Assembly: GCF_019957155.1 (NCBI RefSeq)
Contig: NZ_JAIPME010000002.1
Location: 124,001 to 188,000 of the forward strand
Length of the DNA: 64,000 bases
Direction of reading: 5' to 3'
Source of the DNA: Anaerococcus murdochii
GTDB taxonomy: Bacteria; Bacillota; Clostridia; Tissierellales; Peptoniphilaceae
In this document: one piece after another, positions 1 to 64,000 of the stretch
Layout: each line of letters starts with the position of its first letter
Numbering within the stretch: the stretch's first letter is position 1
Notes under the pieces: model-generated
What the model was told of the DNA's origin: nothing
Seen by the model: the letters and a program-made list of their open reading frames with translations, nothing else
The model's database searches: none
Made by a program: the position numbers and the translations under genes

Positions 1-457
1 ACCTTGCCATGGAATCTATTAGGACCATAGCTGGGATTTCTCCGCCTGTTAGGACATAATCGCCTATGGATATTTCATAGTCTACATAGTGGTTGGTTAT
101 TCTTGCGTCGATGCCTTCATAATGACCGCATATTATTATCAAATGTTCAATACTCGCAAAGTCGATTGCTAACTTCTGATCTAAAACTTTTCCTGTAGCC
201 GACATAAAGGCTACTTTAGACTTGGCTGTTTTGACTGATAATAGGGCGTCATATATTACTTGAGGTCTAATTAGCATACCGGCTGCCCCGCCGTATACTG
301 TATCGTCGACGTGATTGTGCTTGTTGTTTGCAAAATCTCTCATATCCACTATTTCGAGTTCTAGTTTTTTATTTTCGATCGCCTTACCTATTACCCCATA
401 GGTCCTTAAAAAATCAAAGGATTCTGGAAATAGGGTCAGGAGTGTTACCTTATTCAT
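1..457 (-). CDS. trmD: tRNA (guanine37-N1)-methyltransferase, partial
   Basis: Methylates G37 next to the anticodon of a subset of tRNAs using S-adenosylmethionine, which prevents frameshifting. About 152 N-terminal residues are visible and the 3' end is cut by the window edge. The start MNKVTLLTLFPE, the CGHYEGID motif near residue 110 and SIGDYVLTGGE at 130-140 (parts of the trefoil-knot SAM site) are typical of TrmD. The ATG overlaps the end of rimM by 8 nt, so the two are translationally coupled. It is the last visible gene of the ylxM-ffh-rpsP-khpA-rimM-trmD run, the usual Firmicutes order; rplS would be expected next, beyond the edge. Confidence 0.95.
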   Translation of the reverse strand, partial: MNKVTLLTLFPESFDFLRTYGVIGKAIENKKLELEIVDMRDFANNKHNHVDDTVYGGAAGMLIRPQVIYDALLSVKTAKSKVAFMSATGKVLDQKLAIDFASIEHLIIICGHYEGIDARITNHYVDYEISIGDYVLTGGEIPAMVLIDSMAR

Positions 458-935
458 AGTCACTAAAATTTTCTACTTCAATTATTTTTTCTTCAGTATC
501 AATTTTTTTGATTGTATTTTTGATTGCAGGAAGCAAAACTTCGCCGCCATCTGTTTTTATAACATAAACGTCATTTGGATAGACGCCTGAAATTACATCT
601 ACGATTTCACCCACATTTTGCCCATCGCAGATTACTTTTAGACCAATTAGGTCCTTGATGTAGACTTCATCTTCAGCAAGTTTTCCCAAATCTTTTTCAT
701 CTATGGTTAGGTCTTTGCCCACAAATTTAAGGATGTCGTTGATATTATCATATTCTTCAAAGCCTAGAATAAGCATCGCTTTTTGCTTATATGATCTTTT
801 TATAGTTACAATTTCGTCTCCTATAAAAAGTTTTGATCCAATTTTGAATCTTTCTTCATTATCGCTTAGGCTTCTTACCTTGACTTCTCCCCTAATTCCT
901 TGGGCTTTTACAATCTCTCCTACTGAGATCCTCAT
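450..935 (-). CDS. rimM: Ribosome maturation factor RimM
   Basis: Assists late assembly of the 30S subunit head, binding ribosomal protein S19. The 161-residue length is normal. The N-terminal RimM barrel begins MRISVGEIVKAQGIRGEVKV, the hallmark start of the family, and a PRC-barrel half follows from about residue 90 (VYIKDLIGLKV, VLLPAIKNTIKKID). The start overlaps the end of the KH-domain gene by 4 nt and its own end overlaps trmD, so it is an internal gene of a tightly packed operon. Confidence 0.95.
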   Translation of the reverse strand: MRISVGEIVKAQGIRGEVKVRSLSDNEERFKIGSKLFIGDEIVTIKRSYKQKAMLILGFEEYDNINDILKFVGKDLTIDEKDLGKLAEDEVYIKDLIGLKVICDGQNVGEIVDVISGVYPNDVYVIKTDGGEVLLPAIKNTIKKIDTEEKIIEVENFSDYE

Positions 936-1156
936 ATTTTTATGTTTACCTTAACATTTTCCTTTATAGCTGCACTTCTTGCGATAGTTCTAATGGAGTT
1001 TATAATATTGCCCCTAACTCCTATTACCCTACCTTTGTCTTCTTCGGCAACCTTGATTAAAATATTAACCTCACTGCCTTCACGATCTTCTACAATTTCT
1101 ACAGCTTCTTTGTCTGTTACTAATTCTTTAACGATTAATTCTACTAAATCTTTCAT
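932..1156 (-). CDS. khpA: KH-domain RNA-binding protein (KhpA/YlqC family)
   Basis: Small RNA-binding protein of 74 residues, the usual size. A single KH domain is visible with the GxxG loop as GVRG at residues 46-49, followed by a helix (NIINSIRTIARSAA). Family members pair with KhpB in Firmicutes and influence RNA metabolism, cell size and division; the role here is inferred. It sits between rpsP and rimM, its conserved position, with only 2 nt between it and rpsP. Confidence 0.92.
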   Translation of the reverse strand: MKDLVELIVKELVTDKEAVEIVEDREGSEVNILIKVAEEDKGRVIGVRGNIINSIRTIARSAAIKENVKVNIKI

Positions 1157-1158
1157 AA

Positions 1159-1404
1159 TTATGCTAATACATCATTGTCTTTGAATAGCTTTTCTACAAT
1201 AGATGTTGGTTGAGCACCGTTTTTAATCCATTGTTTAGCTTTTTCGTTGTCAACTTTAAATACTTTTGGTTCAGAAACTGGGTTGTAATAACCGATTTCT
1301 TCGATAAATCTACCATCTCTAGCTCTTCTAGAGTCTGCTACTACCACTCTGTAGAATGGTTTTTTCTTTTGTCCTAATCTTTTTAATCTAATTTTTACTG
1401 CCAT
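1159..1404 (-). CDS. rpsP: 30S ribosomal protein S16
   Basis: Structural protein of the small subunit, 81 residues. The start [19 protein letters not shown] and the stretch [18 protein letters not shown] are diagnostic for S16. A strong ribosome binding site (AAGGAGGAAAAA before the ATG) separates it from ffh by 17 nt. It belongs to the SRP/ribosome operon. Confidence 0.97.
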
Positions 1405-1421
1405 TTTTTCCTCCTTATTTT

Positions 1422-2762
1422 TTAAAAGAAAGGCATCTTTGGAAAGCCTCTGCCTTTTTTTGCTTTTTTCTGTAGTCCGTTCATTTTTTTCATCATCTTC
1501 TTAAGCTCTTTAAATTGCTTTAATAGCTTATTAAGTTCACGGACATCCACTCCAGAACCATTTGCAATCCTGGTTTTTCTGCTCTTGCCAATAATTTCAG
1601 GCTTATCTCTTTCTTCCTTAGTCATGGAATTTATGAGGGCTTCGATTTTATCAAAACCTGCATCATCCACATTGACACCTTTGAGCATCTTTGAGTTAAC
1701 TCCTGGTATCATTGCTAGTAAGTCTTCAAGGGGACCCATATTTTTTATCTGTTGGATTTGTTCCATAAAGTCATCCAAACTATAGGTCTGTTCCCTCATT
1801 TTTGCTTCGAGTTCCCTAGCATTTTCTAAGGAAAATTGTGCTTCAGCCTTCTCTATTAGCGAAAGTACATCACCCATTCCAAGGATCCTACTTGCCATCC
1901 TGTCTGGATAGAAAGGCTCTAAATCGTCAAGTTTTTCACCTACACCTATAAATTTGATAGGTTTGCCTACGGCTTGTCTGATTGATAAAGCAGCACCGCC
2001 CCTTGCGTCACCGTCTAATTTGGTGAGGATGACTCCTGTTATATCTAGGTAATCATCAAAGGATTTGGCTACATTTACCGCTTCTTGACCTGTCATAGCA
2101 TCCACAACCAAGAGGATTTCATCAGGTTTTACTTCTTCTTTGATAGCCTTAAGTTCATCCATAAGGTCTGTATCTATCTGAAGCCTACCTGCTGTATCGA
2201 GGATTACTGTATCATAATTATTGATTCTTGCATAATCCTTTGCCTCTTTGGCAATTTTTACAGGATCTTCCTTGCCCTTTTCAAATACAAAGGTATCTGC
2301 TTGTTTACCTACGACCTTTAATTGTTCAATGGCTGCGGGTCTGTAGATATCAAGGGCTGCTAACATAGGATTTCTATTTTCCTTTTTTAGCATTTTTACA
2401 AGTTTACCAGAATGAGTAGTCTTACCAGAACCTTGAAGACCAACCATCATCACCATATGAGGTGTGCCACCTTTTAAGGCAAGCCTAGAGTTTTCCTTAC
2501 CCATAAGCTCTGTTAGCTCTTCGTTTACGATTTTAACTACCATCTGTCCTGGAGAAAGTGAATTCATCACGTCAGCCCCAAGTGATCTTTCCTTAATAGT
2601 CTTTACAAAGTCTTTTACAACCTTGTAGTTAACATCTGCTTCAAGAAGGGATAATCTTATTTCTCTCATAGCAGTGTCTATATCTTTTTCGTTTAATTTT
2701 CCTTTTCCCGTTAGCTTTCCAAGTGCTGCTTGGAGTCTATCTGAAAGGCTTTCAAAAACCAT
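1422..2762 (-). CDS. ffh: Signal recognition particle GTPase Ffh (SRP54)
   Basis: Binds signal sequences on nascent chains together with the 4.5S/6S SRP RNA and hands them to FtsY at the membrane. The 446-residue protein has the N helical bundle (1-about 90), the G domain with P-loop GLQGSGKTT at 109-117, DTAGR and [10 protein letters not shown], and the C-terminal methionine-rich M domain. The tail is lysine-rich and ends [10 protein letters not shown]. It follows ylxM after 8 nt, the conserved pairing, and shares the promoter in front of ylxM. Confidence 0.97.
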
Positions 2763-2770
2763 ATACGCTC

Positions 2771-3094
2771 CTAAATATTTTCAATTATTTCTGTTAACTT
2801 TTGAATTGCTTCTTTATTATTTGAACTTTCAATCAGCTCTCTTATTTCAAAAAGAGAAGCCTTAAGTTCAGTCTTGCTTTTTAGTAAAGAAAGCTCATTT
2901 TCAAACTCAAATAATTTATCCACACTCCTATTAATCATATCTGAAATTGCTTGCTTTGATCTACCGTCATTGTCAGCAATCTCTTGAAGGGATAAATCTT
3001 CGTTGTAGTAGCAATTTATAACATCTCTTTGCTTTTCATTTAGAAGTGGGCCATACATATCGTACAGCTGGGCTACTTTTACTATTTTCTCCAT
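2771..3094 (-). CDS. ylxM: YlxM-like HTH protein, SRP operon partner
   Basis: Small helix-turn-helix protein of the YlxM/p13 family, which associates with SRP components in Gram-positive bacteria. I placed the start at MEKIVKVAQLYDMYGPLL because AGGTGAT precedes that ATG; an upstream in-frame ATG would add five residues. The region LNEKQRDVINCYYNEDLSLQEIADNDGRSKQAISDMI is a sigma-70 region 4-like HTH. The C-terminal part is predicted helical and may form a coiled coil. First gene of the ffh operon. Confidence 0.9.
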   Translation of the reverse strand: MEKIVKVAQLYDMYGPLLNEKQRDVINCYYNEDLSLQEIADNDGRSKQAISDMINRSVDKLFEFENELSLLKSKTELKASLFEIRELIESSNNKEAIQKLTEIIENI

Positions 3095-3129
3095 AATATC
3101 ACCTGTCAATATTTTTACTTGACTTCACT

Positions 3130-3158
3130 ATTATACACGCTTCCGAAGACCCTGTCAA
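3130..3158 (-). promoter_or_regulatory. Consensus sigma-A promoter of the ylxM-ffh operon
   Basis: On the minus strand TTGACA is followed, after exactly 17 nt, by TATAAT, a perfect match to both hexamers. The -10 ends about 35 nt upstream of the ylxM start. Such a promoter fits a constitutively expressed translation/secretion operon. Confidence 0.88.
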
Positions 3159-3232
3159 GATAATTTCTTGACTCCAAACATTTTATAATAATCTCTATCA
3201 ATATCGAAATTTCAATGGTTTTTAATGCATGC

Positions 3233-3262
3233 AAAAAGAGCAGCTAAAATAACTGCTCTTTT
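3233..3262 (-). terminator. Intrinsic terminator of htrA
   Basis: The arms AAAAGAGCAG and CTGCTCTTTT are perfectly complementary (10 bp, 9-nt loop), followed on the minus strand by T residues. It lies 10 nt downstream of the htrA stop. Confidence 0.85.
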
Positions 3263-3272
3263 AAATTATTTT

Positions 3273-4499
3273 TTATGGAAGATTGAAAAATGGATTTGAT
3301 TTTTCTTCCTGTTTTTCTTTGGATTCATTTGGTCTTGCAGACTTATATTCATCTACATTTGACGAATCTACTGTAAATTTAAAGTTAATTTCCTCTTCCT
3401 TGCCATCTCTTTCTATAGTTAATTTAACTGTATCACCAAGATTGTAGGCTAAGAGAAGTTTCTTTAATGCTCCCATGTCTTTTACAGGTTTTCCGTCTAT
3501 TTCCTTAATTACATCGCCTTCCTTGATTGGGCTATCATCTGTAAATACGCTTACAACATAGATTCCACTTTTTACCTTGATATTGTCTTTTAGGTATTGT
3601 AATTGCCTTAGGTAATCAAGGGATTGACCGGTTATGCCAAGGTAGACTGAGTCAAACTTGCCATTTTCCCTAATTTTATCTATAACTGGTTTTACAGTAT
3701 TAATTGGAATAGCAAAACCAATCCCATCGCTGTTTCCAGCCTTAGCTGTGTTGATTCCTATTAGTTGGCCCCTTGAATTTAGAAGGGCACCACCTGAGTT
3801 ACCAGAGTTAATGGCTGCATCTGTTTGCATTAAGCCATCCATTTGAACTCCTGTATTAAAGGAAACTGACCTATTAAGACCAGAAATAATACCAGATGTG
3901 ACAGTGGATTGAAGTTGAAAACCAAGTGGGTTACCAATTGCGACTACCCTATCTCCAACGCCTATTTCATCAGAATCTCCGATATCAATTGCCTTTAGGT
4001 TTTTATTATTTTCGTCAACCTTAATTATAGCAAGGTCTAAAGATGCATCGTTCCAAACAAGTTCTGCCGGAGCAGTTTCGCCATTATTAAATAAGACGTT
4101 AATCTCCTTGGCTTCCCCATCGCTAACAACATGTGAATTTGTCACAATATAGCCATCTTCACTTACGATTGATCCAGAACCAATACCTTCTACATAACCT
4201 GATTGAGGTCCAAAAAATGACTGTCTAGTCACCTTTGACACTGTATTGATACCAACCACAGAATCAATTGACTTTTTAACCACAACAGACTCCATAGACT
4301 CATTTTCCTTAATGTCTATTGGTTTGGTATAATCTTGCCTTGTTTCAACTTGGGTTTTATTTTCACTAATTTCTTTTTTATTTGACTGAGGCGCAACTAG
4401 TAAAAAATAAACAACAAATCCACCAATGATAGCACCAATTAAAGCTGAAGCAAAAGATGAAAATCTTCCGCCAGATTTTTTATAAGATCTATTACTCAT
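3273..4499 (-). CDS. htrA: Membrane-anchored HtrA/DegP-type serine protease
   Basis: Protein quality-control protease acting on the outer face of the membrane. The 408 residues comprise a short basic N-terminus, one transmembrane segment at about 16-36, a low-complexity linker, a trypsin-like domain with the triad His123 (TNSHVV), Asp155 (DASLDLAII) and Ser235 (NSGNSGGA), and a single PDZ domain at about 285-380 (SPIKEGDVIKEIDGKPV). The tail is charged and ends NPFFNLP. AGGAGG precedes the ATG. It appears to be a single-gene unit with its own terminator. Confidence 0.95.
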   Translation of the reverse strand: MSNRSYKKSGGRFSSFASALIGAIIGGFVVYFLLVAPQSNKKEISENKTQVETRQDYTKPIDIKENESMESVVVKKSIDSVVGINTVSKVTRQSFFGPQSGYVEGIGSGSIVSEDGYIVTNSHVVSDGEAKEINVLFNNGETAPAELVWNDASLDLAIIKVDENNKNLKAIDIGDSDEIGVGDRVVAIGNPLGFQLQSTVTSGIISGLNRSVSFNTGVQMDGLMQTDAAINSGNSGGALLNSRGQLIGINTAKAGNSDGIGFAIPINTVKPVIDKIRENGKFDSVYLGITGQSLDYLRQLQYLKDNIKVKSGIYVVSVFTDDSPIKEGDVIKEIDGKPVKDMGALKKLLLAYNLGDTVKLTIERDGKEEEINFKFTVDSSNVDEYKSARPNESKEKQEEKSNPFFNLP

Positions 4500-4652
4500 A
4501 TTTTCCTCCTATAAAGTAATATATACCCAATATGTGGCTAAACAATGGATAAATTATTAAATTTATATAAAATTTCTTATTTTTATTAATATCAGGAAAG
4601 AAAACTTCAAATTAATGGATTTTGATAAGGATATTTATTAAATATTTTCAAT

Positions 4653-4674
4653 AAAAAAGGAGAAAATTCTCCTT
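4653..4674 (-). terminator. Short terminator behind msrAB
   Basis: AAGGAGAA and TTCTCCTT pair around a very small loop, followed on the minus strand by a run of T. It lies directly after the msrAB stop. The stem is A/T-rich, so efficiency is uncertain. Confidence 0.65.
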
Positions 4675-4679
4675 AATTT

Positions 4680-5750
4680 TTATTTTACCTTATCAATATA
4701 GGCTCCGTAGCCTTCTTCTTCCATCTTGCTAAGGGGAACAAATCTTAAAGCTGCGCCGTTTATGCAATACCTGGCACCGCTCTTATCCGTTGGACCATCA
4801 TTAAATACGTGACCTAGGTGAGAATCGCCTTTTTTACTCCTTACTTCCACCCTTTCCATACCGTAGGTCTTATCATTCTTGTAGTTGATATTAGAATCAA
4901 TTGGTTTTGTAAAGGATGGCCAGCCACAACCTGCATCGTACTTATCTTTTGAAGAAAAGAGTGGCTCACCAGTTACCACATCAACGTAGATACCAGGTTG
5001 GTAAAAATCATCATATTCAGAAGAAAAAGGCCTTTCAGTTTCATTTTCCTGTGTCACCTTGTACTGATTTTTTGTAAGTTTTTCTTTTAATTCCTTTGTA
5101 TTTTTATCAATTTTATTTGATTCTAAAGGCTTTTCTGCCAAAGAAATATTGATATGACAATAACCTCCAGGATTTTTATCCAAGTAGTCTTGGTGATAGT
5201 CTTCTGCCAAGACAAAATTCTTTAAAGGCTTAACTTCTACAGCAATTTTCTTTTCAAAATTTTCTTGTTTTTGCCTTATAAGCTCATCAATAATGAGCCT
5301 ATCATTTTCATCTGTGTAGTAAATCCCAGTCCTATATTGCCTGCCCACATCATTGCCTTGCTTATTTATAGATGTAGGGTCAATTATCCTAAAATAATAT
5401 TCTAGGATCCCTTGTAGGGACAGCTTATCTTGATCATAGGTGATTTTTACAGTTTCGCTGTGGTCTGTCTTTCCTATTTTTTCATAAGTAGTATCATCTG
5501 TTTTACCATTGGCGTAGCCAACACTTGTGTCAATAACACCTGGGATTTTCTTAAAATATCCTTCAACGCCCCAAAAGCAACCTCCAGCCAAATATATTTC
5601 TCCCCTATTCTTAAGGCTTGCTAGGTCTTTAGCTTTTATTTCTGTATTTTCATCTCTAGGAGAATTACTGTCTTTATTCCCAAAAACCCTTATTCCTATA
5701 AAGATCAACATTAAGAACAAAAAGGAAATCAATATTTTTTTCGACTTCAT
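4680..5750 (-). CDS. msrAB: Membrane-anchored peptide methionine sulfoxide reductase MsrA-MsrB fusion
   Basis: Repairs both S- and R-methionine sulfoxide in oxidised proteins. In 356 residues there is an N-terminal hydrophobic segment (about 5-23, signal anchor or signal peptide without a clear lipobox), an MsrA domain with catalytic Cys58 in [11 protein letters not shown], and an MsrB domain from about 220 with [11 protein letters not shown] and the catalytic cysteine in [11 protein letters not shown] (about 329). The fused layout with an export signal places repair outside the membrane, next to the HtrA protease gene. No partner CcdA or thioredoxin gene is adjacent, so the electron donor is not visible. 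Confidence 0.95.
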
Positions 5751-5883
5751 TTTCTAACCTCTTTATATTTTTTAAAGAATTTTACCATCCATTATTAAAA
5801 ACATCCATAAAATTTACTTACATTGCAAAGGATAATCTCATAGAAAATCAAATTAAAAGACTTGCCCACATATTGCCCACACA

Positions 5884-7725
5884 ATCGAGTAGGAGGTAAA
5901 TGATTAATTCATCTACCGACCTCTCACACCACCGTACGTACGGTTCCGTATACGGCGGTTCTACAATTTAATATGAACTTTATTGTAATAGCTGACTAGG
6001 GATATATAGCCCCTTTCAGCTATTCTTTTGTTGTTTAGAGCTCTGTTTAATACTGGGCTTTTGGCTATTCTCCAATAGGATTTGCGTGTATTTGCCCATT
6101 GCCAAGCTTGATATTTTGTTGTACCTAGTTTTACTAAGTTTGTAAATTTAGTTTTAATTTTCTTCCAGCTTTTCCATGCACACATTCTGATTCTTCTTCT
6201 TAACCATTCGTCTAGTTTCTGAAGATGATTTCTCATATTTGCTAGTTTGAAATATTGTATCCATCCTCTTATGATTTGGTTGATTTTTATTCTTCTTTGC
6301 CTATAGCCTAGTGCATTACTTCTGCTTGTTACTGCTTTTAGTTTTGCCGTTAGTTTCTTTAGGCTTTCTTTGTGTACTTTTAATTGGGTTCCGTTGTTAT
6401 GGTAAAATCCATATCCTAGATATTTTGTTTGGCTTAATTTTCTTATTGAGGTCTTTTCCTCATTGACTTTAAGCTTTAATTTTCCTTCTAACAGCTTTTT
6501 GACTCTTTTGTAGTATCTTTCGGCTGCTTTTCTATTTCTTGCAAATATTAGCATGTCGTCTGCATATCTTACAAATTTGTATCCCCATTTTTCAAGTTCT
6601 TGGTCAGCTTCATTTAGGTAGATGTTTGCGAGTAATGGACTTAGGGGACCGCCTTGTGGGACTCCTTTGTCTGATTTTACTTTTATTTCATCTATCATTA
6701 TTCCTGATTTTAGATATTTGTGTATTAAGGATATTACATCTCCATCTTTTATTTCTTCTGATAGGATTTGTATGAGTTTGGATTGGTTTACTGTGTCGAA
6801 GTATTTTTCTAGGTCTAAGTCTACTACCCAAGTGTATCCTTCTTCTGCTATTTCTTTTATCCTTTTTAGGGCATCATGTGCATTTCTATTTGGTCTAAAT
6901 CCATAGCTGTTTTCTGAGAATTTATTTTCATATATTGGGCTTAGTATTTGTGCTATTGCTTGTTGTATTACCCTATCTGTTGTTGTGGGTATTCCTAGAT
7001 TTCGTTTCTTACCATTTGATTTTGGTATTTGTACTCTTTTTACTGCTTTGGGCTTGTATTTCCTCGCTCTTATTTGTCCTAGTATTTTATCTTTGTTTTC
7101 TTTTAGATGTTCTAGGAGTTCTTCTGTTGTTATTCCATCTATTCCTGCTGTACCTTTGTTGGATTTTACTCTTTTAAAGGCTTCATTTAGGTTGTCTCGA
7201 TGGAGTATTTTCTCAATTAGTTCATTTTTGGTATTTTCTTTTGAGTTAATCTTATCATGACTGTGTCCAGCTAATTTATTTTCACTTTCCGAGTTATCTT
7301 TGATTAGTCTGGTTGATTTTCTACAGTCTTTGCCATGATTAGTTTCTTTCATAAATTTATACCTCCTGTAGTTCGGTCCTTCCTAGTTTTAACTAGTACT
7401 ATGACTTCTGCTGACTTCTCACTATTCGTTGTTACTACTGTTTCGTTAGTGAGACCTCCTCGGGTAAGGGCATGTTCTTTCCTCTCATCTATCTGCCACA
7501 TCTACATTTACGTATTCCGTGTAGTTTTTGGACTTTACTTTGTTGTGCAAGCTTATCCTACGTAACTGCCTTATATGATTTCTATTCGTCAGACCAAGAG
7601 TTTGCCTAGGGCTTCCTTCAGATTCCAGCTCACGATGGACACCCTTGCCTTTGGCTATGTGTTTCCCACTACCGGGCACACTTAGGACTTTCACCTGTTA
7701 GATTATGCTCATGCCGAGCGCACAC
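5884..7725 (-). mobile_element. Group II intron (ribozyme plus RT/maturase)
   Basis: About 1.84 kb. The minus strand begins GTGTGCGCTCGGCATGAGC at 7725 (5' splice-site type GUGYG) and contains AGGTGAAAGTCC shortly after, a usual group II domain I element. Downstream of the ORF lies a domain V-like hairpin (CCGTATACGG / CCGTACGTACGG region, 5925-5962), then a domain VI-like stem at 5887-5912 (GGTAGATGA pairing with TCATTTACC) and a 3' end at CTACTCGAT (5884). Ends are good to within a few bases. It sits immediately after the T-run of the tRNA-Arg terminator. Confidence 0.85.
5961..7352 (-). CDS. ltrA: Group II intron reverse transcriptase/maturase
   Basis: Intron-encoded protein of 463 residues that binds its intron RNA to promote splicing and reverse-transcribes it during retrohoming. 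RT fingers/palm motifs are intact: GTAGIDG at 68-74, SYGFRPNRNAHDAL at 149-162, VDLDLEKYFDTVN with the first catalytic aspartates, GVPQGGPLSPLLANIYLN at 230-247 and the active-site YADD at 263-266. A maturase/X domain follows (GYRQRRIKINQIIRGWIQYF). There is no HNH endonuclease domain; the protein ends shortly after WRIAKSPVLNRALNN. An AGGAGG site precedes the ATG. The gene looks functional. Confidence 0.95.
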   Translation of the reverse strand: MKETNHGKDCRKSTRLIKDNSESENKLAGHSHDKINSKENTKNELIEKILHRDNLNEAFKRVKSNKGTAGIDGITTEELLEHLKENKDKILGQIRARKYKPKAVKRVQIPKSNGKKRNLGIPTTTDRVIQQAIAQILSPIYENKFSENSYGFRPNRNAHDALKRIKEIAEEGYTWVVDLDLEKYFDTVNQSKLIQILSEEIKDGDVISLIHKYLKSGIMIDEIKVKSDKGVPQGGPLSPLLANIYLNEADQELEKWGYKFVRYADDMLIFARNRKAAERYYKRVKKLLEGKLKLKVNEEKTSIRKLSQTKYLGYGFYHNNGTQLKVHKESLKKLTAKLKAVTSRSNALGYRQRRIKINQIIRGWIQYFKLANMRNHLQKLDEWLRRRIRMCAWKSWKKIKTKFTNLVKLGTTKYQAWQWANTRKSYWRIAKSPVLNRALNNKRIAERGYISLVSYYNKVHIKL

Positions 7726-7758
7726 AAAAAAGGAAGGTTGATCAAATCATCCTTCCTT
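7726..7758 (-). terminator. Terminator of tRNA-Arg, intron insertion site
   Basis: AAGGAAGG and CCTTCCTT form a perfect 8-bp stem with a 13-nt loop and a T-run on the minus strand. The group II intron starts at the next base. Confidence 0.85.
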
Positions 7759-7766
7759 ATAATTTT

Positions 7767-7843
7767 TGGCGCGTCATTGAGGATTCGAACCCCAGGCCTT
7801 CTGGTCCGTAGCCAGACGCTCTATCCAGCTGAGCTAATGACGC
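7767..7843 (-). tRNA. tRNA-Arg (anticodon ACG)
   Basis: Complete cloverleaf with acceptor GCGTCAT/ATGACGC, T-loop TTCGAAT and encoded CCA. The anticodon loop CTACGGA reads ACG (inosine-modified ICG in bacteria). It has its own promoter and terminator. Confidence 0.97.
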
Positions 7844-7864
7844 ATAAATATTCTCTACCTTATT

Positions 7865-7893
7865 AGTATATCTTATTTTTATATCCTAGTCAA
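7865..7893 (-). promoter_or_regulatory. Promoter of tRNA-Arg
   Basis: TTGACT and TATACT on the minus strand, spaced by 17 nt, about 20 nt upstream of the tRNA 5' end. It restarts transcription after the terminator behind tRNA-Gly. Confidence 0.8.
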
Positions 7894-7913
7894 ATAACCA
7901 TAGTGATTTTAAA

Positions 7914-7937
7914 TTAAAAAAGCTTGCCAAGCAAGCT
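7914..7937 (-). terminator. Terminator ending the rRNA-tRNA run after tRNA-Gly
   Basis: AGCTTGC and GCAAGCT pair around a 3-nt loop, followed on the minus strand by TTTTTTAATTT. Confidence 0.8.
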
Positions 7938-7942
7938 AAATT

Positions 7943-8017
7943 TGGAGCGGATGACGAGATTCGAACTCGCGACCCTCGCCTTGGCAAGGCGATGCTCTAC
8001 CACTGAGCCACATCCGC
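7943..8017 (-). tRNA. tRNA-Gly (anticodon GCC)
   Basis: Complete cloverleaf with encoded CCA; anticodon loop TTGCCAA. The sequence is identical to the tRNA-Gly at 49587-49661. Confidence 0.97.
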
Positions 8018-8020
8018 ATA

Positions 8021-8096
<76 letters not shown>

Positions 8097-8176
8097 CCAT
8101 CAAAAGGGTTGGGCGGGATTAAATAATCTAATCCCTACAATGTAATAAGCTTAAAAGCTTATAAATAATATATAAT

Positions 8177-8206
8177 TGGCGATCTGGATGAGATTCGAAC
8201 CCAGTC
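8177..8206 (-). pseudogene. 3' fragment of a tRNA, tRNA-Asp-like
   Basis: The minus strand carries a T-arm, acceptor 3' strand and CCA with 25 of 29 bases matching the 3' end of the intact tRNA-Asp at 8327-8403. No matching 5' half, D-arm or acceptor partner (GATCTGG) is present upstream, so it cannot fold as a tRNA. A small stem CCCT-GCA-AGGG just upstream resembles a variable arm, but not enough to rescue it. Confidence 0.7.
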
Positions 8207-8221
8207 CCTTGCAGGGTTTCA

Positions 8222-8310
8222 AATCGTCAGATTAGAAATCTTCGAGACGAACAAAGTGAGTCCGAAGAACTCTCCGCCGTAACGGCGGATTTAGAACGAA
8301 GTCACATCTA
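8222..8310 (-). repeat. GC-richer hairpin element between tRNA-Asp and its tail copy
   Basis: The stretch contains several small inverted repeats: CAGATT..AATCTG, TCTCCGCCGT/ACGGCGGA, and TTCGGACTC near GAGACGAAC. Its texture (AGATGT, CTTCG, CGTCTCG) resembles the duplicated intergenic element at 59867-60049 and is unlike a gene. It may belong to a dispersed repeat family; copy number outside the window is unknown. Confidence 0.5.
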
Positions 8311-8326
8311 AGTGTTATTGTTATAT

Positions 8327-8403
8327 TGGCGACCTGGATGGGATTCGAACCCACGACCTCCGCCGTGACAGGGCGGCATTCTAACCAGCTGAACTACCAG
8401 GCC
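8327..8403 (-). tRNA. tRNA-Asp (anticodon GTC)
   Basis: Complete cloverleaf, acceptor GGCCTGG/CCAGGTC, encoded CCA, anticodon loop CTGTCAC. Confidence 0.97.
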
Positions 8404-8436
8404 AGATGCATGGATTAAGACAACCCATGATAATAT

Positions 8437-8512
8437 TGGTGGAAGTAACAGGGCTCGAACCTGTGACCCCCTGCTTGTAAGGCAGATGCTCTCCCAACTG
8501 AGCTATACTTCC
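8437..8512 (-). tRNA. tRNA-Val (anticodon TAC)
   Basis: Acceptor GGAAGTA/TACTTCC with encoded CCA; anticodon loop CTTACAA. Confidence 0.97.
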
Positions 8513-8550
8513 ATAAAACTCGCAATTTGCGGGAAATTCCAAAAGGCTTA

Positions 8551-8625
8551 TGGTGACCCTACCGGGATTCGAACCCGGGATACCACCGTGAAAGGGTGGT
8601 GTCTTAACCGCTTGACCATAGGGCC
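8551..8625 (-). tRNA. tRNA-Glu (anticodon TTC)
   Basis: Complete cloverleaf with encoded CCA; anticodon loop CTTTCAC. Much of the molecule is shared with the tRNA-Glu(CTC) at 8702-8776, indicating duplication and divergence. Confidence 0.97.
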
Positions 8626-8701
8626 TTAATCTTAAAATCTTTAAAAATTTAATTCCACCTTAAAAATTAATACCATAGGCTATATAAGTCTATGGTCAAT
8701 C

Positions 8702-8776
8702 TGGTGACTCCACCGGGATTCGAACCCGGGAAACCAGCGTGAGAGGCTGGTGTCTTAACCGCTTGACCATGGAGCC
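8702..8776 (-). tRNA. tRNA-Glu (anticodon CTC)
   Basis: Complete cloverleaf with encoded CCA; anticodon loop CTCTCAC reads the GAG codon directly. A second, less common Glu isoacceptor in low-GC genomes. Confidence 0.95.
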
Positions 8777-8818
8777 ATATAGCTCCTAGGTCAAATAAGC
8801 TAAGAGCTTATAAAAAAA

Positions 8819-8895
8819 TGGTAGCGAAGAAGAGACTTGAACTCTTGACACTCCGGGTATGAACCGAATGCTCTAGCCAACTGAGCTACTTCGCC
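8819..8895 (-). tRNA. tRNA-Met, elongator (anticodon CAT)
   Basis: Acceptor GGCGAAG pairs with CTTCGCT (one G-U), so it is not an initiator; anticodon loop TTCATAC. A CAT anticodon could also be tRNA-Ile decoded by TilS-lysidine; the body looks like elongator Met, but this is not certain. Confidence 0.88.
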
Positions 8896-8917
8896 ATATT
8901 AAAAAATATTATAATTT

Positions 8918-8994
<77 letters not shown>

Positions 8995-9007
8995 CTAAAA
9001 GCTTTTT

Positions 9008-9082
9008 TGGCGCTCAGGGTGGGACTCGAACCCACAACCTACCGGTTAACAGCCGGGTGCTCCACCATTGAGCTACCTAAGC
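9008..9082 (-). tRNA. tRNA-Asn (anticodon GTT)
   Basis: Acceptor GCTTAGG/CCTGAGC, encoded CCA, anticodon loop CTGTTAA. First tRNA of the run after the 5S gene. Confidence 0.96.
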
Positions 9083-9099
9083 ATAAAGCTAGATAGAAT

Positions 9100-9121
9100 A
9101 ATTCTAGGAAAACCTAGAATT
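9100..9121 (-). other. Perfect hairpin between rrn terminator and tRNA-Asn
   Basis: AATTCTAGG and CCTAGAATT form a 9-bp stem with an AAAA/TTTT loop. There is no T-run after it, so it is more likely a processing or pause structure than a terminator. Confidence 0.5.
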
Positions 9122-9159
9122 TATCATAAATCTTAATTTAATTATTATTTTTAACTTTT

Positions 9160-9189
9160 TTCAAACCTAATCGTAAAAACGATTAGGCT
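9160..9189 (-). terminator. Terminator after the rRNA genes
   Basis: CCTAATCG and CGATTAGG flank a 6-nt loop, with a short T-rich tract following on the minus strand. The T-run is interrupted, so partial readthrough into the tRNA run is possible; no clear separate promoter for tRNA-Asn is visible. Confidence 0.65.
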
Positions 9190-9202
9190 AGAAATAGTTA
9201 TT

Positions 9203-9256
9203 TGGCGACTTCCTACCGTAATACAAGGTTTCCCGACCTCTACTATCTCGTAGAGG
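9203..9256 (-). pseudogene. Degenerate 3' fragment of 5S rRNA with hairpin
   Basis: On the minus strand the last 35 nt (TCGGGAAACC through GTAGGAAGTCGCCA) align with the 3' end of the complete 5S gene just upstream (TCGGGCAACC through GTAGGAAATCGCCA). Before it lies a perfect 7-bp hairpin CCTCTAC/GTAGAGG at 9237-9256. No other part of 5S is present. Confidence 0.7.
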
Positions 9257-9276
9257 CTTTAGAGAAGTCTTTTTAT

Positions 9277-9391
9277 TTGGCGATTTCCTACTCTACCACA
9301 CGGTTGCCCGAGCAGTACCATCGGCGTTATAAGGCTTAACTTCTGTGTTCGGTATGGAAACAGGTGTATCCCTTATGCAATCATCACCATA
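9277..9391 (-). rRNA. rrf: 5S ribosomal RNA
   Basis: About 115 nt. The minus strand contains the conserved CATACCGAACACAGAAGTTAAG and ends in GTAGGAAATCGCC complementary to the start. Ends are estimated within a few bases. Confidence 0.94.
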
Positions 9392-9441
9392 TAGTAACCT
9401 TTAAAAACTTTTTGTAATAGCAAACAATATTTCCAGTCAAG

Positions 9442-12508
<3,067 letters not shown>

Positions 12509-12582
12509 CTTGACTGGAAATATTGTTTGCTATTTAGTTTTTATTGGTTCATTGCATTTTTAAAACTTGTTTTAAAAATGCT

Positions 12583-12658
12583 TGGTGGAGATAAAGAGAT
12601 TCGAACTCTTGACCCCCTGCGTGCAAGGCAGGTGCTCTCCCAGCTGAGCTATATCCCC
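12583..12658 (-). tRNA. tRNA-Ala (anticodon TGC) in the 16S-23S spacer
   Basis: Acceptor GGGGATA/TATCTCC with encoded CCA and anticodon loop TTGCACG. Location in the rRNA spacer is typical. Confidence 0.97.
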
Positions 12659-12708
12659 ATGTTTTATATTGTTGTTTTAATAATTCGTTCTTTTTTAGAA
12701 CCAAATTA

Positions 12709-14486
<1,778 letters not shown>

Positions 14487-14551
14487 ATTTGTTTGAAATG
14501 CTTTTGCATTTCTGGTTCAGTGTCTGGCACTTTTCGTGTGCTGACTCTAAT

Positions 14552-14580
14552 ATAGTACCACACGTTTTTTATCTTGTCAA
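14552..14580 (-). promoter_or_regulatory. Promoter of the rRNA operon
   Basis: TTGACA and TACTAT on the minus strand, separated by 17 nt, with AT-rich A-tracts directly upstream as in rRNA UP elements. Confidence 0.85.
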
Positions 14581-14705
14581 GGATTTTTATCATTTTTTTA
14601 TGATTTTTTTCACTTTGAACAAGTTTCTCTCTTGCCGACATTTAATACTATAACATCCAAAAAGTTCTTTGTCAAATATTTTTTTAAAAAATTTCATTAT
14701 AAATT

Positions 14706-14729
14706 AAAAAAGCCCATTTTCTGGGCTTT
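14706..14729 (-). terminator. Terminator of the pheS-to-TPR operon
   Basis: AAAGCCCA and TGGGCTTT pair around a 5-nt loop, followed by a T-run on the minus strand. It begins next to the TPR stop codon. Confidence 0.88.
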
Positions 14730-15830
14730 TTATAATTTGTAGTGTGTTTTTATGATTTGAAGGTTTTCTTTTATCTCTTCTGTTAGGTCATCATAAGTTA
14801 GGAGTTCTTCTATATCTTCTTTGGCCTTTTCCTTATTTCCCAAAACAAGATTTATTTGTATCTTGTTGTAGGTCATCCTTGGGTCTTGTGGATATTTTTT
14901 AAGTCCTTGTCCTATGATTCCTAAGGCTTCTATTTCTTTTTTATTTAAATACAAGCTTATGGCATAGTCGTTGTATAGCTCCCTGAAGTCTGCATTTAGG
15001 TCTAGGGAGTTTTCAAAGGCCATTATTGAATTTTCATATTGGCCAAGGTTTTGATAGGCTACTCCTAGATAATAATATGCATCTGCCCTTTTTGTTTTTG
15101 ATAGGAGTTTTGTTAGGGTTCTTACTGCCTGGTCATAATTGCTTTTTCCTATATAATAGAGGGCTTGTTCTATTTCTGCATTATCATCAATAGTCATTAG
15201 CTTATTTCTGATGTCATTTTTGGCCATTTCGTCATCTGTTAGCCTTAAGGCATTATTATAATATGACCTAGCCTTGATGTACTCTCCGAGATTAGCGTAG
15301 ATATTTCCCAGTTCATAATATGAAAGCTTGAAGTTTTCATCATGTTTTAGGATTTCTTGAAGAATTCTTAAAGCTTCTTTTACAAAGGCATTTTGGTACT
15401 CTCCGTCATCTTCATAGGCGATTGGCCAAAGGAGTCTGGCATATAAATAGGCATTGTATTTATTTTCCGCCTCTAAAATATATCCTGCCCTTGCCATTAA
15501 AAGTGCCTTGGTTCTGTCAGTTTCTTCGTAGTTTACTGACTTATTGGCTGTATAATCGCCAAGGTTTTTGAGATATTTCTTTAGAATCTTTTCGTAGTCT
15601 TTCCTATATACAAAATTAGGATCAATGGCTATATTTAATAGCATGGCTTCTAGAATTATTTCTAGATTTATCTCGCTTGCAAAATCTCCAGACTGGATTC
15701 CTTCTTTCATATCTTCCATATATATAGGAAGGGATATCCCTTTGAGGTCCTCGTTTGGACTTTCTTCTTTTAATTCTATATAGGCAAGCCTATCTGTATA
15801 TTTTATAAAGTATCCGTCTAAAATACCCAT
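14730..15830 (-). CDS. Tetratricopeptide-repeat protein of unknown role
   Basis: A 366-residue soluble protein. The start is taken at the ATG in TAATG, overlapping the stop of the upstream membrane gene. From about residue 150 to the end there are TPR-like helical repeats with the usual W/L-G-A-Y-F-A-P spacing (YYELGNIYANLGEYIKARSYY, YYLGVAYQNLGQYENSIMAFE). The N-terminal third (about 1-140) is acidic and unlike known families. Such proteins scaffold complexes; no partner can be named, but coupling to the membrane protein suggests they act together. Last gene of the phe operon. Confidence 0.82.
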   Translation of the reverse strand: MGILDGYFIKYTDRLAYIELKEESPNEDLKGISLPIYMEDMKEGIQSGDFASEINLEIILEAMLLNIAIDPNFVYRKDYEKILKKYLKNLGDYTANKSVNYEETDRTKALLMARAGYILEAENKYNAYLYARLLWPIAYEDDGEYQNAFVKEALRILQEILKHDENFKLSYYELGNIYANLGEYIKARSYYNNALRLTDDEMAKNDIRNKLMTIDDNAEIEQALYYIGKSNYDQAVRTLTKLLSKTKRADAYYYLGVAYQNLGQYENSIMAFENSLDLNADFRELYNDYAISLYLNKKEIEALGIIGQGLKKYPQDPRMTYNKIQINLVLGNKEKAKEDIEELLTYDDLTEEIKENLQIIKTHYKL

Positions 15831-16531
15831 TAGCACCACCCCATGAACTTTCTTTGTCTGTAGGAGTGTTCATTTAAGTGTTTGAACAAGATTCCCCTAA
15901 AGATCATGAAGCCTGTGTGGATTGCACCAATTATGAGGCAGGCAATAATTTTATCTATCCCCATTGGTTGGCCGATAGAAAATCTCATGCTTAGGCAAAA
16001 TTCAATGCCAATAAATATTAGGCTGTAAAGGCCGTAGTGGAGAATGTTGTTTTTTACAAAATTTACTGATTCAACTATTGCATTTACCCCACTTCTACCA
16101 TTTAGGTAAATTTGCTCATATATTGATGATAAGAGGATTTGGATAATGATTGTTACCACAATCCTCGCCCTTGCCGGGAAGTTCACCATAAGGAGGTTTA
16201 CAAACATTTCTAATAAATAGACCCAAAACATTGTTTCTATCATAGGGCCAAAGAAATTTCCCACAGCATTTTCTAAAGAAGACTTACCAGTATTTCCGAA
16301 TTTTACAACTGATACAAGGCTTTGGACTACAAAGCAGGATATGATTACTCCTATGAAGTAGTTTACAATTCCGCCTATAGTCCCGCCTACGACACCAAAA
16401 TTAAATTGGTTATTTTCAAAAATTGTATTTATTAAGATAAAAATGAAGACCATATAAGACTTGTTAATCTTTTTTATAGTTTCCTTAAAAGCTATTTTAG
16501 ATACTACTAAAAAGTCTTTAATTTTATTCAT
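15830..16531 (-). CDS. Integral membrane protein of unknown function
   Basis: A 233-residue protein with about five or six hydrophobic segments, at roughly 28-40, 48-75, 96-118, 122-140, 163-180 and 192-212. A basic N-terminus (MNKIKDFLVVSKIAFKETIKK) precedes the first. I do not recognise a family. The start follows argS directly and its stop overlaps the TPR gene start (TAATG). It may have entered this operon as a pair with the TPR protein. Confidence 0.75.
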   Translation of the reverse strand: MNKIKDFLVVSKIAFKETIKKINKSYMVFIFILINTIFENNQFNFGVVGGTIGGIVNYFIGVIISCFVVQSLVSVVKFGNTGKSSLENAVGNFFGPMIETMFWVYLLEMFVNLLMVNFPARARIVVTIIIQILLSSIYEQIYLNGRSGVNAIVESVNFVKNNILHYGLYSLIFIGIEFCLSMRFSIGQPMGIDKIIACLIIGAIHTGFMIFRGILFKHLNEHSYRQRKFMGWC

Positions 16532-18229
16532 TTACATCTTCTCCACAGTTCTAATTCCAAGTAGGCCTAGGGCTGTTTTGATTACTATTGCTGTTACATA
16601 GGCTAGGGCTAGTCTTTCTTCCTTTAATTTTTCGTCTTCTACCATGATTTTTGATGAGTTGTAGAATTTATTAAAGCTCTTAGCTATGTCTGTTAAGTGT
16701 CTTGTGATAAGTGATGGTTCGTATTTTTCCTTCGCTTTTACAACCACATCTTCAAAGCCAGCTAGTTTTTTAACTAAGGTAAACTCTTCATCGCTTGTGA
16801 TTTTTTCAATATCAAGTGATTTGATTTCGTCAATACCAGCCTTTCTTAGGACGGATTTTGCCCTTGCATAGGTGTATTGAACGTAAGGTCCTGTTTCACC
16901 ATCAAAGTTTAATACCTCATCCCAGTCGAAAACATAGTCCTTAATCCTGTTGTTGTATAATTCTTGGAATTTAACAGCTCCAATACCTACTATTCTTGAA
17001 ACTTCATCGATATTTTCAACCGCATCATCACGATTTTCCATGATTTCACGTGTCTTATCTATAGCTTTATTTAGTACATCCTCTAAGAATACAACTTGGC
17101 CCTTTCTTGTTGATAGGGTTTGGTCTTTTAGACTTACCATACCAAAGGAGATGTGTTTGCATCCCTTATAAAGGTCATATCCCATTAGTTCAAGGATTCT
17201 CCAAAGTTGTTGGAAGTGTAAGTTTTGTTGAGTGGCTACAACGTAGAGGTTTTCATCAAAGTTGTATTCTTTTTTTCTGTTGATGGCTGTTGCAATATCT
17301 CTTGTTATATAAGCAGATGAGCCATTTGACTTGATTATTATTGATGGTGGAAGATCAAACTCTGAAAGATCTATAATTTGTGCCCCATCAGATTCTACAA
17401 GGAGGTTTTTCTCCTTTAGTTCTTCTAAAATCGCTGGCATATATTCTGAATAACAAGCCTCGCCCTTGTAGTTATCAAATTCTATATCAAGGAGTTTATA
17501 AACCCTATCAAATTCATTGAAGGAAATTTCCTTAAACCAAGACCAAAGTCTAGTAGCTTCTTCTTCGCCTTCTTCGAGGTTTTTAAATTCTTGACGGGCT
17601 ACTTCCATCATTTCTTCGTTTTCGCTAGCCTCTGTATTATACCTAACGTAGAGGTTTAAAAGTTCTTGAATTGGGTTGGCATTTAATTTATCGTCATCTC
17701 CCCAAAGCTTATAGGCTGCAATCATGGTTCCAAATTGGGTGCCGTAATCACCTATATAGTTGGTTGCTATGGTATTATAACCCAAAAATTCGTGGATATT
17801 TCTAAGAGCATCGCCGATTACAGTTGACCTGATGTGGCCAATGTGGAATGGCTTTGCAATATTTACTGAAGAAAATTCTACAATTGCAGTCTTTCCCTTA
17901 CCCATGTCAGATTTTCCGAAGTTTTCTTTTTTCTCTATGATTGTGTTTATAACTTGGTTTTCGAATTTTTTCCTATCTAAGAAAAAGTTTATATAAGGGC
18001 CAACGTTTTTAACCTCAGCAAAATCTTCAAAATCTAAGGCACCAACAAGTTCTGTCGCTATTTGGGCTGGATTTTTCCTTAAAGTTTTTGCAAGTTGGAA
18101 ACAAGGGAAGGAATAATCTCCCATGTCTTCTTGAGGTGGAATTTCTATTAATTGGTAAATCTCATCTTTAGATAGGCCTAATTCTTTGCCTTCTAATTTT
18201 TCAGCAATAATTTCTTTGTAATCTTTCAT
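16532..18229 (-). CDS. argS: Arginyl-tRNA synthetase
   Basis: Class I synthetase charging tRNA-Arg; 565 residues, normal length. The N-terminal Add-1 domain recognises the tRNA D-loop. The HIGH signature appears as FHIGHIRS at about 128-135 and the KMSKS-like loop as STRKGQVV; ArgRS often has a reduced KMSKS. The DALR anticodon-binding domain ends in LGLLGIRTVEKM, the typical C-terminus. AGGAGG lies before the ATG. It sits between mutS2 and two uncharacterised genes. Confidence 0.97.
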   Translation of the reverse strand: MKDYKEIIAEKLEGKELGLSKDEIYQLIEIPPQEDMGDYSFPCFQLAKTLRKNPAQIATELVGALDFEDFAEVKNVGPYINFFLDRKKFENQVINTIIEKKENFGKSDMGKGKTAIVEFSSVNIAKPFHIGHIRSTVIGDALRNIHEFLGYNTIATNYIGDYGTQFGTMIAAYKLWGDDDKLNANPIQELLNLYVRYNTEASENEEMMEVARQEFKNLEEGEEEATRLWSWFKEISFNEFDRVYKLLDIEFDNYKGEACYSEYMPAILEELKEKNLLVESDGAQIIDLSEFDLPPSIIIKSNGSSAYITRDIATAINRKKEYNFDENLYVVATQQNLHFQQLWRILELMGYDLYKGCKHISFGMVSLKDQTLSTRKGQVVFLEDVLNKAIDKTREIMENRDDAVENIDEVSRIVGIGAVKFQELYNNRIKDYVFDWDEVLNFDGETGPYVQYTYARAKSVLRKAGIDEIKSLDIEKITSDEEFTLVKKLAGFEDVVVKAKEKYEPSLITRHLTDIAKSFNKFYNSSKIMVEDEKLKEERLALAYVTAIVIKTALGLLGIRTVEKM

Positions 18230-18238
18230 TTTTCCTCC

Positions 18239-20584
18239 TTAGGCAAATTTGACAATTGTAACGCCGTAACCGCCTTCTTCGTCATCTCCAAACCTATAAG
18301 ATTTTATTCTCTTATCTGTTTTTAAATTTTCACTTACACCCTTAATGAGGGCTCCTGTACCCTTTCCATGGATGATTTTCGCCTGGTCAAGCCCAGCAAG
18401 CATGGCATCATCAAGGTATTTATCAAGGTTTCTCATGGCTTCGTCATATCTTTGCCCTCTTAAGTCTAAGCTTGCAGAAATATTCATAGCCTTTTTAACA
18501 CTATACACCTTCTTGATGTTTTTCTCAGTTTGGTTTTCGCCTTCAATCTTCTTGACGTTCTTGATATTTGAGTCCATCTTAAGGATTCCCATCTGAACTT
18601 TGATATTACCCTTAGCATCTGGTGCCTCAATAACTTCTGCCTTTTCATTTAAGCCTGATATTATAACCATATCTCCGATTTTTAACTCTTCTGGAGCATC
18701 CTTTGATCTTTTTTGGCCGAACTTGTCTTCTTCCCTTTCTATATAGGAATCCTTGTATTTGTTCCTAATTTTGTTTAGGGACCTATCAATGTCGCTAGTG
18801 TTTGCATTTTTAGACCTTTTGGCCTCTTTGAGCATGGCTTGACTTTCCTTGTTGGCCTTATCAAGGATTTGATTAGCCTTTTCTTCAGCCTGCTTGATGA
18901 TTTCTTCTTTGATTTCGTCTATTTCTTTAGACTTATTTCTAAGTTTATCTTTGATGGACTGGATTTCTCGCCTATAGGCTTCAATTTCCTTATTTTTCGC
19001 TTCCATCTGGTACTTATCGTCTTCAATTTGCTCTAAGATTTTATTGAAGTTTTTTGTATCCTCACCAATCAGGCTTTTTGCTTTACTTAATATTTCATCT
19101 GAAAGTCCAAGTCTTTTTGAAATTTCAAAGGCATTTGACTTTCCAGGTGTTCCTATCTCTAGCTTGTAGGTTGGAGAAAGGGTGTTGACGTTAAATTCAA
19201 CTGAAGCATTCATCACCTTGTCATTTTCCATGGCGTAATATTTGAGTTCGCTATAATGGGTTGTGGCAAAGGTCATAACTTCTTTTTCTGTTAGATGGGA
19301 AAGAATTGAAATCGCAAGGGCCGCTCCCTCGATTGGGTCAGTTCCAGATCCAATTTCATCAAGTAAAACCAAGGAATTGTCTGTCACTTTTTCTAATATG
19401 TCTACAATATTGGTTAGGGATGCAGAAAATGTTGAAAGACTCATTTCAATTGACTGCTTATCACCTATATCTAAAAATACATCATCAAAAACATTTACTG
19501 TAGATCCCTCTTCTGCCGGAATAAAAAGGGCTGTTTGGGCCATCAAAGTAATTAAACCAACAGTTTTTAGGGAAACTGTCTTACCCCCTGTGTTTGGTCC
19601 TGTGATAATTAAGGTAGTATAATCTCCACCAATGGCAACATCTATCGGCACAACCTTGCCTGGTAGAAGTGGATGGATTGCGCCCTTAATATTTATAATT
19701 TTTTGATCATTGAGCTTTGGCAAAGAATAGTCGTTTTCAAGGCCAAATTTTGCCTTGGCTTGGAGAAAATCTATCCTTGAGATTATTTTTTGGTTTTCCA
19801 AAATCTCTACATCGAATTTTTCAGCAAACCTTGATAGCCTATCAAGAATTCTTCTAATTTCCGCTTCTTCTTTTAATTCTAAATCCTTGTATTGATTGTT
19901 AAGCTCAACTATGGCTGATGGTTCGATAAATAGGGTATTGCCTGAAGCCGACTTGTCGTGGACAATGCCGTTAATTACTGAACGCTTGTTGGTTTTTATC
20001 GGAACAACATACCTGCCGTCTCTTACAGAAACAACCTTGTCTTGGAGGGCATCCTCGTATTTTGAAGAAGTTACATAGGAATTTAGTTTATTTTTAATTT
20101 CCTCTTCCTTGCGTCTTAGGCTCCTTCTTATTGACAAAAGCTCTCTTGAAGCATTGTCTGCAATTTCTTCCTCATTTAAAATCGATCTGTCTATTTCATC
20201 CTTGAGAAATTCATTGGTTGAAACCCTATCAAAAAGGTCTGAAATATAAGGGTCTTCGATATTTTTGCTATATTCTTTTAAATATTCTGAAACTCTCAAA
20301 AGGCTTAAAATTTTCAAAAGGTCAACTGGGTCGAGAATCCCATTTCTCTTGATATAGCCAACTATTTCTGTAAAATCATAAAGGCCAAAAATGTCAATAT
20401 TCCCATTTCTGGCAATTACCTTTGCCATGGCACCAGTTTTTTCAAGCTCATCTTCTAGATAATCCATATCTGTGGATGGTCTTAAATCTAAGATTTGTTT
20501 TTTGACCAGGCCTGAGCGTGCCATTGCCGAAAGCTTTTCTAATATTTTTTCGTATTCTAAAACTTCTAGGCTTTTTGCCTGCAT
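18239..20584 (-). CDS. mutS2: Endonuclease MutS2
   Basis: MutS-like ATPase with a nuclease domain; family members suppress homologous recombination and, in Bacillus subtilis, act on collided ribosomes. The 781 residues show the core/lever region, the ABC-type ATPase with Walker A GPNTGGKTVS, Walker B LVLLDEIGSGTDP, a long coiled coil at about 510-620 and a C-terminal Smr nuclease domain with LDLRGQRYDEAM and HGKGTGAL. Overlaps the upstream U32 gene by one base. Confidence 0.96.
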   Translation of the reverse strand: MQAKSLEVLEYEKILEKLSAMARSGLVKKQILDLRPSTDMDYLEDELEKTGAMAKVIARNGNIDIFGLYDFTEIVGYIKRNGILDPVDLLKILSLLRVSEYLKEYSKNIEDPYISDLFDRVSTNEFLKDEIDRSILNEEEIADNASRELLSIRRSLRRKEEEIKNKLNSYVTSSKYEDALQDKVVSVRDGRYVVPIKTNKRSVINGIVHDKSASGNTLFIEPSAIVELNNQYKDLELKEEAEIRRILDRLSRFAEKFDVEILENQKIISRIDFLQAKAKFGLENDYSLPKLNDQKIINIKGAIHPLLPGKVVPIDVAIGGDYTTLIITGPNTGGKTVSLKTVGLITLMAQTALFIPAEEGSTVNVFDDVFLDIGDKQSIEMSLSTFSASLTNIVDILEKVTDNSLVLLDEIGSGTDPIEGAALAISILSHLTEKEVMTFATTHYSELKYYAMENDKVMNASVEFNVNTLSPTYKLEIGTPGKSNAFEISKRLGLSDEILSKAKSLIGEDTKNFNKILEQIEDDKYQMEAKNKEIEAYRREIQSIKDKLRNKSKEIDEIKEEIIKQAEEKANQILDKANKESQAMLKEAKRSKNANTSDIDRSLNKIRNKYKDSYIEREEDKFGQKRSKDAPEELKIGDMVIISGLNEKAEVIEAPDAKGNIKVQMGILKMDSNIKNVKKIEGENQTEKNIKKVYSVKKAMNISASLDLRGQRYDEAMRNLDKYLDDAMLAGLDQAKIIHGKGTGALIKGVSENLKTDKRIKSYRFGDDEEGGYGVTIVKFA

Positions 20585-22794
20585 TAAATAACTCCTCTTT
20601 CGTAATTTAGCTTGTCTTTATAAGATTTATTTTGATAGACCCTTAAGTCCTCATCAGAAAAAACTGAAATTAATCTTGAAAGACCGCCATCAAATAAGTT
20701 CTCATCAAATCCCGCAGGATTAAATGGATATATTTTTGTGAGCAAATCCCTTCTTACAAGTTTCATCCTATCTCCATTAATAGATACAAATTCGCTATCC
20801 CTAAATTTGCAAGTCTCACAGCCCCTTAGACCACATTTTTTTATGGTTGAAAATGGGCAATGTACCATATTCATTAGTTCAATTCTGCCAAAAGATAAGG
20901 CTTCCACTTGGTATCTTTGGGCATTTTTATTTATATTTGTAAGGGTATTTTCAACTGAAGACTCGATTTTTTCTGCAAAATCCGAATAAAAATCAAAGGC
21001 ATAGGAATTTATAACGTTTAAATACCTGCCAATCCTTATTTTTATGCCCGCTTCTTTGAAATCCTCAATAAAATCCAAATCCCTGTAATTATTAAAAATC
21101 ACACCCTCGATGGAATTAGCCATTATATATGAAATCAAGTCATCAATTTCATAGTCCATATGACTGTCAAGATTTAAATACAAAGAAAAATCCTTATATT
21201 TTGGGTCGTATGATTTTATGTAGACCTTATCAAATTCTTTAAGAAGACTTGGATTTATATCCTTTGTCATAAGTTCAATATTTTTTTCAGGATTTTTCGT
21301 GCTTGGGTCTTCAAGTTTTGGTTTTACTATTTTTATCGCTTGTCTTTTGTATTTTCCTGCAATTTTTTCTTTTAAAAGTTCAATCGCATCTCGCCTTAAT
21401 TGATTTATGTCTTTTTTTCTTAGGAAAATTCCTTGATCTATTTTGATTTCAATATCAAGAGCTTTAAAGATTTCATCCTTGAACCTATCAAGATTATCTC
21501 TGATGCTTGCTTCATCCAGAGAAATATTTTGAGCAGACTCAATTTGATTTTCGCCGAAGGCAACAACTTCCAAATCTCTATAAGATATTTTAAGTCGAGG
21601 TTTTTGGCCAAGTTTTCCTTCAAAATAAAGGCTAACCGGCAAATTTTGATACGACTTAAGTCCCTCTTCCAGATCATCTTTGATATTTTCTGCATTTAGC
21701 ATTAAAATATCAGAATTTAACTTGGCATCCTTGTACTTATCAAGGAAAATTACCTGACCTTTCTTGTAATCTTCTGTCAAAGTCAGAGGTAATTTCTTAT
21801 CCCTATCTGTTGTAACTTGGAGATTATCTCCCTTGTGAAGGTCTGAATTAGCAATAAAAGCTTTTTTGTTTTTTATTAAGTCAACAATTCCTACAGACCT
21901 GTGCTTAATATCCCCTTCTTTAAGGATATAGTCACGTCTTTGGTCGAAAATGAAACCTTTTGTATAACCCCTGTTTGAAATATCTCTTAGTTTTTCGCTA
22001 TCATAATACTTGCCATTTACCTTTTTCTTATAGGCTAGGACTGAGTTATAGACATATTCAGGACTCTTCATCCTGCCTTCGATTTTAAGGCAATCAATAC
22101 CGAGCTCCAACAAGGAGTCGAGATTGTCAATGACATTTAGGTCTTTCATATTTAGGTAATAATCATCGCCGTAAACTTTTCCATTATTTATAAGTTGATA
22201 TTTTTGCCTGCAAGGTCCAGCGCACCTGCCCCTGTTGGCAGACCTCTGTCCAAAGTAGGAACTCATAAGGCATTCGCCCGAATAGGAAACGCAAAGTGAC
22301 CCATGGACAAAAACTTCCTTTTCACAAGGAAGTTTGGCTATTTTTCTGATTTCTTCTATTGGTGTCTCACGGGCAATTACAATTCTTTTAAAACCCAAAT
22401 CCATTAGAGCCTTGGCTCCGTGATAGTCTCTTACTGCCATTTGAGTTGAAGCGTGAAAATCAAGACCTGGCATTTGGTCCTTGATAATCGAATAAAAACC
22501 AATATCCTGGATCAAAATCCCATCAACTCCATATTGATAGAGTTTTTCTATATAGGAAATAGCCTTATCAATTTCAGAATCTTTGATAAGGGTGTTCATG
22601 GTTATGAAAACTTTCCTATCGAAATAATGGATATAGTCTATGACTTCTTCAATATTATCTATGGTGAAATTTTCCGCATAGGCTCTAGCGCCGAAATCGT
22701 CAAGGGCCAGATAGAAAGCATCTGCCCCTGCTGCGATTCCTGCATAAAGCATATCCATATTGCCAACAGGTGCAAGGATTTCAGTATTAATCAT
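20584..22794 (-). CDS. U32 family peptidase / RNA hydroxylase-type protein
   Basis: A large member (736 residues) of the U32 'collagenase-like' family. The signature HGSLCVSYSGECLMSSYFG is followed by a cysteine cluster GRCAGPCRQKY, and a second Cys cluster KKCGLRGCETCKF lies near the end. In studied relatives (RlhA, TrhP) such proteins are Fe-S enzymes that hydroxylate 23S rRNA or tRNA, and that role is more likely than proteolysis; it is inference. The ATG overlaps the end of zapA; a TTG one codon upstream is also possible. Confidence 0.88.
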   Translation of the reverse strand: MINTEILAPVGNMDMLYAGIAAGADAFYLALDDFGARAYAENFTIDNIEEVIDYIHYFDRKVFITMNTLIKDSEIDKAISYIEKLYQYGVDGILIQDIGFYSIIKDQMPGLDFHASTQMAVRDYHGAKALMDLGFKRIVIARETPIEEIRKIAKLPCEKEVFVHGSLCVSYSGECLMSSYFGQRSANRGRCAGPCRQKYQLINNGKVYGDDYYLNMKDLNVIDNLDSLLELGIDCLKIEGRMKSPEYVYNSVLAYKKKVNGKYYDSEKLRDISNRGYTKGFIFDQRRDYILKEGDIKHRSVGIVDLIKNKKAFIANSDLHKGDNLQVTTDRDKKLPLTLTEDYKKGQVIFLDKYKDAKLNSDILMLNAENIKDDLEEGLKSYQNLPVSLYFEGKLGQKPRLKISYRDLEVVAFGENQIESAQNISLDEASIRDNLDRFKDEIFKALDIEIKIDQGIFLRKKDINQLRRDAIELLKEKIAGKYKRQAIKIVKPKLEDPSTKNPEKNIELMTKDINPSLLKEFDKVYIKSYDPKYKDFSLYLNLDSHMDYEIDDLISYIMANSIEGVIFNNYRDLDFIEDFKEAGIKIRIGRYLNVINSYAFDFYSDFAEKIESSVENTLTNINKNAQRYQVEALSFGRIELMNMVHCPFSTIKKCGLRGCETCKFRDSEFVSINGDRMKLVRRDLLTKIYPFNPAGFDENLFDGGLSRLISVFSDEDLRVYQNKSYKDKLNYERGVI

Positions 22795-23284
22795 CAATTT
22801 TTCCCTTCAAAATTTCATTTTCCTTGGTAAGGTCCATGGCTTGTTTTTGGAGGGCCTTGATTTTTTCCCTTAATTTGTCAGCATCATTTTCTGCCTTGGT
22901 TAGGTTTATTATCTCTGCGTCCTTTTCTTGGAGGAGGATTTTTAAATCTTTTAGTTCTTCTTTTTTCTCCTCAAGATCGGTCTTGTAGGTTCCGTATTCG
23001 TTTTTAAAGGTTTCTAGTTCATCTTTTAAGGCTGGAAAATTTTCTATAGCCTCTTTATTTTCCTCGTAATATTGCCTAAAGGATTCCTTATCCTTAAAAT
23101 ATTCATCAGCTATATTAAGACTAGCCAAAATAAGCTGCCTATCAAAAGTGAGCTTATCAGATTTTACATCTTTAATCTTGCCGTCAACATAAGCTGCTAT
23201 TTTTTCTATACTCTCTTTTGATTCTTTGGTTACAAGAGGATATTTTACACCGTCAATTTTAACTTCAAGTCTAAGTTCGCTCAC
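22787..23284 (-). CDS. zapA: Cell division protein ZapA
   Basis: Promotes FtsZ bundling at the division ring. In 165 residues the first 90 form the ZapA domain (LRLEVKIDGVKYPLVTKES-type start, YVDGKIKDVK, LASLNIADEYF), and residues 85-165 are a long coiled coil (heptads of E, L and K). Longer than ZapA of Bacillus because of that tail. It lies between pheT and the U32 gene, the usual neighbourhood in clostridia. Confidence 0.92.
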   Translation of the reverse strand: MSELRLEVKIDGVKYPLVTKESKESIEKIAAYVDGKIKDVKSDKLTFDRQLILASLNIADEYFKDKESFRQYYEENKEAIENFPALKDELETFKNEYGTYKTDLEEKKEELKDLKILLQEKDAEIINLTKAENDADKLREKIKALQKQAMDLTKENEILKGKIDD

Positions 23285-23293
23285 TTTTTTCTC

Positions 23294-25681
23294 CTATCCA
23301 CGTAATACTATGTTTTTCGCCTTTAATTCTTCAAGGATACTTTCTTCCACACCCTTGATATCTTCTTCCTTTAGGGTCCTGTCGGCTTTTCTATACCAAA
23401 CCCTATAAGAAATTGATTTTTGATCATCGGCAATTCCCTTGCCTGTGTAAATATCAAATAATTCTATCTTGTAAAGAAGGTCACCGGCTTTTTCTTTCAT
23501 GATATTTTCAATCAATTCTGATTCCACATCCCTGTCAGCAACAAAGGAATAGTCACGTTCTATAGCTGGGAATTTTGGAATTTGCTTATATTTTTTATCA
23601 GTAATTCTAGATTGGGCAATCTGGCTTAAGTTGATTTCTAAGATGATTGCACCCTTGTTTATATTATACTCTTCACGCACTTCATAGGAAATCTCGCCAA
23701 TCACGCCGATTTTTTCGCCGTCAAAGTAGATATCAGCGCACCTACCAGCGTGGAAGGCATAAAGATTTTCGTTTGCCTTGTATGAAAAACCAGTAAAACC
23801 TATATTTCTCATAGCTTCTGTAAAGAAATCTTTCATATCATAGAAAGAATAGTCTCCATAAAGACCCATGGTTAGGGTGAGATTTTCTTTTGGAAGCTGA
23901 TCATTTGTCTTTTCAAAAGTCCTGTCAAGTTCGAAAAATCTCATATCTTTTTGGCCATACTTGATATTTTTTGCGATAACATCAAGCATATTGGCTATTT
24001 GAGTTGTCCTCATAACTGAGAAATCTTCGCCAAGTGGGTTTATTAAGCTGATATAGTCCCTAAGTTTTGAATCTTTGGCAATGCCTAACCTGTCATATTC
24101 TCTTGGTGAAATGAAAGAATAGGTTGCAAGTTCTGAGAATTTTTGGCCCACAAGTTTGTGTTTTAAATCATCCCTTAGAAGTCTCATTTCTGATCTCTCG
24201 CCTTTTTTAAGAGAAGATACAAGTGGTTTTGATTCAATCTTACCCATACCGTAAAGTCTTACAACTTCTTCTATAAGGTCAGCTTCGATAGAAATGTCAT
24301 TTCTAAAGTAAGGAGCTTTTGCTAAAATAGTGTCTTCGTCTATATCTTTAACTTCAAATTCTAATAATTCTAAGTTTTTGATTGCCTCTTCTTTGGTAAA
24401 TTTAACACCAGTTAGGGAATTTAACCTAGTTATTCTAAGTTTAACTTCCTTATCGTCATTTTCTTTGATGCCTGCGTCAAAAGACCCGCCGATAATTGTA
24501 CCTATGCCAAGTTCTTCGATTAATTTCATGACTCTTTTAGAAGCTATCTCAGCAGTTTCAACCGCTACTCCCTTTTCAAAACGAGAACTTGCCTCACTTC
24601 TAAGATTGAGTTTCTTGGATGTATCTCTGATATTATCAGCGTCAAAACTTGCCGCCTCTAGGAGGATATTTTTAGTATCATTTGTAATTTCAGAATCAAA
24701 ACCTCCCATTACTCCTGCAAGACCAATAGCTTCCTTATCATCAGCTATAACAAGCATAGTTGGATCAAGTTTTCTTTCTTCGCCATCAAGGGTTTTAATA
24801 ACTTCACCCTCTTTAGCATCTCTTACTATAATTTTTTTGCCAGCTAGCCTATCAAGGTCATAGGCATGGAGAGGTTGGCCAGTTTCAAGCATAACAAAGT
24901 TTGTAATATCAACGATATTATTAATTGGTCTCACACCTGCAAGCATCAAGTAATTTTGTAGCCATTGAGGAGATTTTTCAATCTTGACATCTTTTACAAC
25001 TCTTGCGGTAAATCTCAAACATGAATGGCTTTCAACTTCTACCCCATTTGCGTAGTCATTTATATCTTCTCCATTTGTTGAATATTCTAATGAAGGATAA
25101 GTGATTTTCTCTCCAAAACTTGCCGCAGTTTCTCTTGCCATACCTATTATAGATAAGCAATCTGACCTGTTTGGAGTGATTTCATATTCTATGACTGGAG
25201 TGTTTGAAAAGAGAACTTCTGAAGCTGGTGTTCCTGGTCTAAATTCTCCAGCTAAAACAATTACTCCTTCTCTTAATTCTTTTGGAATTACAGAATCATC
25301 ATAGCCAAGCTCGCTATAAGCTGTAAGCATGCCTTGGCTTACAATGCCAAAAAAGTCATGGTCTTCGATAAGAGTTCCATTATCCATCTTTGTGCCAGAT
25401 GTGATTACTGGTAGGAAGTCTCCTTTTTTTGTATTTTTAGCATTTGTTATAATTGTAATTGGCTCATTTTTTCCAACATCAATTGTTAAAACTTTTAATC
25501 TGTCTGCATCTGGATGATCTTTTTGTTCTAGGACATGGCCTACAACAATGCCTTCAAGGTCAGATGTATGGATTGTAACTTCTTCTACGTGTGATCCAGT
25601 TTCAGAAAGTCTGTCTGTGATTGTTTTTAAATCTTTATCTATTTTTATATAATCTTTTTGCCATATTAAAGGTACTAACAT
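23294..25681 (-). CDS. pheT: Phenylalanyl-tRNA synthetase beta subunit
   Basis: Forms the alpha2-beta2 enzyme with PheS. The 795 residues show the EMAP/OB tRNA-binding domain (GIVVGHVLEQKDHPDADRLKV at about 45), the B3/B4 editing region, B5, the catalytic-like core and a C-terminal FDX-ACB domain (KFPAIERDYSFV to the end). Normal length. It follows pheS after 8 nt with AGGAGG in front and shares the T-box control. Confidence 0.97.
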   Translation of the reverse strand: MLVPLIWQKDYIKIDKDLKTITDRLSETGSHVEEVTIHTSDLEGIVVGHVLEQKDHPDADRLKVLTIDVGKNEPITIITNAKNTKKGDFLPVITSGTKMDNGTLIEDHDFFGIVSQGMLTAYSELGYDDSVIPKELREGVIVLAGEFRPGTPASEVLFSNTPVIEYEITPNRSDCLSIIGMARETAASFGEKITYPSLEYSTNGEDINDYANGVEVESHSCLRFTARVVKDVKIEKSPQWLQNYLMLAGVRPINNIVDITNFVMLETGQPLHAYDLDRLAGKKIIVRDAKEGEVIKTLDGEERKLDPTMLVIADDKEAIGLAGVMGGFDSEITNDTKNILLEAASFDADNIRDTSKKLNLRSEASSRFEKGVAVETAEIASKRVMKLIEELGIGTIIGGSFDAGIKENDDKEVKLRITRLNSLTGVKFTKEEAIKNLELLEFEVKDIDEDTILAKAPYFRNDISIEADLIEEVVRLYGMGKIESKPLVSSLKKGERSEMRLLRDDLKHKLVGQKFSELATYSFISPREYDRLGIAKDSKLRDYISLINPLGEDFSVMRTTQIANMLDVIAKNIKYGQKDMRFFELDRTFEKTNDQLPKENLTLTMGLYGDYSFYDMKDFFTEAMRNIGFTGFSYKANENLYAFHAGRCADIYFDGEKIGVIGEISYEVREEYNINKGAIILEINLSQIAQSRITDKKYKQIPKFPAIERDYSFVADRDVESELIENIMKEKAGDLLYKIELFDIYTGKGIADDQKSISYRVWYRKADRTLKEEDIKGVEESILEELKAKNIVLRG

Positions 25682-25689
25682 TTTTCCTC

Positions 25690-26712
25690 CTAAAACTGTT
25701 CTATAAATCTCTTGTCGTTATCGTAAAGTAGTCTGATGTCATCAAGGCCGTATTTTACCATAGCAATCCTGTCAACTCCAAGACCAAAGGCGAAACCAGT
25801 GTATTTTTCGCTATCAATTCCACAAGCTTCAAGGACATTTGGATGAACCATGCCGCCACCTAATAATTCCATTGACCAACCAGTATTACCACATGCTGGA
25901 CAGCCCTCGCCCATACAAACTGGACAAGTCACGTCGACTTCTAGAGATGGCTCAGTGAATGGGAAGTGGTGTGGCCTATATCTAAGACTCATCTTATCGC
26001 CAAACATTTCCTTGATAAATGTCTCAAGAGTTGCCTTAAGATTTGCCATTGAGACGTTTTCATCAACTACAAGACATTCTAGCTGGTGGAACATTGGTGA
26101 GTGGGTTGCGTCAACTTCATCATTCCTAAAAACCCTACCGGCAGAAACCATCTTGATTGGAAGTTTGCCTTCATTCATTACCCTAATTTGCATAGAAGAA
26201 GTGTGAGGTCTTAATAAAACCTCGTCATTTATATAAAAAGTATCTGATGTAGACCTAGCTGGATGGTTTTTGGGACTGTTTAGGTCGTCAAAAACATATT
26301 TAACTGTGTCAACTTCAGGGCCCGCCACAACATCAAAACCCATATTTTGGAAAATTGTTTCAAGTTCTTCCATCGTTTGGTTTATAACTGCGAGATGGCC
26401 TGATTCATACTTGTCAAAATGAGCTGTTACGTCTATTTTTTCAGCTTTGATCTTTTCTTTTAATAAGTCTCTTTTGATTATTTCATTTTTATCTGCAAGA
26501 AGGTTTTCAATTTCCTTGCTAGTTTGGTTTATTAACTTACCCGCACTTGGTTTTTCTTCATTAGGTAATTTTGCTATTGACTTTTTAAGGTCAGTAATAG
26601 TTCCTTTCTTACCTAAAAATTTTATCCTGAGTTCTTCTAGGGCCTCTAAGGTCTCTGCTTTTTCTATTTCAGTCTTGGCTGTTTCTAAGACTTGCTTTAA
26701 ATTTTCTTCCAT
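25690..26712 (-). CDS. pheS: Phenylalanyl-tRNA synthetase alpha subunit
   Basis: Class II catalytic subunit of 340 residues. An N-terminal coiled coil (1-about 90) binds tRNA. Motif 2 is FRNDEVDATHSPMFHQLE and motif 3 GLGVDRIAMVKYGLDDIR. The Cys-rich loop CPVCMGEGCPACGNTGW is the Firmicutes form. First gene of the long minus-strand operon, directly behind the T-box. Confidence 0.97.
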   Translation of the reverse strand: MEENLKQVLETAKTEIEKAETLEALEELRIKFLGKKGTITDLKKSIAKLPNEEKPSAGKLINQTSKEIENLLADKNEIIKRDLLKEKIKAEKIDVTAHFDKYESGHLAVINQTMEELETIFQNMGFDVVAGPEVDTVKYVFDDLNSPKNHPARSTSDTFYINDEVLLRPHTSSMQIRVMNEGKLPIKMVSAGRVFRNDEVDATHSPMFHQLECLVVDENVSMANLKATLETFIKEMFGDKMSLRYRPHHFPFTEPSLEVDVTCPVCMGEGCPACGNTGWSMELLGGGMVHPNVLEACGIDSEKYTGFAFGLGVDRIAMVKYGLDDIRLLYDNDKRFIEQF

Positions 26713-26730
26713 TTTTCCTCCAAATAAAAA

Positions 26731-26930
26731 AATCCGTCCTCTACAAAGGACAGATATAGCTCTGCGGTACCACCTTAATTGATTTATAAATAAATCCGCT
26801 CATTACTTTAACGAAAAGTTTACGTATCGATTACTCAATTCATCTCAAAGTTCATCGGTGAATAACCCTAATCGTGACTTAAAAGGCTCTCAACATCCCT
26901 TTCTTGCTGTATAAGAATAATTAAAGTCTT
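26731..26930 (-). promoter_or_regulatory. T-box riboswitch controlling pheST
   Basis: The minus strand carries the conserved T-box AAGGTGGTACCGC at about 26763-26777, followed by a terminator whose arms ATCTGTCCT/AGGACGGAT are followed by seven T (26731-26757). Upstream stem I elements (GAGAGCC, GATGAAC) are present. The specifier is probably the TTC in GTTATTCACCG, which would match Phe; the exact specifier loop was not folded. Uncharged tRNA-Phe would favour the antiterminator and raise expression of pheS to the TPR gene. Confidence 0.9.
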
Positions 26931-26939
26931 TCCGAATCA

Positions 26940-27659
26940 TCACATAAGTCTATTCATAATTATGCTTGCAGCAATGGCTGCATTTAGAGATTCGATTTCT
27001 CCTTCCATAGGTATTTTGATAAAGTCATCAGTGATTTCTCTTAATTTTTGACTTAGGCCATTGGCCTCATTTCCTATAGCAAGGATGATTTTAGAATCTT
27101 TCTTAAAATCTCTTATATCTAGCCCGTCCATATCTGCTGATAGGACCTTGTAGCTAGGTTTTAGTTTGTTTATATCATCGTGAGTTTTTTCTAAGATATT
27201 TAGTCTAAAGACAGATCCCATTGATGCCCTTAGTGTTTTTTCATTGTAGAAATCAACTGTTCCTGGCATTAAAATCACATCTCTAAAACCAAAAGCTTCA
27301 GCAGAACGGATCATTGTGCCAAGATTACCCGGATCATTTATCCCATCTAAGAGCAAAATCTTAGGCGAAGAAATTTCCCTTGGATCTTTCTTTTTTATGA
27401 CAGCCCCTATTCCATCAGGGTTTGTCATTGATGATAATTTATTAAAAAGGGCTTCACTAAAGACTAAAGTTCTATACTCAGTCTTATAAGAAACACCTTC
27501 TTTTAAAAAAATAAAATCTATCATAGCAGATGAAGCTACGGCCTCATCTACTAATTTCCTAGATTCTATAATAAATGAATTTTCTTTGTCTCGATACTTT
27601 TTCATTTTAAGCTTATTTATAAACTTAAAATTTTGATTAGATACCGATTCTATTAGCAT
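26940..27659 (-). CDS. SpoU/TrmH-family RNA 2'-O-methyltransferase
   Basis: A 239-residue protein with an N-terminal substrate-binding domain (FIIESRKLVDEAV) and a C-terminal SPOUT domain with all three motifs: NDPGNLGTMIRSAEAFG, ILAIGNEANGLS and IPMEGEIESLNAAIAASI. It methylates ribose in rRNA or tRNA using SAM; its position right after rplT is typical of YsgA/RlmB-like members, but the target base cannot be told. The ATG overlaps the rplT stop (TAATG). Confidence 0.92.
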   Translation of the reverse strand: MLIESVSNQNFKFINKLKMKKYRDKENSFIIESRKLVDEAVASSAMIDFIFLKEGVSYKTEYRTLVFSEALFNKLSSMTNPDGIGAVIKKKDPREISSPKILLLDGINDPGNLGTMIRSAEAFGFRDVILMPGTVDFYNEKTLRASMGSVFRLNILEKTHDDINKLKPSYKVLSADMDGLDIRDFKKDSKIILAIGNEANGLSQKLREITDDFIKIPMEGEIESLNAAIAASIIMNRLM

Positions 27660-28009
27660 TAAGCGTTTTTAGCTCTCTCTACTAATTTAGCAAATTCTTC
27701 TGGGTTGTTTACTGCAAGTTCAGCTAGCATCTTTCTGTTGATGTCGATGTTTGCTTTCTTTAGGCCGCCCATAAGTTTTGAATAGCTTGTGCCATTGATT
27801 CTTGCTGCAGCGTTGATCCTAGCAATCCAAAGTTTTCTGAAGTCTCTTTTTCTGTGTTTTCTACCAATGTAAGCATATGATAGAGATTTCATTACAGCTT
27901 GGTTAGCTGTCCTGAATAGAAGGCTTTTGGAACCGTAATAACCCTTTGCTTGTTTTAATACTTTTTTATGTCTTTTCTTTGCATTTACTGCTCTTTTTAT
28001 TCTTGCCAT
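27659..28009 (-). CDS. rplT: 50S ribosomal protein L20
   Basis: Binds 23S rRNA early in large-subunit assembly and, in Firmicutes, represses its own operon through the leader RNA. 116 residues; start [20 protein letters not shown] and the motif [16 protein letters not shown] are diagnostic. Confidence 0.97.
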
Positions 28010-28019
28010 CTATATCCTC

Positions 28020-28220
28020 CTATGCACCAATTAACTTTTTAACATTTTTATATACAGTTTGTGAAACTTCTGCAGGTTTTCTTAGTCTTCTTTTTCTGTT
28101 TGGTGATTTCTTAGCTGTTAAGTGTCCCTTATAAGCTTTTCTTCTCATGATTTTGCCAGAGCCTGTTACTTTAAATCTCTTAGCAGCTGCTCTTTTAGTT
28201 TTAATCTTATTTTTTGCCAT
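28020..28220 (-). CDS. rpmI: 50S ribosomal protein L35
   Basis: 66 residues beginning [20 protein letters not shown]. An upstream in-frame ATG would add seven residues but lies inside infC and encodes the ribosome binding site itself (AAGGAG), so the shorter start is right. Second gene of the L20-controlled operon. Confidence 0.96.
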
Positions 28221-28221
28221 C

Positions 28222-28740
28222 TTATTCTCCTTTTTCATCATTTGGTTCTAGAAACATAACAAGAGATCTGCCTTCCATCTTAGGCTTTTTGTCAATCTTG
28301 CCACAGTTATCTAGCATGCCGTTGAACTTATCCATTAATTCGTAGCCAGGTTCTTTTCTACCAAGTTCCCTACCACGGAATCTTATAGATACTTTGACTT
28401 TATCCCCGTTGTTTAAGAATTTTTTAGTTTGATTTGCCTTAGTTTGCAAGTCATTGTCTTCGATATTTAAAGAAAATCTTGTCTCTTTAAGTTGAGCATT
28501 CTTTTGTTTTTTCTTATTCTCTTTTTCTTTTTTCTCTTGATCATATTTAAACTTGCCATAGTCCATAATCCTTGTTACAGGTGGCTTTGCCTGTGGACTC
28601 ATAAGTACAAGGTCAAGACCCTTTTCGTCAGCCATATCTTGGGCTTCTTTTAGGGAAGTGATACCAACTTGGTTACCTTGATCATCGATTAGTCTTACTT
28701 GACTAGCTCTAATTTCATCATTGATTCTTAAATCTTTTAT
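28222..28740 (-). CDS. infC: Translation initiation factor IF-3, probable AUA start
   Basis: Keeps ribosomal subunits apart and proofreads start codons. The protein starts (I/M)[16 protein letters not shown], matching the usual IF-3 N-terminus, and ends LEPNDEKGE; 172 residues. The codon at this position is ATA, preceded after 7 nt by TTGGAGG. The nearest upstream ATG (at 28779) would add MPAFFIQY and lies in the terminator hairpin, with no ribosome binding site. Non-canonical AUU/AUA starts in infC allow IF-3 to control its own translation. Confidence 0.88.
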
Positions 28741-28871
28741 AGTTATACCTCCAATGTATTGTATAAAAAAAGCGGGCACAAAGTACCCGCAAATAATCTA
28801 TCAAAAATAAATCTTATTAACCTAAAAACTTGTGCCGTTAGGTGAGTTTGGGTACTTCTTTGTTGTTTACA
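28741..28871 (-). promoter_or_regulatory. L20-type leader with attenuator upstream of infC
   Basis: The minus strand has GCGGGTAC-TTT-GTGCCCGC followed by seven T at 28764-28790, an intrinsic terminator inside the leader. Upstream, AAGTACCC and GGCACAAG are complementary to either arm of that terminator and could form competing structures. Position and layout match the L20 leader, in which L20 binding causes premature termination. Specific binding was not tested. Confidence 0.8.
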
Positions 28872-28877
28872 TGTATC

Positions 28878-28906
28878 ATAATACTAGCTAAAATAGTAAT
28901 TGTCAA
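28878..28906 (-). promoter_or_regulatory. Promoter of infC-rpmI-rplT operon
   Basis: TTGACA and TATTAT with a 17-nt spacer on the minus strand, giving a leader of about 130 nt before infC. Confidence 0.85.
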
Positions 28907-28944
28907 ATAAATTCAGATATTTTTTTGATATTTTCAAACTATTT

Positions 28945-29799
28945 TTAGTCTAAGATGAAAAATCCTATACCAATTAGTCCTGGACCAGTGTTTGCACCTA
29001 AGGTTGGGGAAATCTGTCCTTCCTTATAGATCTTAGCATTTTCTATAATATCTTTAAGTCTTTCTTTCATCTTTTCGTGACCATCTGGATAATCGCCTTC
29101 AGATATAAAGAAATAATAGTCTTTTACACCTTCAAGATTTTTTCTAATTATCTTTTCTAGTTGGCTAATGGTTTTCTTTTCACCCCTAACAATTTTTTCT
29201 ATAGCGAAGCCGCCTTCTGGTGGATCTGTCTTAATGATTGGTTTTACTGAAAGAGCATCACCAATTTTACCAAAAGTTTTTGGCACCCTTCCACCTTCTA
29301 CTATATATTTAAAAGTATCTATAGTGAAAAAGACCTTAGAATCATAGATTTTTTCTTCTAGTTTTTTTGTTATTTCATCAAAACTCTTGCCTTCGTCGAT
29401 TAGTTTTTTTGCATAGGTTGCATAATAACCTTGAGCAAGGGTTAGATTTCCAGTATTAAAGGCGTAGATTTCAAGACCAGGAACTTCTGCTAGCTTACAA
29501 GCATTATAGGTTCCTGAAAACTTATTTCCTATATTAATACAAATTACTTTATCATATCCATCTTCTTTAATTTTTTCCAAAAGCTCATTGATATCTCCTG
29601 GAGAAGGCATGGATGTCTTTGGCAATTTGTTGTTAGTTTTTATCCAAGCATAAAAATCTTCAGGGCTAATTTCTAGCCTATCTTTTAGGAACTTACCATC
29701 TAAATTCACATATAATGGCAAGTAATAGAAACCTTCTTCTCTTATGTAATCAAGACTTAAATCACTTCCTGAATCTACTAATATAGCTATCTTTTCCAT
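28945..29799 (-). CDS. DegV family fatty-acid-binding protein
   Basis: A 284-residue DegV-fold protein. The start KIAILVDSGSDLS and the motifs NKLPKTSMPSPGD, GGRVPK and KPII are family hallmarks. Known members (FakB) present bound fatty acids to the kinase FakA; no fakA is adjacent, so the link is inference. The start overlaps the DUF1836 gene by one base. Confidence 0.93.
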   Translation of the reverse strand: MEKIAILVDSGSDLSLDYIREEGFYYLPLYVNLDGKFLKDRLEISPEDFYAWIKTNNKLPKTSMPSPGDINELLEKIKEDGYDKVICINIGNKFSGTYNACKLAEVPGLEIYAFNTGNLTLAQGYYATYAKKLIDEGKSFDEITKKLEEKIYDSKVFFTIDTFKYIVEGGRVPKTFGKIGDALSVKPIIKTDPPEGGFAIEKIVRGEKKTISQLEKIIRKNLEGVKDYYFFISEGDYPDGHEKMKERLKDIIENAKIYKEGQISPTLGANTGPGLIGIGFFILD

Positions 29800-30311
29800 T
29801 ATATCTCCTTGCGGTTATCTATTACTAATTGTGTGTATAATTTTGTAAATAGTGAAATGGCCAAGTAGGAAAGAACCTTATCGTGGTGGTCGGTGTATTC
29901 AAAAGAAATATTGACCGCATTGACCTTTTCACTTGTAAGTATGGCTTTTCTTGCTTGGTTAAATATATTTTCAAAATTCTCGTAAACGTCTTTTAGACCA
30001 AATGTTGACATTTCTATATCTATGCCCTTGGCCAAATCTTCTATTGATATTACCTGTTTAAATATTGATATAACAACCAATTGGGCTATGGAAGACCTGT
30101 AATATTTTTTCTTTTCCGGCCTATCAATATAGCCTAATTTGACATAGTTATTTACCATAGAAGAACTAATCAAATTTTTTTCAACTACATGAAGGGGACT
30201 TAAAATTTCATTTAAGTACCTCAAAAGTTCTTCCTTATAAATACCATCATTAGGCAGACTGTCCCAACTAGGCAGGTTAATATTTTCTAATTCATTAATT
30301 TTTTCAATCAT
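29799..30311 (-). CDS. DUF1836 domain protein, putative MerR-like regulator
   Basis: 170 residues. The N-terminal part NLPSWDSLPNDGIYKEELLRYLNEIL and the HTH-like segment ISSSMVNNYVKLGYIDRPEKKKYY fit the DUF1836 family, whose fold resembles MerR-type DNA-binding proteins. It is translationally coupled to the DegV gene, which it may regulate or serve; this is a guess from position. Confidence 0.82.
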   Translation of the reverse strand: MIEKINELENINLPSWDSLPNDGIYKEELLRYLNEILSPLHVVEKNLISSSMVNNYVKLGYIDRPEKKKYYRSSIAQLVVISIFKQVISIEDLAKGIDIEMSTFGLKDVYENFENIFNQARKAILTSEKVNAVNISFEYTDHHDKVLSYLAISLFTKLYTQLVIDNRKEI

Positions 30312-30352
30312 ATCTACCCCGTATTATACCCCATCTAGTTCATATTACTAGA

Positions 30353-31099
30353 TTAGAGGTCACAATCTATATCTATTTCCACCCTCTCATTGGCCTTTGT
30401 AATCGCCCTTATATCAGTAAAATTAGATCTATAAAACTTCTTAAATTCAAGGCTTACTTCTTCCCTATCACCAATTTTTGTTGGAAATAGGATTTGACTA
30501 TCAGCATCATCTATTATCTTATCCAAGTAGGCAAGGGATTTTTTGTTTAAATCTGTAATTGGCAAAAATATTATGTCTGGATTTTCAAATCTAAGTTCAT
30601 CCAAGAGGTCTAGATACCTATCATCATCGACTTTTTCAAGGTCCATTGATCCTCCGTAAAAAATTATCAAATCCTCTACTTCTATTAAAAAACCAAGCCT
30701 TATCCCATCTAGGGAAAAAGCCCTAACAAATACTTCATCTCCCTTATAATGTAGACTTAATTTATCATCTTCGCCCAAAAGATAGACATTATCTCTTTTA
30801 TAGAGTTTTTTAAGGTCCTTCATCCCAATCTCATCTTTATTTAGGTAGATAATATTATCCTGGTATTTTAAATCTCTAATATTCTTATTTAGGACATAGG
30901 TTAAAGACCTTAATTTACCAAGATTAAAAATGTCTTCTGTATAGGATTTCTCTCCCTTATCTGTGGCAAAAAATATAATATGTTTTGACTCGGGTATATC
31001 AAGCAAACCCTCAGCATAATCAAAAACTAAAAAATAATCCCCGTAAGCTAGGCTATAGCAGGAATCATAAATATAATTCACAAGTACTTTCTCACTCAT
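30353..31099 (-). CDS. Metallo-beta-lactamase-like protein lacking metal ligands
   Basis: 248 residues. The outline resembles small MBL-fold hydrolases of clostridia (YIYDSCYSLAYGDYFLVFDY at the start, HIIFFATDKGEKSYTEDIF where HxHxDH would stand, then GLxIEVEDLIIFYGGS near 140). The histidines and aspartates of the metal site are absent, so hydrolase activity is unlikely; it may be a binding protein. Family assignment rests on pattern only. Its start lies 75 nt from the divergent ybaK gene. Confidence 0.65.
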   Translation of the reverse strand: MSEKVLVNYIYDSCYSLAYGDYFLVFDYAEGLLDIPESKHIIFFATDKGEKSYTEDIFNLGKLRSLTYVLNKNIRDLKYQDNIIYLNKDEIGMKDLKKLYKRDNVYLLGEDDKLSLHYKGDEVFVRAFSLDGIRLGFLIEVEDLIIFYGGSMDLEKVDDDRYLDLLDELRFENPDIIFLPITDLNKKSLAYLDKIIDDADSQILFPTKIGDREEVSLEFKKFYRSNFTDIRAITKANERVEIDIDCDL

Positions 31100-31150
31100 C
31101 GTATCTCCTTAGATTTTTTATACCCTATATTACATTTTTTATCATTGGCG

Positions 31151-31156
31151 TATAAT
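31151..31156 (+). promoter_or_regulatory. -10 element for ybaK
   Basis: A perfect TATAAT 18 nt ahead of the ATG of the deacylase gene; the -35 region is weak. Confidence 0.5.
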
Positions 31157-31173
31157 CTTTTTGAGGTGATTTT

Positions 31174-31653
31174 ATGAAAAAAGAAATTAAAACTAATGCA
31201 ATGAGATTTCTCGATAATTTAAATATAGAATATGAACACATAGATTACGGTCTTGACCACGAATTTGTTTCTTCTGTAGACTTGGCAGAAGAAGGTCATA
31301 CAGATATCCACACAATCTTTAAGACCCTTGCTACAGAAAGTAAGGAGGGGGATGTTTATATACTTGTAATAAACGGAGCAGATGAGATCGATTTTAAAAA
31401 AGCAGCCAAGGCCATTGGTGTTAAGAGCCTTTCCATGCTTGCCCTTAAAGATCTTAAGAAAACTGTTGGTTATGAAAGAGGAGCCACAACTCCGCTTGCA
31501 CTAAAAAAAGATTATCCAGTTTTTATTGACCAAAAGGCAAAAGATATGGATTTTATCAAGGTTTCTGCAGGTAAGGTTGGCCATTCTTTAAAAATTAAGC
31601 CAGCAGATTTGCAAAAAGCAACTAAGGCTAGCTTTGTTGATTTGATAAAATGA
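31174..31653 (+). CDS. ybaK: Cys-tRNA(Pro)/Cys-tRNA(Cys) deacylase YbaK
   Basis: Trans-editing enzyme that hydrolyses mischarged Cys-tRNA(Pro). 159 residues, normal size. Features are NAMRFLDNLNIEYEHIDY, the KTLATESKEGDVYILVING core and RGATTPLALKKDYPVFID with the conserved GxxxP loop. GAGGTGAT precedes the ATG. It overlaps the next gene by 4 nt. One of very few plus-strand genes in the window. Confidence 0.93.
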   Translation: MKKEIKTNAMRFLDNLNIEYEHIDYGLDHEFVSSVDLAEEGHTDIHTIFKTLATESKEGDVYILVINGADEIDFKKAAKAIGVKSLSMLALKDLKKTVGYERGATTPLALKKDYPVFIDQKAKDMDFIKVSAGKVGHSLKIKPADLQKATKASFVDLIK

Positions 31654-32333
31654 TTTTAACAAAGTTTGAAAATGGCAAAAAAAATTCCTACCAAGTTACA
31701 AATGGTTTTGGTTTTGATCAAATAACTCAATGTCAAAGCCAATTTGAGGATTGCTTTTGCTTAGAAATCGAAAATGACCCTGAGGATGAGAAATTAAAAC
31801 TACTTGTCATCCTCTCACCGATTTTTATTGCGGCCTTTGATAATGGAAATGTAGAACTCGAATTTCTTAAAAAAACCATAGAAAATTCTTCCCATCCTTT
31901 CGCCTTGTATCCAGATTTTTTTGGAAATTTTGACAAAGACCAATATTTCAAGGCTTATGAGGATAAAGACGAAGGGAAAATTACAGAAGACATAATTTTA
32001 AGGGAAGATAAGATTATAGAATTTTATTTCAATTCCCTACCAGAAGCCTACCTAAAATCTCTTCTCGCCATGGTTGATGGCCTGATAGAGGATGATTCTA
32101 ATAGACGTAATCTCTTGCATTATTTCGATCAAATGAGAGATGATATTGTTATAAATGGTAGAAGGTCAATTTTAGCTAATGGCATCCAGGCTTTTTATTT
32201 AAATAAATATGTAGTAGTGTGGATGCTCGATTTATTTTCCTTTATACAAAAAAATAAAGCTGACGTTTCTAGCTTTCTTGATCCAATCATGGACCTGGTA
32301 AATGACCTAAAAACGCCAGCCAATATTAAATAA
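31650..32333 (+). CDS. Hypothetical protein coupled to ybaK
   Basis: 227 residues, acidic, with no signal peptide or membrane span and no family I recognise. A Cys-rich patch (TQCQSQFEDCFCLEIEND) lies at about 27-44. The ATGA overlap with ybaK shows translational coupling. Its end overlaps the convergent ddh gene by 8 nt. Confidence 0.7.
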   Translation: MILTKFENGKKNSYQVTNGFGFDQITQCQSQFEDCFCLEIENDPEDEKLKLLVILSPIFIAAFDNGNVELEFLKKTIENSSHPFALYPDFFGNFDKDQYFKAYEDKDEGKITEDIILREDKIIEFYFNSLPEAYLKSLLAMVDGLIEDDSNRRNLLHYFDQMRDDIVINGRRSILANGIQAFYLNKYVVVWMLDLFSFIQKNKADVSSFLDPIMDLVNDLKTPANIK

Positions 32334-33279
32334 AATTTAGAAGTGAATCGTAAGATTCTTCTGATAAATATTTTGGGGCCACATCTAAAACGGTGATGGC
32401 TCCTTTTTTTCCTTCTTTAGCGAGTCTATAAAGTGCCCTAGCATAGGCAATGTCAACTGCTGCTGTAAAATCAGGATTTGATTCTAGATCGAGATTAAAT
32501 TCCATTAGTGCATTGCCTTCGCCACTTGCCTTGCCCCTTCTTATAACATGGCCGCCGTGGACCATTTTTTTGTGGTTTTTATCAAGGTCTTCTTGGCTAA
32601 TGAAGTGGACGAAAGTCTCGTATGGTGCGAAATAATCAGGCATAGTTTTTATTTTTTCTTCTATTATTTTCCTATCTGCCCCATCTTCGACAACTGCATA
32701 GACTTCTCTCAAATGAGCCTTGTGGCTATCAAAATCAAATTCCTCATCCTTTCTTATTTTATCCAAAATTTCAGGCTTTGGAATTGTATATTGTGTTGCA
32801 TCAAGGACTCCATCTATCGACCTAACTGCTGCCGAATGACCTTGGCTAACTCCCTTGCCCCATAGGGTGAAGTACTTACCATCTGGAAGTACAGCTTGGC
32901 CAATAATCCTATTTAGGGAAAATAAACCCGGATCCCAACCAGTTGATATAAGGGCCAAGTTCCCATTTTCCTTACCAATATTATCCATCTCGTGAAAATA
33001 ATCTTTAATTTTAGCATGATTATCAAAACTATCAAGAGTATTGAAGCTTTTTAATAACTCTGGCCCTTGGGATAAAATATCCTTATCTGATGACCCACAT
33101 AAAATTAATAAATCAATTTGATCTTTGTATTCATTTATATTTTCAAGTGGCCTATAAAGGTCTATATCTAGCTTTCTCCTAGAAAATATCCCAGCCACTT
33201 CCATATCAGAAATCGCATCAATGCCTTTTTTTACAGACCTTCCTAAATTTCCGTAACCAACTATTCCAACTCTAATCAT
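32326..33279 (-). CDS. ddh: meso-Diaminopimelate dehydrogenase
   Basis: NADPH-dependent amination of tetrahydrodipicolinate straight to meso-DAP, bypassing the acyl branches. The 317 residues start with a Rossmann motif (RVGIVGYGNLGRSVKKGI), followed by IFSRRKLDI, LALISTGWDPGLFSLNRI, GKGVSQGHSAAVR and HGGHVIRRGKASGEGNALMEF, all typical of Ddh. The ATG overlaps the end of the dap remnant by 8 nt. Its substrate requires DapA and DapB activity, which the adjacent remnant cannot provide. Confidence 0.95.
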   Translation of the reverse strand: MIRVGIVGYGNLGRSVKKGIDAISDMEVAGIFSRRKLDIDLYRPLENINEYKDQIDLLILCGSSDKDILSQGPELLKSFNTLDSFDNHAKIKDYFHEMDNIGKENGNLALISTGWDPGLFSLNRIIGQAVLPDGKYFTLWGKGVSQGHSAAVRSIDGVLDATQYTIPKPEILDKIRKDEEFDFDSHKAHLREVYAVVEDGADRKIIEEKIKTMPDYFAPYETFVHFISQEDLDKNHKKMVHGGHVIRRGKASGEGNALMEFNLDLESNPDFTAAVDIAYARALYRLAKEGKKGAITVLDVAPKYLSEESYDSLLNFI

Positions 33280-33923
33280 TGTCTCCCCTTATTACATCTT
33301 TAAAATCATACCTACCTGGTTTCTTTCCTTGTAAAAAACTTGCAGCCTTCAAAACCCCATTGGCAAAGATTTTTTTGGATGCTGCTTGGTGATTTATTTC
33401 AATAGTTTCATCAAGACCGGCTAGGATTAATCTATGCTCGCCAACTATTGTTCCCGCTCTCACAGAAGATATGCCAACTTCATTTGGATCACGCCTGTCA
33501 TCATGACTAAAATCTCTCATTTTCTTAAATAATTTGCCATCCCTGCCCCTATTTACTCCGTCAAAGATCATATTGGCAGTGCCAGAAGGATTGTCCTTCT
33601 TTTTGTTGTGGTGGCTTTCAACTATTTCTATGTCAAAATCTTTTAAGACCCTGGCAAGTCTTTCGGCTATATCTGTCATAACATTTATGCCAAGAGAATA
33701 ATTGCCTTCTTGAATAAAGGCTACACTTTCCCCGAGTTTCTTGATTTTAGAAAGGTCTTCATCTGTATAACCAGTTGTTGCAAATACTACTGGATAGGAT
33801 TTTTCTTTGGCAAATTCAATTATATGATCAAGTAAAAATCTTATCAAATGCCCTATAATCCACATTTAGATTTTCATCAAAAGGCGTGATTACAGCGACA
33901 GTTGATCCTGTGAATATCATCAT
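33272..33923 (-). pseudogene. dapB: dapA'-'dapB deletion remnant
   Basis: The first 27-28 codons, starting at the ATG that overlaps the asd stop, encode MIFTGSTVAVITPFDENLNV and onward, the N-terminus of dihydrodipicolinate synthase (DapA). After FDK the frame ends at TGA. In another frame the sequence continues as LLDHIIEFAKEKSYPVVFATTGY, which is the middle of dihydrodipicolinate reductase (DapB), and runs to the DapB C-terminus (ESHHNKKKDNPSGTA with the catalytic HH..K, then NHQAASKKIFANGVL). The DapB Rossmann domain (about 70 residues) and nearly all of DapA are missing. The DapB part opens at an internal ATG (33865) without a ribosome binding site. Nonfunctional unless the product acts by itself. 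Confidence 0.88.
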
Positions 33924-34897
33924 TACTCCTTTACTAAAAGTTCTGCGATTTGTACAGCGTTAAGGGCTGCACCCTTTCTAATATTATCTGCCACGCACCA
34001 TAAATTTAAGCTATTGTCACAAGAGAAATCTCTCCTAATCCTACCGACAAAAACCTCGTCTTTGCCGCTTGCTGTAGCAGGCATTGGATAAATTTCATTG
34101 GCAATGTCATCTTCTACTATGACTCCCGGTGTAGACTCTAAAACTTTTCTAATGTCATCAAGATTAAAATCTTTTTTTAACTTTAAGTTGATTGAAACAC
34201 CGTGAGCGTTAGAAACTGGTACTCTGATGGCTGTGGCTGTAATTTTTATAGAATCATCTCCCAAAATTTTTCTAGATTCGTTAACCATTTTCATCTCTTC
34301 TTTTGTATAGCCATTATCTAAGAAAGAATCTATTTGTGGAAGTAAATTGTCATAAATTTTATATTTCCAGTGGTCATTTTTCTTTTCATAGAGGTCTTCA
34401 AGAGCTCTTTCACCACCACCAGAAACCGCCTGATAGGTATTGTAAACAATTCTATCTATGCCGTATTCTTGATAAATATTCGCAATAGCAAGGACAGATT
34501 GGATTGTAGAACAATTTGGGTTTGCTATTAGCATATCTCTTTTCTTAATGTCACTAGGGTTCACTTCTGGAATTACAAGTGGCACGTCTTTATCCATCCT
34601 AAAACATGAAGAATTATCAACAACCCTGATATTGTTTTTTACAGCCAAAGGCACATATTTTTCTGAAACACTTCCACCTGCCGCAAATAAGGCTAGATCA
34701 ATTCCCCTATTATCAAAGGAATCTTCCTTTAATTCTTCAATGATTACTTTCTTTCCCTGAAACTCAATTTCTTTTCCTACTGACTTTTTTGAAGCGAAGG
34801 CAAAAAGCCTATCAACCGGGAAATTTCTTTCCTCTAGGATATCCCTAATCTTGCTTCCAACTAATCCACTTGCACCAACAACTGCTACATTTGCCAT
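33923..34897 (-). CDS. asd: Aspartate-semialdehyde dehydrogenase
   Basis: Reduces aspartyl phosphate to the semialdehyde that feeds lysine, threonine and methionine routes. 324 residues from the start MANVAVVGASGLVGSKI, preceded by AAGGAG; an upstream ATG in frame lies inside lysA. Catalytic Cys is in ANPNCSTIQS, with the substrate motif RVPVSNAHGVSI. TAATG overlap with the dap remnant. Intact. Confidence 0.96.
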   Translation of the reverse strand: MANVAVVGASGLVGSKIRDILEERNFPVDRLFAFASKKSVGKEIEFQGKKVIIEELKEDSFDNRGIDLALFAAGGSVSEKYVPLAVKNNIRVVDNSSCFRMDKDVPLVIPEVNPSDIKKRDMLIANPNCSTIQSVLAIANIYQEYGIDRIVYNTYQAVSGGGERALEDLYEKKNDHWKYKIYDNLLPQIDSFLDNGYTKEEMKMVNESRKILGDDSIKITATAIRVPVSNAHGVSINLKLKKDFNLDDIRKVLESTPGVIVEDDIANEIYPMPATASGKDEVFVGRIRRDFSCDNSLNLWCVADNIRKGAALNAVQIAELLVKE

Positions 34898-34898
34898 C

Positions 34899-36203
34899 TT
34901 ATTCTCCTTTATATTCACAATCATTTTTTATTAAATCATCTAAAGTTTCTCTTTTTACTGCAAGATAATCCTTGCCATCTTCAACAAAAACCACAGTCGG
35001 TTTTGGAAGTTTATTATAATTTGAACTCATCGCCAATGAATAGGCTCCGGTGTTTTCAATAGCAAGTATATCCCCTCTTTTTGGATAAGGAAGGTCGGTT
35101 TCTTCTATCAAAATGTCTCCCGATTCGCAAAACTTGCCTCCAACCCTAAATTTTTCATAATTTTTATCGTCAAGTCTATTTGCAATTAATGCATCGTACT
35201 TGGCCCCATAAAGGCTTGGCCTTATATTATCAGACATACCCCCATCGACAAAAACAAGTGGGAGGCCTTCAAGGGTGTGCTTAACACTACCCACACTATA
35301 AATCGTCGTTCCAGCCTGGTTAATCATAGACCTACCTGGCTCGATGCCGACCCTTGTGATCTTAAGCTTATAATCCTTGATTTTTTCCTCAATGATTTTC
35401 GCAAAGTCTCGTAAAAACTTTTCTAAATCAAAGTCTTTGTCATTTTTATTTTGTCTGACTCCAAAACCTCCGCCTAAGTTTAAATGACTAAAACTTTGGT
35501 CAGTAAGGTCTTGCATTTTCTTTGTAAAATCAAAGAGGATTTTAGCTTCTTCTTCAAAAAATCCAACTTCCATTACTTGGCTGCCTATGTGGGCGTGAAA
35601 ACCTAGTAAATTTACAAATTGGCTTTGGGCCATTTCCTTGATATAGGATTCTATTTTTTCATCCCTGATATTTATCCCAAACTTGGAATCAGCGTTTGAT
35701 GTTTGGATATACTTATGGGTTGAGGTTTTTACATCAGGATTAATCCTTAAAAGGCAATCCATCTTCTCGTCCATTTCCTTTAGGATTTCTTCTAAGAATA
35801 AAAATTCCTCGTAAGAATCTATAATTATTGTTCCAATCTTATTTTCTATGGCAAAAACAAGTTCTTCTTTGGTTTTATTATTGCCATGGAGATGGATTTT
35901 TTTAGGTTCAAAACCGGCCTTCATGCCTATATACATCTCCCCAATAGAAACCGTATCAAGAAAAAGGCCCTCGTTTTTAATAAGACCTAGCAAATACAAG
36001 TTTGACCCTGCCTTTGAGGCAAAACTTACCTCGCTAGCAAAGATATCTGATTTGAAATTTTCCCTAAAAGCCCTGGCTGTATCCTTAATTAGTTTTTGAT
36101 CATATATGTAAAGGGGCGTCCCATATTTTTTCCTTAAATATTCTACAGAAAGTCCACCAATATGGAGCATCCCATCTATATTTGTATAATTTTTCTTAAG
36201 CAT
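34899..36203 (-). CDS. lysA: Diaminopimelate decarboxylase
   Basis: PLP enzyme (fold III) turning meso-DAP into L-lysine. 434 residues. Lysine of the PLP site is in SFASKAGSNLYLLGLI, followed by HLHGNNKTKEEL, HIGSQVMEVGFF, LGGGFGV, EPGRSMINQAGTT and CESGDILIEE near the C-terminal barrel. First gene after the lysine riboswitch, so it is switched off by lysine. Confidence 0.96.
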   Translation of the reverse strand: MLKKNYTNIDGMLHIGGLSVEYLRKKYGTPLYIYDQKLIKDTARAFRENFKSDIFASEVSFASKAGSNLYLLGLIKNEGLFLDTVSIGEMYIGMKAGFEPKKIHLHGNNKTKEELVFAIENKIGTIIIDSYEEFLFLEEILKEMDEKMDCLLRINPDVKTSTHKYIQTSNADSKFGINIRDEKIESYIKEMAQSQFVNLLGFHAHIGSQVMEVGFFEEEAKILFDFTKKMQDLTDQSFSHLNLGGGFGVRQNKNDKDFDLEKFLRDFAKIIEEKIKDYKLKITRVGIEPGRSMINQAGTTIYSVGSVKHTLEGLPLVFVDGGMSDNIRPSLYGAKYDALIANRLDDKNYEKFRVGGKFCESGDILIEETDLPYPKRGDILAIENTGAYSLAMSSNYNKLPKPTVVFVEDGKDYLAVKRETLDDLIKNDCEYKGE

Positions 36204-36216
36204 ATATCCTCCATAC

Positions 36217-36410
36217 GAAAAAAATCACGGGCAAAAGGCCCATGATTTCCCTTTCGCCTGACTTAGCAAGTACTCCAGCAAGATTTGGCAAATCTTGCTG
36301 ACAATCATAGACCTATTCGACCTATGACCAATACCATGTATTTCGGCGGTTAGACCTTTCGTTACCTACTCATTGTAACCGCGACCCCTTGGCTAAATCT
36401 TTAATTATTT
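36217..36410 (-). promoter_or_regulatory. Lysine riboswitch (L box)
   Basis: Minus-strand features of the lysine aptamer are present: GGGGTCGCGG, GAGTAGGTAACGAAAGG, CCGCCGAAA, TTGGTCATAGG and GATTGTC. P1 is formed by GATTTAGC..AAG near 36391-36399 and CTTGCTAAGTC near 36260-36270. The expression platform is a terminator, AAATCATGGGCC / GCCCGTGATTT plus T-run, at 36217-36248. Lysine binding would terminate transcription before lysA. Confidence 0.92.
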
Positions 36411-36413
36411 ATC

Positions 36414-36442
36414 AGTCTATCAGATATTAGTGCTTTTGTCAA
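36414..36442 (-). promoter_or_regulatory. Promoter of the lysA operon
   Basis: TTGACA and TAGACT on the minus strand with a 17-nt spacer, just upstream of the riboswitch. Confidence 0.8.
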
Positions 36443-36491
36443 ATTTATGTTAATATTCATGCAAATATTTTTATTTTAATACCGATTGTTG

Positions 36492-36497
36492 TATAAT
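36492..36497 (+). promoter_or_regulatory. -10 element for aspartate kinase
   Basis: A perfect TATAAT 21 nt ahead of the GTG start; no strong -35 is seen. It is divergent from the lysA promoter and lies outside the riboswitch. Confidence 0.55.
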
Positions 36498-36518
36498 AGT
36501 GCCAATTAGGAGAATGAT

Positions 36519-37897
36519 GTGAAAATAACAGCTAAATTTGGGGGCTCATCTGTAGCCTCAGCCAGTCAAATAGAAAAAGTAGGACAAATCGTAAAAAATG
36601 ATGAAAATATAAGGGCTATTGTCGTTTCTGCCCCAGGAAAGAGATTTAAGGCAGATATAAAGGTGACAGACCTTTTAATCAGCCTTTTTGAAGAATATAA
36701 ATCACAAAGCCCAACTTACATAAAAACCTTGGATATGATTGTCCTCAGGTACACAGAAATCTCTGAAATTTTGGGTCTTGATAGAAAATTAGTGGAATCT
36801 TTTAAGGAAATACTTCTAGGATTTTTATCAAGTATTAAGGATGATTTTTATTTGGAAAATGCCATTAAATCTTCAGGCGAAGACTTTAATGCAAGGCTTA
36901 TTGCAGCCTACATGAATAAAATCGGAATCAAAGCCACCTATATGTCACCAAAAGATTTGGGAATTGTCCTTGAATACAGTCTAAATGATGTAAATATTTT
37001 AGATGAGACCTATAAGAATATCGGAAAATTTAAGGATAGGGATGAGCTCTTAGTTGTGCCTGGTTTTTATGGCTACAATAAGGATGGCGATAAGCTTACC
37101 TTCTCTAGGGGTGGATCAGATATAAGCGGGGCTATCCTTGCTAGAGGTCTTGGCTGCGATATTTACGAAAATTATACAGATATGACCTATATTTATTCAG
37201 CAAATCCTAGCCTTTTTGATAAGCCTGCGCCGATTAAAAATATTTCCTATGCCGAAATGAGAGAACTTTCCTACAATGGTTTTGAGATCTCCAAGAAGAT
37301 GCCGTTGAGCCCCTTCTTGATACAGATATTGAAATCCATGTCAAAAACACCAATAATCCAAATGAAGGCGGGACAATTATTTCAAAGGAAAGGACAGATG
37401 TGGATAAGAACCCTATTGTCGGAATGAGCGATGTTGGAGAATTTACTTCCTTTAAAATCACTGAATATTTGATGAATAGGAAGGTCGGTTATATCAAAAA
37501 CGTCCTTGATATTTTCCAATATATGCACATACCAGTTGAACATATTCCTACTTCAATAGATTCTATTTCTATCCTCGTTAGGAGCGAATATCTGGAGGAC
37601 AGCTCAAAAAAATCTTCTATAGTAAATGCAATAAACAATTCCTTTGACCTCGATGAACTAGTAGTTAGAGATTTTCTAAAATCCATTGCTATAGTTGGCG
37701 AGGGTCTAAAAGACCAAATGACCACGGCACTTTATATCATTTCTGACGTCTTAAATCAAAACCAAATTAAAATCGAATATATTATCCAAGGAGCATCTAA
37801 CAATTCACTTTTTATTCTAATTAATAAAAAAGATGAAAAATTATGCCTAAAATCCCTCTATAAGGCAATTTATGAAGATAAAGTCCTTGATAAGTAA
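36519..37897 (+). pseudogene. lysC: Aspartate kinase with a frameshift
   Basis: First step of the aspartate pathway. The gene starts at GTG after AGGAG (6-nt spacing) with MKITAKFGGSSVASASQIEKV and keeps SRGGSDISGAILARGL. After YNGFEI, near 37286-37292, the reading shifts: the expected FQEDAVEPLLDTDIEIHVKN continues only in another frame, which then carries GMSDVGEFTSFKI and the ACT domains to residue about 460. One missing T in GAGATCTCCAAG explains it. The frame 1 product would end at 302 residues without ACT domains; the second part alone has no kinase domain. A sequencing error cannot be excluded. Confidence 0.85.
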
Positions 37898-37907
37898 ATT
37901 AGTAAAG

Positions 37908-37946
37908 AAAAACCAGAGTCAGGATTCATATCCCGCTCTGGTTTTT
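37908..37946. terminator. Bidirectional terminator between lysC and CoA-transferase
   Basis: AAAAACCAGAG and CTCTGGTTTTT are complementary with a 17-nt loop; T-runs exist on both strands, serving the two convergent genes. Confidence 0.85.
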
Positions 37947-37953
37947 AAAATTC

Positions 37954-39303
37954 TCAGATTCTCTTATTAGTATTTCTCCAAATACCGATTTCTTCTGCTG
38001 CCTTGATTAACTCATCCCTATTGTCTGGGTGGGCTAGACTTACAAGGGCTTCTGCTGCTTGCCAGGTTGTTAGACCTTTGAAGTTTACAATACCTTGTTC
38101 TGTTGCAATGTAATGGGTGTTAGATCTTACAGCTGTAGCTTGGGTGCCTGGTGCGAAGGTTGGAACGATGTTTGAAATTCTCTTACCGTCCTTGTCTACT
38201 CTTGATGAGTTAAGGGCAATTATTGATCTACCGCCCTTTGACCTATAAGCACCAAGTACAAAGTCTAGGGCTCCGCCTGCACCTGATATGTGTTTAGTTC
38301 CAATGGATTCAGCAGAAATTTGTCCCCAAAGGTCCACTTGTAAAACTGTATTGATTGAAACAAAGTTATCAAGAGATGCTATTACGTCAATATCATTTAC
38401 ATAGTCAACTGGAGCTGCCATTAGCTCTTCATTATCGTCTATATAGTCGTAAAGCTCTTGGCTACCTGCAGCGAAAGCATATGTTTGGCGACCAACATCT
38501 ATATTTTTCTTACGTCCTGTAATCCTGCCTGCTAGGGCCATTTCTCTAAAGGCATCAACATACATTTCTGAGTGAACACCAAGGTCTTTTAGGTCAGATT
38601 TAGCAATTTCTGAACCTATAGCATTTGGAAGACCACCTATACCAATTTGGATAGTATCACCATCACGAAGCATATCTACTACGAAGCTTGCTGCCTTAAG
38701 TTCTTCTTCACCAAATGAAGCTTTTGGAAGTGTGAGCATTGGATAATTTGTTGATTGGTAAACATAGTCAACATCTTTGATATTTATAAAGTTATCATAT
38801 CCACCAAGTGCTCTTGGAACATTTTCATTTATTTCTAGTATTACCTTATCAGCTGTTTCAAACGATGCCATAGCGTGACTTACTGATACACCAAAATTGA
38901 AGTTTCCATGCTTATCCATTGGACTAACTTGGAATACTGAAACTGCAGCTTTTGGAGCATTTTCTCTGATATATCTTGGTAGCTCGCTGTATTTGATTGG
39001 AATAAAGAAAGCGTTGTAGTCTTTTGAATTAATTAACTTTCTTTCTATACCTGATGAGTGCCAAGAATGGTAGGTAATGTGTTCTCCTGTAGGATCAGCT
39101 GTGGCTAAAGGTGAATTGTAAGCAAGGATTCCTCCCCTTACCTTTACATCTTTTAATTCATTTACTCTTTCAGCTAAGGCCTTATCGAAGTCAACAGGTG
39201 TTAGGGCACACCATCCCATTTCTACCCAGTCGCCGTCCTTAACCATTGCTGCTGCTTCTTTTGCAGTGATTAACTTTTCTTCATATAATTTCTTAAAATC
39301 CAT
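37954..39303 (-). CDS. but: Butyryl-CoA:acetate CoA-transferase type enzyme
   Basis: Family I CoA-transferase of the acetyl-CoA hydrolase/transferase group, 449 residues. Domains are an N-terminal half (VKDGDWVEMGWCALTPVDFDKAL) and a C-terminal half with GIGGLPNAIG, INTVLQVDLWGQISAESIG (the region of the catalytic Glu) and GAGGALDFVLGAYRSKGG. It releases butyrate from butyryl-CoA while activating acetate. Its place next to thl-hbd-crt and bcd-etf supports that substrate; a 4-hydroxybutyrate or propionate role is possible. Confidence 0.88.
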   Translation of the reverse strand: MDFKKLYEEKLITAKEAAAMVKDGDWVEMGWCALTPVDFDKALAERVNELKDVKVRGGILAYNSPLATADPTGEHITYHSWHSSGIERKLINSKDYNAFFIPIKYSELPRYIRENAPKAAVSVFQVSPMDKHGNFNFGVSVSHAMASFETADKVILEINENVPRALGGYDNFINIKDVDYVYQSTNYPMLTLPKASFGEEELKAASFVVDMLRDGDTIQIGIGGLPNAIGSEIAKSDLKDLGVHSEMYVDAFREMALAGRITGRKKNIDVGRQTYAFAAGSQELYDYIDDNEELMAAPVDYVNDIDVIASLDNFVSINTVLQVDLWGQISAESIGTKHISGAGGALDFVLGAYRSKGGRSIIALNSSRVDKDGKRISNIVPTFAPGTQATAVRSNTHYIATEQGIVNFKGLTTWQAAEALVSLAHPDNRDELIKAAEEIGIWRNTNKRI

Positions 39304-39411
39304 ATTTTCCCCTTTTATAATATCGTTTTCTTATGATATTAACTATATACCCATAATTGAAAATTATTATCAATCTTTAGTAAATAATTTAATATTTTAT
39401 CGAAAATTAAC

Positions 39412-39450
39412 AAAAAAAGGCATGCAGATAAGAACTACCTGCATACCTTA
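39412..39450 (-). terminator. Terminator of crt-hbd-thl operon
   Basis: AAGGTATGCAG and CTGCATGCCTT form an 11-bp stem (one G-U/A-C irregularity), followed by TTTTTTT on the minus strand. Confidence 0.85.
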
Positions 39451-39459
39451 AAATTTATC

Positions 39460-40641
39460 TTATCTTTCTACTATAACTGCAGTACCCATACCGCCACCTA
39501 TACAAAGTGTTGCGATACCTTTTTTAGAGTCTCTCTTTTGCATTTCATATAGAAGTGTTGTAAGGATTCTTGCTCCTGATGCACCAACTGGGTGACCGAT
39601 AGCAATAGCTCCACCGTTTACGTTAACTATGTCTGTGTTTAGACCTAGTTCTTTGATTACTGATAAAGCTTGAGCAGCGAAAGCTTCGTTAGCTTCGATT
39701 AGATCGATGTCTTCAAGTGTTAGGTTAGCTTTTTCTAGAGCTTTTCTAACTGTTGGGATTGGGCCTGTACCCATGATTTTTGGATCAACACCTTCTGTAG
39801 CGTAGCTTACGATTGTAGCAAGTGGAGTAACGCCAAGTTCTTTAGCTTTTTCTTCACTCATTACTACTAGACAAGCTGCACCGTCGTTGATACCAGATGC
39901 GTTAGCTGCTGTAACTGTACCGTCTTTGATGAAAGCTGGTCTTAGGCCAGAAATGCTTTCTTTTGTAACGCCTTCTTTGATGTATTCATCTGTGTCAACT
40001 ACTGTAACTTTGCCTTTTCTACCCTTAACTTCTACTGGTACGATTTCGTCTTTGAATCTACCTTCGGCTCTAGCTTTTGCAGCTTTTTGTTGGCTGTCTG
40101 CAGCAAGGGCATCTTGTTCTTCTCTAGTTAGACCGAATTTTTCTGCTATATTTTCTGCAGTAACTCCCATGTGGTAGTCATTGAATGCGTCCCAAAGTCC
40201 GTCTTTGATCATTTCATCGACAACTTTTTTATCACCCATTCTTGCTCCCCATCTTTCGTCTGTTAGAAGGTATGGAGCTTGTGACATTGATTCTGTACCA
40301 CCTGCTAAAACAACATCACAGTCACCAGCGATAATCATTTGAGCTGCTAGAGAAACAGATCTTAAACCTGAACCACAAACAATGTTTAATGTCATTGCTG
40401 GTTTTTCAATTGGAATACCAGCGTCTAGTGCGATTTGTCTAGCGATATTTTGGCCGTTACCTGCTTGAAGTACACAACCAAGGATTGATTCATCTATATC
40501 TTCTGGTTTGATGCCAGCTCTTTTGATTGCTTCTTTAGCTGCTACTGCACCTAGTTCTCTTGCTGAAACTGTTTTAAATGCTCCGCCGTAAGCACCAACT
40601 GGTGTTCTTGCTGCACTTGCTATAACTACTTTTCTTGTCAT
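39460..40641 (-). CDS. thlA: Acetyl-CoA acetyltransferase (thiolase)
   Basis: Condenses two acetyl-CoA to acetoacetyl-CoA, the entry of the butyrate pathway. 393 residues. The nucleophile Cys is in [11 protein letters not shown] (about 88), followed by [11 protein letters not shown], the His of [17 protein letters not shown], and the C-terminal Cys in [13 protein letters not shown]. Last of three genes crt-hbd-thl. Confidence 0.96.
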
Positions 40642-40677
40642 AATTTCTCCTTTAGTTTTTCTTAAAATCTATTTATC

Positions 40678-41520
40678 TTATTTGCTGTAATCGTAGAAGC
40701 CTTTGCCTGTTTTTCTACCAAGGTCTCCAGCTCTTACCATTTGTCTTAATAGTGGGCATGGTCTATATTTGCTATCACCAAATTCATTGTAAAGAACTTC
40801 CATAATAGCTAGACATGTATCAAGTCCGATTAAATCTCCTAGAGCAAGAGGTCCCATTGGGTGGTTTGCACCAAGTTGCATACCCTTATCTATATCTTCT
40901 ACGCTTGCAAGTCCATCAGCTAATACGCCAACAGCTTCGTTGATCATTGGGATAAGAAGTCTGTTAACTACGAATCCTGGACCTTCTTTAACTTCGATAG
41001 GTTGTTTGCCAAGATCTTCAGCTAGTTTAAAGATTGCTTGGTTTGTTTCATCAGATGTGTGTAGACCTCTGATAACTTCAACAAGTTTCATAACTGGAAC
41101 TGGGTTGAAGAAATGCATACCAATTACTTTTTCAGGTCTTTTTGTAACAGCTGCTATGTCTGTAATTGAAAGTGAAGATGTGTTTGAAGCAAGGATTGCG
41201 CCTTCTTTAACAACTTCATCTAATTCTTTAAAGATATCTTTTTTAAGTTTTGGATTTTCTGTTGCTGCTTCAATTACTATGTCACAATCAGCTAAATCTT
41301 TAACTTCTGTTGTGTAAGAAATGTTTGCTAGAGCTTTTTCTTTAGCTTCTTCAGTCATTCTTTCTTTTGATACCAATTTTGTATAAGATTTTTCTATTCT
41401 TGCCTTGCAAGCATCTAGAAATTCATCTTTGATATCTCTTACAACAACTTCATAATTTTTAGCAGCAGTTTCTACAATACCGCCACCCATGATTCCTGAT
41501 CCGATTACACCTATTTTCAT
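40678..41520 (-). CDS. hbd: 3-Hydroxybutyryl-CoA dehydrogenase
   Basis: Reduces acetoacetyl-CoA to 3-hydroxybutyryl-CoA with NAD(P)H. 280 residues; Rossmann start [18 protein letters not shown], catalytic His-Glu in [17 protein letters not shown], then [16 protein letters not shown] and [18 protein letters not shown]. 12 nt behind crt. Confidence 0.96.
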
Positions 41521-41532
41521 TAAAAATCTCCT

Positions 41533-42312
41533 TTATTTATTTTCAAATTCAGCTTTACCTTTATTGATAAAAGCGTTCATTCCTGCTTTTTGATCTTCTG
41601 TTGAGAAGGTTAGGGCAAATAAGTTTTCTTCAACTTTGATTGCGCTGTCTATATCTACTTGACCACCTACGTTTATAGCTTCTTTTGAAGCTCTAACTGC
41701 AACTGGTGCGTTAGAAGCGATTTTTTCTGCTAGTTTTTGTACAGTTTCTTCAAGTTTGTCAGCTTCTACTACTTCTTGAACTAAGCCAATTTCGTAAGCC
41801 TTGTCAGCCTTGATGTTATTTGCTGTATAAATTAGATATTTCGCATAACCTGGTCCTACTAATCTTTGAAGTCTTTGGGTACCTGCAAAACCTGGAGTAA
41901 TACCAAGACCTACTTCTGGTTGACCAAATAGGGCCTTATCGCTTGCAATCCTAAAATCACAGCTCATAGCGATTTCACATCCACCACCAAGCGCAAAGCC
42001 GTTAATTTGTGCTATAACTGGAATTGGTAGGCTTTCAAGTTTTCTAAATACGTGAAGACCTTTGTAACCAAATTCCTTAGCTTCGATAGCTGTAAGTGTT
42101 GACATTTCTTTAATGTCTGCACCTGCAACAAAGCTTCTGCCTTCACCTGTAAGGATTGCTACCCTAAGATCTTTGTTAGCTCTTACTTCATCTAATAGTG
42201 TGTTTAGTTCGTCTAGTACTTCTGAGTTAAGTGCGTTTAAAGCTTCTGGTCTGTTGATAGTTATTTTTGCTATGTGACCATTAACTTCATATTTTACAGT
42301 TTTGTAAGTCAT
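41533..42312 (-). CDS. crt: 3-Hydroxybutyryl-CoA dehydratase (crotonase)
   Basis: Dehydrates 3-hydroxybutyryl-CoA to crotonyl-CoA. 259 residues. Oxyanion-hole segments SFVAGADIKEM and GGGCEIAMSCDFRIA, with the two catalytic glutamates in ALGGGCEIA and GQPEVGLGI, are conserved. First gene of the crt-hbd-thl operon, with a clear promoter about 90 nt upstream. Confidence 0.96.
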   Translation of the reverse strand: MTYKTVKYEVNGHIAKITINRPEALNALNSEVLDELNTLLDEVRANKDLRVAILTGEGRSFVAGADIKEMSTLTAIEAKEFGYKGLHVFRKLESLPIPVIAQINGFALGGGCEIAMSCDFRIASDKALFGQPEVGLGITPGFAGTQRLQRLVGPGYAKYLIYTANNIKADKAYEIGLVQEVVEADKLEETVQKLAEKIASNAPVAVRASKEAINVGGQVDIDSAIKVEENLFALTFSTEDQKAGMNAFINKGKAEFENK

Positions 42313-42327
42313 CCATCCCCCTTCGAA

Positions 42328-42342
42328 TTAAATCGTTTACAA
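42328..42342 (-). promoter_or_regulatory. cre-like site in the crt 5' UTR
   Basis: The minus strand reads TTGTAAACGATTTAA, close to the catabolite-response consensus WTGNAANCGNWNNCW with one mismatch. It lies between the promoter and the crt start. CcpA binding is inference. Confidence 0.45.
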
Positions 42343-42401
42343 ATTTTCCTTAGTACAAAGCTTCCATAAACTTTATACCCATTTTCTCTTCTTATACTTA
42401 T

Positions 42402-42429
42402 ATTATAACAGTTGATATTTTTTTGTCAA
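42402..42429 (-). promoter_or_regulatory. Promoter of crt-hbd-thl
   Basis: TTGACA and TATAAT with a 16-nt spacer on the minus strand; both hexamers match consensus. Confidence 0.82.
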
Positions 42430-42456
42430 TCTTTTTTTGTATATTTTTTAACAAGA

Positions 42457-42471
42457 TTTACAAACGATTTT
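42457..42471 (+). promoter_or_regulatory. Second copy of the cre-like motif, upstream of the crt promoter
   Basis: TTTACAAACGATTTT resembles the motif at 42328-42342 in opposite orientation (shared ACGATTT core with AAA before it). The two flank the promoter, suggesting a shared regulator. Weak evidence alone. Confidence 0.35.
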
Positions 42472-42508
42472 CTACCAACTAATTATAGGTTTTTTTAATC
42501 TATAAAAG

Positions 42509-42540
42509 AAAAACCACTATTTGAGAAAATAGTGGTTTAA
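42509..42540 (-). terminator. Terminator of bcd-etfB-etfA
   Basis: AAACCACTATTT and AAATAGTGGTTT pair (12 bp) around a GAGA-type loop, followed on the minus strand by TT and a T-rich tail. Confidence 0.87.
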
Positions 42541-42548
42541 TTTTTATA

Positions 42549-43550
42549 TTAGGCCTTTCTAGCTTTGATTTTTTCTGTTAGGGCTGGAACTATTTCGAAT
42601 AAGTCTCCAACTATACCATAATCAGCTACATCAAAGATAGGCGCATCTGGATCTTTGTTAATAGCAATAATTGTATCTGATGCATTGATACCAGCTAAGT
42701 GTTGGATAGCTCCAGAAATACCTATTGCTATATATACCTTTGGTCCTACAGTCTTACCTGATTGGCCAACTTGGTGAGAGTGTGAGATCCATCCAGCATC
42801 TACTGCTGCACGTGATGAACCAACTGTAGCTCCAAGTGCTTCTGCTAATTCTTCAATGATTTTGAAGTTAGCTGCTTCACCTAGTCCACGTCCACCAGAT
42901 ACGATATATTCAGCACCAACTAAGTCTACATCATCGCCTTCGTCTCTTGGGATGAAGTTAAGAATCTTAGTTCTAATTTCGCCTGTATATTCTATATTGT
43001 CTTCAATTTCTTCGATATTGTCTTTTCTACCAAATGCTTCTTTAGGGAATACGCCTGGACGTACTGTACCCATTTGTGGTCTAGAATCTGGACAAAGAAT
43101 TTGTGCCATTAGGTTACCACCAAAGGCAGGTCTTGTCCATTGTACGTTGCCTGTTTCAGCGTCAACGTCAAGTTCTGTACAGTCTGCAGTAAGACCTGTG
43201 TGTAGTCTAGAAGATACTCTTGGACCTAGGTCTCTACCTTGGTTTGTTGCACCGATTAGGATTGTATTTGGATTGTGATTTTCAACTAATTTGCATACAG
43301 CGTTAGCGTAAACATCTGTATTGTATTCTTTATATATTTCGCCTTCGCATGTGATTATTGCATCAACGCCGTGATCTTTTACTTCTTCCTTAGCCTTTGA
43401 TACTTCTTCACCAATTATAACTGCTACTAATTTTCCACCAAGTGTGTCAGCCATTCTTCTACCTGGATTTAATAATTCAAGTCCTACATTAACAGCTGAT
43501 CCGTCTTCCTTAGTTTCAACTAATACCCATAGGTTTTTATTTTCTGACAT
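42549..43550 (-). CDS. etfA: Electron transfer flavoprotein alpha subunit
   Basis: FAD-binding subunit of the Bcd-Etf complex, 333 residues. The C-terminal FAD domain shows SGGRGLGEAANFK, GSSRAAVDAGW, HQVGQSGKTVGPKVYIAIGISGAIQHLAG and INKDPDAPIFDVADYGIVGDL, all standard. The complex couples crotonyl-CoA reduction to ferredoxin reduction by flavin-based bifurcation in butyrate producers. Confidence 0.96.
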   Translation of the reverse strand: MSENKNLWVLVETKEDGSAVNVGLELLNPGRRMADTLGGKLVAVIIGEEVSKAKEEVKDHGVDAIITCEGEIYKEYNTDVYANAVCKLVENHNPNTILIGATNQGRDLGPRVSSRLHTGLTADCTELDVDAETGNVQWTRPAFGGNLMAQILCPDSRPQMGTVRPGVFPKEAFGRKDNIEEIEDNIEYTGEIRTKILNFIPRDEGDDVDLVGAEYIVSGGRGLGEAANFKIIEELAEALGATVGSSRAAVDAGWISHSHQVGQSGKTVGPKVYIAIGISGAIQHLAGINASDTIIAINKDPDAPIFDVADYGIVGDLFEIVPALTEKIKARKA

Positions 43551-43559
43551 AGTCCCTCC

Positions 43560-44369
43560 TTAAATAAGCTTCTTATCAGCTAATGCTGCAATTAGCTTAT
43601 CTGCTGCTTCATCAGCTTCCATATTTTCAAACATTTCACCAACTTTTTCAACTGTTGGTGTGTAAGATTTATTTACTCTTGTTGGTGAACCTTTTAGACC
43701 GATAGCTGTTTCGTCTATAGAATCTTTTAGTTCTTCAAAAGTAATTTGTTCTATGTTAGCTTTTTTAGCTTTTAGTTTGTTTTTGATTTTTGGATATCTT
43801 AATTCTTCATCACCGTATTTTGTAAATGTAACAAGTGCTGGAAGAGTCATTTGGATTTCAAGTGCTCCGCCTTCAACTTCTTTAAGAACTTTTAGTCCTT
43901 CTTCATTTACTTCTGCAGTGTAACCATAAGTTACTTGTGGAAGGTCTAAGTGTTCAGCAAGTTCTGGTCCTACTTGTGCAGTATCACCATCGATAGCTTG
44001 TAGTCCACAAAATACCATGTCTGGTTGGCCTTCAGTTTCAGCTACTTTTTTGATAGCTTCTGAAAGGATATAAGATGTAGCTAGTGTATCAGAACCACCG
44101 AATTTTCTATCTGTTACTAGGTAAGCATTGTCTGCACCAACTGCTAGACAATCTCTAAGCATTTGATCTGCTTGTGGAGGTCCCATTGAGATTACTGTAA
44201 TCTTAACTTCTGGGTCTTTGTCTTTGATTCTTAGAGCTTGCTCAAGAGCAAAAGCATCGTAAGTATTAAGGATACTTGGAACGCCTTTTCTAATTAGTGT
44301 ATTTGTAACCGGATCAATTTTGATTTCATTTGTATCCGGAACTTGTTTAGCACATACGAATATGTTCAT
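43560..44369 (-). CDS. etfB: Electron transfer flavoprotein beta subunit
   Basis: 269 residues, partner of EtfA. It has the start MNIFVCAKQVPDTNEIKIDPVTNTL and the motifs GPPQADQMLRDCLAVGADNAYLVTD and GLQAIDGDTAQVGPELAEHL, as in bifurcating EtfB. Between bcd and etfA. Confidence 0.96.
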   Translation of the reverse strand: MNIFVCAKQVPDTNEIKIDPVTNTLIRKGVPSILNTYDAFALEQALRIKDKDPEVKITVISMGPPQADQMLRDCLAVGADNAYLVTDRKFGGSDTLATSYILSEAIKKVAETEGQPDMVFCGLQAIDGDTAQVGPELAEHLDLPQVTYGYTAEVNEEGLKVLKEVEGGALEIQMTLPALVTFTKYGDEELRYPKIKNKLKAKKANIEQITFEELKDSIDETAIGLKGSPTRVNKSYTPTVEKVGEMFENMEADEAADKLIAALADKKLI

Positions 44370-44391
44370 ATATATCTCCCTTCGATTTATC

Positions 44392-45528
44392 TTATCTTAA
44401 TAATGCTCCGCCAACAACCATTAACATAACTTCTGAAGTACCTTCATAAATTTCTGTTATCTTGGCGTCTCTCATCATTCTTTCAACTTCGTATTCTTTA
44501 ACGTAGCCGTAACCACCGAATAATTGAACTGCTTTTGTTGTAACATCCATAGCTACTCTTGCTGCTTTTAATTTAGCTTCTGCTGCTGCTACAGTGTAGC
44601 TTTCGCCAGCATCTTTAAGTGTTGCCGCCTTATAAACCAGGTGACGAGCAGATTCTATGTCTATTGCCATTTCAGCTAGTTTAAATTGTGTATTTTGGAA
44701 TTTAGCGATTGGTCTACCAAATTGTTGTCTTTCTTTAACGTATTTGATTGCTTTGTTTAATGCGCCTTCTGCAATACCAAGTGCTTGAGCTGCTATACCA
44801 ATTCTACCACCATCAAGGGTTTGCATAGCGTATTTAAAGCCTTTACCTTCTTCACCTAGTAAGTTTGCTGCAGGAATTCTACAATCTCTAAATACTAATT
44901 CCATTGTTGAAGAAGCTTTGATACCCATCTTGTCTTCTTTTGTACCAAAATCAAAACCTGGAGTTCCTTTTTCTACTATGAAAGCTGAAATACCTTTTGT
45001 ACCTTGTTCTTTATCTGTCATTGCAAATACTACATAAATGTCAGCATAGCCAGCATTTGTTATAAAGATTTTTGTACCGTTAAGAACATATTCATCACCA
45101 TCTTTAACAGCTACAGTTTTTTGGCCTGAAGCATCTGTACCTGCATCTGGTTCTGTAAGGGCAAATGCACCTAGTTTTTCACCTGAAGCAAGTGGAGTTA
45201 AGAATTTTTCTTTTTGTTCTTCATTACCGAATTTATTGATTGCGTCAGCACATAAAGATGTGTGAGCAGAAAGAATAACACCTGTTGATGCACAGCACTT
45301 AGATAATTCTTCAACGCATAGTACATATGTAAGTGTATCAAGACCAATTCCGCCGTATTCTTCATCAAATGGGATACCAAAGAAACCTAGCTCTTGCATT
45401 TTAGCTACGTTTTCTTCTGGGAATCTGTGATTTTCGTCGATTTCAATAGCTATAGGTGCTACTTCTTTTTCGGCGAAGTCTCTAAACATTTGTTGCATTT
45501 CTAATTGTTCTTCAGTTAATTTATACAT
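44392..45528 (-). CDS. bcd: Butyryl-CoA dehydrogenase
   Basis: FAD acyl-CoA dehydrogenase reducing crotonyl-CoA to butyryl-CoA. 378 residues with [16 protein letters not shown], the FAD/substrate segment [42 protein letters not shown], and the catalytic Glu in [11 protein letters not shown]. First gene of bcd-etfB-etfA, the canonical set. Confidence 0.95.
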
Positions 45529-45851
45529 TTTCTCTCCTTATAATTTTGACTTTGGATTAAACATCCATACATTATTATCCTACTGTTATTATCTTAACAA
45601 TCATTTTCGTAATTGTCAAATAAAAATCAAAGTCTTTTTTTAAACTAGACTTTTCACTTATGATTTAAGAAGCTTTGCCCTTTATTTCAAGGAAAAATCT
45701 TGCTGCAAATTAATCTAAAGTTGAATATTATTCAATCTTTAGAAAACTTCTGCACATAAGCTCTCATTCTAACTATACCTTTTCAGGCCTCTAATTCAAT
45801 CGTTTTCTTATCATTTAACAAATATAAAATCATTGCAAATAATATTTAATT
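45529..45851. other. Divergent control region between bcd and the lactate dehydrogenase gene
   Basis: A 320-nt AT-rich region with one promoter at each end and no gene. The middle (45640-45830) shows nothing I can assign; several TTGTTA/TAACAA-like half-sites are scattered, but no full Rex palindrome. Confidence 0.6.
45591..45619 (-). promoter_or_regulatory. Promoter of bcd-etfB-etfA
   Basis: TTGACA and TAAGAT with a 17-nt spacer on the minus strand, about 60 nt upstream of bcd. Confidence 0.78.
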
Positions 45852-45880
45852 TTGCACATTGTTAAATTATTTGTTATAAT
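45852..45880 (+). promoter_or_regulatory. Promoter of the lactate/glycolate dehydrogenase gene
   Basis: TTGCAC and TATAAT with a 17-nt spacer, about 40 nt upstream of the ATG. Confidence 0.8.
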
Positions 45881-45923
45881 CATATCACAAGCAAATGAAA
45901 TTGTTATTTTATTAGGAGGTAAT

Positions 45924-47348
45924 ATGACAGATTACAACAAAGTTAGTGAAGAAATCATTAACAAATTTAGGGAAAGCGTTGAAGGTAAAGTTTATACTGC
46001 AGACGATATCAACGAAGACTACTACCACGACGAGATGCCAATCTACGGTTCTTACCAACCAGAAGTTCTTATTGCTGCTAAGTCTACACAAGACGTTTCA
46101 AATATTATGAAAATTTGTAACGAGAACAAAATTCCTGTTCTAGCACGTGGTGCTGGTTCTGGTCTAGTTGGTTCTGGTGTTGCTATCAATGGTGGAGTTA
46201 TGATTGATATGCAAGATATGAACCAAATCCTTGAATACGACCTAGATAACCTTGTTGTTAGAGTTCAACCTGGTGTTTACTTACACGACCTTGCTGAAGA
46301 TTGTCTAACAAAAGGCTATATGTACCCACCTGATCCAGGTGAAAAATTTGCTACCCTAGGCGGCAACGTTTCTACAAACGCCGGTGGTATGAGAGCTGTT
46401 AAATACGGTACAACTAGAGATTATGTAAGAGCTATGGAAGTTGTTCTTCCTACTGGCGAAGTCACAAGATTTGGTGCCGTTGTTTCTAAAACATCTACAG
46501 GTTATTCACTAAAAGACCTAATGGTAGGTTCTGAAGGAACCCTTGGTATAATCACAGAATTAACCCTAAAAATCGTTCCTCAAGCTAAACACACCATTTC
46601 TTTGATAGTTCCATTTGAATCTCTTGATGAATGTATAGCTACAGTTCCAGTTTTATTCAGAGCTAACCTTAAACCACAAGCTATCGAATTTATGGAAAGA
46701 AAGATAATTCTTGCTTCTGAAAAATATATCGGCAAGGAAACCTTCCCTAAAAATATCGAGGGCACTGATGTTAATGCTTACCTTCTAATCACCTTTGATG
46801 GCGATAACGAAGACGAAATTGATGGCCTAATGGAACAGGCAGCTGAATTATTAGTTGAAAACGGAGCTATAGATGTTCTAGTTGCTGATACTCCAAGTGC
46901 AATCAAAGATGCTTGGGCAGCAAGAAGCTCTTTCCTTGAAGCAATCAATAGCCAATACAAACTAATCGACGAATGTGACGTAGTAGTTCCAATTAACAAA
47001 ATCGCTCCATTTATCAACTATGTAAATGAAATCGGTGAAGGATATGACTTTGACGTTCAATCATTCGGTCACGCTGGCGACGGCAACCTTCACATCTACA
47101 CAGTTTCAAATGAAGAAGATAAATTAGATGAATTTAATGCACAAGTTCACGACTTCATGGAAAAAATCTACACCAAAGCTTATGAATTTGGCGGAAAATT
47201 ATCAGGCGAACACGGTGTTGGTCACGGTAAATTAAAATACCTAGCAGAATACGAAGGCAAACTCAACACAGACCTAATGAGAGGCATCAAGAAAGTATTC
47301 GATCCAAACATGATCCTAAACCCAGGTAAAGTTGTTACAATAGACTAA
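45924..47348 (+). CDS. glcD: FAD-binding lactate/glycolate dehydrogenase (GlcD/LctD type)
   Basis: Oxidises a 2-hydroxy acid, probably D-lactate. 474 residues from the ATG after TTAGGAGGTAAT; a longer ORF start at 45852 lies inside the promoter. The PCMH FAD domain shows VPVLARGAGSGLVG-type GAGSGLVGSGVAINGG, PPDPGEKFATLGGNVSTNAGG and GSEGTLGIITE; the C-terminal domain has HAGDGNLHI and GEHGVGHGK metal/substrate His residues. In acetogens LctD works with EtfAB to bifurcate lactate electrons; the divergent bcd-etf operon suggests that here too. Substrate is inferred. Confidence 0.88.
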   Translation: MTDYNKVSEEIINKFRESVEGKVYTADDINEDYYHDEMPIYGSYQPEVLIAAKSTQDVSNIMKICNENKIPVLARGAGSGLVGSGVAINGGVMIDMQDMNQILEYDLDNLVVRVQPGVYLHDLAEDCLTKGYMYPPDPGEKFATLGGNVSTNAGGMRAVKYGTTRDYVRAMEVVLPTGEVTRFGAVVSKTSTGYSLKDLMVGSEGTLGIITELTLKIVPQAKHTISLIVPFESLDECIATVPVLFRANLKPQAIEFMERKIILASEKYIGKETFPKNIEGTDVNAYLLITFDGDNEDEIDGLMEQAAELLVENGAIDVLVADTPSAIKDAWAARSSFLEAINSQYKLIDECDVVVPINKIAPFINYVNEIGEGYDFDVQSFGHAGDGNLHIYTVSNEEDKLDEFNAQVHDFMEKIYTKAYEFGGKLSGEHGVGHGKLKYLAEYEGKLNTDLMRGIKKVFDPNMILNPGKVVTID

Positions 47349-47382
47349 TAAAAAGATTTTAAACTAAAAACAATTTACAAGA

Positions 47383-47420
47383 AAAAAAGAGCTAAGTCTT
47401 TCGACTTAAGCTCTTTTTGC
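47383..47420. terminator. Bidirectional terminator between glcD and hisS
   Basis: AAAGAGCT-AAGTC and GACTT-AAGCTCTTT pair around a TTTC loop with A/T-runs on both sides, serving the two convergent genes. Confidence 0.87.
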
Positions 47421-47424
47421 TTTC

Positions 47425-48711
47425 TTATATATTATCAAAATTAACAAGGTCCTGGTCGCCTGTTTCCATATTTCTTACAGTAACTTTTCCTTCTTCTCTC
47501 TCGTTTTGACCGATGATATAGGCATATTTTACACCAACCTTATCAGCGTAGGAGAATTTCTTTTTAAGTTTTCCGCCTTCTAGATAAATATCAGCTCTCT
47601 TTCCTTGTTCATGAAGCTTATTTAAGATATCTATAGCGTAGAAGTTTTCTTCATCGCTCATTGGAATTACAAGTATATCTGTAAGTCTAGATTCTTTTTC
47701 ATCCACAAGACCAATTTCCTTTAATTGGTAGAATAAACGGGTCAAACCTATTGACATACCCACACCTGGGAGGGCCTGCTTAGAAAAGTTTGCTGCAAGG
47801 GTTTCATAACGGCCACCTGATGATACAGAACCAATTGATTCATAGCCATTTATAAAGGTTTCATAAACTGTGCCTGTATAATAATCAAGACCCCTTGTGA
47901 TAGCTGGGTCAATTTTGACATTAGTATCAGGAATACCAAGGTGGATCATGTAGGAATAGACCGTTTTTAATTCGTCAAGGCCTTCTCTGTATAGGTCGTT
48001 ATCTACAAAGTCGGTTAATTTTTCTAAAAGTTCTTCATTCGCCAAATCTGACCCTATAAAGGATAGGATTTTGTCTGCCTTTTCGCTATCGACTAATTCT
48101 AGAAGCTCATCTCTTGTATTTTCCATACCAATCTTATCTTTTTTATCGATAAGCCTTAGGACATCAGTTGTATCTGTGATATCCATAGCATTTAAAAATC
48201 CATTTAGAAGCTTTCTGTTGTTTATCCTAAAAGTCACATCTGGTGTATCAAGTTTATTGAAAATCTCATAGATAACCCTTGGTGGGATTGCGTCGTTGGC
48301 TATGGCTAGGTTGTTATGTCCGATTATATCAATATCGCATTGGTAAAATTCCCTGTAGCGGCCCTTTTGGTTTCTCTCTCCCCTATAAACTTTGGCTATG
48401 TGATAGCGTTTGAAAGGGAAATTTAAATCAGCAAAATGCTCTGCCACATACCTTGCAAGAGGCACTGTTAGGTCAAACCTAAGGCTCATATCCCTGGTTT
48501 CAGAGGCAATTTCATATATTTGCTTTTCTGTTTCTCCCCCACCCTTTGCAAAAAGTATTTCATTTTTTTCTATGACCGGGGTATCAATTGGCAAAAATTG
48601 AAATTTTTTATAAGTTTCTTCTATAATATTTTTCATCTTGTCAAAAGCCAGCTGGTCTTCTGGCAAAAGTTCCATAACTCCGGCTATGGTTGATGGTTTT
48701 ACAATTTTCAT
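47425..48711 (-). CDS. hisS: Histidyl-tRNA synthetase
   Basis: Class II synthetase, 428 residues. Motif 2 region is YRGERNQKGRYREFYQCDIDIIG, the HisA signature GLDYYTGTVYE and motif 3 GVGMSIGLTRLFYQL are all present, and the anticodon-binding domain runs from about 335. These distinguish it from the HisZ paralogue. Confidence 0.95.
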   Translation of the reverse strand: MKIVKPSTIAGVMELLPEDQLAFDKMKNIIEETYKKFQFLPIDTPVIEKNEILFAKGGGETEKQIYEIASETRDMSLRFDLTVPLARYVAEHFADLNFPFKRYHIAKVYRGERNQKGRYREFYQCDIDIIGHNNLAIANDAIPPRVIYEIFNKLDTPDVTFRINNRKLLNGFLNAMDITDTTDVLRLIDKKDKIGMENTRDELLELVDSEKADKILSFIGSDLANEELLEKLTDFVDNDLYREGLDELKTVYSYMIHLGIPDTNVKIDPAITRGLDYYTGTVYETFINGYESIGSVSSGGRYETLAANFSKQALPGVGMSIGLTRLFYQLKEIGLVDEKESRLTDILVIPMSDEENFYAIDILNKLHEQGKRADIYLEGGKLKKKFSYADKVGVKYAYIIGQNEREEGKVTVRNMETGDQDLVNFDNI

Positions 48712-48786
48712 ATCTCTCTCCTATATCTCTTTAGCTAGGTATATTATACGATAATTTAGCAAAGAAAAAAGCCCCATATTAGAGGC

Positions 48787-49461
48787 TTAAATTTCAATGA
48801 TAGAACCCAGGTCTATAAGTTCTGTTTTTGGATAAATAATATCTATATTTTTATTTTTGCAAATTTCTTCTATCTTTACAAAGGCCTTATGCCTAGAAAT
48901 ATCTCCGCTAAAAATTAGCTGGTTTCCAACCAAACCACAAGTCCCACCTAAAAATCCCTGGTCAAAGCCATCTAGGATGACCTTGTCATTATCAACTAAT
49001 TCTATATCGACCTTATTTTTTAGAGCCTTGTAGATTCCATAATCGCTAGTTACTAATAAATCTCCAAGAGGAATTAGAGAACACCTGGTGTAGCCTTGGT
49101 TAACTTTGAGATGAGAAATACCTTTTTCTATAAGGAAATTTTCTATATTTTTTTCTGTAAAATCATTGTGGATATAAAAATCTTTAAATCTTACTAAATT
49201 ATAAAGGGCGTCTTGAGGATATTTTCCGCCAAGATTCTCTCCCTTGATTAAGTTAAAGCCCACTAATTTCTCCTCATAATATGAAAAGACAGCTTCATCT
49301 ACTACTAAAGTTTTATGGTCTATTTTAAACAAAGACAAGTCCGGATGATCAGCAATTCTTGGGTCTAAGTTGGGATTGGCTATTGTTTCTATAAAGGAAA
49401 ATCCATTTTCCCTTAGAAAATTTTTAAAATCATCGCTTGCCTTATAGGAAATAACTAACAT
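48787..49461 (-). CDS. Putative GME-fold protein of unknown function (DUF6873-like)
   Basis: 224 residues, no signal or membrane span. Segments such as ANPNLDPRIADHPDLSLF, NDFTEKNIENFLIEKGISHLKVNQGYTRCSL, LLVTSDYGIYKAL and DGFDQGFLGGTCGLVGNQLIFSGD resemble the clostridial family with a guanidine-modifying-enzyme-like fold. The name is recalled from pattern, not proven. A single gene near hisS and the tRNA-Cys. Confidence 0.68.
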   Translation of the reverse strand: MLVISYKASDDFKNFLRENGFSFIETIANPNLDPRIADHPDLSLFKIDHKTLVVDEAVFSYYEEKLVGFNLIKGENLGGKYPQDALYNLVRFKDFYIHNDFTEKNIENFLIEKGISHLKVNQGYTRCSLIPLGDLLVTSDYGIYKALKNKVDIELVDNDKVILDGFDQGFLGGTCGLVGNQLIFSGDISRHKAFVKIEEICKNKNIDIIYPKTELIDLGSIIEI

Positions 49462-49477
49462 AAAAATCCTTTCAATA

Positions 49478-49500
49478 AAAAAATCCCCATCTGGGGATAT
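49478..49500 (-). terminator. Terminator behind tRNA-Cys
   Basis: ATCCCC and GGGGAT with a 4-nt loop, followed by TTTTTTT on the minus strand. Confidence 0.82.
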
Positions 49501-49502
49501 TT

Positions 49503-49576
49503 TGGAGGCGCCACCCAGATTTGAACTGGGGGTAAAGGTGTTGCAGACCTCTGCCTTACCACTTGGCTATGGCGCC
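49503..49576 (-). tRNA. tRNA-Cys (anticodon GCA)
   Basis: Acceptor GGCGCCA/TGGCGCC with encoded CCA; anticodon loop CTGCAAC. Confidence 0.97.
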
Positions 49577-49586
49577 AAATAAAAAA

Positions 49587-49661
49587 TGGAGCGGATGACG
49601 AGATTCGAACTCGCGACCCTCGCCTTGGCAAGGCGATGCTCTACCACTGAGCCACATCCGC
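49587..49661 (-). tRNA. tRNA-Gly (anticodon GCC), second copy
   Basis: Base-for-base the same as the tRNA-Gly at 7943-8017. Precedes tRNA-Cys by 10 nt on the minus strand. Confidence 0.97.
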
Positions 49662-49845
49662 ATACAAATATTATAACATTTTTATTTGCTTTTGTAAAGT
49701 CTAATCCAATATTTTTTGAATTTTTACTTGCTTTAGGGTTTCTCCCTCTCAAGCTTACTTTTATATTATAGGATAAGTTTTAAGACTTGTCAAGTTTTAT
49801 TATTTTATTTTCAAAAAATTTCTATAGCAATTTCAAAGTCTAATA

Positions 49846-49888
49846 AAAAATGGCAAAGCCAAGCCTAGTGGATTCGCTTTGCCTTTTT
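49846..49888 (-). terminator. Terminator overlapping the end of the MATE gene
   Basis: GGCAAAGC and GCTTTGCC pair across a loop that includes the stop codon, followed by a T-run on the minus strand. Confidence 0.75.
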
Positions 49889-51196
49889 TAATTCGTTTAA
49901 TTCTTCTCTTATCAAAAATATAGAAATAACCATAGTTAGGAAATCTGATGCAATTAGGACATACCAAATTGCTTCTTTTGCCATAAAGTTCGCAACAAAA
50001 TAAGCAAAAAGTGTCACAAATACATAGCCCCTAAGAAGGGTTATGATAAAGTCAAACCTTGGCTTGCCAACAGCTGTAAGATACCCACCGTTTGTTATAT
50101 TAAAGCCTAGGATTAAAAAACTTATAGCAAAAATCCTAAGTGACTTTGAGGCAAAAACCATAAAGTCAGCTGTCACATCAGTCAAAAATACATTTATGAA
50201 AAATTCTGGCCACAATTCTATAGCTCCCACCATTATTAGGGAAAGAATAGCAACTGATCTTAGCATGTATTTTCTAATAATTGGAATGTTGTCGTATTCT
50301 TCCGCTCCGTAATAAAAGCCCAAAAGTGGTTGGCTTGACTGGTTTATGGCAAGCATAGTATTTACAACAAAGGTCATGACATAGGCAATTACAGAAAAGG
50401 CTGCAAGGCCCACTTCTCCATAAAGCCTACCTATAGCAAGGTTAAATACCAAAATACAAAAACCTGTAGAAAGCTCTGATAAGGATGCAGGAAAACCATA
50501 GGAAAAAATTTCCTTAAACATAAAGGCCTTGACCCTAAATTTTCTAAATTTCAAATAAGACTTTGGTGATAAAAAGTAAATCAAATAGCCAATTGTTGGA
50601 ATAGTCTGTGCCAAACCTGTCGCCACAGCCGCTCCCCATAATCCCCAATGGAATTTGAAGATAAAAATATAGTCAAGAACTACATTTGTAAGGGCCGACA
50701 TCAACATGAGTACAGTTGTAATCGATGGTCTTCCATCTGCCTTTACCATTATCTCAAAAACATAGGATGTAAGATAAAAAGGCAAAAAGAAAATCAAAAT
50801 AAATAGGTATTCCTTAACCATTTCTACCATGTGGCCTTCTGCGCCCAAAAATCTTACAAGGGGATTTATAAAAATAAAACCTACAATAGAAAGACCCAGG
50901 GCAAAGATTACTGAAATAGCAACGCCAAGGCTAAAAAATTCATCGGCACCTTCTTTATTTTGCCTACCTTTTTCGTGGGCAATTAGGTTTAAAGATCCGA
51001 TTGAAATTAAAATCGAAAAAGCAAAAGCCAGGGTCACAAAAGGCATAGAAATATTTACAGCTGCCAAACCCTCACTACCAACACCCCTACCAACAAAAAT
51101 ACCATCCACCATGGTATAGGTCGAAAATAAGGTCATGGTCGTGATGGTAGGTATTAGATATTTTAAATAATTTTTAATTAGTGATTTTTTCTGCAT
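49865..51196 (-). CDS. MATE family multidrug efflux transporter
   Basis: 443 residues with about 12 hydrophobic helices. The N-terminal half begins TMTLFSTYTMVDGIFVGRGVGSEGLAAVNISMP, the MATE signature; the second lobe begins near GFPASLSELSTGFCILVFN. It exports cationic drugs or metabolites driven by Na+ or H+; the substrate cannot be told. Stands alone on the minus strand. Confidence 0.92.
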   Translation of the reverse strand: MQKKSLIKNYLKYLIPTITTMTLFSTYTMVDGIFVGRGVGSEGLAAVNISMPFVTLAFAFSILISIGSLNLIAHEKGRQNKEGADEFFSLGVAISVIFALGLSIVGFIFINPLVRFLGAEGHMVEMVKEYLFILIFFLPFYLTSYVFEIMVKADGRPSITTVLMLMSALTNVVLDYIFIFKFHWGLWGAAVATGLAQTIPTIGYLIYFLSPKSYLKFRKFRVKAFMFKEIFSYGFPASLSELSTGFCILVFNLAIGRLYGEVGLAAFSVIAYVMTFVVNTMLAINQSSQPLLGFYYGAEEYDNIPIIRKYMLRSVAILSLIMVGAIELWPEFFINVFLTDVTADFMVFASKSLRIFAISFLILGFNITNGGYLTAVGKPRFDFIITLLRGYVFVTLFAYFVANFMAKEAIWYVLIASDFLTMVISIFLIREELNELKKAKRIH

Positions 51197-51289
51197 TTAG
51201 ACTCCTTAATACCTATAATATAACTCTCGAGCCTTCTTTGGTCAAGATTTTAAAGCAAAATAAAAAATCGACTCGAAAGAGCCGAAATT

Positions 51290-53209
51290 TTATGAGATTA
51301 ACTTATAGTATTCCCTGGAACTTAATTTGTAATAAATCAAATACAAAAGAGCAAATATTACAAAGCCTATTACAAAGGAAGTAATTTTTATAGAGTTATT
51401 AACACATCCTAACATGACAAAGATTTTTGAAATCATCTTAAAGGCAAAGCCTACGTGGATGCCAGAAACTACCAAAGGTAGGAAGAAAAATACCAGAACT
51501 TGCTTATCTATAGTTTTTTTGATTTTTTCTTCTCCTATGCCAAGTTTCCTCAAAGATTCATATTTATTTTTATCGGCAAAACCCTCTTGGATTTGCTTAT
51601 AATATATTATTAGGCCAGTTGCAACCATAAAAATTAATCCTAAGAATATTCCTACGAAAAATATAGCACCGTAAAGTTTGTATCCTTCTAAGACAAAATC
51701 ATCATGAAAGCCAATGCCAAATTCATTTTGCACTTCCTTAGTTTTCTCTTTGAAAATCGCCATATCTTCATCACTTAGGTCAAAATTATAGGCATGGACT
51801 ATTTTATTATCATCTATAATTAGGTTTTTATCCAAGTTTTTAACTATCACATAATAAAAATCAAACATGTAGGACACTATGGAATTATTTCCAGAATTTT
51901 TATATGGGAAATCTTTAATATCTGACTTTTTCCTTAATTTTTGGCCATTTATATCAAGTTCTGAAAGATCAGCCAATTTAGGGGACTTATAAAGTAAAAA
52001 CTCCCCATCTTTTAAATTGGAAGCTTCTGGTATTGATTCGTCATTAACTTCCACAAGGATACCCATGGCCTTTCCATCAAGATCATTTGGATTTTTAAAG
52101 GCGTAAGATTGGTCACTGGTCTTAATATTTTGTCCATCTTTTTCAAAAGCAAGTACAGCTTTGTAATCTTGAATATTTTTTGCTTCCAAATTATTTTCTT
52201 TGATGATTTTTTTAACCTGGTCAATAGAATACTCATCAACACTAGCAAGGCCCACATCTCTTGGATATTGCCTAGATCCCACATCCTCAACACTCCTATA
52301 AAGAGCTATGGCTGATGATAATAAAATAATGGCAGCTGTAGACATGATTGTAATTGATCCAAGTCCCTTGGCGTTTGACCTTAACCTAAAAATAAGGCTA
52401 GAAACTGAGATAAATTTTTCAGTTTTGTAATAAGATTTGGAAGCCTTCATCATTTTTAAAATCACTATTGAAAGTGATGAGAAAAGGAAAAATGTTCCTA
52501 TCATTACAAGAATAACCGCCAAGAAAAAGTAGCTAAGAGCCCTTAAAGGATTGTTTATAGTTTGGGCTAAGTAATATCCAGACCCAAGCAGAATTAATGA
52601 TACAAACGCACTTAAAACCATCCCCCTTGGCCTTTTAAAGGTTTTTTCTTCCTTAAATAAGTCGAGAATTGATTTTCTTTTTATTTTTATAATTCTGGTT
52701 AATAAAATTAGTAGAGAAATTCCTGCAAAAACCAAGAAGCTAATTATATAAGCATCTCTAGCAAAACTTAGGTAGAAATTTCCTTCCATTAGCATAAGCT
52801 TCAAAAAAATTGTTTCTAATAGTTTATAGATAACTGAAGCAGAGATTATACCTATTAAATATCCTAAAGCTGATATTATTAATGATTCTAAGGCCAATAT
52901 TTTTGAAAGATGTTTTTTATCAAGACCTAAAATCGCATAGAGAGAGATTTCCTTAAGTCTTTTATTTAATAAAAATCCATCTGAATAATATAAAAATATC
53001 AGCGAAAAAATCCCCATTACATAAATAGCAATTTTCAATATATAGTAGATGCTAGACATGGCGTAAAAATCTTTTAAAGTATCGGCATTCATTAAAAGCA
53101 AAATCGAAGTAAATGAAAAAACCATAAATCCGTAAATCAAAATATATGGAAGATAAACTTCCTTATTTTTTCTAATCCCATCTAGGGCAAGGCGCTTAGT
53201 GAGTTTCAT
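51290..53209 (-). CDS. BceB-type ABC transporter permease
   Basis: FtsX-like permease of the peptide-sensing/detox family, 639 residues. About ten transmembrane helices: four near residues 20-170, more at 200-300, and the last three at 515-635. The large extracellular domain sits at about 320-510 (DVGSRQYPRDVGLASVDEYSIDQ onward), where BceB proteins detect lantibiotics or bacitracin. It overlaps the ATPase gene by 14 nt and is the last gene of the regulator-kinase-ATPase-permease set. Confidence 0.92.
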   Translation of the reverse strand: MKLTKRLALDGIRKNKEVYLPYILIYGFMVFSFTSILLLMNADTLKDFYAMSSIYYILKIAIYVMGIFSLIFLYYSDGFLLNKRLKEISLYAILGLDKKHLSKILALESLIISALGYLIGIISASVIYKLLETIFLKLMLMEGNFYLSFARDAYIISFLVFAGISLLILLTRIIKIKRKSILDLFKEEKTFKRPRGMVLSAFVSLILLGSGYYLAQTINNPLRALSYFFLAVILVMIGTFFLFSSLSIVILKMMKASKSYYKTEKFISVSSLIFRLRSNAKGLGSITIMSTAAIILLSSAIALYRSVEDVGSRQYPRDVGLASVDEYSIDQVKKIIKENNLEAKNIQDYKAVLAFEKDGQNIKTSDQSYAFKNPNDLDGKAMGILVEVNDESIPEASNLKDGEFLLYKSPKLADLSELDINGQKLRKKSDIKDFPYKNSGNNSIVSYMFDFYYVIVKNLDKNLIIDDNKIVHAYNFDLSDEDMAIFKEKTKEVQNEFGIGFHDDFVLEGYKLYGAIFFVGIFLGLIFMVATGLIIYYKQIQEGFADKNKYESLRKLGIGEEKIKKTIDKQVLVFFFLPLVVSGIHVGFAFKMISKIFVMLGCVNNSIKITSFVIGFVIFALLYLIYYKLSSREYYKLIS

Positions 53210-53969
53210 TCTTTGCCGCCCTTAGAAAATTTAATGAATCTGAAATTCTTTTATAAAACTGATCTCTGCTGTCATCTGCCTTATAAATTTCATTAAAAAT
53301 CTTACCGTCCCTGATAAATAAAACTCTTTTAGCAAAGGAAGCCGCGATATTTGAGTGGGTCACCATGAGAATTGTATTCCCATCTTGGTTTATTCTTTCA
53401 AAATAATTTAGCAAGTCTTCGCTGGATGAAGAATCAAGTTGACCTGTTGGTTCATCTGCCAATATTATTTTTGGTCTTATAATTAAGGCCCTTGCTACAG
53501 CCACCCTTTGCTTTTGGCCACCAGATATTTCTGCCGGATACTTATTTAAAAGTTCAGCAATCCCAAGCTTATTGACAATAGGCATAAGCTTATCCTCAAA
53601 ATTTTCTGGATTTTCTTCCCTTAACACAAGGGGCAAAAGGATATTTTCCCTCACATCAAAATTATCCAAAAGATTAAAATCTTGAAAGATATAGCCAAAA
53701 TTATCCCTCCTAAAATCTGACTTTTCCTTATCAGATAAGGACAGAATTTCCTTGTCATCAAGGAAAATTTGTCCACTAGTTTCCTTATCAATAAGGGAAA
53801 TGATATTCAAAAGTGTGGTCTTTCCTGAACCAGACTCACCCATGATGGCTAGGAAATCACCATCCTCTACTTTCAAATTCACATCCTTTAGGGCAGTCAC
53901 AGCGTTGGCTGTATTTTCCTTATAAATTTTTCTTAAGTTTTTTATTTCTAACATATTTTCACCTCTCAT
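53196..53969 (-). CDS. BceA-type ABC transporter ATPase
   Basis: 257 residues with Walker A GESGSGKTTLLN (about 43), signature SGGQKQRVAVARAL, Walker B IILADEPTGQLDS and the H-loop VTHSN. Belongs to the MacB/LolD-like group. A start at MRGENML or at MLEIKNL is possible; the second is more usual and lacks five residues. Powers the permease encoded next. Confidence 0.93.
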   Translation of the reverse strand: MRGENMLEIKNLRKIYKENTANAVTALKDVNLKVEDGDFLAIMGESGSGKTTLLNIISLIDKETSGQIFLDDKEILSLSDKEKSDFRRDNFGYIFQDFNLLDNFDVRENILLPLVLREENPENFEDKLMPIVNKLGIAELLNKYPAEISGGQKQRVAVARALIIRPKIILADEPTGQLDSSSSEDLLNYFERINQDGNTILMVTHSNIAASFAKRVLFIRDGKIFNEIYKADDSRDQFYKRISDSLNFLRAAKNETH

Positions 53970-54034
53970 AATATAATTATAAAGGCTTTATAAAAATAAG
54001 TCCCTTTGCCTAGCTTACAAAGAGACCCCTTTTC

Positions 54035-54985
54035 TTACAATTTTGTAAGTTTTGGAAAATTTATCATGATTTTTGTAAATATCCCTTCTTCTGATTCGAT
54101 TTTTATATCTAAGTTTAGGTCCTTGCCAATGGATTTTACAAGATATAGGCCAAGGCCAGTTGAAGACCCAAGTTTCCTGCCATTTTCACCTGTATAACCC
54201 ATTTCAAAAACCCTTGGCAAGTCAGAGGCCTTAATGCCAATCCCATTATCTTCTATAATAAGGAAATTTTTCTCAAAATATATTTTTATCTTGCCAGCTT
54301 CTGGTGTATATTTCAAAGCATTATTTAAAATCTGACCTATAATAAAACCTATCCATTTTTCATCACTTACAGTCATAAATCCAAGGTCGCCCACATCCAA
54401 GCTAATTTTTTTGGAAATAAAATCGTAAGACTTTTCTCTGATTATTTCCTTAACCACAGATTCAATTCTTACTTCCTTAAAGACATAGTCATTGGTTTTT
54501 GAATTGTACCTTACAAAGCCAAGGAGAATGTTTAAATAATCTTCGATCCTCTTATTATTTTTTATAAGTAATTCAAGGTCTGGCTGATTGTCAGCTAAGA
54601 TGAGCTTATTTTCAGCAATAGGCGTTTTAATTTCATGAATCCATAGGCCATAAAAATCCCTAAGGTCGCCTTCAATTTCATTATAGGCAAGTAATAGGTC
54701 CTTGTACTTCTTATCGAGATTTTCTAATTCATCTAGGATAATTTTTTCCCTCTGGCTTGGATTTTTTGAAATTTCTGCAAAAGTTGGTACCTCTTGGTTA
54801 AAATACTTATAGAGAAAATAAGCTAAAAAAATAAAAAAGCTTATCAAAAACCCATAAATTATTGGGAATTTTTCTAGGTTGAAACTTATGAAAACCAACA
54901 AATAAGTAAGGCTAATAATAAAAAAGAAAATAAAAGATACCTTATTTTCCTTCAAAAAATTTTTAAGCTTCAACATAATAACCAT
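54035..54985 (-). CDS. BceS-like intramembrane-sensing histidine kinase
   Basis: 316 residues with two transmembrane helices (about 14-31 and 38-60) separated by only a few residues, so it has no ligand domain and must be told of the stimulus by the transporter. DHp motif IHEIKTPIAEN with the phosphoryl His at about 125, N box ILNNALKYTP, G1 DNGIGI, then GSSTGLGLYLVKSI. It overlaps the response-regulator gene by 23 nt. Confidence 0.92.
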   Translation of the reverse strand: MVIMLKLKNFLKENKVSFIFFFIISLTYLLVFISFNLEKFPIIYGFLISFFIFLAYFLYKYFNQEVPTFAEISKNPSQREKIILDELENLDKKYKDLLLAYNEIEGDLRDFYGLWIHEIKTPIAENKLILADNQPDLELLIKNNKRIEDYLNILLGFVRYNSKTNDYVFKEVRIESVVKEIIREKSYDFISKKISLDVGDLGFMTVSDEKWIGFIIGQILNNALKYTPEAGKIKIYFEKNFLIIEDNGIGIKASDLPRVFEMGYTGENGRKLGSSTGLGLYLVKSIGKDLNLDIKIESEEGIFTKIMINFPKLTKL

Positions 54986-55637
54986 ATCCCTGCTTGGTTT
55001 TTATAAAATCATCTACCCCAAGACCTGCCAAAGACTTTCTTAGCCTAGAAATATTGACTGTTAGGGTATTATCGTCGATGTAAATATCTGTGGACCACAA
55101 ACTTGTCATTAGCTTATCTCTAGAGACAACATTTCCCTTATTTACCATAAGAGTTTCCAAAATTTTAAATTCATTTTTAGAAAGTTCAAGACTTTTTTCG
55201 CCAAAACTAATTGACATTGACTTTAAATCAAGAATTAGTCCTCTAACTTCAAGTCTTGATAGATTTTCCTTATAATCATAAGCCCTCCTTAAAAGTGCCT
55301 TGATTTTTGCAAGCAAAAGATCCATTTCAAAAGGTTTACTCACGAAATCATCTGCTCCCATTTCCATAGCCATGATTTTATTCATAGTATCTTCCTTGGA
55401 AGATAAAAATATTATTGGAACATTTGAGATGTTGCGAATCTTCCTAGTCCAAAAATACCCATCATAAAAAGGAAGGCCAATATCCATGACAACAAGGTCT
55501 GGTTTTTCTGATTTAAAAGCATCAAAAACCTTCTCAAAATCACACACAAGGGCGACTTCAAAGCCCCACTTCTCAAGTTCATTTTTTAATTTTTCTGAAA
55601 TTATCTGGCTATCGTCCACCACAAATATCTTAAACAT
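54963..55637 (-). CDS. BceR-like OmpR-family response regulator
   Basis: 224 residues. Receiver with acidic pocket DD at 8-9, phospho-Asp in VVMDIGLP (about 52) and Lys in SKPFE; winged-helix DNA-binding domain from about 130 with VNISRLRKSLAGLG. Activated by the adjacent kinase and expected to drive the ABC genes; its operator was not identified. Confidence 0.93.
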   Translation of the reverse strand: MFKIFVVDDSQIISEKLKNELEKWGFEVALVCDFEKVFDAFKSEKPDLVVMDIGLPFYDGYFWTRKIRNISNVPIIFLSSKEDTMNKIMAMEMGADDFVSKPFEMDLLLAKIKALLRRAYDYKENLSRLEVRGLILDLKSMSISFGEKSLELSKNEFKILETLMVNKGNVVSRDKLMTSLWSTDIYIDDNTLTVNISRLRKSLAGLGVDDFIKTKQGYGYYVEA

Positions 55638-55703
55638 AGTCGCTCCTTAAAAATATTATAACACAAAAACCTCCCATTCCTAATTTGAATGAGAGGTTGT
55701 TAA

Positions 55704-57572
55704 TTAATCTAGTTCCAACTTACCGGTATATAATTGCCAGTAGGTGCCTTTTTCTTTTATTAATTTGTCGTGGTTGCCACGTTCTATAATCCTGCCGTCT
55801 TCCATTACCATGATTACGTCAGAGTTTTGGATAGTTGAAAGCCTGTGGGCTATTACTATGGAGGTTGAACCTGTCATTAGCTTATCCATTGCCTCTGTGA
55901 CATCTTTTTCTGTGGCTGTATCTATGGATGATGTCGCTTCGTCAAGTATAAGCATTGGAGGTTCTGCAATAGCAGCCCTTGATATTGAAATCAGCTGGTT
56001 TTGACCATCTGATAGGCTTGATCCGTCGCCGTGGATTTCGGTGTCATATTTTTCTGGAAGTCTTTTTATAAAGGAATCCGCACCAGAAAGCCTAGCCGCA
56101 GCCTTCACTTCTTCATCGCTGGCTCTTAGTCTACCATACTTGATATTGCCCTCAATGGTGTCTGTAAAGAGGTTTACTTCCTGGAGCACCATGCCAAAAG
56201 CACGCCTTAGGGCATCTTTTTTAATATCTCTTATGTCAATTCCGTCGACCATTATAGAACCATTGTCAATTTCATAAAACCTGGTGATGACGTTGGTAAT
56301 GGTGGTCTTACCTGCTCCGGTTGAACCAACAAAGGCAATCTTTTCGCCAGGATCAGCATAAAATGAAATATCCTTAAGGATTTGGTTTTTGCCATCATAT
56401 GAGAAGTCCACATTCTTAAACTCAAGTCTACCTTCGAGCATCTTATAGTGTTTCCTATCGCCATCATCCCACACCCAAGCATAGCGGCCTGTTAGGTCGT
56501 CACACTCAGTCACAGATCCGTCAGCATTTTCTACAGCGTGGACAAGCTCGATAAAACCAGTGTCTTTTTCAATCGGCATATCAATTATTTCAAAAATCCT
56601 GTCAGCCCCTGCCATAGCTTGGAAAACTGCGTTGGCCTGTTGGCTAACATTCACAATAGGATTTTGAATTTGCCTAATATTTGATAAAAAGGCTGCCAAA
56701 ACTCCCACAGTCATATCTCCCTGGATTGTCAAATAGACTCCATAAACTGTAATAGCAGCATAGAGAATATTTACCATATTTAGCAAGAATGGCATCATCC
56801 TACCAGCATAGGTATTGGCACGGGTGAAGGCAATCCTCACTTCTTCAGTCTTATTTCTAAAAGTGTCGAGGATTTTTTCTTCTCTTGAAAAAACTTTTAC
56901 AACTTTTTGTCCAGACAAAGTTTCCTCAGAAAATCCTTGCAAACTTGAAATATATCCCTGGCCTTCCCTGAAGGATGTCGAAGACTTGTAGATAATCCTA
57001 GATAGGATTGGAATTAAGATTAATAGACCAAGAAGCATTGTAAGTGTCAGATTAAAACTTAATTTAAACATGACAAGTATTGTTCCCACAAGCATGATTG
57101 TGGCCCTTACAATGGTTGGGACTGTATTTGCCAAGGCCTGGCTTAGGACGTCTGTGTCGTTAGTAAACCTTGACATAATCTCACCGTGCTTGTTGGTGTC
57201 AAAAAATCCTATTGGCATCTTTTGCACTTTGTCAAAAAGCTCTACCCTAATATTTCTAATTGATCTTTCTCCAACCCTGACCATGAGTCTTGAATATATA
57301 AAGGAAGTAAGGGCGGAAACTGCGTAGATTGCGCCCATTTGAAGGGATGCTCTCTTTAATCCTGCCACATCAGATTGTAAGATGTAGTTGTCAATAATTG
57401 GCTGGAGCATATTTACTCCCCAAATCTGGGTAAGGGCGGAAACTATTACGCAGACTACAATCAAAATCATCTGCCACCTATAAGCAAAAAGATAGGATAA
57501 GAGCCTTCCTATTGACGAAAATGAAACTTTTCTCCTATATGATTTGTCATTCATTTTATAATCATTAGTCAT
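55704..57572 (-). CDS. Heterodimeric ABC exporter, subunit B
   Basis: Six-helix membrane domain followed by an ATPase; about 622 residues from MTNDYKMNDKSYRRK, chosen because GGAGGTGGAGATA lies in front. Walker A GSTGAGKTT and Walker B ILDEATSSID are normal, but the signature is LSDGQ rather than LSGGQ. A 50-residue insert (about 350-400, rich in D and Y) lies before the ATPase. Overlaps subunit A by 8 nt. Probably exports drugs or lipids. Confidence 0.9.
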   Translation of the reverse strand: MTNDYKMNDKSYRRKVSFSSIGRLLSYLFAYRWQMILIVVCVIVSALTQIWGVNMLQPIIDNYILQSDVAGLKRASLQMGAIYAVSALTSFIYSRLMVRVGERSIRNIRVELFDKVQKMPIGFFDTNKHGEIMSRFTNDTDVLSQALANTVPTIVRATIMLVGTILVMFKLSFNLTLTMLLGLLILIPILSRIIYKSSTSFREGQGYISSLQGFSEETLSGQKVVKVFSREEKILDTFRNKTEEVRIAFTRANTYAGRMMPFLLNMVNILYAAITVYGVYLTIQGDMTVGVLAAFLSNIRQIQNPIVNVSQQANAVFQAMAGADRIFEIIDMPIEKDTGFIELVHAVENADGSVTECDDLTGRYAWVWDDGDRKHYKMLEGRLEFKNVDFSYDGKNQILKDISFYADPGEKIAFVGSTGAGKTTITNVITRFYEIDNGSIMVDGIDIRDIKKDALRRAFGMVLQEVNLFTDTIEGNIKYGRLRASDEEVKAAARLSGADSFIKRLPEKYDTEIHGDGSSLSDGQNQLISISRAAIAEPPMLILDEATSSIDTATEKDVTEAMDKLMTGSTSIVIAHRLSTIQNSDVIMVMEDGRIIERGNHDKLIKEKGTYWQLYTGKLELD

Positions 57573-59328
57573 TATCTCCACCTCCTTGCTCTTGTATATC
57601 AACGGTTTCCCTGTAGACCCTGTTGGTCGCATAAAGCTCATCGTGAGTGCCGATTGCTTCGATTTTTCCTTCGTTCATAACTATAATCCTGTCTACATAC
57701 TTAAATGAAGATACCCTCTGGGAAATAATTATCTTTGTCAAATCCTTGTTGTATTTGTTAATGCCATCGATAATGGCTGTTTCTGTCTTGGTATCAACTG
57801 CAGATGTGGAGTTATCCATAATAAGGATTTTTGGCTTTTTAAGTAGTGCTCTGGCAATAGTTAGCCTTTGTTTTTGACCACCAGAAACGCCTGTTCCACC
57901 CTGGCCAAGGACTGATTCATAGCCATCATGGCGGTTTCTTACAAAGTCATCGGCCTGGGAAATCTTACTTGCAAGCTCAATTTCTTCCATAGTTGCCTCA
58001 TCATCTCCCCACCTGAGGTTATCGGCAATAGATCCTGAAAATAGGGTATTTTTTTGAAGAACTATTGCCACATCATCTCTTAAAGTTTTTAGGTCATATT
58101 TTTCAACCGAATGGCCACCTACTTTTAGAGAGCCTTCGCTTATATCATAGAGTCTTGGAATTAACTGAACTAGGGTGGATTTTGATGCTCCTGTTGGTCC
58201 TAAGATACCAATTGACTCACCGCTTTTGATGTGAAGATTTATATCTTCAAGCTGATAGGAATCAGAATCTTCTTCATATTTAAAGGAAACATTGTCAAAA
58301 TCAATTGAACCATCTTCTAATTTTAGGCCTTCGATTTTCTTATTATTATCCATAGTAGGAACCCTGCTAATAACTTCAACAACCCTTGTAATACCAGGCG
58401 ATGCTGACATAAACATGGTTAAAACCATGGACATACCGATAAAGGCGCCTAAAAGCATGGTTGCGTACATATTAAATGCCACAAGGTCGCCGACTTGGAG
58501 CCTGCCTTCGATGATTTCAATCCCGCCAAAATAGGTGATGCCAACAAAGGTGGCAAATAAAACTACATTGGCAAGGGGAAATACAAGAGACATTGGCCCT
58601 TGAGATCCGTCCGCGTATTCAAACATCTTTTGGTTTTGGATGCCAAACTTATCAAGCTCGTATTTTTTCCTAAAAAATGCCTTAATCACACGCATATTCT
58701 TAAGATTTTCCTCTACAACTAGGTTGAGTTTGTCATATTGGTAGCGGGCCTTCCTAAATTTTGGAATGGCATAGGTTGTTAATCCCATCAAAAGGGCAAA
58801 CAAAATTGGCACAGCTATCAAAAATATAAGCGACAATTTTAGGCTAGATTTAAGAGCCAAAACAAAGGCCACTATAGCCATTGCTACAGTCTTAATTACA
58901 AACCTGGTTGAAACAAACATTGAAAAAGTAATCTGCTGGGTATCAGACGATAGCCTTGTCAAAAGCGAAGGGACCCCAAAATAATCTATATCTTCAAAAG
59001 AAAAGCGCTGGATATTTTCAAACTGAGCAAGCCTTGCATTACGGCCCATACCAGATGAAGCAATACCAGCATTTTTAGTTGCCTGCATACCACAAAACAT
59101 GGTAATTAATGATAATACAACCATCAATAGTCCGTATTTTACGGCAAGACCCAAATCTTGGCCCTTAACAGCTTCATTAAGTGTAAGGCCCATAATAGCT
59201 GGAATTGCAAGCTCTAAGATGGTTTCAAAGCTGGTATAAATCCTCGAAATATTTCTATTTTTCTTAAATTCTCCCAAGTACCTTTTGATATAGGTAAAGG
59301 ACTTGTAAAATTCTTTTATACTTTCCAT
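57565..59328 (-). CDS. Heterodimeric ABC exporter, subunit A (degenerate site)
   Basis: 587 residues, six-helix membrane domain then ATPase. Walker A is GPTGASKST (Ala-Ser for the usual Ser/Ala-Gly), the signature VSGGQKQR is intact, and Walker B reads ILIMDNSTSAVD, so the catalytic Glu is replaced by Asn. Pairing a degenerate with a competent site is typical of BmrC/D-like and TmrAB-like heterodimers. The gene overlaps marR by 13 nt. Confidence 0.9.
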   Translation of the reverse strand: MESIKEFYKSFTYIKRYLGEFKKNRNISRIYTSFETILELAIPAIMGLTLNEAVKGQDLGLAVKYGLLMVVLSLITMFCGMQATKNAGIASSGMGRNARLAQFENIQRFSFEDIDYFGVPSLLTRLSSDTQQITFSMFVSTRFVIKTVAMAIVAFVLALKSSLKLSLIFLIAVPILFALLMGLTTYAIPKFRKARYQYDKLNLVVEENLKNMRVIKAFFRKKYELDKFGIQNQKMFEYADGSQGPMSLVFPLANVVLFATFVGITYFGGIEIIEGRLQVGDLVAFNMYATMLLGAFIGMSMVLTMFMSASPGITRVVEVISRVPTMDNNKKIEGLKLEDGSIDFDNVSFKYEEDSDSYQLEDINLHIKSGESIGILGPTGASKSTLVQLIPRLYDISEGSLKVGGHSVEKYDLKTLRDDVAIVLQKNTLFSGSIADNLRWGDDEATMEEIELASKISQADDFVRNRHDGYESVLGQGGTGVSGGQKQRLTIARALLKKPKILIMDNSTSAVDTKTETAIIDGINKYNKDLTKIIISQRVSSFKYVDRIIVMNEGKIEAIGTHDELYATNRVYRETVDIQEQGGGDND

Positions 59329-59768
59329 TCATCCTCCTTCATAAAATCTTCTCTAATTGTGTCGTTAAGAAGTTTAAGAGCATCTTTAATCTCCCTTACC
59401 TTCTCATCGCCCAATTTCTCGTACATTCTCTTATTTGATTGGCTAATCGGTTTTAATCTCTCATCCCTAATTTTTTCTCCTTTGTCTGTCAGGCTTAAAA
59501 TCCTCATCCTCTTATCATTTTCGTCTGGAATAAGGTCAATCAGCCCGTCTTCCTTAAGGATTTTAATGATATTATTTACAGTTTGCTTGGGAGCCCCAAG
59601 TTTTTCTGCAATATCTTTTTGACTAGGATTTGCCATGTGGCCGATGTGGATAAGGATAATAGTTTCAAGGTCATTAAGCCCATAAAACTTTGCCCTCTCC
59701 CTATTAAGGCCATTTGCACACCTCAGCAAAGAAAAAATAGAGACCATTGGATCAAGTTCAAAATTCAT
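59316..59768 (-). CDS. MarR-family transcriptional regulator
   Basis: 150 residues from MNFELDPMVSIFSLL, with AGAGGAT in front; an upstream ATG has no binding site. The winged helix is NPSQKDIAEKLGAPKQTVNNIIKILKEDGLIDLIPDENDKRMRILSLTDKG split as wHTH plus wing. It probably represses its own operon with the ABC exporter and is released by an exported compound. Confidence 0.93.
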   Translation of the reverse strand: MNFELDPMVSIFSLLRCANGLNRERAKFYGLNDLETIILIHIGHMANPSQKDIAEKLGAPKQTVNNIIKILKEDGLIDLIPDENDKRMRILSLTDKGEKIRDERLKPISQSNKRMYEKLGDEKVREIKDALKLLNDTIREDFMKEDEWKV

Positions 59769-59813
59769 AAATCCTCTTTCTCTAAAATAAATAAACAATT
59801 ATTTGTAATTAAT

Positions 59814-59841
59814 ATTATAGTCTTATTTAGGACTATGTCAA
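59814..59841 (-). promoter_or_regulatory. Promoter with palindromic operator, marR-ABC operon
   Basis: TTGACA and TATAAT on the minus strand, 16 nt apart. Inside the spacer ATAGTC and GACTAT (59817-59822, 59831-59836) form an inverted repeat that would block RNA polymerase when bound. MarR binding is inference. Confidence 0.75.
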
Positions 59842-59866
59842 GTTGGGTTTATAGTTAGCATACCCC

Positions 59867-60049
59867 AGCGCCGTCCCGAACGACGCCAAAGGTGGCGGAG
59901 GGACCTTATAAGGTAAAGACCCCCACGTTCGTAAGATGTCTCACATACGTTCGACATGGCGCAGTAGTTTTAAGGAGACCGCAAACTCTAAGCCGCCGTC
60001 TCGATAGATAAGCCGAAGGCTTTGACGAGAGACCTTATAAAGAAAAGAC
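59867..60049. repeat. Duplicated ~55-nt intergenic repeat element
   Basis: Unit 1 (59867-59920) and unit 2 (59991-60049) share CGCCGTC, CGA, AAGG and a near-identical end, GACCTTATAA-(x)-(A)AAGAC, in direct orientation. Between them lie hairpin-rich bases with GCGCAG, ACGTTCG and AGATGTCTC. No ORF fits. It is GC-richer than its surroundings and resembles dispersed bacterial intergenic repeats; the stretch at 8222-8310 has similar texture. Confidence 0.6.
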
Positions 60050-60106
60050 ATCTGATTTATGATAAAAACAATTAGCCACCAAAAAAACCGCCAAAATAGC
60101 GGTTTT

Positions 60107-60367
60107 CTATCTATTATATATATTTTTCCTATGATCAATGTCAACGACACAAATAATCAACTTCTCATCTTGAATTTCGCAAAGAATCCTATAGTCACCT
60201 ATCCTATACCTCCAAAATCCCCTAAGATTTGTCGATAAAGCCTTGCCCCTAGACCTTGGTTCTTCTAATAGAGCGATTTTATCCATATAGGAAATTATTA
60301 TTCTTTGAACTGGCTTATCCAATTTTTTAAGGGATTTGAGAGCCTCTTCAGAATAAATTATCCTCAT
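60107..60367 (-). CDS. RelE/ParE-family toxin
   Basis: 86 residues: MRIIYSEEALKSLKKLDKPVQRII start, then RSRGKALSTNLRGFWRYRIGDYRILCEIQDEKLIICVVDIDHRKNIY, the RelE fold with its conserved R..Y and HR near the end. It would cut mRNA on the ribosome. The start overlaps the antitoxin gene by 4 nt. Confidence 0.9.
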   Translation of the reverse strand: MRIIYSEEALKSLKKLDKPVQRIIISYMDKIALLEEPRSRGKALSTNLRGFWRYRIGDYRILCEIQDEKLIICVVDIDHRKNIYNR

Positions 60368-60582
60368 AGACCAAGCTCTTTTTTCACTTCTTCGCTGGTA
60401 TAAAATTTCATATTTTCTTTATTTAAAAGATAGTCCTCAATTAGTTTTTCGTCGTATTCTTCTTCTATATTTCTGAGCAAGGTCTCCCTTGCCCAATCTG
60501 ATAGGGACTTACTATTCTCTTCGGCAACTTTTTTAAAAAGCTCCTTGTCATCTCTATTTAATCTAATTGTTAAAGTAGTCAT
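60364..60582 (-). CDS. Antitoxin with ribbon-helix-helix fold (RelB/DUF6290-like)
   Basis: 72 residues. The start TTLTIRLNRDDKELFKKVAEENSKSLSDWAR forms a ribbon-helix-helix that dimerises and binds DNA; the C-terminal half (YTSEEVKKELGL) would wrap the toxin. Order antitoxin-toxin with ATGA overlap is usual for this type II pair. Confidence 0.88.
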   Translation of the reverse strand: MTTLTIRLNRDDKELFKKVAEENSKSLSDWARETLLRNIEEEYDEKLIEDYLLNKENMKFYTSEEVKKELGL

Positions 60583-60645
60583 AGGCCCTTCCTTTCTGTG
60601 TTACATTGTAATATGATTATACAATATTAGTTAAAAAAGTCAAAA

Positions 60646-60676
60646 AAAGACCGCAAGCCTTTGCTTACGATCTTTT
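60646..60676 (-). terminator. Terminator of the surface-protein gene
   Basis: AAAGATCGTAAGC and GCTTGCGGTCTTT pair with two G-U wobbles around AAAG, then a T-run on the minus strand. Confidence 0.82.
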
Positions 60677-60680
60677 AATC

Positions 60681-63600
60681 TTATTCTTCGTCCTCATTCT
60701 TTTTATCTCTTGTAAAGAATAGTCCGACACTTGATGCTGCCATCAATCCTATATATAGTCCATAATTGCTTATGATACCAGTTGTAGGATTTAGGAAGTT
60801 CTTCACCTGGTTAATTACTTTTGTACCTGTTTGGTTAATAGTTTTCACAATCTTTGTGCCAGTTTGGTCTAGATTTTTCTTGCTATCATTTTTAACAGGT
60901 GGTTGGTTCTGACCAGGCTTTTTAGGATCTTTATCTCCTGGTTTTTCTGGAGTTTCTTCCTTATCTTTGTCAGGAGTTTCCTCCCTATCAGGATTTTTCT
61001 CCTTGCCATTTTCTTCGTCAGGAGTCTTTTCCTTATCTTCAGGTTCCTTTTCATCATCACCACCATCAGGTAATGTTGGGTCAGGATCTGGAGTAGGTAT
61101 ATAACCACCGCCTCCTGGATTGTCCCCTGGCTCTGGAGCTGGACATGGCTTGCATGGTTCTCTTACGTAGATTAATACCTTTGTATCTACTTGAGTTCCA
61201 TCATCATAACTTACTGTGATTATAGCAGATGTAAATTCATCTCCAACTTTAGTATTAGGACGTTTTATTACTTTTGCTCCCTTAATACTCTTTCCTTTAG
61301 GAAGTATAAGTTGACTTATCAATTGGTCATCACTTATCTCATCGTCTTTATCCACTTTCATTGGATTAGATTCAACACCGTTAACTTCGATTATTTCACC
61401 TGATGAAATGCTCTTTTCTTCATAAGTAGCTGTAATTATTGTCTCTTTATCAAATAATTTAGCTTTCTTAGGATTATATTCATCGCCTTTTGCATCAGCG
61501 CCAAGCTTCCATGCACTAAATATTTTCTTACCCTTTCCTACAGGATTATTTACAGGAATTATTACTTCTTTTTCTGGATTTACATAGAATATACTAGTTC
61601 CTTCGAGTTTTCCTTCGGCTGTTGGAACAAAGCTAACTTTTACAAAATTATCTGGAGTTCCAGCTGGTGGATTACCATGTTCATCAGCTGGTATAACATC
61701 CTCTGAATATTTAGCAACTAGGGTTATATCTTCTGTGACTTTGTATTCTTCTGGATTGATAATCTTACCATCAAGAGTCCATCCAACAAATAAATAACCT
61801 TTTTTTGTTGGGGATGGAACCTCTCCAATAGCAGTATCATGTTTTACCTTTTGTGCTGGAATATAATTTCCGCCATCTGTATCAAACTGAACTGTATGCA
61901 AATTCTCATCCCAAACAGCTACTGCAGTTGTGTTTTCATTTAGAGTGATTTTTTCACCTGGTTTGTAGATTTTTTCTCCAATCATCCAACCAGTCAAAGA
62001 ATAATTATCTTTCTTTAGGTCATTGCCACCAGCTAGGGTTATCTCTGTGCCTACATCATATGACAAAGCAGCTGGAACTTCTCCTGATGTTTTATCATCT
62101 GCTTCATAGGTCATGGTTACCTTGGCCAATTTGAACCTAGCAACGAATTTCTTGTCGGTTTTGATAGGTTTATCATCAATTTTTTCATACCAGGCATCAA
62201 AATCGTAGTTTTTATTTGGTACAGGAGTTGGTATTTTAAGGTCATCTGAACCTACTGTGATATTCTTTAATGGATTTACATAATAGGTCTTGTTTCCTTC
62301 TTCTAATTTACCATTTTCACCTGCTATAAATTCAACTTTAACATAGCCTTCTGGTTTTTGATCTATTTTTTCTGCTGGGATAACATCCTTATATGATTGG
62401 AAATGATAAACAAAAGTCTTATCATTTTCAAATGTTGCCTTTAATGCAGCATCTGTATTATCTTCATTTGTCCATTTTCCGCCATCAGCAACAAAGCCAA
62501 CATTTGGTTTTTTAGTAATTTTATTTGCAGTATCTGTTAGGTCTACTTCCTTTTCAGGATTTACATAGTAAACAGTTGTTCCTGATAGGCTACCATTGTC
62601 ATCTGCCACAAATTTTACAACCTTATATCCCTCTGGCTTATCAGAACCATCTGTGTTTTTCTGTGGAATAATATCATCAAGTGGCTTATATTCGGCTGTG
62701 ATTTCATAAGTAGGTGAATTTGCTTTTAAATTTACAGTTAAATCTTTATCCCAATTGTTAAATTTATAACCAAGATCTGGCTTTACAGTCGGTGCAGGAA
62801 TATTCACTTCAACTCCTGGTTTAATCCAGTATATTTGTGTGCCTTCTAATGAGCCATTGGTTCCAGGTTTAAATTCAACTTTTACATAACCTTCTACTTC
62901 AGTTGTAGAAATGTTATCAGGATCATTATAAAGAGCTGTGATTTTTGCACCATCTTTGTATTGAATTGCTTGGTCTATAGAAATATCCCATCTTGCAAAT
63001 TCATATCCAGTATTTGGAACAGGAGTAGGAGCTTTATCCTTAAGAACTACTGCCTTGTTTGGATTTACATAGTAAACTGCTTGTCCAGTTAATTCTTTTC
63101 CATGGTCACCCTTAACAAATGTTACAGTGATATAGCCATCTGGTTTCTCAGAATTGTCATCCTTTGTCTTTGGAATTACATCATCAATAGGATCATACTT
63201 AGCGGTAACAGTTTTATCAGCTTTTATTTCAAAATCATCTTTAGTGTCCCAGCCAGTAAATTTATAACCAACTTCTGCTTTTACTTCTGGTTTTACTATT
63301 GATGTGTCTCCTAAAGTTTTAGAAGGGTCAGCTTTTGGATTTACATAATAAACAGTTTGTCCTGTTATATCTTTTCCATGCTCGCCCTTGTCAAAGGTTA
63401 GGGTCACATAACCTTCTGGTTTTTCGTTTGGTGTTCCATCTTCCTTGTTTGCTGGAATAATATCATCAAGCTTTTTGAAGTTACCTTTAACTGTGGTGTC
63501 ATCGGTGTATTTCTTAGCTTTTTTAACAGTATCTTGGTCCCACTTTTCAAATTCATATCCTGTGTCAGCTTCTGTCTTTGGCTGTTGAATTGTTACTTCT

Positions 63601-64000
63601 TTATCAGGATTTACATAGTAGACTGTAACTTCACCATCAGCAATCTTGCCGCCTTCTGCTGGTTCAATTATAAATGTAACTGTTTTGTATCCTTCTGGTT
63701 GTTTATTTTCACTTCCATCTGGATTTGTCTTTGGGATTACAGCGCCTTTTTCGTTAAACTGAGCTGTGATTACGGTCTTATCTTTGTATTGAATTTTTTC
63801 ATTGATTGGTCTGTCCCAACCAGCAAAATCATAACCAGTTTTTGGAACTACTGATGGAGCATAAGCTTCTAGGGCTACAGCCTTATTTGGGTTGAGATAA
63901 AGAACTTTTTCTATATTTCCACCCTTGTCTGTAGTCTTGAAAGTAACTGTGATATAACCTTTTGGTTTTTCATTTGGACTTCCATCTTCTTTATTAGCTG
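60681..64000 (-). CDS. Large B-repeat cell-wall-anchored surface protein, 3' part
   Basis: The frame is open from the stop at 60681 to the right edge (over 1,100 residues), so the start lies outside. At least eight units carry the marker YYVNP or a variant, spaced about 82-95 residues, each with KPEGYxxVxF...G..L.G..YYVNP..V...P...GYxFxxWD..I...Y.....A.Y...DDVIP; they resemble InlB B-repeats/Flg_new. A Flg_new-like section (VQFDTDGGNYIPAQKV) lies near 61800-61900. Then come Pro/Asp/Glu-rich wall spacers and QTGTK repeats, followed by NPTTG, a hydrophobic helix and RDKKNEDEE. Secreted, probably adhesive or receptor-binding. Confidence 0.88.
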   Translation of the reverse strand, partial: ANKEDGSPNEKPKGYITVTFKTTDKGGNIEKVLYLNPNKAVALEAYAPSVVPKTGYDFAGWDRPINEKIQYKDKTVITAQFNEKGAVIPKTNPDGSENKQPEGYKTVTFIIEPAEGGKIADGEVTVYYVNPDKEVTIQQPKTEADTGYEFEKWDQDTVKKAKKYTDDTTVKGNFKKLDDIIPANKEDGTPNEKPEGYVTLTFDKGEHGKDITGQTVYYVNPKADPSKTLGDTSIVKPEVKAEVGYKFTGWDTKDDFEIKADKTVTAKYDPIDDVIPKTKDDNSEKPDGYITVTFVKGDHGKELTGQAVYYVNPNKAVVLKDKAPTPVPNTGYEFARWDISIDQAIQYKDGAKITALYNDPDNISTTEVEGYVKVEFKPGTNGSLEGTQIYWIKPGVEVNIPAPTVKPDLGYKFNNWDKDLTVNLKANSPTYEITAEYKPLDDIIPQKNTDGSDKPEGYKVVKFVADDNGSLSGTTVYYVNPEKEVDLTDTANKITKKPNVGFVADGGKWTNEDNTDAALKATFENDKTFVYHFQSYKDVIPAEKIDQKPEGYVKVEFIAGENGKLEEGNKTYYVNPLKNITVGSDDLKIPTPVPNKNYDFDAWYEKIDDKPIKTDKKFVARFKLAKVTMTYEADDKTSGEVPAALSYDVGTEITLAGGNDLKKDNYSLTGWMIGEKIYKPGEKITLNENTTAVAVWDENLHTVQFDTDGGNYIPAQKVKHDTAIGEVPSPTKKGYLFVGWTLDGKIINPEEYKVTEDITLVAKYSEDVIPADEHGNPPAGTPDNFVKVSFVPTAEGKLEGTSIFYVNPEKEVIIPVNNPVGKGKKIFSAWKLGADAKGDEYNPKKAKLFDKETIITATYEEKSISSGEIIEVNGVESNPMKVDKDDEISDDQLISQLILPKGKSIKGAKVIKRPNTKVGDEFTSAIITVSYDDGTQVDTKVLIYVREPCKPCPAPEPGDNPGGGGYIPTPDPDPTLPDGGDDEKEPEDKEKTPDEENGKEKNPDREETPDKDKEETPEKPGDKDPKKPGQNQPPVKNDSKKNLDQTGTKIVKTINQTGTKVINQVKNFLNPTTGIISNYGLYIGLMAASSVGLFFTRDKKNEDEE

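Follow-up and report, generated by a model that had tools for sequence, protein, structure and literature searches.

Within a lysine operon of Anaerococcus murdochii, the beginning of dapA runs directly into a dapB gene that has lost its front. Is this arrangement the debris of a recent deletion, a fault of the assembly, or a shortened gene with a use of its own, and what does it leave of lysine synthesis in the strain? The locus lies in a stretch of 64,000 nucleotides, here called the window, from an assembly of 2,249,959 bases in 2 contigs with 99.68% completeness (G000). This genome was compared with a genus set of 31 genomes, in which G000 itself is counted, and with a family set of 130 genomes. 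Anaerococcus sp. Marseille-P3915 (G005, corresponding to NZ_LT984887.1), which belongs to the same genus, served as the intact reference.

Organization of the operon in G000

On the minus strand the order is lysine riboswitch, lysA, asd, dapA stub, headless dapB and ddh. A divergent lysC stands beyond the riboswitch on the plus strand. The features are as follows, in window coordinates.

36260..36398, minus strand: lysine riboswitch aptamer upstream of lysA (RF00168, 71.5 bits against a gathering threshold of 30)
About 36218-36250, before lysA: hairpin and T-run resembling an intrinsic terminator (fold of 36204-36430, z-score -3.63)
34899..36203, minus strand: lysA, intact frame, 434 aa (TIGR01048, 424.3 bits against a cut-off of 297.9)
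33923..34924, minus strand: asd, intact frame (TIGR01296, 408.2 against 324.2)
33828..33923, minus strand: dapA stub, 31 codons and a stop (G005 DapA residues 1-29, tblastn 79%, E 3.5e-10)
33831..33839, uncertain by a few bases, minus strand: deletion joint dapA/dapB, where G005 has about 988 bases more
33272..33865, minus strand: dapB remnant ORF, 197 aa (PF05173, 140.9 bits; TIGR00036, 156.3 against 122)
32326..33279, minus strand: ddh (meso-diaminopimelate dehydrogenase), intact frame, 317 aa (TIGR01921, 363.8 against 180.6)
36519..37427, plus strand: lysC front part, before a frameshift near 37292-37319
37292..37897, plus strand: lysC back part in the other frame (listed as ORF 37400-37897)

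The original prediction, that the start of dapA is fused out of frame to the back of dapB, was confirmed: 31 dapA codons are followed by the 197-aa open frame. The stub begins with an ATG at 33923, keeps its own ribosome-binding site (AAAGGAG) and runs through codons 33923-33831 to a stop at 33830-33828, directly behind the joint. It gave no Pfam match, and the whole barrel with the active-site residues is absent. The dapB remnant lies in a different frame from the stub. Its ATG at 33865 sits in dapA DNA, with no Shine-Dalgarno-like sequence before it, and homology to DapB begins at about 33835; an in-frame TTG at 33847 has an AGGG three bases upstream.

Most of DapA is gone, as had been proposed. 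The loss from DapB is smaller than the NAD(P)H-binding half first supposed, for the 253-residue protein resumes not in its middle but near residue 67; about residues 1-66 are lost and about three quarters remain. The DapB_C domain is complete and only positions 82-124 of the 124 of DapB_N are present (1-81 absent); the remaining protein is 69% identical to DapB of G005. The N-terminal front of DapB binds NAD(P)H and carries a glycine motif, and this front is absent from the remnant. The remnant frame contains no stop codons. Gapless scoring against G005 placed the joint best between 33836 and 33834, where 135 of 200 bases agree against 134 for the adjacent placings, with 988 bases missing. Judged from G005, a deletion mediated by repeats was rejected: exact repeats shared by the two break neighbourhoods reach at most 9 bases there, and the longest is not situated at the joint. 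Microhomology in the parent sequence may still have played a part.

Around the joint, asd, lysA and ddh have the intact frames that had been claimed for them, each over its NCBIfam cut-off, and they and the riboswitch look intact in sequence. A second lesion in the region had been missed and lysC taken as uninvolved: the divergent lysC of G000 consists of two frames that meet near 37292-37319, while in G005 it is a single frame of 471 aa. Elsewhere in the window (5884-7639), a group II intron was found (RF02001, RF01998, RF00029), in which an ORF of 463 aa at 5961-7352 encodes a reverse transcriptase/maturase.

The same locus in related genomes

An intact dapA-dapB pair had been expected once to have stood between asd and ddh, and it was found at the same place in G005. 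There ddh, dapB (253 aa), dapA (294 aa), asd, lysA and the divergent lysC (471 aa) stand between the same neighbours. Given these intact orthologues at the corresponding position, the locus in G000 is very probably a deletion pseudogene made up of two predicted non-functional pieces. G000 has the gene set and order of the intact G005 operon for the lysine pathway via meso-diaminopimelate dehydrogenase (lysC, asd, dapA, dapB, ddh, lysA); unlike that operon, it has dapA and dapB deleted into one another and lysC frameshifted.

The DapB remnant used as a query matched 8 of the 31 genus genomes, and the other seven have frames of 252-276 aa. Full-length dapB is adjoined by dapA in 7/31 of the genus genomes, and dapA, dapB and ddh occur together in 7/31. 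Across the 130 family genomes there are 33 DapB_C matches, 31 of them in frames of 243-276 aa; one further match, in a 191-aa frame, is cut by a contig end, and G000 alone is headless inside a contig. On the locus comparison and these 33 matches, a fusion shared with sister genomes was rejected. Neither the shared fusion nor the ribosome binding site before 33865 that would have spoken for a conserved short protein was found.

The closest sister, G001, has flanks with 93.2% DNA identity (5486 aligned bases) and 95.7% (4097). In a MurE tree (a single gene from 30 of the 31 genus genomes, G015 being left out, with a midpoint root for drawing), G000 and G001 group together with support of 100/98, G006 joins them with 100/99, and the intact G005 lies outside. 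Between the same neighbours G001 keeps only the tail of lysA, residues 1-40 of Asd, a stretch of DapA (61-174) split over two frames, and residues 265-318 of Ddh. The DapA segment 61-174 is missing from G000, and G001 is without what G000 keeps; since the two genomes retain different pieces, neither set of lesions descends from the other. An earlier lesion common to both may exist, for example in lysC, of which G001 keeps almost nothing. Further relatives have lost the operon in other ways. G006 has 30 bases in place of window positions 32343-37949, G014 keeps a piece of ddh, the lysA of G003 has one stop near its end and that of G004 has several. In G003 the nearly complete lysA frame stands alone (L139, 5880-7130), and the stretch around it gave no match to dapA, dapB, asd or ddh.

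Age of the deletion

Judged from the sequences, the deletion either postdates the split between G000 and G001 or arose independently of it, because G001 retains parts of dapA that are absent from G000. It is mainly the different lesions of this sister that support the earlier suggestion of a recent event. The stop-free DapB remnant and the intact-looking riboswitch, lysA and ddh speak against simple decay, unless the lesion is young.

We also counted the protein changes unique to G000 and those unique to G005 at sites where outgroups agree. The truncated genes of G017, which are cut by contig ends, were dropped for LysA and Asd, leaving five or six outgroups. For the remnants the counts (G000 against G005) were 4 and 3 in DapB, 4 and 6 in the LysC front, and 5 and 5 in the LysC back; for the others they were 13 and 8 in LysA, 9 and 4 in Asd, 8 and 8 in Ddh, and 9 and 9 in the control MurE. 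The DapB and LysC remnants thus show no excess of change in a test that has little power, given the short branch since the G001 split. The excesses in LysA and Asd are small, yet they do not fit a simple picture of constraint.

Consequences for lysine synthesis and the cell wall

The substrate of the remaining enzymes had been predicted to be lacking unless dapA and dapB occur elsewhere, and no second copy of either was found in the genome of G000. No PF00701 match to dapA was found in G000 (the control matched in 14 of 14 named genomes), and PF05173 matches dapB at this locus only. A weak PF01113 match at C2:1155277 was rejected as a second dapB, being below the cut-off and belonging to a 430-aa protein of the DRL_cat oxidoreductase family. 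As the search turned up no further copy of either gene, the synthesis of tetrahydrodipicolinate, DAP and lysine should be blocked, and we infer that G000 is a lysine auxotroph that imports lysine.

The single asd match in G000 is the copy in the window. From C2:1076119 onward (L109) lie the intact genes of a second aspartokinase and, behind it, homoserine dehydrogenase, both over NCBIfam cut-offs. Probably asd has been kept for homoserine synthesis together with these two enzymes, because no other asd was found and homoserine synthesis needs it; ddh and lysA probably have no use left. Other aspartokinase-family matches were noted in open frames of 611-823 aa with one stop inside each, at G013:C23:119308, G005:C1:1149033, G012:C3:210467 and G002:C24:6646.

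The MurE of G000 has DDPK and lacks the DNPR motif of DAP-adding MurE. Among the MurE proteins of the genus, DDPK is present in 27/30, DNPR in 0/30 and neither in 3/30. PMC3829189 describes DNPR as typical of DAP-adding MurE and as not setting specificity by itself. Since DNPR is missing, the wall probably needs no DAP and would tolerate its loss, with lysine being taken up.

Explanation of the locus and its alternatives

The locus is very probably a deletion pseudogene of recent date, in a genus that loses lysine synthesis repeatedly. Directly observed were the joint, the intact operon of G005, the lack of other copies found and the different lesions of the sister. An ancestral operon would have read riboswitch-lysA-asd-dapA-dapB-ddh, and a deletion of about 1 kb would have taken the bulk of dapA together with the front of dapB, leaving two pieces without function. 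Without dapA and dapB, and with lysC frameshifted, the strain would rely on external lysine or peptides, and G000 would be one recent case of a loss repeated across the genus. The event is of an ordinary kind, a clearly staged gene decay; in close relatives different lesions have destroyed this operon.

That part of the operon is kept for salvage, with imported DAP or muropeptides decarboxylated by the riboswitch-controlled LysA, is very unlikely. The intact lysA and riboswitch of G000 fit such a role, as does the almost complete lysA that G003 keeps where dapA, dapB, asd and ddh were not found; yet lysA has one stop in G003, several in G004 and only its tail left in G001, and the retention of the operon's front may be due to the downstream asd alone. 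It is equally unlikely that such a half-pathway, with LysA making lysine from DAP scavenged from foreign bacterial cell walls, forms a semi-stable stage toward full auxotrophy. If true, salvage would point to cross-feeding of DAP between bacteria.

An assembly or sequencing error that conceals an intact dapA-dapB in the strain is very unlikely. The nearby lysC frameshift, which taken alone could be a sequencing error, lends it some support; against it stand the two-contig, 99.68% complete assembly, in which no dapA was found, the 9-base limit on repeats in the break neighbourhoods of G005, none at the joint, which makes a repeat collapse improbable, and the decay of the same operon in G001. 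Least probable of all is a short DapB made for a use of its own, such as cofactor-free binding or a scaffold: its open 197-aa frame, whole C-terminal domain, in-frame TTG behind AGGG and rate of protein change no higher than that of G005 (4 unique changes against 3, in a test of little power) are countered by an ATG lying in dapA DNA without a Shine-Dalgarno-like sequence and by the lack of any other uncut headless protein among the 33 DapB_C matches of the 130 family genomes.

The locus captures one step in the loss of a pathway, resolved to single bases, within a genus that holds intact, broken and empty forms of the operon. A known parallel is the loss of amino acid synthesis in human-associated bacteria, and PMC9026213 names Anaerococcus as one of the genera in which predicted amino acid synthesis varies most. 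What differs here is the intermediate stage of the loss, visible base by base in G000. Despite its missing front, the headless DapB exceeds the NCBIfam dapB equivalog cut-off (TIGR00036), and annotation or pathway callers may therefore report the enzyme as present. A dapB would then be counted automatically for a strain probably unable to make lysine.

The aptamer of G000 stands upstream of lysA, as in the usual lysine riboswitch regulon (RF00168). Unlike that regulon, it governs an incomplete lysine pathway in which asd is still present. Lysine riboswitches away from the lys operon were also seen in G027, G003, G004, G016 and G002, and in G028 (L150, 802-2424) one precedes a 540-aa protein of the NhaC-like Na+/H+ antiporter family, a candidate lysine transporter.
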